A stretch of 64,000 nucleotides of DNA, taken from the NCBI GenBank assembly GCA_021234155.1, contig JAJEKV010000097.1, positions 2,393,477-2,457,476 on the forward strand, read 5' to 3'. The number at the start of each line of letters is the position of its first letter. Position 1 is the first letter of the stretch. This DNA comes from Isoetes taiwanensis (lineage: Eukaryota > Streptophyta > Lycopodiopsida > Isoetales > Isoetaceae). The notes under the pieces were generated by a model that worked only from the letters and a program-made list of their open reading frames with translations, searched no databases and had not been told where the DNA came from. Shown here one piece after another: positions 1-64,000 of the stretch. A program made the position numbers and the translations under genes.

Positions 1-991
1 TGTAAGGATTTGAATTATGTAGTTCATCAGTGTAAGTATATTAGGTGAATTGCATATTTGTTTGCATTCCATGCAGGTGCCATGTGTGTTTTGCTTTGCT
101 AGCTGCAATTTAGTTTTTATGCAAAGTTGTATAAGAGGCCACTATTTATGTAAGCACAATTCTAAAATGTACATTTTTTATGAGAGCCTCAACTTGATAA
201 GCTACGGGGAAAGCGAAGCACATGCAGTGGTAACCCAACAGATCCGATAGGAACAAATCTGGAAGAAAATCCGAAATAAAAGCAAGAACCGAAATGGTGG
301 AAGAACAGAAAACCAACAAAATCTCTACAGAAGATCTACCGGGCGGGGAGTTGAACCCCGGCAAACCCAAAGCAGTATGCACAAACGAATTTATTCCAGT
401 ATTCAATCTGCCAATACCTGGGGACAGATTCGTCATCATCGCTCCTCTTCACCAAGTGTGCTGCTATCGCTAGCGTCATCTCCTTCGGCCGCCATCGCTA
501 GCTCCGCTTGGCTAAGATGGTTCGCACAGCAGATAACCACAACAGAAATAGACACGACCCTATTTTCGGGTCCTTAAAAGGTAAAGCATGTGACATCATA
601 TCTAATTCCTAAAAAAAAACCTTCACCCAATAAAATAAGAAAACACCACCCCACCCCCAACCACTGAAAACCCGCCCCATAAAAATCTTTTGCGAACCTT
701 ATAAGGTGCATTCGTCAAATGCACCTCTAGAGTACGATGGCGAAATTATAGTTGGAGGTATAACATATCCTTTCCTGATAGTCCATATCTTGTAATACTA
801 TATGAGAAATAAAATATAGCAATTTGCTAGCACGTGTGTCTGAAGCCGTTAATTGAACTCTTTAATTTGTATGCAATCTAAAAAGGCACTAAGGGACTAA
901 AAAGGCACTAATTTAATTTGTTCTAAAACATGTTGCCATATCTTTAATTGCACAACATCGTGCCAAACATTTCAGGCTAGAACGCTTCAGG

Positions 992-1115
992 CTGAAAGTA
1001 CTTTCTTAGTTGCATAGTGCAAAAAAGGCATAGCTCCTACTATTCTGCAATGTCTGAAAGTGCTTTCTTAGTTGCATAGTGCAAAAAAGGCATAGCTCCT
1101 ACTATTCTGCAATGT
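992..1115. repeat. 62-bp tandem duplication
   Basis: Two adjacent copies (992-1053 and 1054-1115) begin CTGAAAGT and end ATTCTGCAATGT. I see one difference near the start (GTACTT against GTGCTT), so the duplication looks recent. Confidence 0.95.
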
Positions 1116-3075
1116 TTTTTGAGGCCTACACATTAGACCCATAAGATGCCTGGATGTTTGCACCTATTGATCAATATAGAGCTCTGGAGCCTTGAGAGAT
1201 CTGTATCTGAAAGGCATTGCAAATTAAAACTGCAAATATGAAAATGCATTACAAAGACAATTGGGTATACGCAATGATATAAGGTTGATTTCTCTAAGCC
1301 AAGTAATGCATATATAAGGTTGATTTCTCCAAGTCGTGCAGTGCAAATATTACAACGGTTGGCATGACAACACCTTCAATGTGGGCATGTTTATTAGTTA
1401 ATCTCCTTTTTAATTGCGATCGCGCAATTGCATCTTTGTCATTGAATCCTGGCAGTGTTGCTTGCAACCTTTCTACATCTGCAGCGATCCACACTTGTAA
1501 ATGTATCTTGTAAATGTCTTTGGGTATATGATTTCCATCTAAGCTATGTTATAAGCACTTTATATTCAGCAGCAAGGATGGCTGTTTAAATACTCAATCC
1601 TCTTGCAAATGTCGATGCTCTACAATGTAGCATAAAAAACATAAATAGTCGGTCTAAATTCATTCAACACCAATGTATGGACCATAATAAAGGCAAATCC
1701 TTAGGGATTTGGACATTGCTAAAAATGAAGCATTTACAATCACTCTTACAGACCGAGATATTAAATAATGAAATTGACTTCTAGACAAAGAGTGATTATA
1801 ACAGTAAGAAAGTGGGGCTCAATAATCGTTGCACATTCACAATAAATTGCAAAGATGTAGACTCTACCTGATTGCAACTATATTTCTTTCATTTGCCTTG
1901 CTACATATCACTGCATTCTAGCCCCTTCTGCAAAGATCAAAAGTTCAGCATGACATAGGAGAATTTATTAGTACTTAGTATGCAGATGAGATCTTACTTG
2001 TGCCAAAGTTTGAAGATGGAACCAGTGTTGGACGTATGAAACAAATTATTTGCATATTTCTATTGGCATCCCAATGCTCGCACGTTCCCAATGGTTGGAT
2101 AAATTGATAAGAGGATTATCAGTACAAATCTATAAGAAAGAATGAATACAATGATTTAGAAACAATCTCAAGAATTACAACCTCAAGAATCACAATCTCA
2201 AGAATTACAATCAATGCAACCTCATCTTGATTCCTCCTCTACCATTGGCACTTCCAGCTATATCTTCTAGTTCCATTCCATGGAAGAAAACAATAAAATC
2301 AAGTTTTCTCCAAAGTTATCAGAGCCTGCAAAGTAAAAACACTTCCTGTAGCATATAGCCAGCGGCAGAAGAGTTAATATGAGAAGAAACATGGAGCCTA
2401 AGAGGATATATTGCCAGAATATATCAAAGCTAGATATATTTCAGAGAATGTGGCTGTGGCTATGGCCATATTGAAAATGCAACATATTTACTGATCTGAA
2501 ATCTTTAATACAACCATATTTTATATTTGATTCTATACTCAATCAGGGCATAAAGAGGAAAAAGCATGAAGCTGGGATTTATGATTCCATGCATGCAAGC
2601 CATCAATGTGACTACGAAAATAGAACACCAGTAAATTACCAACCTAACAATCTTGAGACATAGCACACTATGCCCAAACTGGCCAAGGACCGTGAAAAAA
2701 CACACAACAGGGAGAACAGCTTTAGCCATGCAAGAACAATTTATCAAAGAAAATAGAGAATGAAATGGAAAACCATGGAAAGAAGAAAGGCCAAACGCAA
2801 GGAAGTATTAGGATCCGCAATTGCTCTAGTGTAATCAGATCTAATAGTTAATACAAATATCCAATGGGAGTTTAGACAGGACTAACTACCTTCCATCACA
2901 TAAATGCAATTATGGACTGATGCGACAATCTTTATTTTGCCTTAGTAGGAAAGTTCCTTCTATTCTGACTGAATTAAACCAAAGATGATGAAACGAAATT
3001 TGCAAGGACATGCGCGATTGAATGCATGAATCTGTGACGTCATGGCAGTTTCTCTGCAGCTTGCACCTAACCCAT

Positions 3076-3437
3076 GAGCTAATCTGAAGAAAATAAAGCA
3101 GGAATACCTGTAGAACATATAATCCCCAACAACAACCAATGAGGTTTCCCAACACAATTTTTTAGAGAACTAAGAACCTATGACACAGCAGAAAGGTTAA
3201 TTGCAAGAATACGTGAATTTGGCACATAGAATCTACAACTGCTAGCCCAACATAAAGATCACAAATTCAAATGCTAGTTCACATGACATAAATAACATAC
3301 AAATTGGAGTAAGTGCAAGATATTTTACCTCTTGATAAAGAAATGATTGCAATATTAAGCCACAATGGGACACTTCGATAGCTAATCTGAAGCAAATAAA
3401 ACGGGAGGGTACCTAGTACAGAACATATAATCCTCAG
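3076..3437. repeat. Spaced direct repeat of about 55 bp
   Basis: 3,076-3,130 and 3,381-3,437 share the pattern GCTAATCTGAAG, AAATAAA, an ACCT, then GAACATATAATCC. They lie 300 bp apart with several differences between them. The meaning is unknown; it could be an old local duplication. Confidence 0.6.
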
Positions 3438-5224
3438 GATCAATAAGTATTTTATTTTGGCATTTGAAGAAAAAAAGGCATTCTCTAAAAGAAACAATAA
3501 AAGGAGAGTGTCTGCAGCAGTAATGAACATGTAAATCAACAACAAATATACCATGAAGTAATCCATTGCAAGAGACATCGAACATATTGTTGTAATCTTC
3601 ATGTCTGCAAGGACTGTAATCAGAAAGGGATCGGGCAAATTTGGTACTGACAGATAACAGGGAATATGGAGAGTGGCTGACTTGATCTATAGATTTAATA
3701 TTGTCCAATTGGGCACGAAAACAGTACATAAACTTGAAGCCCACGCTACAAATCTATTTGACAATTCATCTAATTATCCTAAACGATAAGCACACTCAAC
3801 CAATATCTAGCATGCACTAACTATATGTGCATTATACAAACTCTTAAACACCTAGGCAACAAACCAGAAGCAATGAAGAAAACATCACCTATCTTATAAA
3901 CTCTACTGGTTTGTGGCTTGCAATGGAGGCCAACACACTTATAACCCTCAGAACCTAAAGAAATTCGTTTTTGAGGAAGCAAGCAAAGGAAATCGTATCA
4001 GCGCAATAAGGTTATGTCTTCAAAAGTTTCTGCAAAAGCAATATTTAAAAGGAGCACAATTACAGATGGCTTTATTTATAACCTAACTTCTTCTAGCCGC
4101 ACCTTATTGTTGTTGTTTACAACAGAAGCATCACACAAGAACCCCAAATGAACCTGGATGCAAATATCTAAATAAGAATATTATTCTAAGAGAACCCTGG
4201 CACTGGCCTTGTATCTTCTGTACGCTCAAATAGACTAAGAAGCCAATATAGTTGGAGGTGAATGAGAAAATCCAGAGCAAAGATACCCATAAAAGAATAG
4301 AAGCAGCAAAAATAGAAGAATAGAATAGAAAACTGAACATAAAACAACGGCAAAAAAAACATCCAGATCTCAAGCTTCCGTAGCGGCAGCGTGAGCTTAT
4401 CATGTAGGGGCATAACATCTGGCCTGATATAATAATTACCTCTATTGTTAAAATATTGTGTTGTTCTGCTGCACCTGCAAATGCAAAGAACATATAATTG
4501 CCTGCCCAGCTAAACAGGCTCAGCCAAAGACGGCCTTACAGAAGCAAAGCTGCAGGGTTCGGAATTCCACAATGATTAAAAAACCTACTGGCTTCATTAG
4601 TATAAAAAGATCCAACAATATACTTGAAATCATCTCAGACAACATCGACAATCAAAACTTGAAGTTCTTCAATGTGGATTAACCGAAAGGATGTGTAAAA
4701 TTATTTAGAACTGCAGCTTACAATGTTTCTGCAGGAAGAATCATCCAGCACCTTGGTTCTATGAAGTCGGCAATTCTATCTTGGGCAGGAAATTCATGCA
4801 GACTGCTAGTTTGCTTCAAACATAACCTCCGTAGAAATGAAGATGGATCTCCATGAAGATGAAGAAACCTCCATTTAGCATATGTGTTCGGATGCAAGCC
4901 CCTTTCCAACCCAAAATCGGTTTGTGTTCGTGGCTTGATCTGTGTTCCGGGCCTCCACTGTGAACAATTAGGGCTAGTGACAATCCATAACCTAGAAAAT
5001 ATCTCAAAATCATTTTCCACCTAGGAACCTAACCTAATTCGAAAAAGGAATGAAACTCTAAAACCATAAAACTTTTTTTTTTCGATTTTTAGATAGTCGG
5101 AATTTTTTTCCGGCGACTAAACCCTTCAAAATCTTAGGAAATATGACTAAGAAAAATTCCAAAAACCTTTTTAGCCAAATCGGAAAATCCCAAATTAAAA
5201 GGGTTGATAAAGACTGGGACGCTT

Positions 5225-5672
5225 CACCTGATGTAACTCCTTAATGGAAACATCAAAGGTTTATAGCTTACAAGCCCACCTTTGAATTTTTGGTTTAGAA
5301 GTAGCCTTACCAAATAACAACCCCGTTGGATTTTGCTTCATATAAACTTGAACAGAACTCTTCAATAGTAAGTGACCTTGTCTATCAATGAGGAACTATG
5401 GTATGCTTGTCTTGTAGAATAGCTAGACCTATGGCCTTTTTAGTGATGGTAATATAAACTTCAAATGGCTTGTCCAAATCAGGTTTTTTTAGAAGAGTAG
5501 CCTCACAAATGGACTTTATAAGTAACTCAAAAGACTCTTGGCAATCTGATGACCATGTGACAGGGACATACTTGCTCTCAGATTTAGAAATCCTGCCTAT
5601 CCTTGTCAGGTTAGAAATAGGACTTATAATGTGAGCAAAATTAGGAATATACATTCTAAGAAAACTAGTCAT
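5225..5672 (-). pseudogene. Ty3/gypsy RNase H domain, 3' remnant (gypsy 1)
   Basis: The minus-strand translation from 5,672 contains the RT connection and the start of the retroelement RNase H (FLRMYIPNFA, then SFELLIKSICEATLLKKPDL, then PFEVYITITKKAIGLAIL). A second frame continues through GHLLLKSSVQVYMKQNP to WACKL at about 5,225. In the family the beta-1 strand reads Y-x-D-A-S; here it is YITIT, so the first catalytic Asp is missing. No integrase follows; recognisable homology stops near 5,220 and the element is 3'-truncated. Domain identity is clear; the copy is not functional. Confidence 0.75.
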
Positions 5673-5740
5673 GCCAATAAACTTTTGACCTGCTTTAGAT
5701 TTTTGGGGGGTACCAGCTTTTTGAGGGCTTCAACCTTTTC

Positions 5741-6487
5741 TTATGCCACTTGTATACCATTGTTGGACACCTCATGCCCCAAAAGTTGTCCTTTGGATGC
5801 AAAAAAAATACACTTCTTTGAGTTAAGGTTGACTCCAGATTCCCTGCACAAAGAGCATATTTTTGCAAGCAATTCCAAATGATTAGTAGGGTGAGATCCT
5901 AAGCAAATGTCATCCAAGTAAACTCTGAATTCTTGAGGAGATATAGGCCTAAAAATAACGTCCATAGCTCTCTGGAAAGTAGCAGGTGCATTCATTAATC
6001 AAAAGGCATTCTTTTCATTGCATAAGTTCCCCAAGGGGTAATAAAAGAGGTCTTGGGTTGGTCTTCCTCCTTAATGCCAATTTGATTAAATCCTGAAAAT
6101 CCATCTAGAAATGAGTACACCTCTTTCCACCTTTCTGACATATAAAATTTCTTCTAAAAAGGGCAAGGGATAGCAGTCCTTGATGGTAGCTTTGTTGAGA
6201 TCTCGATAATCAATGCAAATCCTTAAGGCACCACTCTTTTTTTCTACAGGTACAATGCAAGATACCAATTCTGGATTAATGATTTCAATAATAACACCCG
6301 CATCTAGCATTTTATCCAACTCATCTTTGATCAATCCCATCAATGAAGCATTAATTCTTCTCAGTTTTTGAAAAACGGGCTTACATCCTTTTTTAATCTT
6401 AATTTCAAATTGGCATACCTCAGCTTTAATACCAGTAAGCTCAGAGTAATCCCAGGCAAACACATCCTTCCTTTCTTCAAAGAACAT
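5741..6487 (-). pseudogene. Ty3/gypsy reverse transcriptase (gypsy 1)
   Basis: From 6,487 the minus strand gives the typical lead-in ([13 protein letters not shown]), then the primer-grip region ([20 protein letters not shown]), [20 protein letters not shown], and after a frame break MNAPATFQRAMDVIF and the catalytic box RVYLDDICLGS, followed by GHEVSNNGI. The YLDD box is present. The frame is lost between about 6,000 and 6,090, where the F-x-G-Y-Q-I region is damaged. It is contiguous with the protease/RNase H frame upstream. The lead-in and protease suggest the Tat/Athila-like branch of plant gypsy elements; that assignment is tentative. Confidence 0.85.
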
Positions 6488-6516
6488 TTGTATATTCTCC
6501 TTATTTTGGTATACAA

Positions 6517-7563
6517 TTAAGTCTCCAACAACAGGGTTCTAGTCTTAGCATTTTTTGTAATTGTAATCTCTTCAGTGTCTTTTTCCTCTGATGCATTAAT
6601 GGTTAGAATAGGACAAATGGCCTTTACCTCATTAGCATCAAGGTCTTCCTCTGGAATAGCTCCCTCAGTTAAATGTGACATGAGAGTTTCTCTGCATAGG
6701 GCATCAGCTTCCACATTTTCCTCTCTTGATATATGAGTGATCTCCCATGAAGCAAAACTCGAGAGTACTCCCATTACTTGATTTTTCAAGAGCTCCATAT
6801 CTGCATTTTTTGTTTGGTAGTTTCCTGAAACTTGTCTACAGATTAATTGTGAGTCACCATAAATGTGAATGTTGGCAATATCCATAGCTTTGGCCTCCTG
6901 AAGACCTGAAATCAAAGCCTTATATTCTGCTACATTAGATGTAATTTGGGGGAAGATTCTTCCTACTTTAGCTAAAAGTTTGTGAGAGGAATCTTTCAAA
7001 ATAGCAGCAGATGATGCAATATTTAATTTTTTAGAAATACCTCCATCAAACCATAAGAATCCTGATGGCCCTTGTTTGCTGGGAAGTGCACATTCCATAA
7101 TGAGAGGAACCATTTCATATTTCCTTGGTCTTGTATTTTTTATTCTGTAAGATCCCAAGGGTTCTTCAATTAGCATTTCCTTAATAAAGTGTACCTCTTC
7201 ATTGGAGCCATAGGAGCCATCTTGATTATAAATTGTAGCAGTTTGAGAACCATTGGAGATGGTACATCTCCCTTGAGACCAGACTGGTCTAGCATCCACA
7301 GTGGCTAACCATCCTCTCCCTAGAAGTAAATCATAGATATCAGACTCATCCCCTATATCTTCAAAAGCTACTACAATAAAGTTAGCAGCTACAATTATGC
7401 CCTCTGTATTAACAGGCACTTTAGTTACCACACCAATAGGGGTAATCTTAGCATTATAAAAAGACCTTAATAGTATAGAAGCTTTCTTATCCACCTCGAA
7501 ACCACATTTTTTCATAATGTGATATGGCATGATATTTAGGGGGGATCCCCCATCAAGTAACAC
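6517..7563 (-). pseudogene. Ty3/gypsy protease plus extra RNase H, placed before RT (gypsy 1)
   Basis: This 348-residue open frame starts inside a retropepsin-like domain: LLDGGSPLNIM (active Asp at residue 4) and the distal box LLLGRGWL (residues 79-86). A second domain, residues about 168-292, is a complete type I RNase H of the plant/archaeal kind: FDGG (D173), NVAEYKAL (E213), YGDSQL (D237), ENVEADAL (D287), so the D-E-D-D set is intact. An acidic linker follows and the frame ends 30 bp before the RT frame. The order protease, RNase H, RT, RNase H is read directly and has no insertion between parts. Tat-type elements are known to carry an additional RNase H, usually on the far side of RT. 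The upstream remainder of pol (7,553-7,771, including DEVDVLLKNSKVSVDLFTLL) is in another frame. Confidence 0.85.
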
Positions 7564-7818
7564 ATTTGAGAAGGTATAACCTCCTAAAGTAGCTGAACAT
7601 GTGAATGCACCAGGGTCTATTCTGTGCTAGAACAAGGTTAGTGGCATCAGTAAAATTCACACAAGCATTTAATATCTCACCACCAGTTTGCTGCAGTACT
7701 CTTTTTCTATAGCTAGGTGCAATCTTTAGCAATGTGAAAAGATCCACACTTACTTTGGAATTTTTGAGCAAAACATCAACCTCATCATAGTCTTGATCTT
7801 TCTTACCATATTTTTGCT

Positions 7819-7850
7819 CATTAGGGCGGATTTGGGGTCTGAAAATGGCC
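7819..7850 (+). repeat. Left terminal inverted repeat
   Basis: This is the exact reverse complement of 21,406-21,437. It starts CATTAGGGCGG and ends AAAATGGCC. Weaker similarity continues inward: CCACGTCA-ATTT lies 20-35 bp inside both ends. Confidence 0.95.
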
Positions 7851-8455
7851 TCCTATCAGCCATTCCACGTCATATTTCCGCTCCCTTTTTCCCATGCCAC
7901 CTAGGATACCAAACTCTCATAATTACAGATTTGCTTGGAATATTCTTTCGGAATAAGGGGGATTGCACATTCATGGCGCCATATGTATTTAATTCTGTTG
8001 GTTGTCAGACGGACTGATGCAACACGTGGGACTTCTAAAATGCCACTTGCATTATAGCATACCGGCAAACTCATGGCGGTGTCTCTTGGTAAGCGTCTTG
8101 GCGTCCGCCTTCTACATTTCAAAAGTTGAATGTGTAGGTTGAAGCTTTGTATCGAGATCGGACTTTCATTTCGAGTGTTTGCATTTGCGCTTTAACCGAT
8201 CTTCACTTCATCCTAATCAAGGGCTTCCGCCCCTACAATTCCAAATTTGAATTTGCTTAATGTATAAAAGCATGGATTGTAGGAGAATGGACTTTTCGAT
8301 TTCCATATGCACGTTGCAAATTTCAAAAACGAAGTTAGTACGGACGTTCGGCTCACACGAAGCGAATTGTGTTGGGGCATAAAAATACCACACCTTGATT
8401 TCGCTACCGCGATCTACGATATGGAAGTTGCTTGTTGTCAAATTAAACTTAAACA
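7842..8455 (+). repeat. Left subterminal block, copy A
   Basis: About 610 bp that recur at 9,830-10,455. Shared landmarks in order are AAAATGGCCTCCTATCAGCC, GGCGCCATATGTATTTAATT, TTATAGCATACCGGCAA, a TATA-containing stretch TGTATAAAAGCATGGATTG, and ATATGCACGTTGCAAATTTC. Copy A includes the outer TIR; copy B lacks the outermost 23 bases. Confidence 0.9.
8263..8269 (+). promoter_or_regulatory. TATA box in left block A
   Basis: TATAAAA followed by GCATGG, conserved exactly in block B at 10,283-10,289. It lies on the side from which the plus-strand transposase-like gene would be read. Conservation in both blocks supports a promoter. Confidence 0.5.
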
Positions 8456-8620
8456 CAAGTGAGGTCGGCACTTACGTGGTTTTCTCGAGGAGGGTTTGGA
8501 GTGTTTTTTTTTAAATCCCAATTATCGACATAGTGTGACGTAGCATCTTGGTATTAAATAGTATGTTAAATTCGAATTATATCGGGTGTTCATTTTCGGG
8601 TTAAACTCAAATCATATAGG

Positions 8621-8727
8621 TTTAGGAATAAGGTTAAAAAAGGAAGATATTGGCTATTTAGGAATAAGGTTAAAAAGGAAGATATTGGATATTTAGGTAT
8701 AAGGTTAAAAAGGAAGATATTAGATAT
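8621..8727. repeat. 35-bp tandem repeat, three copies
   Basis: Units start at 8,621, 8,657 and 8,692, each TTTAGGAATAAGGTTAAAAA followed by GGAAGATATT. The third unit has GTATAAGG. It lies just inside left block A. Confidence 0.9.
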
Positions 8728-8968
8728 GGCTCAAATTTCGAGATATGCACATAATGGCATGTAATGATGGTTGATAGGACTGAATACTAATCATTCCCTA
8801 CGATTTTCACGCGTCTAATCCAGCCTATATCTATTCCAGCCCTAGATTGGCCCATTCTCCCCCCAATCTCCGCCCAATCTTTGCTAGATCCTCCCCCAAT
8901 TTCTCTAGTCCATCGCCATGAAGAGATCGGCCTACTTTAAGAGCCTGAGGTGTCCTCCAAGAGGCCTA

Positions 8969-9250
8969 TTACGGCTGGAAGAGGTGTTCCCTCATGAGTT
9001 CCCTCCATTGCCCACGGTTCTTGCTCTGAATGCCTCGATTCCTCGATTCCTCTCGATTCCTTTGACGAGGAATCGAGAATGAGGAATCGAGGGAAATTTC
9101 TCGAGCGAGGAGTTCATCCACAGTGTTCTTGAAGGTTTGGATAGGAGATTCTTGAGAAAAATGAGTGGTCTCACCGACCTGAGAAGAAGCCGAAGATGAT
9201 GAAGAAGATGAAGAAGTTGAAGACGAATCTGCTGACTTCGAGGAGCTCAT
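8969..9250 (-). CDS. Serine-rich small protein of the transposon
   Basis: This 93-residue frame begins MSSSKSADSSSTSSSSSS and continues with acidic/polar sequence (THFSQESPIQTFKNTVDELL). The low-complexity serine head resembles the MASSSS heads of the minus-strand genes further right in the same element. The downstream part overlaps a direct ATTCCTCGATTCC repeat. I cannot assign a function, and its coding status is uncertain. Confidence 0.35.
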   Translation of the reverse strand: MSSSKSADSSSTSSSSSSSSASSQVGETTHFSQESPIQTFKNTVDELLAREISLDSSFSIPRQRNREESRNRGIQSKNRGQWRELMREHLFQP

Positions 9251-9829
9251 GGCGTTAGTTCATGGTACATGCATGTTTTCTTTCTTTTCTTAAGCATTCA
9301 ACTAACGGTTATTTCTTATTTTTTTTTTGCAGATGATGAAGCAGATGAATGAAATTTGTTAGGGCGAGCACCTCTTATTTTTTTTTTCCTTGTTCTTAGT
9401 CGAGCTTGCCTCCAAACTCTTACCATATGACCAAGCCTCCCGGGCTTTTTTGTTGTGAATAGTTGAAGCCTCCGGGCATTTAAATTTACAAAATGATGTA
9501 AAGCCATACGGCCATAAAAAATTTTGAATGTAAAAAGTTTTTGCTTCTAATTCCATTTGAATACCTAACTTTTTTTTTACTGTACATGTGTTACCACTCT
9601 TAAGTACATAAGTCATTATCCCTTTTCAAAGAGCATATTATTTTCAAAAGATCACACCAAGCCCGAATAGTACATATGCAACAAAAATGGAACACACTAA
9701 ATTCGCATCGTGTGATCCACTTTCTTATTTGTTGTCAAATTAAAACTAAACACAAGTCCCTCGTCAATAGTCTCCCATTTGCATATAAAATATCTATCAT
9801 TCCAAGTTATATTATGTTTTATGAACTAA

Positions 9830-10455
9830 AATGGCCTCCTATCAGCCATTCCACGTCATATTTCCGCCCCTTTTTTCCCGTCAGATTTGCTTGGAATATT
9901 CTCCCGGAATAAGGGGAATCGCATATCTATGGCGCCATATGTATTTAATTCTCTTGTTGTCAGACAGATTGACGCAACATCGGCGGTAAACTTCTAAAAG
10001 CCACTTGCATTATAGCATACCGGCAACTCATGACGGTGTCTCTTGGTTTGTCGAGATACCACCAATCATGCGCATCACCGATTCTTGTCTTGCCCTATTT
10101 TCATTTAGAGTCCATTCCCGCCTTCTACATTTCAAAATTTGAATGTGTAGGTTGAAGCTTTGTATTAGACTTTCGTTTCGAGGCGCTGCGATTGCGCCTT
10201 AAAAGTTCGTAACCGGGATCTTTACTTCATCCCAATACAGGCTTCCCGCCCCCCTACAATTCGAATTTTGAATTTGCTTTTGTATAAAAGCATGGATTGT
10301 AGGAGAATGGACTTTTCCATATGCACGTTGCAAATTTCAAAAACGAGGTTAGTACCTGACCCCCTCAAACGAAGCCGAATTGTCTTTGGGGCATACAAAT
10401 TGTACACATTCATTTTGGCGCCGATGCGATCCACGCATGCGGTATGGAAGCTCCA
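9830..10455 (+). repeat. Left subterminal block, copy B (internal)
   Basis: A second copy of the left end, 1,988 bp inside the first. It starts at AAAATGGCC, that is 24 bases into the TIR, and follows block A to about 10,455 with small indels and about 60 bp of extra sequence near 10,050-10,120. It could come from a tandem end duplication or from nesting of two related elements. Confidence 0.9.
10283..10289 (+). promoter_or_regulatory. TATA box in left block B
   Basis: TATAAAA in the same context as 8,263-8,269. It lies about 500 bp upstream of the first plus-strand coiled-coil frame at 10,779, so it is the nearer promoter candidate for the transposase-like gene. Confidence 0.5.
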
Positions 10456-10778
10456 AATGATGTGTGGATAAGGATCCAACCGACTCAGAATATGCTCCGA
10501 TCTTCAATCGCAAAAAAGAGGTCTAAAAATAAGAACTTAGACCTCGACATGTTGCGCCTTTGCCCGACTCAAAAAGTGTCGACATATCCAGGCGGATGGC
10601 GGTTTATATCCATTGGATCCGTTGAGTGGCGGTGAAACCGCCATTTGGGACGTTTCAAGTTTAGTCCGATTTTGTGGTGACCGGTAACTTTGGCCTCTTG
10701 GGACATTGTGAGAGATTGAGAGAGAGGATGAAGGCATTCGAATCGAATACGGGTTCCTTGAGATGAGAAACCTTCCGA

Positions 10779-10985
10779 TTGTCACAAGAGAATTATAACT
10801 TAAACCAGCCAGCTCTTTTTTCTCTCGCCTTCATTACTCCAATCGTGATGAAGGAAAGGAATGACGGCTTGGGGAAGGAAACTTCTTTGAGATACGAAGT
10901 GGAGAAGTCCAAATTGGTGATAGGGCAGCTGCAAGAAAAGATCCAAGAGCTCGAAGAGCAAACTTTGGGCTTCAATGTAGGTTAA
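10779..10985 (+). CDS. Coiled-coil segment upstream of the transposase-like gene
   Basis: A 68-residue frame with a heptad-rich tail (YEVEKSKLVIGQLQEKIQEL) typical of a short coiled coil. It directly precedes and may be the N-terminal part of the plus-strand transposase-like gene, now out of frame. No catalytic motif is visible. Identity as a separate gene is doubtful. Confidence 0.35.
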   Translation: MSQENYNLNQPALFSLAFITPIVMKERNDGLGKETSLRYEVEKSKLVIGQLQEKIQELEEQTLGFNVG

Positions 10986-11399
10986 AGAATTTGAAGAAAA
11001 CACCCCTTGGCTTGCGAAAGGAAGAAGCATTATCGACCGATAGAGGAACCGAAGTTTGGATCAGGTGCATTCAGACGCGTGGTCACGGCCACAAGGTCCG
11101 TTTACAACACTAGCAAAGGCCGCTTAAGATCCAGGGAAACTAGAAGCAATCTTGGTTACGTAGTGAAGAACCTAGCGACGAGCAGGGGAGATAGTGGACA
11201 TGATTTGTCAGCCCTACAACTCTCCTCTCAAGAAGATGGTATTGGAAATGGTACTAGGGGAGATCTACAAGAAGTTAGAAGCGGCGGATGTCTGACTGTT
11301 TGTGATGATGTAGGCATCGATGAGGCTTGGTTACCGTTCTCTATTCAAGCCATTCCACGGCGTTGAAAAGAATGGGCACAAAAAGTATTAAGCTCCACG

Positions 11400-12960
11400 T
11401 CCACAAATTGTCGAGAATACAAGGGTTACTAGGACAAAGATGGTGTATGCCATATTAGGAGAGATGCACCACGTTGAATGTCTGGTCCCTGCCATAGCCA
11501 TAAAAGATAAGAATGGCAAGGATTGTTGTGATATAGTTGGAATGAATGAACGCAATAATCTTTGGGTTGACCCGTTACTCTCTTACAATTCCTTGTCAAA
11601 TATTATGACTTAACAATTCGCGAGAAACTAATGGTGAGATTGAAGTTTGCATAAAATTGGATGAAATGGAACCCGACCAAGTTTGAGAAGTATGAGAGGG
11701 TATCCGTTGTCATCATGAATAGAGCAATTGAGAATGCAATTGCACATGCTAAATCAAAGAGCAACAAGAATAACAAAAAGATGTAGAGGTGACTCGACGA
11801 GGAGAAGAAGCGTCATGGAAAAATGGTTCTCATGTCAATCAAGATGACACCGGTGGTTAGGTCTCTTTAAAGTTCAGAAAGAAACCCACGAGGTTTTGAA
11901 ATGGGTGTTCAATCAAACTGACATCCCGAGTCTAATATCTAGATTCGAGGGAGGGGAAAAATTGCAAGTAGATCACTATGGATCTTACAAAGTAATTTTT
12001 CACTTGGCGCGTCGATTTAAAACCGAGAAAGCAATGTACAACATAAGTGGAGGAGGACAAGGAACATGCAAAAGTTGTCTGTACTGCAATCATGCAAGGA
12101 AGTCAAGTACTGGGAAGACTGTTTCAACCTTGTCCCTTAACCAAGCAAATGCTCCTAATAGAGGAGAAGAAGATCCCAAGTTCCATGGCATTTTCCCCAT
12201 TCCATTAGAGAGGGTTCATATCTCGCACTTTTGCGGCTTTGTGAGAAATCATCGACAAGATGATATTTTGAGCTGCGGTCGTGTGGAACATTTCGACAAG
12301 AAGAGAAGAGAGGAAGGAATTCGTAGAGTTGAACATGTTCTATCGAGAAGCGGAGTTTTGCATGGTGGCAATGTAAGATTAGAGCTCGATGAGAAACGAG
12401 GCGGGAAGAACAAGTGTGCCTCGTAAGGTGTCAATTGAGGGATGAAAGCTCGATGCTTCATAAAGAATCATAGAGAGGCTCAACGGAAACCGGATGGGAG
12501 AAAAGGTCTATGAATTTGGAAAATTGCTTGGTTGATCACGAGAGCGACCCCACGAGATGGCGTTCGTTCGGCATTGAGGAAAAAAAAGCATGGGATGCAT
12601 TGTCTGAATTGTTCCCATACATTCGAGAGAATGGACCTCCTGAGAGAAGATCACGAAATGTTAGGTGCAAGCGAATAACAAATTTATTAAAGCTTTCATA
12701 GACGCATGGGGAGAGAGTGAAGTCACGCACTACTTGCACATCTTTTTGGGCTCATGCACCTTGGTTTTTAGGGAAGTATGGAAGCCTAGCGATGTGGAGT
12801 GCACAAGGCATGGAGAAGTCGCATAAACAAGCTAAAAATAGCCTTTTATCGTAACACTCAAAGAGGGGTGGAAATGTGGGAACCAACCCTCTAAGGCAGG
12901 ATAATGAGTGGTTTTATAGAAGGGCGATGGCTAAATCACGACAAGAAGGTCGGCTTTAAG
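11400..12960 (+). pseudogene. Transposase-like gene, frameshifted
   Basis: Several plus-strand frames join into one decayed protein. In order: VYAILGEMHHVECLVPAIAI with IVGMNERNNLWVD (11,440-11,570); FEKYERVSVVIMNRAIENAI (about 11,690); the longest frame, 11,896-12,426, with KTEKAMYNISGGGQ, a Cys pair in TCKSCLYCNHARKS, and PIPLERVHISHFCGFVR; then ESDPTRWRSFGIEEKKAWDAL (12,546-12,610), AWGESEVTHYLHI (12,705-12,745) and, after another shift, SLAMWSAQGMEKSHKQAK and NVGTNPLRQ (12,775-12,900). The layout of a C-x2-C element followed by a P-L-E/D-R-V-H block and a C-terminal QGMEKSH block recalls large uncharacterised transposase-like proteins of eukaryotic DNA elements. I cannot name the superfamily. 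At least four frame breaks make it inactive. Confidence 0.55.
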
Positions 12961-13145
12961 GAGCAACCCGTAAGTCGTAAAACACCATTGGCATAATCTT
13001 TGAAGAAAAGCGGAAAAGTTGCTTGGCAAAATTCTAGGGCCCCACTAGCATCGCAACGGTGGAGATCTAAGAGACAAAGAATCGGTAAAGTATACTTGTA
13101 ATGTGTAGCATGTTCACCTGACCTTGAAGTACTTGCCTCCAACCT

Positions 13146-13262
13146 TGTTTGCACAAGCGTAACTTGGCGTCGTGTGATCTTATTTGTATCATCACGGCCC
13201 GAGCGATTGGAGTTCGCTATTGCTTGCATTTATGTGGCTTCGTCGTGTGAAGCTTTACAAGA
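13146..13262. other. Single GCGTCGTGTGATC-type module
   Basis: Contains GGCGTCGTGTGATCTT at 13,165-13,180, between the plus-strand transposase-like gene and the minus-strand gene series. The facing arm is not clear here: CGTCGTGTGAAGC near 13,240 has the same orientation. Confidence 0.4.
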
Positions 13263-13392
13263 TAATAATAAAAAGGGTTACTTTTGATTAAAGTTGTGAA
13301 AGATGTTACATTGAAAAACAAAATACAACGACTCATTGTTGCTCCAGGTCTTGAGCTCTTCTTCATTATCTTCATCATCATCATCAGCTCCG

Positions 13393-13806
13393 TCCCTCGT
13401 CTTCGTCTTCATCTCTTCCCCTCAAGCGAGCAATCACCCTATCCAAGCGTTCCTCCAATCATCCCACCATCTCTTTGTACATGTCCGCTCACATCCCAAT
13501 AGCACAACGCGTGTTCTTACGCTGAATTAGCATCCTCGTTGCCGTCATAACCACCTCGGTCACGTTGTTGGGGCATGTCATCTGTCGACCTTCTATTCAA
13601 CCGCTTTGATTTGCCTCTCCGGCTACGAAGCATGAGAAGGTTGAATTCATTCTCTTCTTCTTTCTGGCTGAATTGTAACGGCGTTTTCCTTTAGAAGATC
13701 ATCTTGCTCCTTCAACCTCTTCATTAGAACACCCAACACTATGTCGGAAGAAGAGTTCTATCCTCTTGCGTTTTCCATTATCGCCAGTTGAGGATGTGGA
13801 GGCCAT
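13393..13806 (-). pseudogene. Small coiled-coil gene, paralogue 1
   Basis: The start at 13,806 gives MASTSSTGDNGKRKRIE, with a basic KRKR patch that could be a nuclear signal. A shifted frame gives SDIVLGVLMKRLKEQDDLLK, matching the MKRFKE-HDEN helix of the genes at 15,649 and 16,578. A further segment reads LEERLDRVIARLRGRDEDE. A TATAAA box lies on the minus strand at 13,893-13,898, about 88 bp before the ATG, the same spacing as in its paralogues. Frameshifts and an in-frame stop make it a pseudogene here. Function unknown. Confidence 0.5.
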
Positions 13807-14249
13807 AGATGACAAATGGGAGGGGCGTTAAGATTATAGAAGTGAGGAGCAAAGACTCTAACCGTGGAAGGAGCACAATGCAAGGACCTCAATTTATACA
13901 TATTAGCGCTTGAACATATTAAACACACTTTCTTTCTTTGTCGCCGTGCGTGTCGGCCGGATTCAAATTCGGTTGTCCGCTAGAACACATTAATGGTCTT
14001 GTCATTTGGAACACATTAATAACTATTCTAACTACACTGTATATCACACCACGAAAATCGCACCACGAGCTTTAAAACCCTATGAAGGGTTTTAAACCGT
14101 TAATGATCTGTCTTGTCATTCTCTCTACCACGGGATATTGAAAATTAAAAATAGGAAAAAATATTCGGTACATTTGTCAAAAACTTTTCCCATTGAAAAA
14201 TAAAACCAATTACAAACATTAAAAAAAGCGGCCCCTCTAGGAGGAGCCC

Positions 14250-14673
14250 GATGCCTATGATCGCCGGGGCAAAGCTCTTCCCGGAGGCGGTGATAATTTT
14301 TTTCTGCTCCTCCAACATGATTGCCTGCCCCGCAACCACGTTCTCATATTCCGCAACCTTATCTTCCCGCTCATCGAGTTGGGCTCGGGCAGCCTCTCCC
14401 GCTTCGATTGCGGCCCTAAGCCTCTCTTGGAGGTTATATCTCGTGGCGCGCAATTCGCGGTCTAAGGCAGCCCGCTGATTGTCGCGCACTAAAATCACCT
14501 CCCTGTAGAAGGCGGCCTTTTCCTCTGCCGCCCAACCGACTTGCGGCGTCTTCATCATTCTTTTCTTTTAGAAGGCGGATCCGTTCCTCCGCTTCAGCGC
14601 GAATGTTCTGAATTTCCTTGACCAAAACTTGAGACAAGATCTCGGCAGGGATGGAACTGGAGCTGGAGGCCAT
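14250..14673 (-). pseudogene. Small coiled-coil gene, paralogue 2
   Basis: The start at 14,673 reads MASSSSSIPAEILSQVLVKE, followed by a strongly heptad-rich stretch (EIQNIRAEAEERIRLLKEKN). One frameshift near 14,540 leads into WAAEEKAAFYREVILVRDNQ and further helix up to about residue 115 (LDEREDKVAEYENVVAGQA), with a hydrophobic end APAIIGIGLLLEGPLF near 14,250. A TATATAAAA-type box is at 14,764-14,771, about 95 bp before the ATG. The hydrophobic end could be a membrane tail. It is related to its neighbours by head and layout; function unknown. Confidence 0.5.
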
Positions 14674-15135
14674 TGAAAGTGATGGGAGAACAGGAGTGAT
14701 GGCTGAGGGCGGATGTGGTAGAACAGAAGATGGCGGATAGGAGAAGACAAAGGCCTCCGACGTTTTATATAGAAACTAGAGATACGTTGGAATCTACGGT
14801 TCGAAAATCACCGATAAAGTTGTGTAATAATCCTACGAGGCGAAATTATAGCATGCAATTAGGCAACGGTAGCCTATGTTCGCATCATGGGATCCGTCAT
14901 ATCCTAGCCGTACTGTATGCAGGCCGTACAAAAGACAGTGTTATTGTGGCAGCGCATGCCACGTCCTTGGCATGACGTTGTCATCCACAAGCCACGTATG
15001 TGAATAGACGTTGTCATCCACATGCAAATTCGCATTTACCTGCAAGTTATCACATAATCTAGCTAGATATTTGTGTTACATACACTTTTCCATTAATAAA
15101 TTATGAATTTATACATACAACGAGGTGTACGTTGT

Positions 15136-15213
15136 GGAGATCATCTGACGCGAAATCCATTGATTGCTACCTAATTGCAAGAATGGCATTTCGGCGTCGT
15201 GGTGATCTTTAAT
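15136..15213. repeat. Hairpin module (GCGTCGTGTGATC arms) 1
   Basis: Facing arms GATCATCTGACGCGAAAT and ATTTCGGCGTCGTGGTGATC enclose a loop with CCATTGATTGCTACCTAATT. The same loop occurs in the module at 16,006-16,078. It lies downstream of the coiled-coil gene starting at 15,649. Confidence 0.75.
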
Positions 15214-15291
15214 AAAACAAAACAAGAGAAACAGATAGAAGCAAGAAATAGAGCAAATTTTTTCTTTGAAACAAAAAATATATATACAATG

Positions 15292-15649
15292 GCTCACGGA
15301 TCTTCATGATCCTCGTAGGCGAAGCCGTAAAGCTGCGTTCTCATCCTCCAGACTCGAAGCTTCTTCTCCATATCTTCTAGCGCTGCGAAATATTGTGTCG
15401 CGATTAAAGCGCCTGGACCCTCTGACTATTGGCCTCTCGGTACTGGTTAATGTTCTTTGCGAGCTCAAGGTCTCGCTCATGCGGCCGACCCCTAGTGAAT
15501 TCTAACACGTCCCACCGCCTCCATCTTCTCGGCGACGGCGACTACATTTTCGTCGTGAACCTCCTTGAATCTCTTCATCACCACAAAGAAGGGTGATGTC
15601 CGCTGGCGCGATTCGGCGGTCGCTTCTTGGAGGAGGATGAAGATGCCAT
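15292..15649 (-). pseudogene. Small coiled-coil gene, paralogue 3
   Basis: The ATG at 15,649 gives MASSSSSKKRPPN, then frames break and continue as VVMKRFKEVHDENVVAVAEK and, near the end, LEDMEKKLRV and YEDHEDP. It is a near-tandem copy of the gene at 16,578, offset by about 930 bp, including the flanking hairpin modules. TATAAATAG is at 15,751-15,759 (minus), about 102 bp upstream. Frameshifted and truncated. Confidence 0.55.
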
Positions 15650-15785
15650 CGGAGGAGAAGGCGGAAGGCGGAAGGCGGAGGGGAGAAGATGAGCGAGAAG
15701 AAGGCGGAGGCGGAAGAGGATCTGAGGTCGAAGGCAAGATAGAAAGTCTTCTATTTATAATTGAGGATTTCGTAGTAGCTTGAGT

Positions 15786-15849
15786 CACACGACGCCAAGG
15801 ATGCCGTGGGTCGGGAAAATCGGCCGTTACTTCTCGCGTCGTGTGAGGA
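15786..15849. repeat. Hairpin module 2
   Basis: Arms GTCACACGACGCCAA and CTCGCGTCGTGTGAGG face each other across about 35 bp. It lies immediately upstream of the TATA box of the gene starting at 15,649. Confidence 0.75.
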
Positions 15850-16005
15850 AAAAAGGACCGTTACTTCTTCTAACGTCTTTTCTTCCGTAGAAAGCTCGTG
15901 TGATAATTTTTATTGATAATTTTCGTGATACAATCTATACATAAGTAATTTTACTGATACATAACTAAAGATAGAACTTCTCATTGAAGCAAAATAGAAT
16001 CGGCA

Positions 16006-16078
16006 TGGAGATCACCGCGACGCGAAATCCATTGATTGCTACCTAATTGCAAGCAAAGCATTTCGGCGTCGTGTGATA
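16006..16078. repeat. Hairpin module 3
   Basis: Arms GATCACCGCGACGCGAAAT and ATTTCGGCGTCGTGTGATA with the same CCATTGATTGCTACCTAATT loop as module 1. It lies downstream of the gene starting at 16,578. Confidence 0.75.
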
Positions 16079-16178
16079 TTTTAATAAAAAAGGAACATAC
16101 ATTGGAACAACAGGGATAGATAGAAGCAAAAATAGAGAAAAACTTTTCTTTGAAGCAAAAAATAGATAGATACAACGG

Positions 16179-16578
16179 CTAGGGATCTTCATGATCCTCT
16201 AGCTGATTTTCATGTCCCCATGTTGAAGCCGTAAGGTCAGCGTTCTCATCCTCCGCATTTCGGAGCTTCTTCTCCATATCTTCTAAGGCCTCTGAAATCA
16301 TGTGAGCGGTTTCAATCTGCCCGGCCCTAGGCTCGTAAGCCTCTTGGTACATGGCGAATGTTTCCACGAGCTCAACGTCTCGCCGTCAAGCGCCAGCCTC
16401 CCTCGTGAAGGCTAATGCCGACCGCCTCATTGTTCTCGGCGACGAGGCGGTTGTTTTCATCATGGATCTCCTTGAATCTCTTCATCACCACCGCAAGGGT
16501 GATGTCCACAGCAGCTTCACGGGGGCTGGGAGTGCTATCTTGGCGTGGTCGCTTGCTAGAGGAAGATGATGATGCCAT
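16179..16578 (-). pseudogene. Small coiled-coil gene, paralogue 4
   Basis: The ATG at 16,578 gives MASSSSSSKRPRQDSTPS, a serine head with a basic KRPR patch, then DITLAVVMKRFKEIHDEN and NRLVAENNEAV, a short coiled coil. After one or two frameshifts near 16,390 the coding sense resumes with RVELVETFAMYQEAYEPR and IETAHMISEALEDMEKKLRN, ending ENQLEDHEDP at 16,179. TATAAATAG at 16,664-16,672 lies about 86 bp upstream. The original protein would be about 130 residues, soluble and helical. Function unknown; presence in several copies suggests a structural or regulatory role for the element. Confidence 0.6.
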
Positions 16579-16676
16579 CGGAGCGGAAGGTGGAAGGCGG
16601 AAGCCGAAGTAGAAGATGAGCGTAAGGCGGAAGGCGACGGAGGTCGGCGTGGACATCGGTCTTCTATTTATAACAT

Positions 16677-16712
16677 GAGTCACACGAAGTTGCTTCTGCG
16701 CTGTGTGAGGAA
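16677..16712. repeat. Hairpin module 4 (short)
   Basis: Arms GAGTCACACGAAG and CTGTGTGAGG with a short loop, immediately upstream of the TATA box at 16,664-16,672. A further single arm, ATCACACGACGCGAAAA, lies at 16,765-16,782. Confidence 0.6.
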
Positions 16713-17385
16713 TAAATAAATTAATTGTCTTTTTCCAATAATATTTCATTTCTTGAGATAGATATCACACGACGCGAAAACCTAGATATGATGAGTAAAA
16801 ATCGACTGATGTATTTCAAGATGTGAATAAATACAAATAAAATAATTTTTATTAGGAATTTCTAAGGACAATCAGTACATAAATAATTTTACCGATACAA
16901 GTTGGAAAACATATAACTTCCAATTTCTCAAGCTTCGTCGTCAATTTCATGCTCTTTCAATCCCCCATGATCCAACAAGGCAATGACTTCCATGTTATCG
17001 ACCCGACTTCCAACCTTGGGTGAGTCAAGCCGCCAGCCTAAAAAATTTAACATATTGCTTTCGCCCAAGAGACCGGCAAGTCGTCAAAATATTGTAACAC
17101 AACATCCCTACAATTGCTATCACCCTTTTCGGTGTTTGATGCCAATTGGGAATGGTTCCCGAACATGCATAATGCACGGAGGTAATAGACAAACTCGCAC
17201 CCTTTGGTGAAAGTTCTCAATAAGACGATTATCTCCCCATTAACGAATCTTGAGATATATCTTAACAATGTAGAGTCCTTCAATCTTTCCCTCCCCCCGT
17301 GCATGTCGGCAAGAAAAATCATCTACTTCCCACAAATAAGAACCCTCAAGATTATCTTCTTCACATTTATCCTCATCTACCGGGC

Positions 17386-18461
17386 TTATGCTTTAGCGAT
17401 TGATGAAGGGCACGCCAAACCTGTGTAGATCCCGTTGGCGCCTTTGCACCCGGAGACGCTGAATTCTTCTTCCGCTGGTAGATTCGCCTCATCTTGAGCA
17501 AATCGAGACTCCAGCCTCTCATATGCTTCTTTAAGCTTTATAGCATTGCCGGTATAATTAGATACTTCAAACATCTCTTTGTCCAAATCCTCTTCAAAAT
17601 CTAGGCCTAAGTTTACCCATTCGCCAAGGTAATCGATAAGCTCGTCTTCCCTAGCACACATTCGTAACAAAGACGGGTTCCTCAGTATATCACTTAGCAA
17701 TAAGTATTCTTTGCCTTCCACTAAAATTGGCGTTATGTCAGACAACTTCTTTTCATCCTCATCCCCATCCTCATCACCTTGAAATCATCTCCCTCCTCGG
17801 TTCACCCAAGGCGGTCGTCGAAGCTAAAACTCCTACATTCTTGCTCTTCTTCTTGTAGATCTATCTTCATTTCTACGTCATAGTCGACATCATCACACAT
17901 AACCGACCCCCTTGGCTTAAAGATTTCATTGTTTCCAATGTATCTTCTGGTTTGGCCGCGAATGCAATAACTAGCAAATGCAAACGGCAAAGAAATAAGA
18001 TACCTTCTTAAGCACAAGAACGCAGCCAGAGGAGCCCGTTTAGCAAAGATTCTTGAAAAACATTTTTCCCGCTTGCAAATGGGAAGCCGCCTCCTCTAGA
18101 GCTGGTTTTGGAATCCACGAGCCGGGGACATCCGCAAAGGACGCGTCTTGGCGAGACCAAGCTGATGCAGGTGAAAGCTAAAGCAACCTCGCGATAGCAT
18201 CCAAGCTCGCCATCGCTTTTGCCATGATGTCCAACTCCTTGCAATAGAACGGATAAATCGCAATCGGGCGAACTTCCTCGTTGTCATGAGGGGCGGATGC
18301 ATACCATTCCGTGAACTTCACATAACAATCCATGGCGAAACAAATGACGAAAACAAGAAGATGTTTAGGAGCCGTAAGGCGCCTGTCCACTTTGAACTCA
18401 AGTAGCCGTTGTCGATTATGAAAGGGGACCACAGCCGTTGTGGGGAGATTTGTCCGTACAT
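17386..18461 (-). pseudogene. Unidentified transposon gene with acidic C-terminus
   Basis: The first ATG (18,461) follows directly after a CCCTAA array and starts MYGQISPQRLWSPFIID. Shifted frames continue with CFAMDCYVKFTEWYASAPHD, IYPFYCKELDIMAKAMASLD, then (18,100-18,050) DVPGSWIPKPALEEAASHLQ, then VDYDVEMKIDLQEEEQE, and finally the longest frame, 17,745-17,386, with VEGKEYLLLSDILRNPSLLR and LDFEEDLDKEMFEVSNYTGN. The last part is acidic and helical. No family is recognised. Multiple shifts mark it as decayed. Confidence 0.4.
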
Positions 18462-18462
18462 T

Positions 18463-18489
18463 TTAGGGTTAGGGTTAGGGTTAGGGTTG
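18463..18489 (-). repeat. Telomere-like CCCTAA array before an ATG
   Basis: About four CCCTAA units on the minus strand end in AAAATG, that is, right at the start codon at 18,461. Plants normally have TTTAGGG telomeres; here the unit is TTAGGG. Short telo-box motifs (AAACCCTA) are known promoter elements of plant genes, so this may be regulatory and not a chromosome-end relic. Confidence 0.7.
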
Positions 18490-18554
18490 GATCACACGAC
18501 GCGAAGACTACTATGTGCAACAAAAGCACAATGCTTGTCGCGGCGTCGTGTGAT
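18490..18554. repeat. Hairpin module 5
   Basis: Arms GATCACACGACGCGAAG and GCGGCGTCGTGTGATC are near-perfect inverted copies across about 35 bp. It lies between the H3-like gene (18,722-19,557) and the next minus-strand gene (start 18,461). Confidence 0.85.
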
Positions 18555-18721
18555 CCTCACGTATAACATTAAAAAAAAATACAAAGTGCGAAGCTAGGCT
18601 TCTAAGAAAGAAATGGACTAAGAGATTAAGCTTATAAAGCCATTGCATTAAGAAATATTATACATATGAAAAACACAAAGGCACTTCACCGGCCTTTTTC
18701 CGGGGGTCTTTCTTCTTGTTG

Positions 18722-19557
18722 TATTCAGCCATAAAATTTTGACCATAGTACTTCGGGATCCCTTATCGTAAGACGGTAGATGTCCTTGGGCATGATGACC
18801 ACCGCTTGGCATGTATTGTCGCAAGCTGCGAGTCCTCGAACAAACCGACACCAACCGCCCGAAGCCATTTGAAGAGCATTTAAGGCGCTTGCTTGAATTA
18901 TGAATCGGTATGATGTATCGCACCACACTCTTGCGTAATCTCTCTCACGAAGCCCGCAAATGGGAGACGCTTTTAATGACCATCTCGATTGCTTTCCGAT
19001 ACTTCTTTAATCTCAAGCCTTTAATACCAGGGCTTCGTCTTCCGCTTCCGCCTCTACCCTCACCCACCCCAAAGATTTGGAGCTGTTGCTCGGCCGGCTC
19101 TTCCCGCCGCCTCCTCACCCCACAAAGACTTCCAGTTCCTCGGCTACCGACTCTTCCGCCCCTCTCCTCACATTCCCCGGTCGCCTTCCCCTTTCTGGCG
19201 TTGGGCCTCCTCCTTTGATTTGAAGGTCCTGGCACCTCCACAGGAGGAACAGGAGGAGCAGGAAGAGCAAGAAGAGGCGGCTGCCCAATAATTAATCCGG
19301 CATCATATTCTGCTCGCACGGTCTCTCACATTTTCATCCTCTGTCTCCGAACCGGAGTGCACCTCCCTACTTACTCCGGAGCTGCTTCTCCCGGGGCTCA
19401 GTTCATGGATTTCTTTTCCGGGTCTTCTGTTAGGCATGGTCGGAGGAGGAGAATCTCTATCAGAGACTTCAGAGTCAGATGAAGAAGGTGGACTAATGTA
19501 ATCACCTGGCCTTACACCACCTGGATGGATCCTTGCAGCTTGCTTAGTTCTTGCCAT
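18722..19557 (-). pseudogene. Histone H3-like gene of the transposon, frameshifted
   Basis: The ATG at 19,557 gives MARTKQAARIHPGG; 10 of its 14 positions match the histone H3 start, including R2, T3, K4 and GG12-13, while K9 is replaced by Ile. A linker of roughly 170 residues, acidic then proline- and arginine-rich (SPPSSSDSEVSDRDSPPP, ALPAPPVPPVEVPGPSNQ), separates it from an H3 core: PGIKGLRLKKYRKAIEMVIK (alpha-N), PFAGFVREITQE (alpha-1, shifted frame), ALNALQMASGGWCRFVRGL (alpha-2) and QAVVIMPKDIYRLTIRD (loop 2/alpha-3; H3 has RVTIMPKDIQLARRIRG). The stop is at 18,722. Frameshifts occur near 19,310, 18,950 and 18,910. A TATAAA lies at 19,578-19,583. Homology is read directly; any chromatin role is inference. 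True H3 is 135 residues, so the linker makes this about twice as long. Confidence 0.8.
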
Positions 19558-19577
19558 GGCTTCTCGGCCGATGGCGC

Positions 19578-19583
19578 TTTATA
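19578..19583 (-). promoter_or_regulatory. TATA box before the H3-like gene
   Basis: TATAAA on the minus strand, about 20 bases before the ATG at 19,557. That is closer than the 86-102 bp seen for the coiled-coil genes, so transcription might start inside the present reading frame or the true promoter may lie further up. Confidence 0.35.
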
Positions 19584-19765
19584 CTACTTAACACCGACAA
19601 AAATAGACAACCGGCAAGAGATAAATAGTAAAAAAACGTGGGTTAAAGTAAAATATGATGGTAACGTTTTTAAATAATTGTAACGGAACCCTAAAAAATA
19701 TCGGACAAAATACGGAACCCTAAAAACATCGACAAAAACACAAATAAAAACCGAGATTCAAAGCG

Positions 19766-19978
19766 CTAGCCGATAGACATTTTCTTGTTGATCGCGAACT
19801 CACTAAACTTTACATTTCCCTCTTGCCTGTAACCAACCCTAATGCCATCAATAAAATAATGGAAGTTGTCAGCAATCTCCTCTGTCTCCATTAGCACTCT
19901 TAGCTCTGATAATGGCCATTCGCTTTCCATGGTGGCCGTATAAATGACTTCCTCCCCTCTCCATACTCGAATATCCAC
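19766..19978 (-). CDS. Small unidentified transposon ORF
   Basis: A 70-residue frame, MDIRVWRGEEVIYTATMESE, then LSELRVLMETEEIADNFHYF and FSEFAINKKMSIG. It is polar and acidic with a plausible start and stop, placed between the H3-like gene and the next minus-strand frame. No family recognised. Confidence 0.35.
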   Translation of the reverse strand: MDIRVWRGEEVIYTATMESEWPLSELRVLMETEEIADNFHYFIDGIRVGYRQEGNVKFSEFAINKKMSIG

Positions 19979-20067
19979 CGCATCGGAGTGTCTATTATGG
20001 TCCTCAAACGGCTCCCAAAAAGTTGTGCAGCCTCTCTTTTTCTCGTTTCCTTCGCTCTAGTTGACAA

Positions 20068-20364
20068 TTAACGATAAATATTGTTTTGGAAGAAAGTATC
20101 GAACTTAAAGGAGGACTTAACTACGCCGGACCTGTTTAGTTGACCGGATGATTCGTGGAATCGAACATCCTGTGTCGGAACCAAAAATAAGCCATCCACA
20201 AAAATCTCGGCGGGGAGAAAGCATGTATATGTCTTCTGAGCTTTTCGAACTTCCCTGCGCCATCCGAATATGTTAGCAAATACCTCAAACGGTGTGAAGA
20301 TTTTGAAACTCATCCTCACGCCTCCGCTTTTCGACATTCCCGCTTGCACCTCGTCACCATGCAT
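20068..20364 (-). CDS. Unidentified transposon ORF
   Basis: A 98-residue frame starting MHGDEVQAGMSKSGGVRMSF and continuing FEVFANIFGWRREVRKAQKT, FLPAEIFVDGLFLVPTQDVR. Composition is that of a normal soluble protein. It may be one part of a larger broken gene that extends to about 21,013. No family recognised. Confidence 0.35.
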   Translation of the reverse strand: MHGDEVQAGMSKSGGVRMSFKIFTPFEVFANIFGWRREVRKAQKTYTCFLPAEIFVDGLFLVPTQDVRFHESSGQLNRSGVVKSSFKFDTFFQNNIYR

Positions 20365-20683
20365 TTCTTCATTGCAATTACATTGTTCTCATTAGTCCGT
20401 GGCTTACAAAGTTCACTTAAAGGGGCAATTCAACCGCCTCAAGCTCGGTTTCCTGACCTTTACGCTATAATCATGTCCAGAAAACCGGATGCCTATACCC
20501 CGCAAGGTCACGGCATCCATACCTTGAAAAAGGACAATTCCTGATGTCTATGTGATACACGACGACAAGTACACTACTAATACTTTCGGCCGAATGACAT
20601 CCACGACGCCCGATAAACATAAACCCGCACAATAAATTTGTTTGTAAACACGTGTCAACGAAAAGAAATGAAAAGATAAGAAG

Positions 20684-20752
20684 ATCACACGACGCCAAAC
20701 TATCTCTACGCTAGCTTAAGTAGTCGACAGCCTAGCTTCGCGTCGTGGTGAT
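20684..20752. repeat. Hairpin module 6
   Basis: Arms GATCACACGACGCCAAA and CTTCGCGTCGTGGTGATC enclose about 35 bp. It separates the frames at 20,068-20,364 and 20,732-21,013. Confidence 0.8.
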
Positions 20753-21013
20753 CCGCTTAAGGTGGTTACCATTTGCGGGCAATTTTGGGAAGCTATTTTT
20801 GGTGGAGATTAGCTCTTTGGCCATATCGGAAGGGGTATATGCATGTCGTATTGTTATACTTTCCACTTTCCTACCGCTAGAATTCAACTTGAACTCTTTT
20901 ATCCTACCTATCCAATGTGTCCAAGACGCCCGATCGCTTTTGTCGCTAACTCTATGCTCGCCCCTCGATGGCAGCATACTCACCCACGAACCTATTGAGA
21001 CAAAACCTCCCAC
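20732..21013 (-). CDS. Unidentified transposon ORF, weakly BAH-like
   Basis: A frame of 93 residues with SWTHWIGRIKEFKLNSSGRK, VESITIRHAYTPSDMAKELI. The pattern of a W-x-G-R-I strand, a polar turn, then a strand ending in a P-S-D/E-M helix start recalls the beginning of a BAH domain, but I see too little to claim it. It lies next to the right end of the element. Confidence 0.25.
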   Translation of the reverse strand: MGGFVSIGSWVSMLPSRGEHRVSDKSDRASWTHWIGRIKEFKLNSSGRKVESITIRHAYTPSDMAKELISTKNSFPKLPANGNHLKRITTTRS

Positions 21014-21405
21014 TTCTTGACCTTGGGAGTTCTGTAAAATGGGGCAAGAACACGTAAATTACAGGAGACATGGATTGCGTGATGAGGAGTGAAGGCGAGA
21101 GGATGCACGAGGCGCCCGGAGTGACAAGATGAGGTTTGGCGCCAAAATTTGACAAGGGAGTTGGTGACGGCGACAAGCGGTCAAAGTCACCATTATTTTG
21201 GGCGGCGGGCTTAATCCTCGAAAAATACGGGCCATTAAAATGGTTGCAATAAAAGCGCAGGCATCCCCTATGAAAATACGCCATGTGGATGCCAAGTAAG
21301 CCTGCTCATCCTTCTACCTGCCAAGTAATACTGACTTTCGTAAAAAAGGCGCAAACCTGATTGGTCCTGGCGAATCTGACGTGGAAATCTTTAGCCCAAG
21401 ATAAG

Positions 21406-21437
21406 GGCCATTTTCAGACCCCAAATCCGCCCTAATG
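21406..21437 (-). repeat. Right terminal inverted repeat
   Basis: This is the exact reverse complement of 7,819-7,850, lying within the gag/pol region of gypsy 1. The gypsy gag frame reads into it without a stop until inside the transposon, as expected for an insertion into coding sequence. Confidence 0.95.
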
Positions 21438-22741
21438 GAGGGGATGGAGCTATGATTTGAGCAGGTGATTCCACTATAGGTGGTGAAGACCTGGCAGTGG
21501 AATGCCTACTTGATTCAGCATGTACATGAGCTTCATTCATGCTTCTAGTTTGCACCACCATAACTTCTTCAGATTTGGGAGCTTCTGTAGCCTGAATAAA
21601 TCTTATAGAGGTACTTGGTTCAGCAAATCTCACAGGAGGTTTAGGCTCTGGTCTCTTTTCTTTTTCCTGCTTAGCAAAATATTCCTTAACAGCACACCTA
21701 GCATCAGTATGGCCAACTTCTTTACAAAAAGAACAAACAGGACACTCCTTTCCAAAGTGGCCTTTTCTATTGCATTTAGGACACACTTGCCAATAACAAA
21801 TTTCTGATGGATGAGAATTCCTATTGCAATGAATACATTCAGGGTAAGTTTTACCTGTTCTTGCAGCCTTGAGTTCAACCAATTGTTTGGTTATTTCTCG
21901 CTAAAGCTTCAACCTTAGATAAGTCGACTTGACCTCCGCAACTTGAGAATTTGCTTCCTCCTCTTTAGATTTCTTTTTTTTTTCTCGTATGGCATAAACC
22001 GGAATAGAAGGGTGATGATCATAATGTGCATCGGTAGAGCATCGGGGTAAAACGGATCATGGCTATGGTGAGGAACATGGTGCTTATCGGGCAAAGTAGA
22101 GAGCATCCGAGTTAGGTCGATGGTTTTGGCAAAACTTTGTATATAGAATCAAATCCTTCAGCACTTGGATCTTGAGCAACTTTCTTTGGATATCCGTCTT
22201 CTTTCCAAACCATTGATGAAAGTCAGAACTAAAAAAGGGTTGGGATGGTGACTTGTGCTCTTTGGCACCTGCTCATAAATGTACTAAACCTCTCCTACTG
22301 ATTCACACTTTCTCCTGCATGTATAGAAAAACCTTGCAACTCATTAACCAAATCTTTTGGAGCAGCTAACTTACCAAATCTATCCAGGAACTTTTTGACG
22401 AGTTCATCCCATGAAGTGGTACCCATTAACTTTTCATAAGTTAACCAAGCACCAGCTTCACTTTCTTCTTTGAAACATTTTTCAAACTCTGAGAGCTTGC
22501 AACCTTTCTTGAAGCCATAATCCCTGTAATAGTCCTCAAATATTCTCAAAAAGTTGTTAGCACTCATACTGGAATCAAAAGTAGGCAGAGGCACAGGAAC
22601 ATTCAACTCGAATTGGTATGGCATATTTTGAAGCAGGCTAGTTGAGAAACTTGAAGGCAATGGCCTTTCTCTGCAGTGATCTGATGCATCAATATCTTCT
22701 AATGGTTCTTGTTCTGCAGGAAACTTTTGCTTTGGAGCCAT
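21435..22741 (-). pseudogene. Ty3/gypsy gag (gypsy 1)
   Basis: The ATG at 22,741 gives MAPKQKFPAEQEPLEDIDAS. A capsid-like segment follows with FDSSMSANNFLRIFEDYYRD, EAGAWLTYEKLMGTTSWDEL and KKFLDRFGKLA. After disrupted sequence (22,290-21,890) a Cys/His-rich region gives CIHCNRNSHPSEICYW, CPKCNRKGHFGKEC and CSFCKEVGHTDARC, that is two good CCHC knuckles and one partial. The frame then runs into the right TIR of the DNA transposon. Pol continues on the other side of that insertion at 7,821. Confidence 0.8.
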
Positions 22742-24655
22742 GAGTTCTAAGATCCAGGAAGGTCTCGATAGAACCTCCAAGATGTTGACCCTCAACCTGG
22801 CTAGAGAGTCAAACACAAGAAGCCAACTTGAGTTTATGCTCAAGTTGGGGTTAGAACCTCCAGATCACTTAAGGTGATCAGTCTGCACAAGAATTTCTCA
22901 AAGAAAAAACTCAAATATCAAGCATTCATACCCTTCCCAATTCAAGAATATGGAACCCTCACTCAAATTGATGTAGCTCTCATAGGTGGATTGATTTCCA
23001 AGGTCAAATCATTGTGACTTGTACAGAAAAGTTAAGGGCAAGCAAGGAAGAAGATCTTGACCAAGTCTGAGTTCTAATCTGCAAGATATTAGATCTCAAA
23101 GTTGGGTCAATTTTTGGTCAATATCAGTCAAAACTACAGGCAGATCTCTTTGAGTTGCTGATGGAATTTTGAAGAGATTCCAAAGCAGAGGTGAAGTATA
23201 GGTCCCAAAGGTGAGGGGCATGTAATAAAATCATAATTTGGATCATAAAAAATATTTTTTTGGCACTGTTTTCTGAATAACAGTCTAAAATCGTGTCAGA
23301 CAGAATGCAAAAAATGATAACTTGAGTTTGAAATGGTCTTTTTTCGAACTTTTTGTGCACACAGGTACAAATATGATGGGAAAAGAGGGGCAAGTGGTCA
23401 TATGCAAGAAAAAATGATGGAATATCTTACTGTAAAAATGTTTGTGAGGCAAAAATACTAAAAGTTCATGACAGTCAACTTTTTAAATATTTGACAGGCA
23501 ATTTTCATTGATATGAAGGTAATACAAGATGAATAGAGGTCTCAGGATCATAAATCAATCATCAAAATATCTCAGGAGGTCATAAAATAATTTCATAACA
23601 GGAATATCAGTCCAATTTTCTCAAATCGAACACACTCAGATACTTCATAAACGTCTTCAGATCATGCTCAACATGTATCAATGTTGAGGTTTGATGCGTC
23701 TGGGCCTTCAAAAAACTTCTGTAACTGTTTCCCCAGTATATAGATCTGGATTTGATGATTCCGGCATCTTAGGGCTTAATTTTACGCTTAATGAAATGCT
23801 TATGAGCGGGAATCCAAGAATAGGTAGTTGTTATGGTTTAGGAATCCAATTCCGGTGTGATTCGAGCAAGTTTGCAGATTTAGGGTTGCCCAACTGTATT
23901 TTTCCTGAAACTTCGCGATACGGTGGCCGTATTTTTGGGAGTATATACTTGGAATATGCTGTATTTCGAAGTTTTGAAAAGCTAGACTATGGTTTAAAAG
24001 GTGCCTCATAAAATAATTAAAAAGTTTGGATCATTTGAGGCAATGGCAACCCTAATTTTAGGGAATATGCTAGGTCTAGATACCATGTTTGGAATATTCC
24101 ATGGGGTAGATGGGTAACATGGGTATTTGAAGCATAATAGTGAAAAAGGGGTATAAGAAATTTCAAAAATTTGACCAGAGGTATTTGCAAGGGTGTAACA
24201 TGGGGGATAAGAATGAGAAAAAGGATATGAAATAGGAAGTTCATCTTGGAAAGGGGGAAAAGGCACTAGAAAAAAAAAGGAATTACGCAGCTATGGTGTG
24301 ATTGGCAAAATGGGTGAGCAAGGCGGAGTATATGTATGAGGAAAATATGACTAGGAAAAGGTCAAAATGGGGGTAAGAATATGGATAAAAATGGCTAGGA
24401 AATGAAATCAAATACCATGGGGTCTTCCAAACTTTGTCTTCCAATCTTCAAAAAGCATCTTCCAATCTTCTAACCCAGAATCTCATAAAGCATCCTTTGA
24501 CTACCTTTGACCTCAAATAGAGTACCTTTCATGGGAGTTGACCTTGAATATTGGTGTAGATCCTTGAAGATTGATGTTGTTTGACCTTCACATCAATGTT
24601 GACTTCCAAGCTCTTTTTGATTTGGTTTTTTCAAAATGACTTGACCTATCTTTAA
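22742..24655. other. Unassigned DNA between gypsy 1 and copia
   Basis: No coding motif seen. This should hold the untranslated leader and 5' LTR of gypsy 1 (minus strand), but without the matching 3' LTR in the window I cannot place LTR edges or a primer site. 24,000-24,420 is purine-rich on the plus strand. 24,520-24,650 is rich in TTGACCTT. Confidence 0.5.
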
Positions 24656-24658
24656 TAC

Positions 24659-25814
24659 ATGAACCAACAGTTAGTATGTTGCCCTTTGGGGGCAACAATG
24701 CTAGAAAGGGAACTGAGAAAACTTAAGTTTCAAGAAAAGGACAATCTCACCTTGTTTTTCCAGAAGTTTGACAACATTATTGTTGACTTGGAGGCTGCCA
24801 AAGTACTAGTTACACGAGAATTCCAGGTACTTAGTCTTGCGAGGGCCTTTTCTAGTTTTGGTCAATTGAGTACATTGATTAGAACAGTAGGAAGAAATAG
24901 GGAAAAGGCTGAAGCATTAATCAGGACAGAAATAGAACAAAGCAAGTTAACAAAAGAAGAAGAGGAAGAGCATATTGAGGTTCTATATGCTGGAAAGGGT
25001 AAGAACAGTGAAAGAAGGATTTGTCCATATTTTACATGTAAGATGTAGGCACACTGTCCAAAAAATAAAGAAGGCAGGGATCTTAGATGTTTTTAATTGT
25101 GAAGGGTATAGGCATATTGCAAGCAATTGCTCCAGCCCACGTGGAAGAGGCAGGAGTTACTCTAATAGTGGGAGAGGCACAAGGAATATAAGAGGAAGAG
25201 GAAGAGGAAGAGGTAGCATGAACAAGGAACATGCATCAATTAATGTGGCAAAGGATGCTGATATTGAAGAAACAGACCATGATGCAGAGGTAACTATAAG
25301 TAATAGTTTGAGTGTTTTGAATAACAAGTCTAATCATGAATTATATGTTCTAGATAGTGGAGCTGAGAGAAGCATAGTCAAATCTGCAGGAGCACTTAAG
25401 AAAAGGAGATTGAAGACGTCACATCATGTGCAGATGGGGAATGGAATGCTTCAAAAAGTGGAGGAGGCTGAACTGTTAGAACTCTATGACTTAGAAGGAG
25501 AATTAGTTAACTTGGAAGATGTGTTATGTATTCCTAATATTGTCAGAAACTTGATATCATTAAGTCAATTAGTTGACTTAGGATACAAGGTTGTTTTTGA
25601 AAAACAATTTTGTAAAGTGCTTTACAATAATAAACTCAAGTTTTTGGCAAAGCGTGTAGGCAACTTATTTGGTTTTTCAAATGAGCATCAGGCAGAAAGT
25701 GTAAATGTTGTTTCTTGGCCCTCTGCAAGAATCTGGCATGAAAGACTTGCACATACCCATCAAAACAATGAAAAGTGTCTTATTAAGAAGAAAAGGCTTG
25801 AAGCTTGTGATGAT
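24659..25814 (+). pseudogene. Ty1/copia gag and protease
   Basis: Gag helices read LERELRKLKFQEKDNLTLFF and FDNIIVDLEAAKVL, a pattern of copia UBN2-type gag. After a frameshift at about 25,040, a degraded zinc knuckle (NCEGYRHIASNC) precedes an Arg/Gly-rich stretch (RNIRGRGRGRG). Protease follows with LDSGAERSIVKS (usually DSGASxH) and VLCIPNIVRNLISLSQL, then the pre-integrase motif WHERLAHTHQNN. The 5' end of gag and any 5' LTR are missing. The region ends at a LINE tail insertion. Confidence 0.85.
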
Positions 25815-25987
25815 GAATAGAATAGAATAGAATAGAATAGAATAGAATAGAATAGTTTTTTTAACGTCCACAGAGACCAATAGGTCATGGGACCCATACA
25901 ATGGGCTAGTACAATCATTACTACTAGGATTAAAAAACCCCTGCCTCGAAAGGTTTTCAAGGGAAAAACCTTTGCAGTAATGATGAT
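25808..25987 (-). mobile_element. 166-bp 5'-truncated LINE tail inserted in copia
   Basis: 25,815-25,980 read on the minus strand matches the 3' end of the plus-strand LINE at 40,886-41,044: TTTTTCCCT-GAAAACC, GGCAGGGGTTTTTTAATCCT, ATTGGTC-C-GTGGA and a (TTCTA)n tail. It is flanked by 7-bp direct repeats TGATGAT at 25,808-25,814 and 25,981-25,987. This is a truncated target-primed insertion, or a SINE that shares the LINE tail. Confidence 0.9.
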
Positions 25988-26557
25988 ACTAGACAAGCGG
26001 AGATAATGACTACTGAGGGCTCAGTAATTGCAGATGTTTATCTATAACATGAATCTTTTACTTGTCTTGGATGTAAATTAGGTAAGCACACTCGGCTAGC
26101 ATTTGCAAGATAAAAAAAGAGAGCAAAAGGAGCTTTGGAGCTGATACACACAGACCTTTGAGGTCCCTTGAATGTGAGAAGTTTACACGGAAAAAGGTAT
26201 TTTATAACGTTTATTGATGACTATTCTCGTAGGACAAAATGTTATACTCTTAGAACAAAGGATCAGGCTTTCAATGCTTTTAAGTTGTTTGAGGCAGAAG
26301 TTGAGAGGGAAACAAACAAGAAAATCAAGTGCATTAGGTCTGATCGAGGTGGGGAATACATGTCAGATGAGTTTAAAAATTATTGCTCACAAAAGAGAAT
26401 TAAAAGACAATTGACTTGTCGATATTCGCCACAGCAAAATGGGGTTGTAGAACGAAAAAATAGAACTATCTTAGACTCAGTAAGAGCTATGTTAAAGCAT
26501 ACAGGGCTTCCAAATTATCTATGGGAGGAAGCAGTGCATACTGCAGTATACATTTAA
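25988..26557 (+). pseudogene. Ty1/copia integrase
   Basis: After the insertion the frame resumes with CLGCKLGKHTRLAF (zinc finger end) and LIHTDL, then, from 26,168, MNVRSLHGKRYFITFIDDYS, CIRSDRGGEYMSDEF and YSPQQNGVVERKNRTI. The D-D-E catalytic set is represented by HTD, DDYS/SDRGGE and the E of VVERKNR. Stops near 26,110 and 26,160 break the frame. Confidence 0.85.
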
Positions 26558-26620
26558 AACAGATTACCACTAGCAAGCTTGTAAGGAAATATAGCAGAAG
26601 AAATATGGAATGGAAGAAAG

Positions 26621-26854
26621 GTGACATATGAAAATTTTAGAGTTTATGGTTGTGCTGCCTTTGTACATGTTCCCAAAGAATTAAGGAGAAAATTGGATGA
26701 TAGGGCACTCATATGTTTTTTAGTGGGATATGATGAGGTCTCTAAGGCATATAAATTTTATGATCATGAAAGAAGGCAGATAGTTATTAGCCGAGATGTG
26801 ACTTTTGATGAAGGTATACTATACAAGAACATGGCTGTTTTCAGGGCACAGTAA
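26621..26854 (+). pseudogene. Ty1/copia integrase C-terminal segment
   Basis: Reads VYGCAAFVHVPKELRRKLDD, FLVGYDEVSKAYKFYDHER and VISRDVTFDEG, the standard G-C-x-A-F-V ... K-x-Y-x-x-Y ... S-R-D-V-x-F-D-E block of copia elements. An acidic linker (26,860-27,120) leads to RT. Confidence 0.85.
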
Positions 26855-27147
26855 AAGAGGAAAATGAGGAAAAGAATGAAAAGGTAGAAGGAGAACTGAA
26901 AGACAAAATTGTTGCAGCAGACATGGACGAAGAAGAGTGTGCTAACGTAACAGGTGAAGAAGATAACGTAAATTCTGATACAAACAGGACAGATGAATAA
27001 GAACAAAGACAAGTTAAAAGAAGAAGAGCAACGGAGGTAGAACAGTTAAAAGAAGGAATAAATTTTGATACATCTCGCTATGGAAGACTAGAAGGAGGTA
27101 AAAGCAAAAGGTTAGAAGAAGATGAGCTACTTGCAGTACTTGCTATA

Positions 27148-28363
27148 ATGGATTCAAAGGCACCGAGTTCATATGAGGAAGCATTGAAATGCAAGAATGC
27201 TGAAAAATGGAAAAATGCTATGATAGACGAGATTAACTCCTTCAAAAGAACAAATACGTATGATTTGGTAACTAAGCTTGAAGGCAAGAATATAGTTGGC
27301 AGCAAGTGGATATTTAAAGTAAAAAAAGGAAATGATGGGGTAAAAAAATATAAGGCATGCTTAGTGGCACAAGGATTCACTCAGAAAAGAGGAATAGATT
27401 ATGAAGACACCTTTTCGCCTTTGGTTAAACTGACAAGCATAAGAACTTTACTGGCATATGCAAATGCTCATGATTTGGAGATACATCACATGGATGTAAA
27501 AAATTCTAAATGCAAAATTGGAAGAGGAGATTTACATGCAACAAGCAAAAGGATTTGAAGTAGGAAATGACAAAGTATGAAAGCTGAAACGGCAGTTTAT
27601 GGGCTAAGGCAATCACCCAGACAATGGTATATGTGCATTGACAAATTTCTAGAAGAACATGGCTTTGAAAAACTGAAAAATGAAGGTAATTTGTATAAAT
27701 TCAGATTTGGGGATGATTTTTGCATCATTGCTTTATATGTAGATGATTGTATTATGGTTTCTAATAACATGGACTGCTTATAAAATGCAAATGCATTTTG
27801 AAGAACAAATTTGAGATGGCAGACTTGGGACCATTGCAAAAGTTTCTTGGAATTGAAGTTACAAGAAATAGAGCAAGAAAATTGTTGACACTAACTCAGA
27901 AGGATAATATACAAGCAATGCTCAAGAGATTAAAAATGATCTCATGTAATGCAGTAAGCACGCCATTGGTACAGGGTCAGAAATTCAGTCTAAGCTTATG
28001 CCCTACAAATGAAGCTGAGTTAAAACAAATGGCAAACATTCCATATAGAGAGCTAATTGGGTGCCTATTATATGTTCTAATTGTACAAGACTAGACATTG
28101 CTTTTGGAGTAAATATGCTCAGTAGGTACTTGAACAATCCTGGAATGCAACACTGGCAAGCTGCTAAAAGGATTCTAAGATTTTTAAAAGGGACACAAAA
28201 CTATGGAATAACTTTCTGCAATGATAATTTAACATTGATGGCATATTTTGATGCAGACTGGGCAAGTGATGTAGACACTAGGCAATCAACTTCAGGATAT
28301 GCATTGATGCTTGGCTATCTCAGGTATACAATTTCAAAAGTTGCAGAAATTATTAGGTGTTGA
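27148..28363 (+). pseudogene. Ty1/copia reverse transcriptase and RNase H
   Basis: RT starts with SYEEALKCKNAEKWKNAMID and shows GSKWIFKVKKG, KACLVAQGFTQKRGIDYEDT, FSPLVKLTSIRTLLAYA, HHMDVKN, YGLRQSPRQWY and the catalytic LYVDDCIMVS near 27,740. RNase H follows in other frames: PYRELIGCLLYV, LSRYLNNPG, RILRFLKGTQNYGI and DADWASDVDTRQSTSGYAL. Frame breaks occur at about 27,530, 27,785, 28,090 and 28,350. The element is dead. Confidence 0.9.
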
Positions 28364-28635
28364 AGAAGTATTAAAAGGGAAAAACTGTTTGATAAAGACT
28401 TGAGTAAATGAAACTTACAGCATTAAACTTAAGGGTTCTGTCAGAAAACAGTGGCATTATCAAGTATATAAGTGACGAGGATGATTACAAATATGATAAT
28501 GTTGAAAGAAACAGTCTACAGTTGTTTTTATTGAGGTATATCAGAAGAAATACTGCAAGCACAGAAGATACGGGCAGTAAAGGCTAATATTCAAGAGTAC
28601 AGCTTAATAGGTTGTTCAGATAAGTATTAATTCAT

Positions 28636-29222
28636 GAAGGGGGAATGAAAATGTTAGGGTCATGAATTAATGTTGAAGAAGTGAGTTTGAATCTCATAAG
28701 TTTTAAGAAAACCAGGTTTACCTAAGTGGTTAACTTAGGACTTTTGAAAGGAGGTTTTCGTTAAAGGCAAATGATGAGAAGACCATTGGAGACCATTGGT
28801 ATATTAAGCAAGAAAATTGGTTGCTAAAAAATTGGTCGGTCATTGACTATAGAAAGAAATGGAATATCTCGGTCAAATGGAACAGTGCCACTAAAGGACT
28901 ATGCTTAGAAAGAAAGGATGTGATCCCGAACCGAATGGGGATTGATCGGAATAAGAAAGGAAGAAACACAGAATACAGATAGAGAGCAGATGCGAAGTTC
29001 TGGTCTTTGAGCTAAGGGGGAAGCCGATCTCCTTGTAATCGAGATTGAATATGTTAATATTTGCCTTGAATTGCACTTTCATTGCTTGACGAAAATAACC
29101 ATGCAATTTTAATTGCTTAATGAAATAGTCGTTCATTGCTTATTCAATGGTTATAGAATTGTATTTTCAATGCTACTATATGGTTGAAATCCATTGTTAG
29201 TTTTGTTTGAAGATAACTTTCA
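28636..29222 (+). repeat. Probable polypurine tract and 3' LTR of the copia element
   Basis: GAAGGGGGAATGAAAA at 28,636-28,651 looks like a polypurine tract and is followed by TGTTAGGG at 28,652, a usual copia LTR start. The end is guessed at TCA 29,220-29,222. No 5' LTR is seen in the window to confirm the borders. Confidence 0.45.
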
Positions 29223-31010
29223 GCCCACAATTACCCTTTAGGAAAAAGTAGAGGTGGACTTAGCTGAGTTATGGGATCATTTGAGGGTGGTTGGATGTAC
29301 CAAGGGCACATGCAGAAAAAAGAATGTCTTAGCTATTTATCTCATTTCTTCTTGAATGAGATTGTTAAATCTCATGAAACTTTGTCTAAAGACAGTTTAC
29401 CATCTTGATGTGATGCCAGTGGTTATTTTTGTGTCGAAGAGTCAAAATCCAAGTTTGTAACTCCAAATTCTTTCAATGCTAAGAATCATCAGAATTAAGG
29501 TTGGGACATACTATTGATTAGAGTTTAAATTTCACTTGAATAGTTATAAGTATTAGAAAGAATGAATTTAGTAAGCTCTCAAGAGCTTCACAAAACAAGC
29601 TAAGTAAGTATTTATTCTCATTGCATGTACATAGATCATCAATTTATATACGCTTGGATTTCCTATTTTTTGGGCTCTAAGTCGTGGCTTATGAGTCGAT
29701 ATAATTGCCCTAGGTAGCTTGAATCGGACTTGTCTCTATACGGGTTCGAAGACTCGTATAGATACGAAGACTCGAACCTCTACCAAAATATTTCAAAATT
29801 CCAATAAGAATGCTTTAACTATAATAAGAATGCTTTAACCAATGCACAACCAGCAAACTAACGTGGTTATTTTATCTATTGAATTTATGTTCTTTCTTTC
29901 TTTCTTTCTTTTTAATAATAAGCTATTCAAACATTTTTGGGGTATGGTCTATGATCTCAAGGATAGTGATTTATGCATCCATGTCAAATCCACCTGGAAC
30001 CCCTGTTATTGTGTTACATATTCACACGGGCATATTCACACGGGCATATTGTGTTACATTGTCTCAAATCTTATAGTATTTTGCAAACCTTAAAATACAG
30101 TATACAAAAACTTGTACATGCATACCCCACAAACGAGGATCGCTATGTACGGTCCAGATCCTGGAATAAAGGGCAAATATGCCCATCCGAAAGCTCTCGT
30201 TGCCCGGAGTAACCCCCCGTGTGAATATGCACCCAAACCAAAGGGGGTTTAAGGGGGATTTTTATTTAAATGTGTCAAATAATGGTTTGTGTTAATAATG
30301 TTAGTTGTGTGTTAATAGTTTGTGTTAACTAAAAAAATTTTTGGCCCCTTCGGGGCCTTAAGGATGGTGTAGAGGTGTATATATAGACAATTTAAGAAAT
30401 TGCAATGACCTTACTAGAGATAAAGGGCATGTTTCTACCATCACTAGTCTCATTGTTCAAATTTAGATCGTGCAGAATATGCAAAGCTAGAACCGAATAT
30501 GCAAAGCTAGAACCATATGGAGGTAGTAGGAAAAAGATATTGCAAATACGTAAAAGTAAAATTTCTCTAAAGAGAAGCAATAGAATTGTAAGTAATCACC
30601 ATAAATGAGATAATAGAATTACAGAATAGACCTCTAATCCAGCATTTCCATGCGTGATAGTGGCTGGATTATAATATAATACGCGTCTGCCCTATTATTC
30701 ATGAGTGACTTGCCAAGCCCGGCTCCTTCAGAAGAAGATACAACAAACAGATACTATAATACACCTTCCATTTCTGCTTCAATTATATTGTGGCATCATG
30801 TCCCCTGCAATAGAACATGGAAAGGACCTAAAGATAACGAGAAGAGGACCCTGCAAGGTAATAAATAGCAGAAATCCAAGAAGGTAGCTTGTGAGTCCAG
30901 CATAAACGGAAATGAATAGCATAAACTAAAATGAATTTCTGAGGACGAACTCTGTTTGCCATGCATTCAGAATGAGCAACAAAAGAAAGATATGAAGGAA
31001 TATCACTTGC
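29223..31010. other. Unassigned DNA, no gene seen
   Basis: Short open frames only. It contains an imperfect inverted repeat around GGTTCGA-GACTCGTA at 29,742-29,778, a duplicated TATTCACACGGGCA at 30,019-30,046, a perfect hairpin GGCCCC-TTC-GGGGCC at 30,343-30,357, and a duplicated CGAATATGCAAAGCTAGAACC-like segment near 30,475-30,515. Confidence 0.5.
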
Positions 31011-32613
31011 TTAACCTGAGATGCCTTTGCAAGTAATAAACCGTTGCCAAGAAAATTTAACGAAGCACATCAAAGCACCTTCTCTATCTGCTCCAAGTTC
31101 ATGCACTTGATTGTAATAGTCATCAACAACATAATCCACAACATCTCCTCTAAACGCAACCTCTCGCCATGTATCTGCCAGAATGTTGTAGGAAAGTATG
31201 CTGTGAGGATAAGAATCATAGTGTCCCCTTATTGTGACAAAATGAACCACCCCAATGCACTGTTTTGGTACCATTTTGCAAATTTCCTTCACAGATCATC
31301 CCACCATCACTACATTTGCTGTTTGTGCCGCTGCGCCTGGACGAGCTTTCTACATCAGAATCATACACATCCGCCACAAAAGTGGTATCCGGCGATCATA
31401 ATCCGTAGGCTTGCATTCACAAAGTGCTCCTTTGGAAGCTCCCAATAAGAAATCACAACTACTTTATACCTAAGCCTCTTGTTTGCATGATCCGCCCAGA
31501 GGAAACATGCAATACAACTATACAAGCACTTGAAATCAAGCCTTCAAGATGGAGCTTTGGGTAAGAATATAGACGAACCGGTAGGGGATTCAGAATTGCC
31601 ACAATTTGCCAATTCGGTGCTTCTAGTTGTACCCACGCAAACAGGCCCTTGTGAGAATCCAAAACTTCGCCATAGCCAGATTTGAGAAGGGAAAAGCAGC
31701 CCACTTCTTAGGGGACTGGGATGAGATGAGGGCCGCGCTTCTCTACGCTTCTATTAGTTCTCAATTCTTTGGAAGGATGATTTCTTAATCCAAAACAAAA
31801 CCGTCAACAAAGTTTCGATTCAAGGACAAGACATGCAAGAATGCGTCTTTAATTGGGCATGTTTTGACGGACTAAGGTAATGAAAAGTCCCATAAATCGT
31901 GCTCCCGGAGTACCCACATGCCGTAAAAATATCAATTGTTGCGCGCGACATAGACAATCCGATCTAATCCGCAAGAGAACTAATTATATACACCCGAGTC
32001 CATATCTGCGGAAAAGATTTTATGAATAATAAAAAGCACCATGGAAATGAAGGACGCAAGCAAGATTTAGTCAAAACCTCAGAACAAGATCGGATCGCAG
32101 ACCCAACTCAATATGGGAAGGGCTCGATCTCATTCCAAGGGGTAAACCGTAGTTCTATGAATGTAATGAATCTGAAACAGCATGAAAATGAGAATGGGGA
32201 CAAGCTTAGAAGAATGTTTGGCTGTTGAAAGAAGATGAAACGCCCCAAAGTGCGGGGGCTTTCCATAAGAACCCAACCATCTCGACCGCCATTGAAGGTC
32301 CCCTAGAAGACGAAGAATGCCACCGTGAAGAAGTCAGTGACTTTGTTGAGAAGGGGAAAAATATCAGCCATCGATATTCGGCTCCATAGGAATGCCCAAT
32401 ACACATCCATTAGAGATTGCTTCTACTCCCAAGATCCCAAAACAAAGATTCCTTTGGCGCATGATGCTTCCAAAATCTGCTCACGTTTGTCTGGGGAATT
32501 CCCCGGCTTTGCAACTCCGGTGAGGAGGGAAGATCAAGATAGCAAACGGAAAGATAGAAGGGAAAGGAAGCGGAGATCATGATTGAAGATAGAAGCGGGT
32601 GGAAGAAACACAT
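31011..32613 (-). pseudogene. F-box-like gene relic (low confidence)
   Basis: Minus-strand pieces resemble the beta-repeat part of plant F-box (DUF295/kelch-like) proteins: WQIVAILNPLPVRLYSYPKL (31,704 frame; compare the family pattern of ...V-x-N-P-L...), HSILSYNILADTWREVAFRG (31,292 frame; typical S-x-x-Y-D-x-x-x-x-T-W) and, near 32,300, GGRDGWVLMESPRTLGRFIF. The pieces are in different frames with stops between them. A true F-box motif is not clear. It could instead be a spliced gene whose introns I cannot place. Confidence 0.35.
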
Positions 32614-33891
32614 TGCCCCTGAAATAGAAACACATTGCCCGAAAATGCTATCACAAGGCTTGCATGTTCAAATTTTAAAATAAAAAAGGGGGTTTTGTTG
32701 TGAGCCCTTAGATGTTGGACCATTGAAAAAAAAAAAGCTAAATCAACGACTAAGAAATGGTGCACTCTAGATGTACGCATTAGTACATCCATTCGAATAC
32801 GCCATAAAATCTTAGGAAAACCTTTGTGAAAAGCGTACAAAAACACAAAAAGAACCCCCTGTTATTATGCTACATATTCATTATTCACTGTCCAAAACCT
32901 CCTATTCACTTCCAATAGTCGTTCCCATGTGTCGTCCAAAAATCCTCCTTTTATATACAGATAAGATAAGATAAGATAAATTTTTACAAGAAGCCCCTCT
33001 TTTCTATAAAGGTCTTCTTTAAATAATACTTCCTTACCTTTTAAAAAAGATAAGAACCCATTTCATAGATATTTGTAGAAAATCATCCTTGTTAACCTTT
33101 TTATAAAGATAAGGCCCGCGATAAAGGCCTTCTGGCTTTATACTTATTTGTCTCCTCCTTTTGGTTCATGCATCTACGACCCCTTGCATAACCTTTGTTT
33201 GAATAAAGGTTACTCTCTATTATTAAAGTGCCCCCTTTTGGAAAATCCTTGACCCTTAATAATCGTTTACATGGATAGTTAAACAATAGTCTATGTTATC
33301 CTATGCTCCTTCTTTATATGCACTTGGGAAAACATTAGGATTAACGTTCACATAATATTTGCCATGATTTTGCCATATTTCTATAACATATTCGCAGTGG
33401 ACCACTCCCCCGTGTTGGCTCCGTATCAATGGCCCATTTAACCTTTTTAATGTTATTGTTCAGGTTGCTTCATATTCCTATCATCATAGATGGCTACATT
33501 GATCCACTCTTCTCTATTGCTTCATTAGTTCTATTTTGATCATGTATATTCTAAGGCAGTGCTCCATTCTATCGGTTTTATTCATTCTTAAGGAGTTATG
33601 CCACTCAAGTATCCAATTCCCTTTATATGAGCTCTGCTTTTTTCAATGAAGAGTTGATATAAACTTTATATCATTTGTCTTAATTGCTATGCTTATCCCA
33701 TTCATAAGGACTGCTAATTCGATTCTGTGCTCTTGGATTGCTTACTCCTGTTTAGTAATGATATTAAAGCTTCATCTCGATTCTTTGACCACTCTTCTCG
33801 TTAACTCTTCTTACTACCTCTTTGTCTCCTTTATTCTATGTTGCTTTTGCCACTTTGGTCCTTCTTCATTTCCGTTTTAGATTCATTTATT
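32614..33891. other. Unassigned DNA with a GATAA pentanucleotide run
   Basis: No gene seen. Four GATAA units at about 32,960-32,982 resemble the pentanucleotide tails of the LINEs in this window, so the adjacent sequence could be another truncated LINE or SINE on the minus strand. 33,300-33,880 is pyrimidine-rich on the plus strand, like 41,056-42,840. Confidence 0.45.
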
Positions 33892-34410
33892 TGTAGGACC
33901 CTCAATGCCCAGCCAACTATCGTACTATTATGGTCAGCTCTCTCTTTGCAAAACTGTTGGCTGGCATCCTTGAGCAGCGGCTGACAATATGGGCAGAGGA
34001 GGCAGATGTCCGAGCTCTCACACAAGCAGGCTTTCGGCCCAGGCATTCCACCATTGATCATATCTTCACTCTGTGCACACTGATTGAGGATAGCAGGAAT
34101 CGCCGACAAACCCTGTACTGTTGTTTCATAGATTTCGCAAAAGCTTTTGACACAGTGCCCCGGGACAAGTTATGGGACAGCTGGGGAACCCCCCTTGACT
34201 TGCAGAATGCAATATATAAGCTATACGAGGCATGCTCAGGCGTATCACATAGTCAGGACAACCGGTAATCAGTAGTATTGGAGTGCGTCAGGGTTGCCCC
34301 CTCTCCCCCACACTCTTTGGCCTATACATTGACCAGCTAGAAGATTGGCTCTCTGAGCACGGAGGTGCGAGCGCCCATCTCATGCATCACACAATCCGGC
34401 AACTCATATA
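33892..34410 (+). pseudogene. LINE A reverse transcriptase, 5' part (outer LINE)
   Basis: Reads ANYRTIMVSSLFAKLLAGIL, ALTQAGFRPRHSTIDHIF, LYCCFIDFAKAFDTVPRDKL, then, after frame breaks, V-R-Q-G-C-P-L-S-P-type sequence (34,284-34,310) and the approach to the catalytic box. These are RT blocks of APE-type non-LTR elements. The element is 5'-truncated or its 5' edge is unrecognisable. LINE B interrupts it exactly before the catalytic box. Confidence 0.85.
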
Positions 34411-34688
34411 GAATAGAATAGAATAGAATAGAATAGAATAGAATATACATTAACGTCCCTTAGGCCGTGAGGCCCCCGGACTTGTGTAGCATCCTGCGAG
34501 CTCCCAAAAGGGTGCTGCCAGCAAACAGACGCATAGGTTTATGTAGCCATCTAGCGGGCTTCTCTTGTTCTTTATAATACCCGCATCGTGCTTATAACTG
34601 GCTTCTTGGCCATACACAATGCATCGTTATGAACAGTTTTGAATCACTTTAGGGGCCCTGTCGATTACCTCATTAGTGCTTCTCTATA

Positions 34689-34889
34689 TTAGCCCTCTCT
34701 CTTTGTGCACCCCCGGTGTCTTATTATCATCTCTTTTATAGCTTTCGCTACATGCGTAAGTGTCTCTTCTTTGTCCATCGGTCTTTGGGAGTGGGAGATC
34801 CCACCGACCTTGTTAAATTTGACCTTATGTCCGTAGACCGGACATTCCTTGACCATATGTGCTTCGTCTTCTATTTTTCCCCGAATCAC
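34689..34889 (-). pseudogene. LINE B ORF2 C-terminal segment
   Basis: Contains EDEAHMVKECPVYGHKVKF, matching the E-D-E-x-H-x-x-x-E-C-P-x-Y motif found near the C-terminus of many LINE ORF2 proteins. It is separated from RT by about 670 bp of disrupted sequence. Confidence 0.65.
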
Positions 34890-35561
34890 ATAGTCGACAT
34901 ATTCGCTCTCGCTCTATCTATTTTTCTCCACCAATGCCTTTCTCAATTCGGAGGTCGCGGCTTCCCATTCTCAACCTAGCCGGCCCCTCTGTTGCTCCTA
35001 CTCAACATGTTGCTTTTTGTATGTGATATGTCCTATCTCGTCCCCTCGATTAAAGGCTCCCAATAACCACGCCTGTTTTAGGCCCCGTGGTGTCGCGTTA
35101 GCCAGCTTCTCATTGCCCCCTCGCTTGTCCATTCTTCGGCCCATCCATCCGTCTCATAATATGGCTTAGTTGCATCCCCATGCTTGCTGTCCCATTTCGA
35201 CACTTCATTAAACCATCCCTTGCTGTTACTATGTGTTGCTTTTTCGATTCATCTATTGCCCGTGACGATAGTTTGTCCTCTTTCCCATAACCTGTTGTCC
35301 TTTATTAGGTACGGATTGTTCTTTCCCATGCTCTCACTTCCATTGGTTTTCCCCTGTTTCATATATGATTGTTGCTAATGATGTACCCGCCTTAATCTGG
35401 AATTCTGTCCGTTACCATTGCCTCGAAGATGCCTTCCTGTTTTCCCATTTCTTCTCCTCGGACACTGCCCCCACGTTTCACATCCATACACCGTGTTGAT
35501 GCTACTATTGTGCTAAATAGGTATGTTTTTTGATTTCCCAGTTTAGTGATCCTGTTCTTTG

Positions 35562-36224
35562 TTACAATAATTCATCATGATGTAATAATTGCCTATTGCC
35601 GCTTGGAATCTGTTGTCCGCCTTTTTGACCACTTCCCCCACCATGTGTATCATATCCCAAGTACCGTACCACAATGGTTTCCTCTAGCTCTTCTCCCTTG
35701 TATTTAAAGGGTTTGTGTTTTGTCTTTGTACCGAAGGTCACTATTTTTGTTTTGCTCAGGTTGACTGTCAATCCTGTCTCCAAGCAGAACTCTTCTAGTA
35801 TCTCTAGCATTCTGTGCATTCCTTTGGCTTTGGTCGCCATCATACCTAAGTCATCCGCATATAGCATTATTGGGATTTTTGTTCTCCCTATCATTGGTGC
35901 TTCCCTGTCTCCCTCTCTTTCCTTGAAAAATTCCTGTAGCGCATCTATGTATATCCCAAAAAGTGTGGCTTCCCCTCCCCCCTCCATCTTGGCATATACC
36001 TTCTGGTATAGCCTTGCAATTGATCCTACTAACCCTTCTGATGCTCTTAGTCCTATTAGTCTGAGTAGGAGTTTGTCCCTGGGTACTGTGTCGAAGGCTT
36101 TTTTAAAGTCCACGAAGCAGCATATGATCTTCTTGTTACTCTCCTTTGCCTGTTCTATTATTATCCTTAGAGTCACCAGATGGTCCGTAGTCGAGTAGTC
36201 TGGCCGAAAACCAGCCCCGCCCAC
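35562..36224 (-). pseudogene. LINE B reverse transcriptase
   Basis: Reads GAGFRPDYSTTDHLVTLRII, IICCFVDFKKAFDTVPRDKL, then the catalytic box PIMLYADDLGMMATKAKGMH and GLTVNLSKTKIVTFG. Between the palm blocks, the expected G-V-R-Q-G-C-P-L-S-P segment before LFGIYIDALQEF is missing (KMEGGGEATLFGIYID), an in-frame deletion of about 10-15 residues. The YADD box itself is intact. Confidence 0.9.
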
Positions 36225-36262
36225 GTGCTCGAGTTTCCCTTTTACGCCCGCATTTTCAATTT

Positions 36263-37930
36263 CTAATCAATGTTTTCCCGAACCATTTCAAGAATCTTGA
36301 ACCCGGCCATGATGGTCCTGTAATTACTTGGTTCTTCTTTGTTTCCTCCTTTATGTAGCGGAATTACTTTATTAAACTGCCATCTTTCTGGTAGGCCTGA
36401 GTGTACTACCTCATTGAATGTTTCTGTTATTAATCCTACTATCTGTGTTCCTACGCATTTCAACATCTCCGCTGTTAGCCCATACAGATCCGGTGCCTTA
36501 TTGTTTGCCATCTTGTTTAGCGCCCATGTCACCTCTTCCTTGGAGAAGGAAGGTTTGTGTCTACCTTCTGGAGCCAGTATTGGTGCAGCCCCTGTTTTGT
36601 ATAGACGTTCCAGGTATCTTGTCCAGTCTATTTCTGTTTCCATTCCTCCCCCCTCTCCTCCTGCTGCTGTACCTGCTTTCGTTTTTGAGCCTTTTTTCAT
36701 ATAGTTCCAGAATTCCTTGGGCCGTTTTTTCAGGTCTTCGGCTAGTCCCCATTGGTGGTTTGTCAGGTCCTGAACTTTCTTTCTTTTCAGTATCTTCACA
36801 TACTTGTTCCGCTCCTCTTGGTATGTCTCAGTTCCTTTTGCATGTTTGACTTTTCTTCTTTGTTCCATGCATGCCTCGTCAAACCATACTGACCTTCGAA
36901 ATGCTATAGCCCTTCTTCCTCTTTCTTTTCTCCCGAATGTTGTTTTTGCTGCCTCTTCCAAGATGTCATTGATGTCATTCCCTCTGTCCTTCATTTCCTC
37001 TCCCCATTCTTTATCTCTCACTTCCCTTTTTACCGTGTTTATGAATGCTCCCACTCTGTTTTCTCTGAATTTGACTGTCAATTTGGTCTGTTTACCTCTT
37101 CTTTGCCTGTCTTCTGTCCTATCCCTTGTCGCATTTATCTTGAGTATTATGGGTCTGTGACCCTCCCTTCCCCCTACCGGCCACTCTCCTAACTCCATCT
37201 TTCCAATTTCCCTTATTGCTTCCTCATTTGCTATCACATAGTCTACTATACTGCTCCCGTGAGCATTTGTACTTGTGAACTGGCCCGAGGCTTCCCATCT
37301 TCTTATACCATTGCATATGACTGTATCTGTGGCTGTACATACCTCTATCAGTGTTTCTCCTCTCGCTGTCACCTCCATTTCGTCTGCCGTGTTCCTTTGC
37401 CATTCCTCCCCCCTTCCGGCATGTGTCCACTGTCCACTTTCCTTGTCTATCCACGCCAGTACTTTGTTCTGCCCCGTCCTTGCATTGATATCTCCTACTA
37501 TGATCAACGGTCCCTTATCTCTGTGTTTCATGATGATTTCCCCCATGCCTAGCAGTTCCAGTTTGTCACACTGAGGTGGGTAATACACTATTAACAAATA
37601 TAAATTTCTGTAGTCAAGCATTACAATATTTATAAGCATGTATCTTTTATTAATGTCAGTTTCTAAAATACACGCTTTTTTGGCAATGCTATTTCTAATG
37701 TAGCAGGCTAGCCACTCAAGGGCTTCCCTCTTCCTACTTTGTAGTTCTTTTCCCTCCAACATGTGAATAGTGTGTATCCCGGTTCGTCTGCAGAAGCCTC
37801 TTTGTCTTTGTGCTCCCACGCTTTCTACTAGGCATATGATATCCTCGTCCCTTCTTTGCGTGTAAGCGCTCCGCCATCCCAAGGATACCCCGTGCGGTTC
37901 GATTACCGGATCGCTATTTCTTCCTTCCTT
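36263..37930 (-). pseudogene. LINE B APE-type endonuclease and RT leader
   Basis: One long open frame (37,882-36,263, 539 residues). The endonuclease is seen as LLIVYYPPQCDKLELLGMGE, PLIIVGDINARTGQ, TDTVICNGIRRW, NAHGSSIVDYVIANEEA and GREGHRPIIL (catalytic D/N and final H present). A linker with SVWFDEACMEQRRKVKHA and the RT leader KEEVTWALNKMANNKAPDLY, ERWQFNKVIPLHKGGNKEE and NYRTIMAGFKILE follow. The endonuclease N-terminus is cut short near 37,930. It is the best preserved LINE frame in the window. Confidence 0.92.
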
Positions 37931-38285
37931 TGTACCCCCCCGCCTCCCCTCGATGATCTCCGTTCGCCCTTTCTTTTGTCCCTCGTTCTTGCTCCTCGTC
38001 CCCCCTCGCTCTCTTGCCGGGTTATGTTTTGGTCTAGGTCTCTTAGGCCTCTTTTACTTCCCCACTCTAGGCGTATGCGTTGGGATCTTCGATCTTGTTT
38101 CCGGTCCATTGGCCCAAATGGTACTTTTTTCCTTATCTATTTCTCTTTGTCCCTCGGCCTTCGCTACATCAATTCGCGATTCCCATCTTCCCTCCCGGAT
38201 CCCGTGGGTCCATCACATCCCTCTGCGTTTCCCTTCCCCTCATGGTGTGTTCTCTCGGCCTCTTTTGAGGTAGAGTTTCCCATTT

Positions 38286-39471
38286 TCACCCCAGCCCATA
38301 CTCCCCACAGGCTTCAGGTTCTACGACTTTTTCCAGTTCCCTGTGTAATCCCTGTCTTTGCATGGCAGTCAGAGCTTCTTGTACGTTGAGTCCATTCCTG
38401 AGTTTGAACCCTGCGTGGATGATTCTTTCTTTGGCTGCCATGTCCCTCATAGTCACATTTATGTGTCTCGCTCTTCCTCTCCATGCCCCCGCTCGAACTG
38501 CTTTCACTATCACATTCCTGTGCTCCTAGAAAACATTCTCCATTATTTCTGCAGTGACACGAAACGTGTCTTCGTTAGGCCTTTCGGCTACCCCTATCAA
38601 TCTTTTCCTTTTCTGTTCATCCTTTCCTGTTGATAAGATTGATATTCAAGGAACAGGAAAGGATGATCATGCTTTATCCTTTCCTGTTCCTTGAATTCCA
38701 GTATGTGAGGTTTTATCCTATCAAAACTCTGCCACGCACTAGATCTATTTGTTTCTTTTCTAATGTCACCAACCTTTGTATGATTTCCGCTTTCACTTTC
38801 TCCACCTCATCCATCCTCTTCTGGATTTCTACCTCCGTCTCTTCCACTACCTGCACCCGGTCCTCCACTTTCCCTATCGCTTCTTTGTTTTGTTGCACCG
38901 CGCTCGCCAGTGTATTGAGTGCTTCCATCCTCGGTACCCTGGTCTCTAATCTTACGTCCATCTGTGCCAGGAAGTCTTGCAGATCTTGTTTGAGTTCCTC
39001 CCTGCTGGCTCCCCCCGTTCATGTTTGGCTAGCCATTCCTCCGTCCGTTGTGTTGACTATACCGCTTCGCCGAATTCCTTTCCCGCCGTTTGCTCTCTTC
39101 TGTGTATCTTGCTTCTCCCCCGTATGCTTGCTATATTGCATTCCCTCATTTATCCATTCGGGCGTTTCCCTCCACGGCCTTTCGGGGCTTGAATTTCAAA
39201 TTTCAAATTTTCCCTGCTTGCGTCCGCCCATTACTATCGGTATTTTTTGGGACTCCGATTCCTGCTTAATTCCATGGCTTTTCGTGGTTTGCATATTTAC
39301 ATGCGGTATTTTTGTTTTTTTGTAGTATCCTTTTGATAGTGGATTTTTTTGATTTTGGTGCACCAATCGGAGGATTGGATCCTCACTGTCTTGGTGTACG
39401 GTTGGGGAGTTGTCTCCCACTATCCCGTACTTGGCATCCTCCGTTTTTTCCACTTTCATTTTCATTTTCAT
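38286..39471 (-). pseudogene. LINE B ORF1 (coiled-coil nucleic-acid binding)
   Basis: Pieces in order: 39,471-39,196 basic/polar; 38,961-38,713 a clear coiled coil (ALNTLASAVQQNKEAIGKVE and KRMDEVEKVKAEIIQRLVTL); 38,513-38,286 a C-terminal domain with HINVTMRDMAAKERIIHAGF and GLNVQEALTAMQRQ, like the ORF1 C-terminal domain of LINEs. A 25-bp inverted repeat lies between, 38,620-38,690 (GGAAAGGATGAT/ATCATCCTTTCC type). Confidence 0.65.
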
Positions 39472-39699
39472 TTTATGGGGCCGGAGAAATTGGTGTCTGT
39501 TGCTTAGTGGTAGGCACCAGCCGGTGGGCTAATTTCCCACTCTGTCCTGGTGTATGGCGGAGACGCCCGCCTCTCTGTCCCATATCTTTGCCTCCCCCTA
39601 TTTGCACCATCCACTCCTGGTTCCCTTGTTTATTCATTTCCTTTTCGTCTTTCCTTTGTAGTTGTTGTATCTCCAGTGCCGGGTAGGTTGGTGTATGCA

Positions 39700-41055
39700 A
39701 TATATACTGACGATGTCAACCTCCTGGCCTATACTCCAGAGGATATGCAACGTCACCTGGATGCTCTTGACACTTTTTGCTGATTCACTGGCATACGAGT
39801 TAACTTGGCCAAAACTAGGGTGCTGCTAGTTTCATGATCCCGTCAGCCAAGGCTTCCCTCATTCACTTACCAGGGAGAAGATGTAGAGGTGGCTCCGACC
39901 TATAAGTACTTGGGCATCGAGTTCTCTGCTACCACCCACCGATGCCGCCATCGCTGCGTGTCACCGCGTTGAAAGCACTATATGCCGCGGTGTAACAGCC
40001 ACAAGGCGGAGGGATTATATGCCCAGGGCCACCAACACACTTGTTTAGGGCCTTGGTTGAGCCGGTCCTCTTGCATGGGGGTGTATGTGGGGTCCGGTGA
40101 TATCCCTCAACACTGGAATGACCTCGAAGGTGTGCAGAGCCCTTGGAGTAAAGTCCACGCCCATACCGCATCCTACCCAGAGACAGGTTTTCTACCCCTT
40201 CAACCGGGTCGCTTTGGAATGCCATATCATTTATTTCCGTAAGGTGGTCGCTATGGGTGATACACGCTTGTCTAACCTTGCTTTGGCCATGGCGATGGGT
40301 CCCCACGCCTCAAAGCCCCGCCGGAAGGACAAGCAAGCTCGCTGGTTCTCACGCTGACGGTACAGCAAAACAGATGTGTACGTGTATGGTCAAAGAAAGA
40401 TCACAATGCACTTAAGTCGCTCCCTCGACAAAGTTACTTTCCTTCGCAAGCTCGCATGCATGCTTCCGGCGCATTATTGTCGGGGCACACTATCGAACAA
40501 GTCAATCCTAGGCTCACGAGAGGCCAACACCAAAGATTTGTACACCCATTTGCCCATGAAGGAGCCGCACTTATAGCTTCCATTTGCACGGTGTACATCG
40601 CCTCCGATTGAGATGACGTTGGGCTCTGGAAGCACGAGAGGAAAGGTTTTACCAAGTTGCCACCCGTGGCGCCATTGAGGATGAACGCCATGCCCTCCGC
40701 ATCTGCCCGCCGCTTGCCCATATCGAGAGCGGTATGTTCGATTACTAGTGCCCCGCCAACCGCTTGCATGAGTTATTGAATACATTGTCGCTGGGTTTGT
40801 TGGGGTCATACCTCCGTGGAGGTTATGGATGCACCTGACCGCCAGGTCCTGTGACGATTGAACCGCCCTATACAATTGTATGCCCAAGATACTTATTACT
40901 GCTAAGGTTTTTCCCTCGAAAACCCTTCAGGGCAGGGGTTTTTTAATCCTGACAGTATATTGTTTGGGTTCTCTTTTTGTTTGGGTTCCATAGGCCAATT
41001 GGTCCCCGTGGATGATAAAAAATCTATTCTATTCTATTCTATTCTTTGGTAAAAC
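39700..41055 (+). pseudogene. LINE A reverse transcriptase 3' part and tail
   Basis: The frame resumes after LINE B with IYTDDVNLLAYTPEDMQRHL (catalytic box Y-T-D-D) and VNLAKTRVLLVS, then YKYLGIEFSATTH. Further downstream the sequence is decayed but has recognisable LINE C-terminal segments. The 3' end is GGGGTTTTTTAATCCT, ATTGGTCCCCGTGGATGAT, AAAAAA and (TCTAT)n at 41,022-41,047. Confidence 0.8.
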
Positions 41056-42840
41056 ACAATTTTTTTTTGTCAAGTTCTAATGTCCATTTTTGCTTCAATA
41101 ACACTGTGTTCATTTTATCCATTCTCATGATTCTATGGTCCTGTTATGATCCTTTATCTTTTCAAGTTTTCTAGTATATTGTGCTTCATTGCCTCTGTCT
41201 TTGCCTTTATTTACCTCGTTGGCACCTTTTTGCTTCATTACTTCACTTGGCCTTTTCGTATTGTGCGCGATCACTTTTGTTCTCTTCTCTTTTGTTCCAT
41301 CTGCTTTGTCAATGTCATGTGTCTTATTCACTCCATTTTGACAGTTCACTGCATTCATCTGGCTAGTTCATTTTCTGCATTGTGCTCCCTCCAGTTCTTT
41401 TTAGGCTTTGATATGGCTGCTTTAGTTTGGTAGTCTCATTATTGCGATGGTTTTTACTTCTTGCTCCTTTTGTTGCATTGTTTCTAGACTTTCTATTGGT
41501 TCCATTAGTTTTCTTTTATTTCGTTTGCTCTAATTGCTCCATTTATTTCCTTGTTCCTTTTTCGTTCCTGTTGTTACTGTTCTAGTAGTCCCATATATTT
41601 CATTGCTCCATATATTCCTTAGTTCTCTTTATCGCTTCTCTTGTCATACTATATATGTTTCTTTTTCTCACATGTTTGGTTGTTTCATTTGTGGTTTCTT
41701 AGTTACATTCTTCGGGTTTTTAATAGTTCTATTTGCTCGTTAATTTTATTATCCATTTCTTGTTTGTTTCCCATTCAAACTATCATTTTTTTATGTGTTT
41801 CTTGTGCTTTGATTAGGTTTCATTGGTCCCTCTTTTCACCTCCTTTTCTCCATTAATTAGTAGTTCCATTGTCCCAACTGCTCCTTTGATACAATATTCT
41901 CTTCAACTCTTTGTTTGGCTCTATCTATCCATCAAGATCTTTATGTTGTGTTGGCTCAGTTTTTTCCATGTGCTCTTACCTTTTTCCATTTGTTCCTTTA
42001 TGGTGTTTGCTCCTTTGCCTTGCTTTATTTCATTATTCCCATTGCCCCCAAGACCGCGTTCCATCCAACCCAACTAGTTTCTTCAATCCCATGGTCTCAT
42101 TTATTGCATTCCTTTCTTTTGCTATGTAATAGTCTGTGCTCATTTGATTAAATTTGGGTCATTTTAGATTTCACAACCTATTTTCTTTTTTGGTCTATTA
42201 ATTATCATAATTCCTCCTTGTTTCACTTATCCTGGTTTCGAAGGTTATTCCCTCATCTTTGAGTTACCTTCTGGCCCGTTTGCTTTGTTCATTTTATTTT
42301 ATACTATTTGTCAATTTACTTTAGTTGCTCAGTTTTATCCGATTCCTCTTTCAATTCTATCTCATTATCTAGTTCCTTCAATCTCGTTGCATCTTTTCTC
42401 CTTCTTTACATGCATTCATGGTGATCGTCTTAATTTGTATTGTATGATCCTTTGTCGTTTATATCCTGTTTCTATCTCTTTTCTCTATTAGTCTTTGCAT
42501 TTCCTTTTGCTCTATTTATCTTATTTCATTCAAATGTCGTCTTTGTCACATTTGTGTGGGATGTACCATTTGTTCCAGGTTATCCCATTGGGCTTCCTTT
42601 TTGTCTCATTTTCTCCTTTAGTTTCTATTCACATTTTACTTGTTTCTCTTGTACTCTTTCCCCAAAGGTCCTTGGGTTACATGATTTCCTTAGATTTTAT
42701 TCTCTTATCCCCTTTATCGTTGGGATGTTCGTGTATTTATCTGCAAGGTTCCTACTCATTGTCCCATTATCCCATAGCTTTCTTGCTCACTGGGTTATCC
42801 CGCTTTATGGGTTGTAGGAGCTTCGGAGTAAAATAGTTGA
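41056..42840. other. Strand-asymmetric pyrimidine-rich block, no gene
   Basis: For about 1.8 kb the plus strand is strongly T/C-rich, with recurrent words such as CATTGCTCC, TTAGTTCT, TTTCTTTT. Long open frames on the plus strand are hydrophobic by composition only and have no motif. It resembles 33,300-33,880 on the other side of LINE A, so the two may be one block split by that LINE. Confidence 0.6.
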
Positions 42841-42954
42841 GGACATCCTCCCACACAAACTTCTGGGCAATCTCGTTGCAGGAGTAGAGGGATATGATGA
42901 AACATTCCCCTTCCATGGCACACTTCCCGTAACCCAAATATACTAGATGCCCCT

Positions 42955-43080
42955 ATCCTTGCTCCTTCTCTCTCTAGCGCCTTGCTCCTAGCCTTCTCTC
43001 TCTAGCACCCTTGCTCTCTCAGGCAGGCCTTCTCTCTCTAGGCGCCTTGCTCCTAGCCTTCTCTCTCTCTCTCCAACCGT
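42955..43080. repeat. CTCTCTAG-rich tandem repeat
   Basis: Irregular repeats of GCCTTGCTCCTAGCCTTCTC, CTCTCTAG and related units over about 125 bp. Confidence 0.8.
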
Positions 43081-43099
43081 CAAAATGCGTGTGGTGTGT

Positions 43100-44900
43100 C
43101 TCCTTCAAGCCTAGGTTCTAAGTCTTCACGCCACATTCTCCCTAGAAAAATATATTTTTCCTCTTTAGAGGATTTAAAAAAGAAAACTGAATATTTTAGG
43201 GGATCACCAAAAAACTAAGTTTCTCAAGTCAAGATTCCATCCCATTTCAATAGGGTTTGCAGCCTACAATTCCATTCCGTCCATCGTCTCAGAGGTCATG
43301 TTTTTCTCCAGCCTCTCCTCGGGCTCCTTCTCATCCTCCTTCGGCACCCCAATAGAGATTGGAGCTATTTGTCCCTCAAAAGAAAATGAGGTGTCAGATC
43401 CTTGGGGGATTCCATTCCCAAATACTACTATTCCACTTCCACCTGGAACTGCCATAACTTGGGCTTATCACCGCGGACCTAGAAAAAGAGCCTAGCTACT
43501 CTCTTCGTGAATGTATAATTCCTAAAAGCTTATCAAGGTAAAGGATTACCTCCAATTGGGAGGTTAAGCGAGCCAACATTGGCTAATAATTCTAAAGTTC
43601 TAGAACTGGAAACATTCTTGGAAAAAAAAATCACTTAGTGGTTCAAGACAATATTCAATAAAGTTTGCCAATAAACCCTTGGAGGACGCGTCATCATGGG
43701 TATGTGGCTATTTATTAGAAGTCTATCTGGATATTCTGCATGAGTATAAAGACCAGACGGCAAGAAAAGTTGAGGGACAAAAAGATGTCCATGAACAAGC
43801 TTATACTAGCTAGCCAGCCTGGTTATGGTCGAATGGCTAAATGCATTTAAAAGCGGGATCTAGGAGGGAGGGAATGCTATTGCTTTTTTTAACTACATGG
43901 AGCCTTTGGCCCCAAAGGAAGGCATGGTCCTTTAGGATCAAGGCGTGCATGCTATATAGTTGCTCGCATGAGAGCTCAAGGGCAGTTGTGTTTTGTTGTG
44001 AGCTCGTGGTTGGATGAGAGGATAACACCCTGGAATGAGGGTGTTATCCGCCTTAACAACTTGAGCCTGAGAGTTTTATGGTGGTTTCATAGTGGTTTTC
44101 ATAACAAGCTAGGTGTTTATGGCCATTTCACATAACAAACTAGGTGTTTATGGGCAACACCACTGCAACCAACGGCTGAGATTTGATCTCAGCATTAAAA
44201 CTTAAGGGCCAGGTTGCTAAGGTGTGATAGCCTGCAACGTCACGTGCTCATCTTACAATCCCAACATCACGTGTTCATTGTACAATTCCTGAATGTTCGA
44301 CTCATCCAAATCCTTGCATTTGCGGCGGAAAATAGATTTTCATTTGTTAAAAATTTGGACCTCGCCACAGTAAAAAAGTTATTGATAATGAGACAGAAGT
44401 TTTTTGCTCAATGCCACTAATCAAATCCATGGATGTAAGAAATGCTTCGACTTGAAATTGATTTTAAATGTCGGTATAAAAGTGAGACAAGCAACTTCTT
44501 GTTGTGGTGGTTGCAAATCACGCCACGTAGGGTGGATAGCAGCCTTGTATCATATTTTGCCACGACTCGGCTTGTTTACTAAGTCCCTTAGGTGGCAATG
44601 ACTTGACTTGTGGATAGGAAAATCTTTATTTTCTGTAAAGTAGAAGCCCATGCTCTTCCATATCTGTAGTTTAACTACCGCAATTTTTTTTCTAGTTTAC
44701 CAAACAATTCAAAATCATAATATGCAATCTAAATTTGTGCAAAAGCAACTCCTCAAAACTGTACCCATCCGTGTCTGCAAAGGAACACATGAACGTCAAA
44801 TATCAATAACAAAACAAAACCTAGGCCTACGTTTTGCATTGCAACTTGTGGAACTTACAAGCTTGTTTTGAATCTATAGAGCATTAAATTGTGCCAAATG
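43100..44900. other. Mostly unassigned DNA; one possible exon
   Basis: A minus-strand frame at 43,455-43,264 (VPGGSGIVVFGNGIPQGSDT, PISIGVPKEDEKEPEERLEK) is preceded by an AG (ATGGCAG) and could be a terminal exon of the gene starting at 45,598, but there is no proof. The rest shows nothing coding. It contains a perfect hairpin at 44,020-44,049 and a duplicated CATAACAA-CTAGGTGTTTATGG at about 44,100-44,153. Confidence 0.4.
44020..44049. repeat. Perfect 12-bp inverted repeat
   Basis: GGATAACACCCT (44,020-44,031), GGAATG loop, AGGGTGTTATCC (44,038-44,049). Function unknown. Confidence 0.9.
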
Positions 44901-44983
44901 TGAAAAGAGTTTCTTTAAAATTTACAATCTAGTTTGAGTTTGCCCGATATTATGAATCCAAAATTTATAGAAAGAGCACTTAC

Positions 44984-45598
44984 AAGTAGAGTTTTAGAAA
45001 CTCTTCTACGTGACGGTAATTGTTGATCACAACTCAACTTTGCTTCTATGTTCAACTTGCAAGAGAAATCGCTTGAGCTTAATCTCATCCCTGATCCTGT
45101 AGAATAGATCCACATACTAGATGTTGTAATGAAATCAAGCACATCTTCCTCGTCTTCTTCTCCTTCACCCTCCTCCCAACCAGCATTATCACTTGTCGCA
45201 GTTCCATCTATTTTGCTAGATACAAGCTGAATGCTAAAAGTGCTGCTGCTACTACTACTACTCAGTGGATCATCTTGAGGACCATTTTCACAGTCAACTT
45301 GATACCATAGTGGGGTGAAGGAATAATCAAATAAACTCTCATCATCATCATCACCATCACCTTCGCCATCAAGCGAATGACTATATAAAGTATTGTAAAA
45401 ATGCTGGATGTGATCAGATATACGTTTCTTCTCTGATTGATCTATCATTCCTGACCTTAGAACTGCATTTCTAGAAATTGCTTGCACATGAGACTCAGGA
45501 GCAGGGATGGCATCTGCCATACATCTTGAAGGTCTTTGTAGCATACCATGGGCATGGTCTGCTATGGAGAATGATGCTGGAAATTGAGGCTGATCCAT
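44984..45598 (-). CDS. Unidentified protein, probable first exon
   Basis: An ATG at 45,598 opens 205 codons up to a good splice donor (CTT|GTAAGTGC) at 44,984/44,983. The start is MDQPQFPASFSIADHAHGML, followed by KKRISDHIQHFYNTLYSHSL, a long acidic stretch (DGEGDGDDDDESLFDYSF), an eight-serine run, and a second acidic stretch (EEGEGEEDEEDVLDFI). The composition suggests a disordered, acidic, probably nuclear protein. No family is recognised. No downstream exon is secure (see 43,264-43,455). Without the intron the frame stays open to 44,915. Confidence 0.45.
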
Positions 45599-45599
45599 A

Positions 45600-46373
45600 A
45601 CTTGAAGACTATAATGTTAGATACGAAAAGTTTTAATCATATAAGCTAGGATTTTGCTGCCAGATTTGGAAAGACAATGGCAATCATTATTTTTCCATGA
45701 CATGGACGTGGAGATATGTGGCATATTTATTTATACTAGAATAAGGAGCACCTAAAAAATAAGCTCATAAAAATAGCTCAAGCCAGAACGGACAATGCAC
45801 AAGGAAAAACATGGTTGCTTGTAAACGATTGTGCAACTTGAATAATGTTTTTAATGAAGTCACAACTTAACAACGTCTGCATTATTAAAAGTTACAGTTG
45901 AGATTAAACAATCAATGAGCAAATTCCTGATGCTGTTCTGCAGACGGAATGGCAATTAATACTACATATGTTATGCATATTTTAGAGCTACATGTTTGAA
46001 AGATTCTTGATATCGTTTTCTTTATTTTTTAGCTTCTACAGTGGAAAGATAAGAGCCTCATATCCCGAAAGTAGCTATAACTTACTCAAATCCATCAGGG
46101 GATCAACGAGTTAAGCTAAGCATTGGAATAACTCTTTGTAAAATCAATCCTAAGATACAATTGCGGGGAAGAAAAATGTACCCGAGTTCTAGCTTCTTTT
46201 TGCCTCACAAAAAAAACTTGTTTGAGAACCTAAAAAAAACAGGGAGATGTTTTTGAGAGCTTCGATCTGACAGGAAAAATGAGAATAAACTTAGAAGCCC
46301 AGAAGGGGAGGAAATACTAAGCAAATACTTACAGATGACTGCGGATCGACAAAACCGGTTCCCCACCAAACGA
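45600..46373. other. Unassigned DNA
   Basis: AT-rich, no coding motif. It may be upstream region of the frame at 45,598 or intron. Confidence 0.5.
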
Positions 46374-46784
46374 TCATGTAGGTAGGTAGTCATGAAACCA
46401 TCGTATGGTATTGTCTTTTCGAAGTGTTAGTTGAAATGACATTGTGCCATTTCTCAAGTAACATGTGAATGACATGTGAACTCCATCGAACTCAAATAAG
46501 ACAAAGTTTCCCCATCTTCCATTTCCTAAAGTTACATACATTATAGGTTCAAAGTGCTCATCATGCAAGTCTGCCATGTTAGGATGGGGGGCATAAGGAC
46601 CTGCCATATTCTTCCTTTTCAAATTAGCGTTTATGTTTGATGTTGACATTACCTTGCCTAAAATTCCATGTGAGTGTTTTCTCCACGTATAAGTTCTCAC
46701 ATAAAATGTGTCATCAAAAAAGTACAAAAATTCAAAGGAGGAGAAAATAAAGTCATCTCGCCATGAATAAGTGATCACTTCCAT
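46374..46784 (-). CDS. Unidentified open frame, 136 residues
   Basis: Uninterrupted from MEVITYSWRDDFIFSSFEFL to WFHDYLPT. It is rich in Phe/Tyr/Trp, with GRWGNFVLFEFDGVHMSFTC and NGTMSFQLTLRKDN that look like alternating beta strands. No family recognised. It could be a remnant or a lineage-specific gene. Confidence 0.3.
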   Translation of the reverse strand: MEVITYSWRDDFIFSSFEFLYFFDDTFYVRTYTWRKHSHGILGKVMSTSNINANLKRKNMAGPYAPHPNMADLHDEHFEPIMYVTLGNGRWGNFVLFEFDGVHMSFTCYLRNGTMSFQLTLRKDNTIRWFHDYLPT

Positions 46785-47550
46785 AAAACAATGTTAGTAA
46801 GAACATCATTCCCGTGATACAAACTTGGTTATGGTTGAGGTTAAAAATGCTCTAATAACATAGGTAGCTGGCATGCATTTGGTCTATGGAAAGAGGTCTC
46901 TTATTGGATTCATGCAATTACATATTGGAAATGGTTTATTGCACCTTGTGCCTTCCTCGCGTTCTTATTGAAGATGGGGAAGGTGGTCTATTGCTTAACC
47001 ATGGAAAGAGGGCTACAAATTGTAAATTGAAAAAATCTTTAAACTATATTGGTTTAAAAGACGCAATCTCATGTATTAGTGTGGCTACAATATGCCTCCA
47101 ATGATTCCTGACTATTTTATCATGACATGCCAAATGGGACCATTGGTGATCAGCATGACAAAGAGACTACAAATAAACTTTTCATCACTATAGCATTGGG
47201 GGATCTCTAACTCCAATAAATATCTGTGAATGGGTCCTCTTGTATTAATGCCTCCTTTTTGTGTGTGGAATTATTTGGTCCTACCAAGTGTCTTTATGTT
47301 CCACTACATTGTAACACAACTTTGTTCATATTCACAATTGGCACAAATACAACTTTGTTCATATTCACAATTGGCACAAATATCATTCTCTGGAACATTT
47401 TCAAAGCCCATGACACTGTACTGTAGCACATATCCACAAATATCAGATTGTCTTCATATCCTAGAGCAATGTCAATTATGTGGTGTAGCATGTCAAATCA
47501 GAAGTGATGTCTGTTGATCAATATTGGCTCCACCTAAATGTGGTTAACCG
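46785..47550. other. Unassigned DNA with a 33-bp duplication
   Basis: TTCATATTCACAATTGGCAC followed by AAATA occurs twice in tandem near 47,325-47,385. No gene seen. Confidence 0.5.
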
Positions 47551-48031
47551 TTATACTCAATTGGTTAAACTGCCTGCATTGGTCCATTTTTATCTTTTGG
47601 ACCATAACACAAGCTCAAATGCCTGCATCATAAAATTACAACTCGTTTGTTATAGTCAATTGGTTAACTGCCTGCATTGGTTCACTTTTATGTTTGGGAC
47701 CATAACACAGACTCAAATGCCTGCATCATAACACAGCATTCGCTTGTTAGACGAAATTGGGTAAACTGCCTGCATTGCTTCAATTTTATCTTCGGGACCA
47801 TAAACAGCTCAAATGCAGTACCATAACACAGCAACTCAGTTGTTATACTCAATTGGTTAAACTGCCTGCATTCATTCAATTTTATCTTTGGGACCATAAT
47901 ACAAGCTCAAATACCTGTATCATAACACAGCAATTCGGCTTTTGGTTAAACTGCTGCATTGGTTCATTATTAATTTTGGACCATAACACAAGCTCAAATG
48001 CCTTCATCATAACACAGCAACTCGATTCTTG
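47551..48031. repeat. Minisatellite, five copies of about 96 bp
   Basis: Each unit has CTCAATTGGTTAAACTGCCT, GCATTGGTTCA, TTTTATCTTTGGGACCATAA, CACAAGCTCAAATGCCTGCA and TCATAACACAGCAACTCG. Units are 70-90 per cent alike by eye and vary by small indels; the fifth lacks its first 9-10 bases. It lies 600 bp past the 3' end of the kinase gene. Confidence 0.95.
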
Positions 48032-48664
48032 TGCAAACACAAAGGTGAGTCATACTCCTGCACAGTGCCAAGAAGATTTATTTCTTATCTCACAAACAAC
48101 CCTGTGCTTGTGTTTTAAATGTCACCAACTGTATAAAAAAACACTTCCCTGATCTGAGACATCTTAAAATAAATAATATTTCCATGTACGGTGGTAATTC
48201 TCGCACAGATGACAGGACTACAACATTTCTTCAGCTTTGCAAACTTTCCAGAAAGGATAGATATATCCATTATCAATTTTGTAAAAGTAAGATTCACTAT
48301 AAAGTGCCCATGAAAGCCATTTGAGCCTTCAAAAAGGGAATCATACAACAGGAGGAATGACTTCACTCCAGCAAACCAAGCACAAAGGACCACTTCGCAT
48401 CTCAGGCACCTCAGATAAAAAGTCTATGAGCACTATAAAACAATTTACAGTGTATCCAACAACCATGGGCCATGTATTGACGCTTTGCTTGGCTTGGCTT
48501 GGCATGGCAGCATCTCTTGCATTTAAGTTAAATATGTACAGGGACAGAGATGGAGATAATTGAAGAAATCGATCCTTCAAATGTACCTCCTTGAGAGTTC
48601 CCGAACCCCATAAAATCTGAAACCATGGGTTTGCATGGGATCTCTTTCTCGTAACCAGTTCTAG

Positions 48665-51249
48665 TTAAGCCAGACTTCCTGCAGCCGAGGAAAAAAAACA
48701 ATGTCCAAAGCACTGAAATAACTTGGATTTTCCTTCCAGGCTTGTACTTTCATCAGTAACTACTGCTCTGGGGCTATCTTTAATAGCAGAACTTGAGCTT
48801 GAAGACTCTTTGGCTGTAGTAATGATCTTAGAAGCAAAAACATGTGGAGGAGGGACTTTCTCAGGTGGTGGAAGGGAAGAAAGGAAAGCTGTCAACATGC
48901 GCACCACTTGAGCAAAGTTTGGCCGAACATTTGGGTCCTCAGCCCAACAAGACTGCAGGATAAACACCAACTCCTGTGGGAAATGATAATCGGCAAGGGT
49001 AGGCCTCACGTTCTGCAAAAGCCAATATGTTAAGATACTGCAAACCACAAACTCTGTAAAGATCACATGCTATAAGTGAAGTTGCACAAGTACTAATAAC
49101 ATACCTTGAACGCAGCTGCATATGCCGCTTGTAGATTAGACATGCCCTCAAAAGGCATCCGATTCGTAAGGAGCTCCCATAGCACTATTGCAAAGCTGTA
49201 GACGTCCACCTTATGGTTGTAGTGTTTCTTCTCACCTTGTCGAAGGGTTACAGTGCTGTATAACTATCAAAAAGGAAAAAAATAATAAGAAAACACATGC
49301 CATATTGACACAGTACCAGCAGTAACGAAAACAAATACCTCTGGAGCCATCCAACGATATGTGCCAGTCTCTGCAGTCATCATCTCAGTTACAGATTCTT
49401 CTCGAGCTAGACCAAAATCAACTAACTTGACAGTTTTCTGGTCTCCTGTGAGCAAGAGATTATCTACACATAACAGCAATGTTAGCCTAACAATCTACAC
49501 AAATTACATTAAATACCATGCAACCATCAACTACATACACATGCACAAACTTATCGTTTGGTATTCTACAAGTAACCAAAAAGCATTTTCAAACGGCCTC
49601 AGAAATTGTTTGTGATCACTTTATCACACAATGTAGGTATTACACATCAGCGGCCAAAACCTTCAGACAAAAAGTACCAAGTATTGACATGATTAACGGC
49701 CTCAGATACTGTAATTTGCTTGTAATCATTGCATCATACAATGTCGGCAAGAAAATGAGCATCACTGGCCAGGTTGGACAACATATAGTACCTAGAATTC
49801 TAATGAAGCTGGAGACTCGAATCTATCTTTCCCATAGAAACTAGTGGTAGTAATCACAATGTCACATAATGCACGTGGTTAAAACAGCTTTTGACTAAAC
49901 AGCAGACAAATACAAGTATTTCCAAGTTTCCATGCCAAGACCTCAGAGATTGTAATTTGCTTGTAATCATTGCATCATGCAATGTAGGTAAGAAAATAAG
50001 CATCATTGGCCAGGCTGGACAGCATAAAATACCAGAACTCTAGTGGTAAGTAATCACACATCATGTACGTAGTTAGAAGTATTATTGGCTAAAGAACAGG
50101 CAAAGAATTGACCCCAGAAATAACTTGGACCCCATAAAGACACCACAAGCAGTCAGGAAATGTCCAAAATAGATCTTCCTTTGTCCTGGTTAAAAGATCT
50201 TACCCGGCTTCAGGTCGCGATGAATTATTCCATTTGCATGCAAGCAATCCATCACCTGTGCAATGTCAAGAGCGAAACTGACCGCCAAGGCAATATCCAT
50301 CTGCTGGGGTCGCTGGCTCAAAAGATATTTGCGCAATGACTGGCCACTTAAAAGTTCTGTCACCAAGGCCATTGGTTCTTCACATGCACCAATGAACTGT
50401 ACCACAAAAACCAAGTTGTCAACAGTGACAAACCAAAGCTTAAATGCACAGCTATATAGTAAGGCACAAACACCTTATTCTAGTTGGTATTTTTTATTCA
50501 ATGATGGTATCATTTTTGAGAAATGTCCTGCTCATCTTCTTAAAAAAAATTATATGCCTTTTTTGAATTCAGTCCTTTCCTGTACAGTGTACAGGAGACT
50601 ACTACAGGAGGTATTGTGATTGTATTATTCAATAGGTCGACTTATTTTACCTTCACCAAATTCTTGTGCTGAACTTTTGACAACATAGCAACTTCTCTGG
50701 CAAATCTTGATTTCGATTTAGCTATGTCTTCAGGGGTCTCGCCGGGCTGAATTATTTTCACAGCAACATTCACGTTGTGATACCTGGAACATCACGTTAC
50801 AATGATTAACAACCTATGTTTCAAATAGCGCTTCTAATATTCATCAATATAATTTTAACATGCAAAAAAAGAAAATTTTCTGCTCTTTCAACCTGTAACT
50901 TATTCAACTACAGACAAGACTACCAAACAAACAGCTAAAACAGCTTCCTGCAGCAGAAGAAGATACAAACAGATTAGAAAACTCACTTCCCCTCGTACAC
51001 CTTGCCATGAGCACCTTCGCCAAGTTTAGACCCGACAAATAACACTTTGGGATCTATAATCCACCGTTCATCAAGCTTCAACTTCACAAATCTATCGCCA
51101 TCACCAGAAAGCATATTCTCAGTGGAAAGGCTACACATTGGACTATCTGTGCCGTTGCGGAAGACATTATTAGGACTCTCCGGCAACACTCTAGAGCCCT
51201 TAGTAGCCAATTCTTTCCTCAAATAAAGCATGTCCTCGTCAGGCCCCAT
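48665..51249 (-). CDS. Raf-like (group C MAPKKK / HT1-type) Ser/Thr-Tyr protein kinase
   Basis: Six exons: 51,249-50,987; 50,783-50,651; 50,396-50,204; 49,463-49,339; 49,263-49,105; 49,012-48,665, all with GT-AG introns, giving 406 codons plus stop in one frame. Features: variable head 1-62; [21 protein letters not shown] with the Gly loop at 77-84; VAVKII with K97; RFAREV with E118; [16 protein letters not shown] (D193); DFG 212-214; [13 protein letters not shown] (to 238); W-x-x-D-P-x-x-R-P-N-F in exon 6 ([16 protein letters not shown]). The C-terminal tail after about 335 is Ser-rich and ends with a Cys/Phe cluster ([10 protein letters not shown]). All catalytic residues are present, so it is likely active, soluble or membrane-associated by its Cys tail. 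Plant relatives include the C-group Raf-like kinases near HT1. The specific orthologue is not identified. Confidence 0.95.
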
Positions 51250-51650
51250 GCCACTTCCTCATTAACTCTCAATGCAACCCATTCTATATACCAAATCACC
51301 CAAAAACTCTCATTTTGCCCTGGTCGACCAACCCAACACCTCCGAATTAGCACCCAATTCATCCAAAGGCATATCAAGCCAAGCAGAAGAGAACATCATT
51401 CAAAAGTCCGGCAGAGAACAAACTGAGCTGAACCCTCAAAAAGGGCAACTTTCAGAATCCATTTTGAATGATAAAAACTGCCAAGGAAGGAGGCCACGCC
51501 TTCCAAGCGAGGCTACCAAGCAACAGGCCGGAGGCTTCCAAAATATGAGGCTCAAGTCCAAGCATATCAAATCAACCCTTCCTTCTACTGGGGCGCCTCT
51601 TACCTGGTCTTAAGCGCCTTGAATCAGACCCAAAAAATGCAGGCTGAAAA
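51250..51650 (-). promoter_or_regulatory. Likely 5' UTR / upstream region of the kinase
   Basis: Upstream of the kinase ATG. The minus strand has a consensus donor CAG|GTAAGAG at about 51,601-51,608, so a leader intron is possible. I see no clear acceptor near the ATG and no convincing TATA box. Not proven. Confidence 0.35.
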
Positions 51651-54600
51651 TTAATACACACTGATTTCGCGTGTATGTATTGTTCTGGGAAACGTGCTTG
51701 ACCCTTGAGCTTCACGAATATGCCCAACTGATACTGAGTTCTCCCACAAAAGACACCGACACATACGTATTTGTATTCGTATGTAGAGATGTATTTATAC
51801 AGAGTATATTACGAATATACACGGTATGTATATTCGGAATATAGGGTATGTAATGTTGGTGTTATGGCAAGTTTTGTTTTATTTTGGTTTGTTTTTGGTT
51901 TGTTATGCCCAAGGTTGGTGTCATATTTTTATTCCCCCTCGTGCACTATGCTACTTGTTTTCTATCTAGCTATCTATCTACCTATCTCGACCGCATAAAT
52001 TGTCGCTCACATCAACCCTACAGACCCCCCTTATTATTGAATTGTTTCCTGCCCGACATCGCCCTGCCTTCCTGCCTTCTATTTTATTGTTTCCTTGCTT
52101 CACTTGTCGGGGGATCAAGCCTACCTGGTCTCCTGTGTTGTTATCCTTGTGAATCAAGGGTGGGAATTGAACGTAAAAACATGTAGCTTGTTGTCTACCC
52201 AATACTGGCTCGACCCGAGATGGCGACATGTTCATATTGTTAATGCAGAATCGGAGAAAAGGTCGTGTTAAAATATATGTAAGTTGTGAATTTACTCATC
52301 ACCCATGTGAAGTAAGAATCCTCTGATAGTGGACCATTGATGGTGGATTAGAGCTTCGAGGAAAATGTATCTCTTTTTAAGTTCGACCTAGCATCACACT
52401 ATGGATAGTTAAGAGTAAATATATGCAAAGTTTGTCGGGTTGTAGTTAAATAATGACATATAAAACAAGTTGAAGACATGGATCTTGAAGAACGTCTAGA
52501 GCTTTGTTTGATGCTTTAACAATTCCTTTTTATTTCAAATATGTATGTAAATTAAGCCATGCAATTATTGGATCTTACTTATTAGGGCGCATGGTAGTCT
52601 TGGTGATGGAAACATTCTAAGAAGTTGATGTTATTAAAATATCTTTCTAAGAAACAAATCATGCACAATATCCATTCCATTGCATATGTTGCACTATAAT
52701 ATTTCAAAAGTATGCCTTCTTTCATAAATCATGGCATGTTTTAGTGTTACATGTAAGCCTTAGATTAATAAACCTTAGATTACCCTCAAGTAATCTAAGG
52801 TTTATGTGTGCACATAAGTTAAGGCAGTTGTTAGACCCAATTCCTTTCTTAAGGCATTGGTATTAAAGCATGATATCAACGTCTAGAATTGTTGGGCAAG
52901 TTAGATAACTTCCAGTACAGTACAGGCGTAAGGTCAGTGGGGGAAGGACCCACTTTAGCCATGTATAGTGGTAGTAACAGGTTCCATTTGGGTGTGTTGT
53001 GTCCCGTAAGCTTTGGGAGCTTCTCGTGGATGTTAAAAATGTATCTATTTATGTATTTATCTATCTATCTAGTAAGGTTTACTAAACTCTTACTAAATTG
53101 AGGGAGAGCCTTGTGCTATTAGGAGTGATGAGCAATACATGGCCATAGTGGATATCCTAGTATTGCTTTATGATGCTCATGTAGTGCATTAGATGTTTTA
53201 GGTAACTAGGAATAAATGATGTCAATATGGTAGACCTAACGAACAAAATAAATCCTATAAATGAGAAACTTGCTAAACCATAAGAATATCTTAGAATCGA
53301 TAGTACCTTACGTGGTTGAGGATGCACCTGACACTCAAGCTCAACACTATTTCTCTTCGAGGTTGAGTATCTGCATTCGTCTTGGATGAGATATTGCCAA
53401 TAATATCTACTTTTGGTATTGCAAGATTATATAGATTTTATTTTATTTTGAGTATAAAGTGGTTGGTACAACCTTTTTCTTACTGCAATATTTATGCTTT
53501 AGTTAATCAGTATGGCATAAGTCAGAAGTTACCTTTCAACATGCTCCTAATATTTTAATGGGTCAATTGATTTCGACTACTCACTCTATGATGGTCATAT
53601 AGCAAAGTTAGTACTGCTTTCTAGAATGAACCATTTGTGCATGGGCCACAATTAAACAAGCAGAAAAACTAAAAATATGGAATCTAAGGGTAAGCATTAT
53701 GCCATATATTTTTTGGCATGATGTGGCAGCCACGTGCATAGGCTAAAATTGCAAAAATTATTGTAGGAGGGGTTAGGTAAGCCTGCTAAAAATCCCAAAG
53801 CACGATTACTCTGCAAATACCCTTAGCTTATAAAGAAGAATCTTAAGCATATCATGCCATGATTCATAACGAAGAATCTTAAGTCCTCCATGCCATGACT
53901 CGCTTGAGTATCCAGATTAGAAATTAGTAAGTAAATAATGAAGCATTTGAGATGTTTTAATATTTGATATTTGCTAATAGATATGTTTTTGTGATTGAAC
54001 TAGGGACTTTTTTTGATGGACCATAAACTATATTGGCTATTTGATATACACATAAGTATATTTATCCATATAAATTGGCTATCACTACCTATATAAAGCA
54101 GTGTATTTTGTTCTTAAAAAAATTGAAGTCTAATATTTCTGGGCTGAGGAAAGACGTGGGGTCGACACGTATGGTTATATTGCATTTTCGAATTCAAGAA
54201 AAAGAAAAACCTGGGGATGCCCCACCCAGGATGCCCCCGCTTCTTCCCCTCGCAAGCAATCCGCCCGCCTCCAATTAGGGCGAATTTCGGCCCCGCCATA
54301 GCCAAGCCAGGCTCGTCCTTATTGCTCAAACCTCGAACCGAGAGGTGCTAAAATGCAGAATGTCTTCCTGTGGTGGGCTTCAGCTACGCACCTTATGATC
54401 CAGAGGTAAATCTTCTTTCTCAAAGGCCTAAATTTTCAGATATTGCCCTAAAAGGCGCTTAGAATTTCTCGCATAGGGGATGTGGCAAGGCTTCTGGGAG
54501 ATCTGGCGGGATTTCTTAGCCTCGGAATTCTCAAACTTCTTTGCAACTTAGGTCGGCTAAGTCTAGGGGCTCTCGCAATGAAAAAGGCAGGACCCTTCAT

Positions 54601-54850
54601 CAAAGGTGGGAGAGGCCACTCCCACATCTAAGCTTGTTAGTGATGCACCCTTCCAATTTAGGGCAAGTGATGATCAGTTTGAATTTAGGGTAAAATGACA
54701 AAGAACCGTCAAATGTATGTGATCCCATAATGCGATATTCATTCAAATAATCCAATGATTCCTCATGTGAGTTAGCTTCAGATTTGCCATCGATCCCCCA
54801 GGGCCTAGAAAATAGATACTAACTCACTTTCGATTAGTTCTACCAATCAA
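51651..54850. other. Unassigned DNA with LINE-like tails
   Basis: No gene seen. 51,885-51,990 and 52,940-53,073 end in tetranucleotide runs (CTATCTAT, TTTATCTATCTATCTA). The second is preceded by TCTCGTGGATGTTAAAAATG, much like the 3' end of LINE A, which suggests truncated LINE/SINE insertions on the plus strand. 53,820-53,910 has a duplicated AAGAATCTTAAG, ATGCCATGA segment. A perfect hairpin is at 52,768-52,805. Confidence 0.5.
52768..52805. repeat. Perfect 16-bp inverted repeat
   Basis: ATAAACCTTAGATTAC (52,768-52,783), CCTCAA loop, GTAATCTAAGGTTTAT (52,790-52,805). A partial copy, GCCTTAGATTAAT, precedes it. Confidence 0.95.
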
Positions 54851-54859
54851 AACCCAAAG

Positions 54860-55830
54860 AAATCGTTAATGCACAGTTGCATGTTCATGATTCAACCGGC
54901 GAAACCGCATTCGTTTCACATATTGAGGCCACACAATCACCATCTTCATCCAGTGCCAAGGCTTAAGATTTTGTTCCTTTTAGCCTTATGCTTCTTTTCC
55001 GGGTTTGGTTGCCCGATATTTATATTGGTGGATAGATTTGAAGACGAGTTGTTCCGCAATTTTCTTCTACTCTGCAGCCCAAATGAAGGGGAGCAATATT
55101 TCATTCTTTGAGCCGTGGAAAACTCTATGTGCATGGTGGTGGAAGATTATCTTTGGTCCGAGGAAGGTATCCTTCATAATCAGGTCCACCGACTGTTGGA
55201 AAATGATAACTCGATCCATATACCGCTATAGTAGAAGAAAATTGTGGTTCGTGTGGTGTTCATGGCATGCATGACATTTTAGATGTGGAAAAAGTATCTC
55301 CAGCTTCACCGAGACTCTTCCCGAAACTCCAAAAAGAACTAGAAGAAAAAATAGACGAAGTTTGGTACTCTTGACACAGAACACCGGTTAGATTACCATA
55401 ACGATGTTGATGCATTGTTCTAATACACCTGAGCAACAAAACGCTTGGATAAATTGCAACCAAGATCTTTTGATGATGGATGGTTATGTTCCAGTTATTG
55501 GAAAGATGAAGTTTTGCTAATCTGCGAGATCCACGATCTAAATGTGACTTCAGAGGAAGTTTCCACTCTATTACGTTTGATGCTTCAAATAGTAATAGCG
55601 GCTTATTTTTAACAATTCGTGCGAAAATGATGTCTCGATGCTTTGAGTGTCCGGCGACGTTTATGTGGGAGGCGTAACAAACGCGTTGCGACGTGGCACG
55701 ATTTGTGGGAGATGGGGGCACAACTAAATTAATGAGCAAGAAGTGAAACATGAGTACTGATGCACTAGGTACAAATTTTTCAGCGGAAGATTCCTTGGTG
55801 AAATTTTTGAAGGATGTTGTAGCCAAAGCT
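54860..55830 (+). pseudogene. Unidentified, coding-like decayed region
   Basis: Pieces in three plus frames look protein-like: DRFEDELFRNFLLLCSPNEG (about 55,030), VSPASPRLFPKLQKELEEKI (about 55,290-55,355), and FDDGWLCSSYWKDEVLLICE with IHDLNVTSEEVSTLLRLMLQ (55,470-55,590). They do not form a continuous frame and I do not recognise a family. A 188-residue minus-strand frame over 55,260-55,826 is treated as its shadow, though this could be wrong. Confidence 0.2.
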
Positions 55831-57051
55831 TAACAAAATGTCAAAAGGTTAATGTGATGAAAGAGATTATTTGAAGGATGTCATAGTAAAAAGCCATGGA
55901 GAATGTCAAAAGGTTCCTGCCGCAATTTTTTCACGATGACTACTTTGTGGCACAAGGTAGAGAAGAAGGATTTGTACAAATGACAAGCCTCTTTAACTTC
56001 TCTTTGAGAAAATCTTGAGGCCAACTAGCCCTTTTCAAATATCATTGGCATTAAACATTGAAACACAAATGTTGGTATTAACTCCTTTTCTCGGAGAATA
56101 AGCAATGCAATGACGGAGGAATAAGCATCGGCCTGTGCCAGCAGCCTTCCAAAATAGAGTTGAAGCTCAAAATACCTCGGCATTTTGGGCTTTAGAATCC
56201 ATTACCAAGAGATGGAAAAGGTTATCCATGCATGAGGAATTATGGGTGATTTCTTGAGAACAACATAAGTTTCATGCACAAATTATATATGACGGTGGAT
56301 GGTCTAGAGTGGATGGTCTAGACATTATACGTCTTCCATCATTTGGCAATACCTTGGATTTATCAATTATAAAACACTTCATTTGTCTAAAAAATAAAGA
56401 AAAAGAAAATTGCTCTAGATTAACATGTGTCTTCAATTGGTGATATGGTGCCTTGGTGCACATTGACTCAAGTAGGTATGTAGAGTATGACTAAATACGT
56501 TTTAGCCTTGCAGGGTTTATGATTATATTAGGTATATATGGTATGACGAATAGGTTCTAGCCTTGCAAGTTTATGATAACATCTTAGTATGAAGGCATAT
56601 GTCCGCATCAACGAAGTATAATTGAGACTATGGAAAGTACTGAGGTACTGAGGTTCACAACCAATCGTGGAAAGTGAACTTTTTAATCTTCTTATTGGAA
56701 CAATTTGATTGAAATGCCAATGGCAGCACGAGGAGTGCACTCCAATCCATTGTCAAATAAAGATGTGGTGTGGTGTGATGGAATGCATTAGTTGCAAGAT
56801 CTTCTCAAGTTGGTGTTATACAGAATTAGTGTGGCATTTATTGGTATCTTTATAGCATGCATTTGGGCTCACCTAGTTGATGAAGGTCGAACACTAGAAA
56901 GGTAACTTTAAATCACTCCACATCTTAGAAAAACTTAGAAGTGCACTGGTGTTCTTATATTACATCATGCAATCCCCTATAGTCCACTTTTAGGAGAGAT
57001 GAAGGTTATCTTTGGCACCAAGTGTGTCTCACACCGTTTCGAATAGGGATA

Positions 57052-57197
57052 AATCCATTATTATAACAAACTGGACGTTAATAGTGGGTCCAACCTCACA
57101 GATTTGGAACTAAAGACATCGAAACAGAGATCAATCCATTACTACAACAAACTGGACGTCAATAGTGGTCCAACCTCATAGATTTGGAACTAAAGAA
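57052..57197. repeat. 81-bp tandem duplication
   Basis: Units start at 57,052 and 57,133 with AATCCATTA and share ACAACAAACTGGACGT, AATAGTGG and CCAACCTCA, AGATTTGGAACTAAAG. Confidence 0.9.
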
Positions 57198-57201
57198 ATG
57201 T

Positions 57202-57225
57202 TCGCGGCGGCCTTGGCCGCCGCGA
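57202..57225. repeat. GC-rich palindrome
   Basis: TCGCGGCGGCC, TT, GGCCGCCGCGA is perfect. The flanks AAGAAAT and ATTTCTT extend the fold with small mismatched gaps, giving a hairpin of about 45 bp in AT-rich surroundings. Confidence 0.9.
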
Positions 57226-58079
57226 TAAATTTCTTGTAATCTATAATTTACACATATATAATTCTTTTACAAAGATCGATTCTTTTGTGCTCTTACACTT
57301 ATTGATACGTAGCTAACGTTTTCCTGGGTACAAAATATCGGTTTGGTTTTTGGATTGAGTTTTCGAGTTTCAGGGAGAACTTTTAAGGTGGCATAAGCAT
57401 ATGCCTCACTGACTGTATTTCAATGCCTGGGCTTCGTTGGATTAAAAGAATTTGGGTATGCACAGACCGCAAGGAGTGATATGATCGCAAAATGGATCGA
57501 GGTGTCAATTCGAATTAGGCAAACTTAATTACTTATGTAATTGCAAAATTAGATGGAATCCGCTCAATTTCAAGAATCTATTTTTGCTTTTCCACATATC
57601 TGCAGAGGCACCTATCAAATCCAGCATATGAAGGACAAACACAGAAGAGCAGAAAAAAAAGAGTTTGAGACAAGGGATTAGAAAGAAGGAGGCTCAATTG
57701 TTGCTTCCTAAATCCTTGATTGTGAGGAAAACTTATCCTGGTGTATGAACATGCTGCAGTAATGCTGCTATACAAGAATTGATACTCATGGAAATAAGGA
57801 GATCATGTACAATGGCAAGCAACCACATGGCTCTCTTAACCCTTATATAAAATTTCATCCGTTTTTGGACTGTTAAGTATGTTCCTGCCCATACTCGACA
57901 CCCCAAGCGACTGCAGACTGATTCAAATGTTCCGCGGACTAGCTTGATGCTCGCCTCCGATCCTTCCTTCAGATCCTTCTGCACTGTTTGATCTGCGGCC
58001 GCCTGCTGATTCTTCTTCGACCTTCCTTTTTCAATAAATTCTTAGTCAGTTTCTTCTGATCCGGCCTTATATCTGTATG

Positions 58080-58932
58080 GACCGTGTAACCGATCTATAT
58101 GATGATATCTGGCCGGCCTAGCGGATGGGCGAGTCATGCTCTTGGAGACTTCAATCGCGGCGGGCCGGGGGGAACAAAGCCATCGCGGCCGGACCCCCTC
58201 GCGAATGGCGTCTTTTCCGCGATTCGCGTCCCCATAGAGGCGACTTGCCCACGGCACTTCGGATGATGATTAAGGTCACCCGCCCGGCCGGAACAATTGC
58301 TCCTGATGTGTGGTATCTTTGACCTGCTCATATGCAATGGCCTACCACAATGGGAGCACTTGCAGACAGGACAATCACGGCGGCGGAACTAGTGTCGTGG
58401 ATTATGTCATAGTGGCTACATAGGATGTACACCTTGTCAGCCATTTTCACGTGGGCACGGACAGTTGGGACGAGGAGGCCGACTCATATCACCTCCCACT
58501 CTATGTGAGGCTGGCACGGCCAGTACCGCTCGTTGCCGGTAGCACCACCTTGCCGACCTCGGTTGCGCTTGGATTATGAGCAGGCGGAGGGTTATGCTGA
58601 CATGCTCGCAGAAGCCCTCCCGACAATTCTGCGGGCCCACACGCTGGAGCAGCAAACTGACCAACTGGTTGAGCTCCTCAGAGCAGGGGCAAACAGCTGC
58701 TTTGGGAGACCTCCCCCACGCCAGAGATCAGAGGCCGCAACCTTTCCGCGTAACAGATGGTTTGATGCTGAGTGTAAGGAACGCAAACGCGCACTCCGTC
58801 TTATCGTGGATCAGGACACGCGAGCTCAGGCCACCAGCCATTACCGCGCCTTCTTCACGGAAACAAAGGCAAGGTATCTGGCAAGGCACCAAGGAGAAAT
58901 GTTCGGCCTACTAGACACCCACCCGAGAACTT
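58080..58932 (+). pseudogene. LINE A-type fragment: endonuclease to RT leader
   Basis: The plus strand gives LGDFNR (endonuclease G-D-x-N box) near 58,140, DLLICNGLPQW near 58,320, GGTSVVDYVIVAT near 58,385, and then one good frame (58,533-58,930) with YADMLAEALPTILRAHTLEQ, NRWFDAECKERKRALRLIVD and TETKARYLARHQGEMFGLLD. This is the endonuclease-RT linker of an APE-type LINE. It ends sharply where the gypsy 2 LTR begins. Confidence 0.8.
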
Positions 58933-59526
58933 TGTTAGTCCTGTACGTCCTGGTACAGGACTATTCATGCACACCTCGGACCAGGTCAAGAACAATTATC
59001 CACAGTCAGGTCCAGGTCAGTCGTCAAAAGCCTAGCAGAAAGCCCAGCAGAAGGCCATGCAGAAGGCCATGCCCATGCCAAAGAAGAGGTAGAGAACAGA
59101 CAAGTGACGGGCCGCCACGTCGGTACGTCGGCGATTCCGAGCACCTCAAGAGGCAATCGCCAACATTCCTCGCAAATGCCTCCTTCCGTGAGCTCGACCG
59201 AGATCGGCAGAGTGTCTATATTGGGCCAGAGGCCATTGTACTATATATATGAGTAGAGCTAGCATTCGAGTTTTAGATGAGTTTTTGGTTCTTGTCTCCA
59301 CTCTGTTTTTCTCTATATTGAGAGAGCTCATGTATTCTCATTGATATCAAGGAGTTCTGTTCTCATCATTGTATTCTCATTTGTCTTTTCTTTTGTCTTC
59401 TCTTTTTCTCCTTCCTTTTGTTCTTTTGAAAATCCCGCATGACACAGCTACCGGATTCTCCTGTTTGATCCACGGGTCCTCACAGAGGGCTGTCTTGCAG
59501 GAGTTCCCGAACCCAGACCCCAAACA
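58933..59526 (+). repeat. 5' LTR of gypsy 2
   Basis: Starts TGTTAGTCCTG at 58,933, exactly where LINE coding sense stops, and ends CCCCAAACA at 59,526, one base before a primer-binding site. It has a TATATATA at 59,242-59,249. Length is 594 bp. The 3' LTR is not in the window, so the borders rest on TG...CA and the PBS. Confidence 0.8.
59242..59249 (+). promoter_or_regulatory. TATA box in gypsy 2 LTR
   Basis: TATATATA followed by TGAGTAG, about 285 bp before the end of the LTR, at a normal place for the U3 promoter. Confidence 0.6.
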
Positions 59527-59527
59527 C

Positions 59528-59545
59528 TGGCGCCGATGCTGGGTC
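59528..59545 (+). other. Primer-binding site of gypsy 2
   Basis: TGGCGCCGATGCTGGG, close to the TGGCGCCGTTGCCGGGG type of primer site used by many plant Athila/Tat-like gypsy elements. One spacer base separates it from the LTR. Confidence 0.8.
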
Positions 59546-59576
59546 TGATTTTTCTTTTTTTTTCCTTCTTTACATC

Positions 59577-61192
59577 ATGTCGGCTCGTGGTTTCACTCCT
59601 GAAGGACTTCTTTGCCAAACGGCGGCTCGTTTAAAGCGCCATCAACGACACGAGGCTATTCGGGATACGTATGACATGGTCGTGTCCGCTCCAGAGCTCA
59701 GTCGGCACCTCCCACCCCTCGTGCTCATTCTCGACCAGGGTCTCCCCCTGTGTGTCGGCATTGTTCTCAACCTCAGTCACCACATCATACGCATGTTCAG
59801 CCCACGCCTCACTATTTCCAGACTCCTGAAAGCACCTATATTCATATACCTTCAGGCCACACCCCTCTACCGTCCCAACCTTCTTCACCTCCTGCCGGGG
59901 TGGGCTACCCTCAAGTTTCCTTTGGCCCTCCCCACGTTCATGAATTTCAGGCTTCTCCATCCTTCCATCATGCTCTTCCTGTCTACCAACTCACTGATCT
60001 CAAGCCTAATGAGGAGGGCTCCCATGGTCCTTCCCTACAGGAAGCTCCTTTCACTGGCCCTCCGAGTTTTTCTGTTCCACCACCGTGCTCTCAGCCCATG
60101 GTTGACCCCAACAGCTATGTTCCTACATATGCTCCACATGTCTATGCAACAGTTCCGCCTTCATCTCCTATTCACAATTTAAAGCTGACTTATCCAACTT
60201 TTGGTAACACTAAAGGCAAACCTTTGGACCAAAGTGCTCAAGCACACATGGAGGAATTCGAAGCCTTGGCCATTCTCAATGGCCATGCTCAACCTCAACT
60301 AAAGTTTCACATCTTTTCAACCACGCTACAAGGCGCCCCTCATCAATGGCTAATGGCCAACAAAAGCCACTGGAAGCAAAATTGGCAAGAAATGAAAACC
60401 GCATTCCTTTCTCACTATGGCACCACGGATGATGATCAACTCCTGCTCAAGCAACTCAATGATCTTCAGCAGCAACCCACGGAGTCTGCGCGTGATTTCG
60501 CCGACCGTCTACACATCCTCATCAGTAAACTCCAGGAGTACCCCACGCAAAGCCAGATTCTTGTCTGGTTTCTGCAGGGCCTTCCTCCTGCCATTCGTCT
60601 CATGACGGAGTACCTGCGTCCCAAGTCTTTGGAGCAGGCGATTGAATTGGTCAATCACTCGATCAATGTTTCCTCTCGAGGTGTTGCTCTCACGGAACTA
60701 CCTTTCAGGCCCCCCGTCATGGTTTCTCAGAATGCCGTCCAGCCACTACAAACCAATCCACCACGCTCTCAGATCTGGTGCCATATCTGTAAATATCAAG
60801 GACATTTGGCCAATGAATGCAACTCCTCACAATGACCTCCTCATTGTAAAAGGTGCAATATGTGCAATCATGCCACGGAGGAATGCACTCGTTCTCATCC
60901 TACACCCTTCAGGAATAAAATGGTTTTTCAAGTACAGACCACGCCTCAGCAACAACAACCATACCAACCTCAGCAGAATCAAGCTCAACAACCTCAGCAG
61001 TATCACGCTCAACAACCTTATCAGTATCCAGCTCAACAACCTCAACAGTATCAACAAATGCAACAACCTCAGCCGTCACGGGGACAAGGCTCCCGTCCTC
61101 CTTTTGATCCCTCCAAGGCTCAATGCTATCATTGTCATGAATGGGGTCATACCACCACGGCGTGCCCTCAACTTCCCCAAGTTCAAGTCTAA
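59577..61192 (+). pseudogene. Ty3/gypsy gag with three CCHC knuckles (gypsy 2)
   Basis: An ATG at 59,577 (MSARGFTPEGLLCQTAARLK) is followed by a shift into a 361-codon frame (59,750-60,832). This has a Pro/His-rich head, a capsid core (HMEEFEALAILNGHAQPQLK, FHIFSTTLQGAPHQWLMANK, MKTAFLSHYGTTDDDQLLLK, ESARDFADRLHILISKLQEY) and a first knuckle CHICKYQGHLANEC. A stop and shift follow, then CKRCNMCNHATEEC, a Gln/Pro repeat stretch (QPQQNQAQQPQQYHAQQPYQ) and a third knuckle CYHCHEWGHTTTAC. Three knuckles with a glutamine-rich spacer is unusual. The copy needs only a few indels, so it is younger than gypsy 1. Confidence 0.88.
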
Positions 61193-61460
61193 CTCCCAGG
61201 TACAAATCAGCCTGCTTCAGTACGCTGTCGAGACGGTACCTCATGAAGAAGATAAAAAAGTTCATTTCGCGCCGGATCTTGATAAACTCATGCCTCACGT
61301 CATGCCGAAAGTGAGACAGAGTATTCTCAAACTCATGCAGGCTGCGAAAGGTCGGACACTGGCAAATGTTCATGCCACAACTCGAGCTCAGCAGCGTCAG
61401 GAGGCACCATCGTCATCTACAAGCACACGCTCTTAGCCGTATCCTAATATTGCTGCAGAG

Positions 61461-62310
61461 GTGGAACTTCTCAAAGAGGTTTCAACTTCTTTACCTCAGA
61501 CTCCTGCTCCTTTGGATCATGCTGATCCATTTTCTCATGTTCCTTTGGAACTTCAAGAAGAACTTGCCAAGATCAAGATTCCTTTGAGCCTGGCCACCAT
61601 TTTGAAACTCTGTCCAGCTCTCAAAGATCAGTTGCCTCTTCCTACAGTTCTGGTTGGAGCTGTAGCGACATCAATACCCACGGTGCATGCCACGGTGGGC
61701 AATCGACACATCAATCATGTTCAAATTGATGGAGGCAGTGCAGTCAATCTTATTACTGATAAGCTCAGGAAGCAATTGGGGATCAAACAACTATACCGTG
61801 CCCCTTATGACATCAAGTTGGCCAATGGCCATATCACGCGACCTCAAGGCGTCACTCCTCTCCTCCACATCAGCATTGGTGATCTCAAATTCCCCTTGGA
61901 ATTTGGGGTTTGGAAAGCTGGAGAAGATCCGAGTGACTATGAAATGCTGGTAGGACGCCCTTTTCTCTGCCAGGCTAAAAGTATTCATTACTGGGCCACG
62001 GACCAACTTGTCATTACAGATGGTCATCTCAATGCTACAATAGATTTAGAAACTGGCAAGTTAATCTCGGTTGAACATGCTGAACCTTCCATCTCCGACA
62101 CTGATTCTGAAGAAGCACAAAATATCTATAATGTTCAGGCTCCACCAGCGAGTCTGCCTCTCTCATCCTACCCTGAGTACGCTGATCCTTGGGGAGAGAT
62201 GACTCTTGATCAGGACCAGGTTGTGGCCGCTCTCCTGGACCCTTACCTGGCTCCTTGTAATCGAATTCAACGTCTTGACCATTTTTCGGCCACGGCACTC
62301 TCTTCAGAGA
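61461..62310 (+). pseudogene. Ty3/gypsy protease (gypsy 2)
   Basis: In a 362-codon frame: a leader (LELQEELAKIKIPLSLATIL), TVGNRHINHVQIDGGSAVNL with active Asp at residue 90, PYDIKLANGHITRPQGVTPL, GVWKAGEDPSDYEMLVGRPF and WATDQLVITDG. This is the D-G-G-S ... L-L/V-G-R-P-F retropepsin-like fold of plant gypsy elements. After about 62,310 the coding sense moves to another frame that leads to RT. Confidence 0.88.
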
Positions 62311-62329
62311 ATGTGATGTTCATACCATC

Positions 62330-63099
62330 ATGCAGCAACCTTTGCTCGATGATGATCAACAACCTCTTTTCTTCACCACTCAGACTGCTGCACCTCCCGT
62401 CATGCTTCAACCTCCTGCTCATCATGTACAGGACACGGACGTGGTTCCACATATTCAAACTCCAGAGGTGGACATCGTGGACCTTGGTAACAATCAACCA
62501 GTCCGCCTCGCTGCCAATCTTCCACCAACCTATAAAGCATGCGCTGTGACGCTGTTCAAAAAATTCAAACATATTTTTGCTTGGAGCTACAAAGACATTA
62601 GAGGTATCAAAAAAGACTTTGGGAACTCACCATTCCTACCAAACCTTACGCACGCCCAATCTAGCAACGACAGTACAGGCTCAACCCAAATCACCGTGAC
62701 CGTGTCAAGGCCGAAATTGACAAACTCTTAGCTGTTGGCTTGATTTATGAGGTCAAACACTCTGAATGGGTGAGCCCCATCGTCATTGCTCTCAAGCACA
62801 ATGATATAATCCACGTTTGTGTGGACTACCGCAAACTCAATCAGGCCACGGAGCGTGATCACTTCCCGCTTCCCTTCACAGACCAGGTTCTTGAAGAGGT
62901 TGCTGGTCATGAGATGTACTCTTTCATGGATGGCTTTTCAGGGTACAATCAAATTTCTATTAAGGAAGAAGATCAACTCAAAACTACCTTCACCACCCCG
63001 TGGGGCACTTTTGCCTACAAGGTGGTTCCTTTTGGTTTATCAAACTCTCCGTCCACCTTCCAGCGCATTATGCTTTCAGTCTTTCATGACTATATGAAG
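62330..63099 (+). pseudogene. Ty3/gypsy reverse transcriptase, interrupted (gypsy 2)
   Basis: VDIVDLGNNQPVRLAANLPP and KKFKHIFAWSYKDIRGI form the leader. After a shift near 62,625, the frame starting about 62,700 reads KLLAVGLIYEVKHSEWVSPI, CVDYRKLNQATERDHFPLPF, YSFMDGFSGYNQISIKEEDQ, TFTTPWGTFAYKVVPFGLSN and STFQRIMLSVFHDYMKD. The catalytic Y-x-D-D should follow about 10 residues later, but the sequence turns into unrelated CpG-rich DNA at about 63,100. RT is therefore cut in two by an insertion or deletion junction. Confidence 0.9.
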
Positions 63100-63520
63100 G
63101 ATAAACACTACAAAATTAAAGCCATGTTACGACGTCTATTACGACGTCCAGACGTCGTTTAGACGTCGATGATCGACGTCAAAACGTCGATAAACGACGT
63201 CTATTTCGGCGTGCGGCGTCGATAACGACCTTTATGCGCCGCTATACGCGTCGCCAATCTTCGCGGCGTCTTAAAGCGGCGGCGTGGCGTCGTTCAACGG
63301 CGCCACGCGTACCGCGTGGCGCCACGCGGCCGGCGGCCAGGCGTGGCGTCGGCGGGTTCGCGGCGTGGCGACCCGCGTGTTTTGACGCCGCTTAACGGCG
63401 TCACGCATTACCGTGGCGACCATACGCCGCCGGGCAACCCGGCGTTGCCCGGCGCCGTTCTTTGATGTGGCAACCACGTAAGCAACGTCGTTTAACGACG
63501 TTGCTTACGTGTATTAAAAA
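63100..63520. other. CpG-dense block of short ACGTCG palindromes
   Basis: About 420 bp made largely of short words ACGACGTC, GACGTCGTT, GGCGTCG and their complements, in contrast to AT-rich surroundings. It ends with a perfect 18-bp inverted repeat (63,475-63,492 and 63,494-63,511, arms CACGTAAGCAACGTCGTT). No coding sense. It begins where gypsy 2 RT is broken, so it is probably the end of another inserted element. Confidence 0.8.
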
Positions 63521-64000
63521 AAAAAATTTTTAATTTTTTTTTTTAATTTTTTTTTTTATAAATTGAAAATAATAATAATAATACATTTATTATGAATGAA
63601 GTTAATACATTTAATTTAAAGCCTATAAAATGAATTTAACCAATAAAGAAATATAAGATTTTAACGTCATTAAATGATGTCGCTTAAATATATTAAAAAA
63701 ATACAAAAATAAATGAAGCCCCAATTTTTTTAGCTAAATACATTAATCAATAAATTAAGCTAAATACATTAATCAATACATTAAGCATATTGAAAATTAA
63801 ATGCTTACCTGGTACAAGGTGGCAAAGTTGTTTTGCACAAACAATGCATTTGCTAGGAGTGTACATGCAAAACAATAAATTCAATGATTAGTAAAATATT
63901 AGTATAAATAAACAACTTAAAAGGAAAAAAAAATATGGAAAATCAATGGGGGAGGGGTCCTTCTTGGATAACAATTTAACCTAAATAAAGCATTAGTATT
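63521..64000. other. AT-rich sequence, no gene
   Basis: Poly(A)/poly(T) runs (63,513-63,560) followed by TTAATACATT-type repeats. At 63,662-63,690 AACGTCATTAAATGATGTCGCTT looks like a degraded version of the palindrome at 63,475-63,511. It presumably continues the inserted element beyond the window. Confidence 0.5.

Follow-up and report, generated by a model that had tools for sequence, protein, structure and literature searches.

The window analysed here is a stretch of 64,000 nucleotides from the genome of Isoetes taiwanensis. It contains a 13.6-kb element bounded by perfect terminal inverted repeats (TIRs), and within it, on the minus strand, a gene that combines the tail of histone H3 with an H3-like core. 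The following features were annotated:

7819..21437, no strand: whole TIR element carrying the H3-like gene, 13.6 kb, 32-bp perfect TIRs; its boundaries were also seen in other copies
7819..7850, plus strand: terminal inverted repeat, CATTAGGG..., 32 bp, 100% complementary to its mate
10374..12965, plus strand: candidate transposase, broken here; placed by tblastn to 11484, the remainder to 12965 by eye; about 860 residues as estimated from better copies
14145..14775, minus strand: open stretches that look like coiled coil by eye, possibly a gene; the 14148-14567 part gave no Pfam match above cut-off
16372..16764, minus strand: open stretch, coiled coil by eye, possible gene; no Pfam match
16931..18384, minus strand: ORF3, uncharacterized acidic protein encoded downstream of the H3-like gene; resembles, weakly but specifically, the ORF found after H3 in a second set of genes
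18686..19557, minus strand: histone H3-like gene, made up of the MARTKQAARIHPGG tail, a linker of about 150 residues, the H3 core and a C-terminal extension; its frame is broken in this assembly, and its end was set by comparison with an intact copy
19766..20628, minus strand: ORF1, unknown protein, upstream of the H3-like gene; placed by tblastn with an open copy
21406..21437, minus strand: terminal inverted repeat, mate of the first, 32 bp, 100% complementary

The preliminary description of this locus had recognized the H3-type tail and the H3-like core on the minus strand. The tail indeed starts at 19557 and the core follows downstream in other frames; the start of the gene was thus placed correctly, whereas the end given, 18722, falls short of the true end near 18686. 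Its position wholly inside the element and far from both ends also holds, with 1.9 kb to one TIR and 10.9 kb to the other. On its own, the broken window copy gave no Pfam histone match and nothing useful against the PDB, where histone H3 appeared at E=0.73 only. In a direct comparison, a host H3 (L081) scored 39.7 bits against the 1000 bases around the gene; the best mononucleotide shuffle reached 21.9 bits, and none of the 500 shuffles reached 39.7. Because the score lies above all shuffles, the combination of tail and core is real and not due to chance.

The preliminary description had proposed a translated search of the genome for intact copies, a comparison with H3 profiles and dN/dS between copies. 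At the DNA level, scoring of the best 40 of 538 candidates gave 41 matches at at least 40 places, 39 of the 41 listed matches covering the full 836 bases. The protein search (best 134 of 8766 candidates scored) gave 139 matches, which collapsed to 132 loci, and other copies were found to carry both tail and core; with this and with the score above all shuffles, neither of the outcomes that the preliminary description named as refuting it was observed. Most of the 139 scored matches show stops or partial extent in this assembly, and 12 span residue 1 to at least residue 289 without a stop; among these 12, part of the core is missing from L031 and L041, and the C-termini of L036 and L037 are altered. 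Two full-length copies (C1072 and C1048) encode 291 amino acids; after MARTKQTARIHPGG comes a linker of about 150 residues, in which RRRPEESAE units occur, and then the H3 core with a C-terminal extension. The intact copy L009 matched the Pfam Histone family (PF00125) over residues 151-267 with E=1e-30 and 107 bits, against a cut-off of 26.4, and matched histone H3 in the PDB at E of about 1e-30. A search of 5.8 billion proteins with the whole protein returned 5153 matches among 7955 scored, and the 11 that we examined from the best 120 were ordinary H3 in two or more copies. The linker alone found no relative at E≤1 in the same collection (459 candidates scored). Structure models were poor, and fold searches yielded nothing at E≤0.001. 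Short-pattern scans of viral contigs found no relative of the H3-like or the transposase-like protein, so that a viral origin is without support here.

Identity to host H3 is 54-60% for the core of the window family, in which loop 1 is longer by four residues and R63 is replaced by P or L. Residues R49, R69, H113, R116, T118, D123, and L126 were kept in 10 of the 10 window-family members aligned, a comparison that left out L031, L041, L042, and L045 for their truncated, altered or deleted cores. Four of these residues (H113, R116, D123, and L126) we take to be part of the H3-H3' interface, and the interface residues that we looked at are kept alike in the window family and in the second set of genes described below. 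The centromeric variants CENH3 and CENP-A also have a divergent H3 core, a longer loop 1 and an altered tail. The window family resembles them in the divergent core and the longer loop 1, and is unlike them in having four extra residues in this loop and in beginning with the exact ARTKQTAR of canonical H3.

We examined the gene region in 51 copies including the window, some of them in part (L068 least), and tallied the tail in 49 of the 51, leaving out L068 and L069, which have no readable ungapped tail. The tail keeps the R2-T3-K4-Q5 start of H3, with K4 in 48/49, R8 in 48/49, H10 in 49/49, and P11 in 45/49. At residue 9, we found Ile in 46 tails, Thr in three and Lys in none. The Ile9 reported for the window tail is therefore representative of the family, whereas the Ala6 reported with it occurs in the window copy alone, 45 of the 49 readable tails having Thr at this position. 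Because Lys is absent from residue 9 in all readable tails, the loss of K9 is a trait of the family and not a quirk of one copy; none of the 49 has the canonical tail with a modifiable K9. With open tail-plus-core genes, Ile or Thr at residue 9 and signs of selection (see below), the central claim of the preliminary description, a DNA transposon family that carries an H3 derivative, stands.

The same description took the window copy to be frameshifted, and this part does not hold up well: the breaks are probably an assembly artefact, namely nanopore errors at CG and CHG sites. Between paired element copies, there are 0.9-2.1 substitutions for each gap opening, the gaps being mostly single-base, and the differences are concentrated at CG and CHG (CWG) motifs, with no predominance of transitions. 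When six copies were compared with one, 48% of the CAG/CTG motifs differed, as did 22% of the CG motifs; the corresponding values for isolated motifs were 7% for CHH, 8% for GAC, 2% for GTC, 3% for GC, and 5% for WWW. Two other insertions, located in copies C1027 and C1026, likewise gave a ratio of 1.2 and a similar motif enrichment between their paired LTRs. We had considered that the frameshifts might represent decay or a mutation process specific to the element, and dropped both explanations because the same signature is present in these LTR pairs. In a diverged pair of other elements (78% identical), the ratio was 6.8 in one stretch, 7.1 in another and 1.1 in the remaining one. According to the available text of the genome paper, the v1 assembly of I. 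taiwanensis was made from nanopore reads (flow cell 9.4.1) and polished with racon and pilon (PMC8566536). We infer that the errors at CG and CHG sites reflect 5-methylcytosine; if they do lie at methylated bases, the element copies are densely methylated and targets of the silencing pathway. The CG/CHG signal thus suggests that many copies are silenced at present despite their H3-like gene. With errors of this kind, frameshift calls in repeats of this assembly would be unreliable.

For the analysis of selection, we aligned 14 frames, three of them shortened (L031, L041, and L045), calculated dN/dS by the method of Nei and Gojobori, and defined the tail as the first 20 codons. Between 12 copies of subfamily A and L043 of subfamily B, dN/dS was 0.17-0.27 in the core, 0.08-0.30 in the tail, and 0.33-0.48 in the linker, values to be read with the knowledge that the frames were picked for being open, that the tail offers few sites and that residual sequencing errors raise dN. 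Against the shortened L045, also of subfamily B, the copies of subfamily A gave 0.16-0.30 in the core, 0.09-0.43 in the tail, and 0.39-0.63 in the linker. The comparison within subfamily B (L043 versus L045) gave an overall dN/dS of 0.81, with 1.29 for the small number of tail sites; this is as expected after insertion, and gives a present function no support. The H3-like gene was apparently kept by selection while the element was mobile, and the values fit a gene that would be needed while the element moves and that would drift after insertion.

The inner sequence of the element is common to the window and to 10 copies that we fetched with their flanks. The TIR proximal to the H3-like gene was located at one common boundary in 10 of these 11 copies and the far TIR in six, with unrelated flanks. 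By eye, the left flank reads CAT in 10/10 and the right flank ATG in 5/6. No shared 8-bp target-site duplication was found at the five copies with both ends read, and nothing longer than CAT/ATG was seen by eye. Given the nearly constant CAT/ATG flanks and the lack of a longer target-site duplication, CATTAGGGCGGATTTGGGGTCTGAAAATGGCC is the most suitable reading of the TIR. Just left of 7819 and right of 21437, we noticed by eye retrotransposon-like frames, with a zinc-knuckle-like match on the right, which suggests that the element was inserted into an LTR retroelement. Pfam searches with ten stretches of the window found no relevant domain for the H3-like gene, no transposase domain and none for the other ORFs of the element; the sole match above cut-off was a zinc finger at 21394-21900, in a stretch that starts in the TIR and runs outside the element.

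A transposase-like gene accompanies the H3-like gene in other copies as well. With the best 112 of 3453 candidates scored, a transposase-like copy was found downstream, on the opposite strand and in the expected orientation, at 31 of the 132 H3 loci (median distance 8.0 kb). Random placement would pair 0.32 loci; two further pairs were in another arrangement. For the transposase-like ORF, only three relatives were found among 5.8 billion proteins, at 33-44% identity, and none of three such ORFs contained a Pfam transposase domain at E≤10. In a check for the acidic triad that DDE-type transposases carry in an RNase H fold, the columns without variation across five transposase-like sequences included D127, D245, and D370. 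The structure model was of low confidence (pLDDT 45.9), and its best fold match, HzTransib, was weak at E=0.05. The gene is therefore a putative transposase, a label drawn only from its position and from the linkage of the copies, and possibly represents an undescribed transposase group without a Pfam domain.

We found a second set of H3 genes by searching the genome with the Pfam Histone profile (best 150 of 8705 candidates scored) and fetching 15 regions. Two of these (L081 and L082) contain canonical host H3, nine (L072-L080) have an H3 core at the end of open frames 456-485 codons long, and four (L083-L086) have shorter frames with the same kind of core. The nine long proteins consist of a novel N-terminal domain, a charged repeat-rich stretch and a core that is 85-90% identical to host H3. 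The ARTKQ start is absent from all nine, which could be aligned; L080 shows, by eye, an ARKS motif about 60 residues ahead of the core. Of 36 pairs, 15 had a finite core dS above 0.3 and gave core dN/dS values of 0.013-0.094, the other pairs being saturated (19) or too close to judge (two), and the core was more constrained than the N-terminal part. These values indicate that selection preserves the H3 fold itself.

Members of the second set (L072-L080 and L087) are dispersed in the genome, often with a fixed partner ORF. When the best 109 of 5533 candidates for this ORF were scored, 43 of the 109 copies lay no more than 4 kb from a scored H3, in every case on one strand with it and in a constant order. 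The partner ORF is likely homologous to ORF3 of the window element: hmmsearch gave E=0.0044, the only two hits at E≤1 among 1252 peptides both being ORF3, one BLASTP pair gave E=1.2e-5, and hhalign gave E=0.095 with a probability of 0.6%. One member of the set, C1056, has an LTR within 2 kb upstream of its H3 frame. The match of this LTR to the 3' LTR of the related C1027 insertion stops at base 1581, directly followed by TGGTATCAGAGC, which is presumably a plant initiator-Met primer-binding site, and the match to the 5' LTR of C1027 continues into the leader. The first Met of the H3 frame lies about 0.7 kb beyond the primer-binding site. L080, from a second subfamily, has leader sequence in common with the C1027 insertion (E=5e-8). 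The LTR and primer-binding site ahead of the H3 frame place the second set in the gag position of LTR retrotransposons, as seen in one copy (C1056). The existence of the second set suggests more than one origin or spread of histone ownership in this genome.

Plants silence transposons through H3K9me2 and the CHG methylation linked to it. Our main reading, to which we give a probability of roughly 40%, is that the element encodes a working, selected H3 variant of its own, which enters chromatin, resists H3K9me2-based silencing and so helps the element to persist. The H3 fold would pair with host H4, and the variant would be built into chromatin, perhaps that of the element copies themselves. 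Once incorporated, it could bear K4 marks and not H3K9me2, since its residue 9 is not methylatable, and the resulting resistance to silencing would let the element persist. This reading draws on the H3 fold, the family-wide loss of K9, the copies with open frames, a dN/dS that stays below 1 in both core and tail, and the linkage to the transposase-like gene, all seen at the level of sequence; on this basis the protein is predicted to be expressed, to pair with H4, to be deposited and to act against silencing. In both sets the core is the most constrained of the long parts compared and the interface residues examined are kept, for which the simplest reading is a partner of H4 that acts on chromatin, and a tail that keeps its K4 end and drops K9 points to an anti-silencing role. 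Among the three options of the preliminary description (interference with K9 methylation by mimicry, occupation of K4 readers, and entry into chromatin), incorporation into chromatin fits best. We count against our reading that the window-family core is only 54-60% identical to host H3, and the four extra residues in loop 1 and the change of R63 to P or L could prevent normal nucleosomes. The absence of the ARTKQ start from the nine aligned members of the second set counts against the K9I tail as a general feature. Further points against it are the stops or partial extent of most scored matches, the defects in four of the 12 stop-free ones, the dN/dS of 0.81 within subfamily B, and the CG/CHG sign of present silencing.

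More tentatively, and with some doubt, we consider that two classes of mobile element, represented by the TIR DNA transposons and the LTR-linked genes, might each keep an H3 next to a shared ORF3 so that the element-owned histone builds or marks the element's own chromatin, a 'private nucleosome' that would bar host H3K9 methylation. An element-owned H3 without Lys9 would attack the substrate of the silencing pathway and not its enzymes. The testable questions are whether the protein pairs with H4, where it is located, and whether expressing copies escape CHG methylation. The available text on the Isoetes repeat annotation states that repeats similar to plant proteins are discarded (PMC8566536), a procedure that could hide histone-carrying elements.

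A chromatin tether is a rather unlikely alternative. According to this explanation, pairing of the H3 fold with H4, or its binding to nucleosomes, would bring the element's transposition machinery to chromatin, and the loss of K9 would be incidental. The stronger constraint on the core than on the linker in the window family is consistent with it, as is the second set, where H3 is the more constrained C-terminal domain of a larger protein and where C1056, the one copy with its upstream DNA read, has H3 after an LTR and a primer-binding site, a place suited to tethering. The conserved tail of the window family, with Lys9 absent from 49/49, goes beyond what tethering needs.

We think it improbable that the gene works as a tail mimic, whose ARTKQTARI start (peptide ARTKQTARIHPGG) would occupy K9 methyltransferases through the K-to-I change, or K4 readers or demethylases, and dampen silencing in trans. 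The constraint on the tail against L043 (0.08-0.30) agrees with such a role, and there are precedents in the accessible parts of the literature: mammalian G9a and GLP bind an H3K9M peptide and H3K9M lowers K9 and K23 methylation (PMC9677696), an H3.3 K36M transgene is dominant-negative in Arabidopsis (PMC7825600), and the geminivirus protein TrAP counters H3K9me2 in plants by binding the catalytic domain of the H3K9 methyltransferase KYP and inhibiting it (PMC4606454). However, the histone precedents found concern K-to-M, the literature searched offering nothing on K-to-I at K9 in its accessible text, and G9a is described as binding K9M no better than the unmodified peptide (PMC9677696). Moreover, I9 is followed by His in all readable tails and mostly by Pro and not by Ser-Thr, and a tail alone leaves the conserved core and the second set unexplained. 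The His-Pro after I9, together with a second set that has a tighter H3 core and no ARTKQ start, weakens the idea of a K-to-I inhibitor, and this second set argues that the histone fold rather than the tail alone is the selected part. The likeness to TrAP would hold only if the tail mimic were right, and the available text does not describe TrAP as a histone (PMC4606454).

Passive capture, in which a transposon took up an H3 gene and amplified it as a functionless passenger, appears still less probable. The accessible text on a fungal hAT element indicates that its H3 copies can all be dead (PMC6710886), and most scored copies in the present assembly are broken or partial; however, much of this breakage is probably sequencing error, and the 12 open frames among the 139 matches and the dN/dS well below 1 between subfamilies speak against a passenger. 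Pack-TYPE elements carry captured coding DNA without element-level selection, a definition that the same dN/dS values do not match. Finally, the tail closely matches H3, as expected of an unusual host H3 variant copied around by nearby transposons, and such an origin outside the element is very improbable given the element sequence around the gene in the window and the 10 copies fetched with flanks, the same upstream TIR boundary in 10/11, a linker without a relative at E≤1 (459 candidates scored), and the canonical sequence of both host H3 genes examined (L081 and L082).

An H3 variant owned by an element has its closest counterparts in fungi, where H3-carrying DNA transposons are already known from the available texts. 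In Pyrenophora tritici-repentis, the H3-like gene H3L lies in a hAT-type TIR DNA transposon with a transposase and another ORF; 26 nearly identical genes, ESTs and elements of 5.6 and 2.3 kb with a hAT domain were described (PMC3538342). The family studied here shares with H3L the TIR DNA transposon with an H3-like gene, a transposase-like gene and other ORFs, the many copies, insertions in the N-terminal tail and a core that fully matches neither H3 nor CenH3 (PMC3538342). Unlike H3L, as far as its accessible description goes, it resides in a plant genome, in a 13.6-kb element in which we found no Pfam transposase domain, and has diverged subfamilies, dN/dS evidence and a family-wide loss of K9; it is known here from sequence, whereas H3L has ESTs. 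The hAT elements of Pseudocercospora, Cercospora, and Sphaerulina captured and amplified H3 and were inactivated by RIP, and have a 20-bp TIR and an 8-bp target-site duplication (PMC6710886). They are similar in carrying H3 in a DNA transposon with many copies, and differ, in the text available, from the Isoetes family, which has several open frames, differences that are not mainly transitions, and no 8-bp target-site duplication seen. The window element thus agrees with the fungal type in having an H3-like gene inside a TIR DNA transposon, and lacks a detectable hAT domain and the 8-bp duplication. The plant case is distinct in its element type, its family-wide loss of K9, the selection measured across diverged subfamilies and the second, LTR-linked set.

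In plants, VANC of the Arabidopsis VANDAL transposons is an element-encoded protein that causes loss of silent marks and, in the accessible text, binds noncoding regions of specific copies (PMC10398659). Its purpose is possibly the same, the protein here being a histone whose anti-silencing role is our proposal. A histone-carrying plant transposon was not among the best matches in the literature searched (subscription papers and preprints fell outside its scope), and term searches found no 'histone' in the main text of a 2026 review on gene capture by plant transposons (PMC13317346) or of the genome papers of I. taiwanensis (PMC8566536) and I. sinensis.

We made some further observations on the noncoding parts of the element. 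A subterminal segment is duplicated, at 7842-8341 and 9828-10355, with a spacing of about 2 kb. Just downstream of the H3-like gene, four tandem CCCTAA units, a human-type telomere repeat, were seen by eye at 18463-18486, and copy C1068 seems to carry similar repeats. A recurrent inverted motif, GATCACACGACGC / GCGTCGTGTGATC, was noticed by eye near 18489-18557, 20681-20755, 13165, and 15147-16089, and could form hairpins between the genes of the element.
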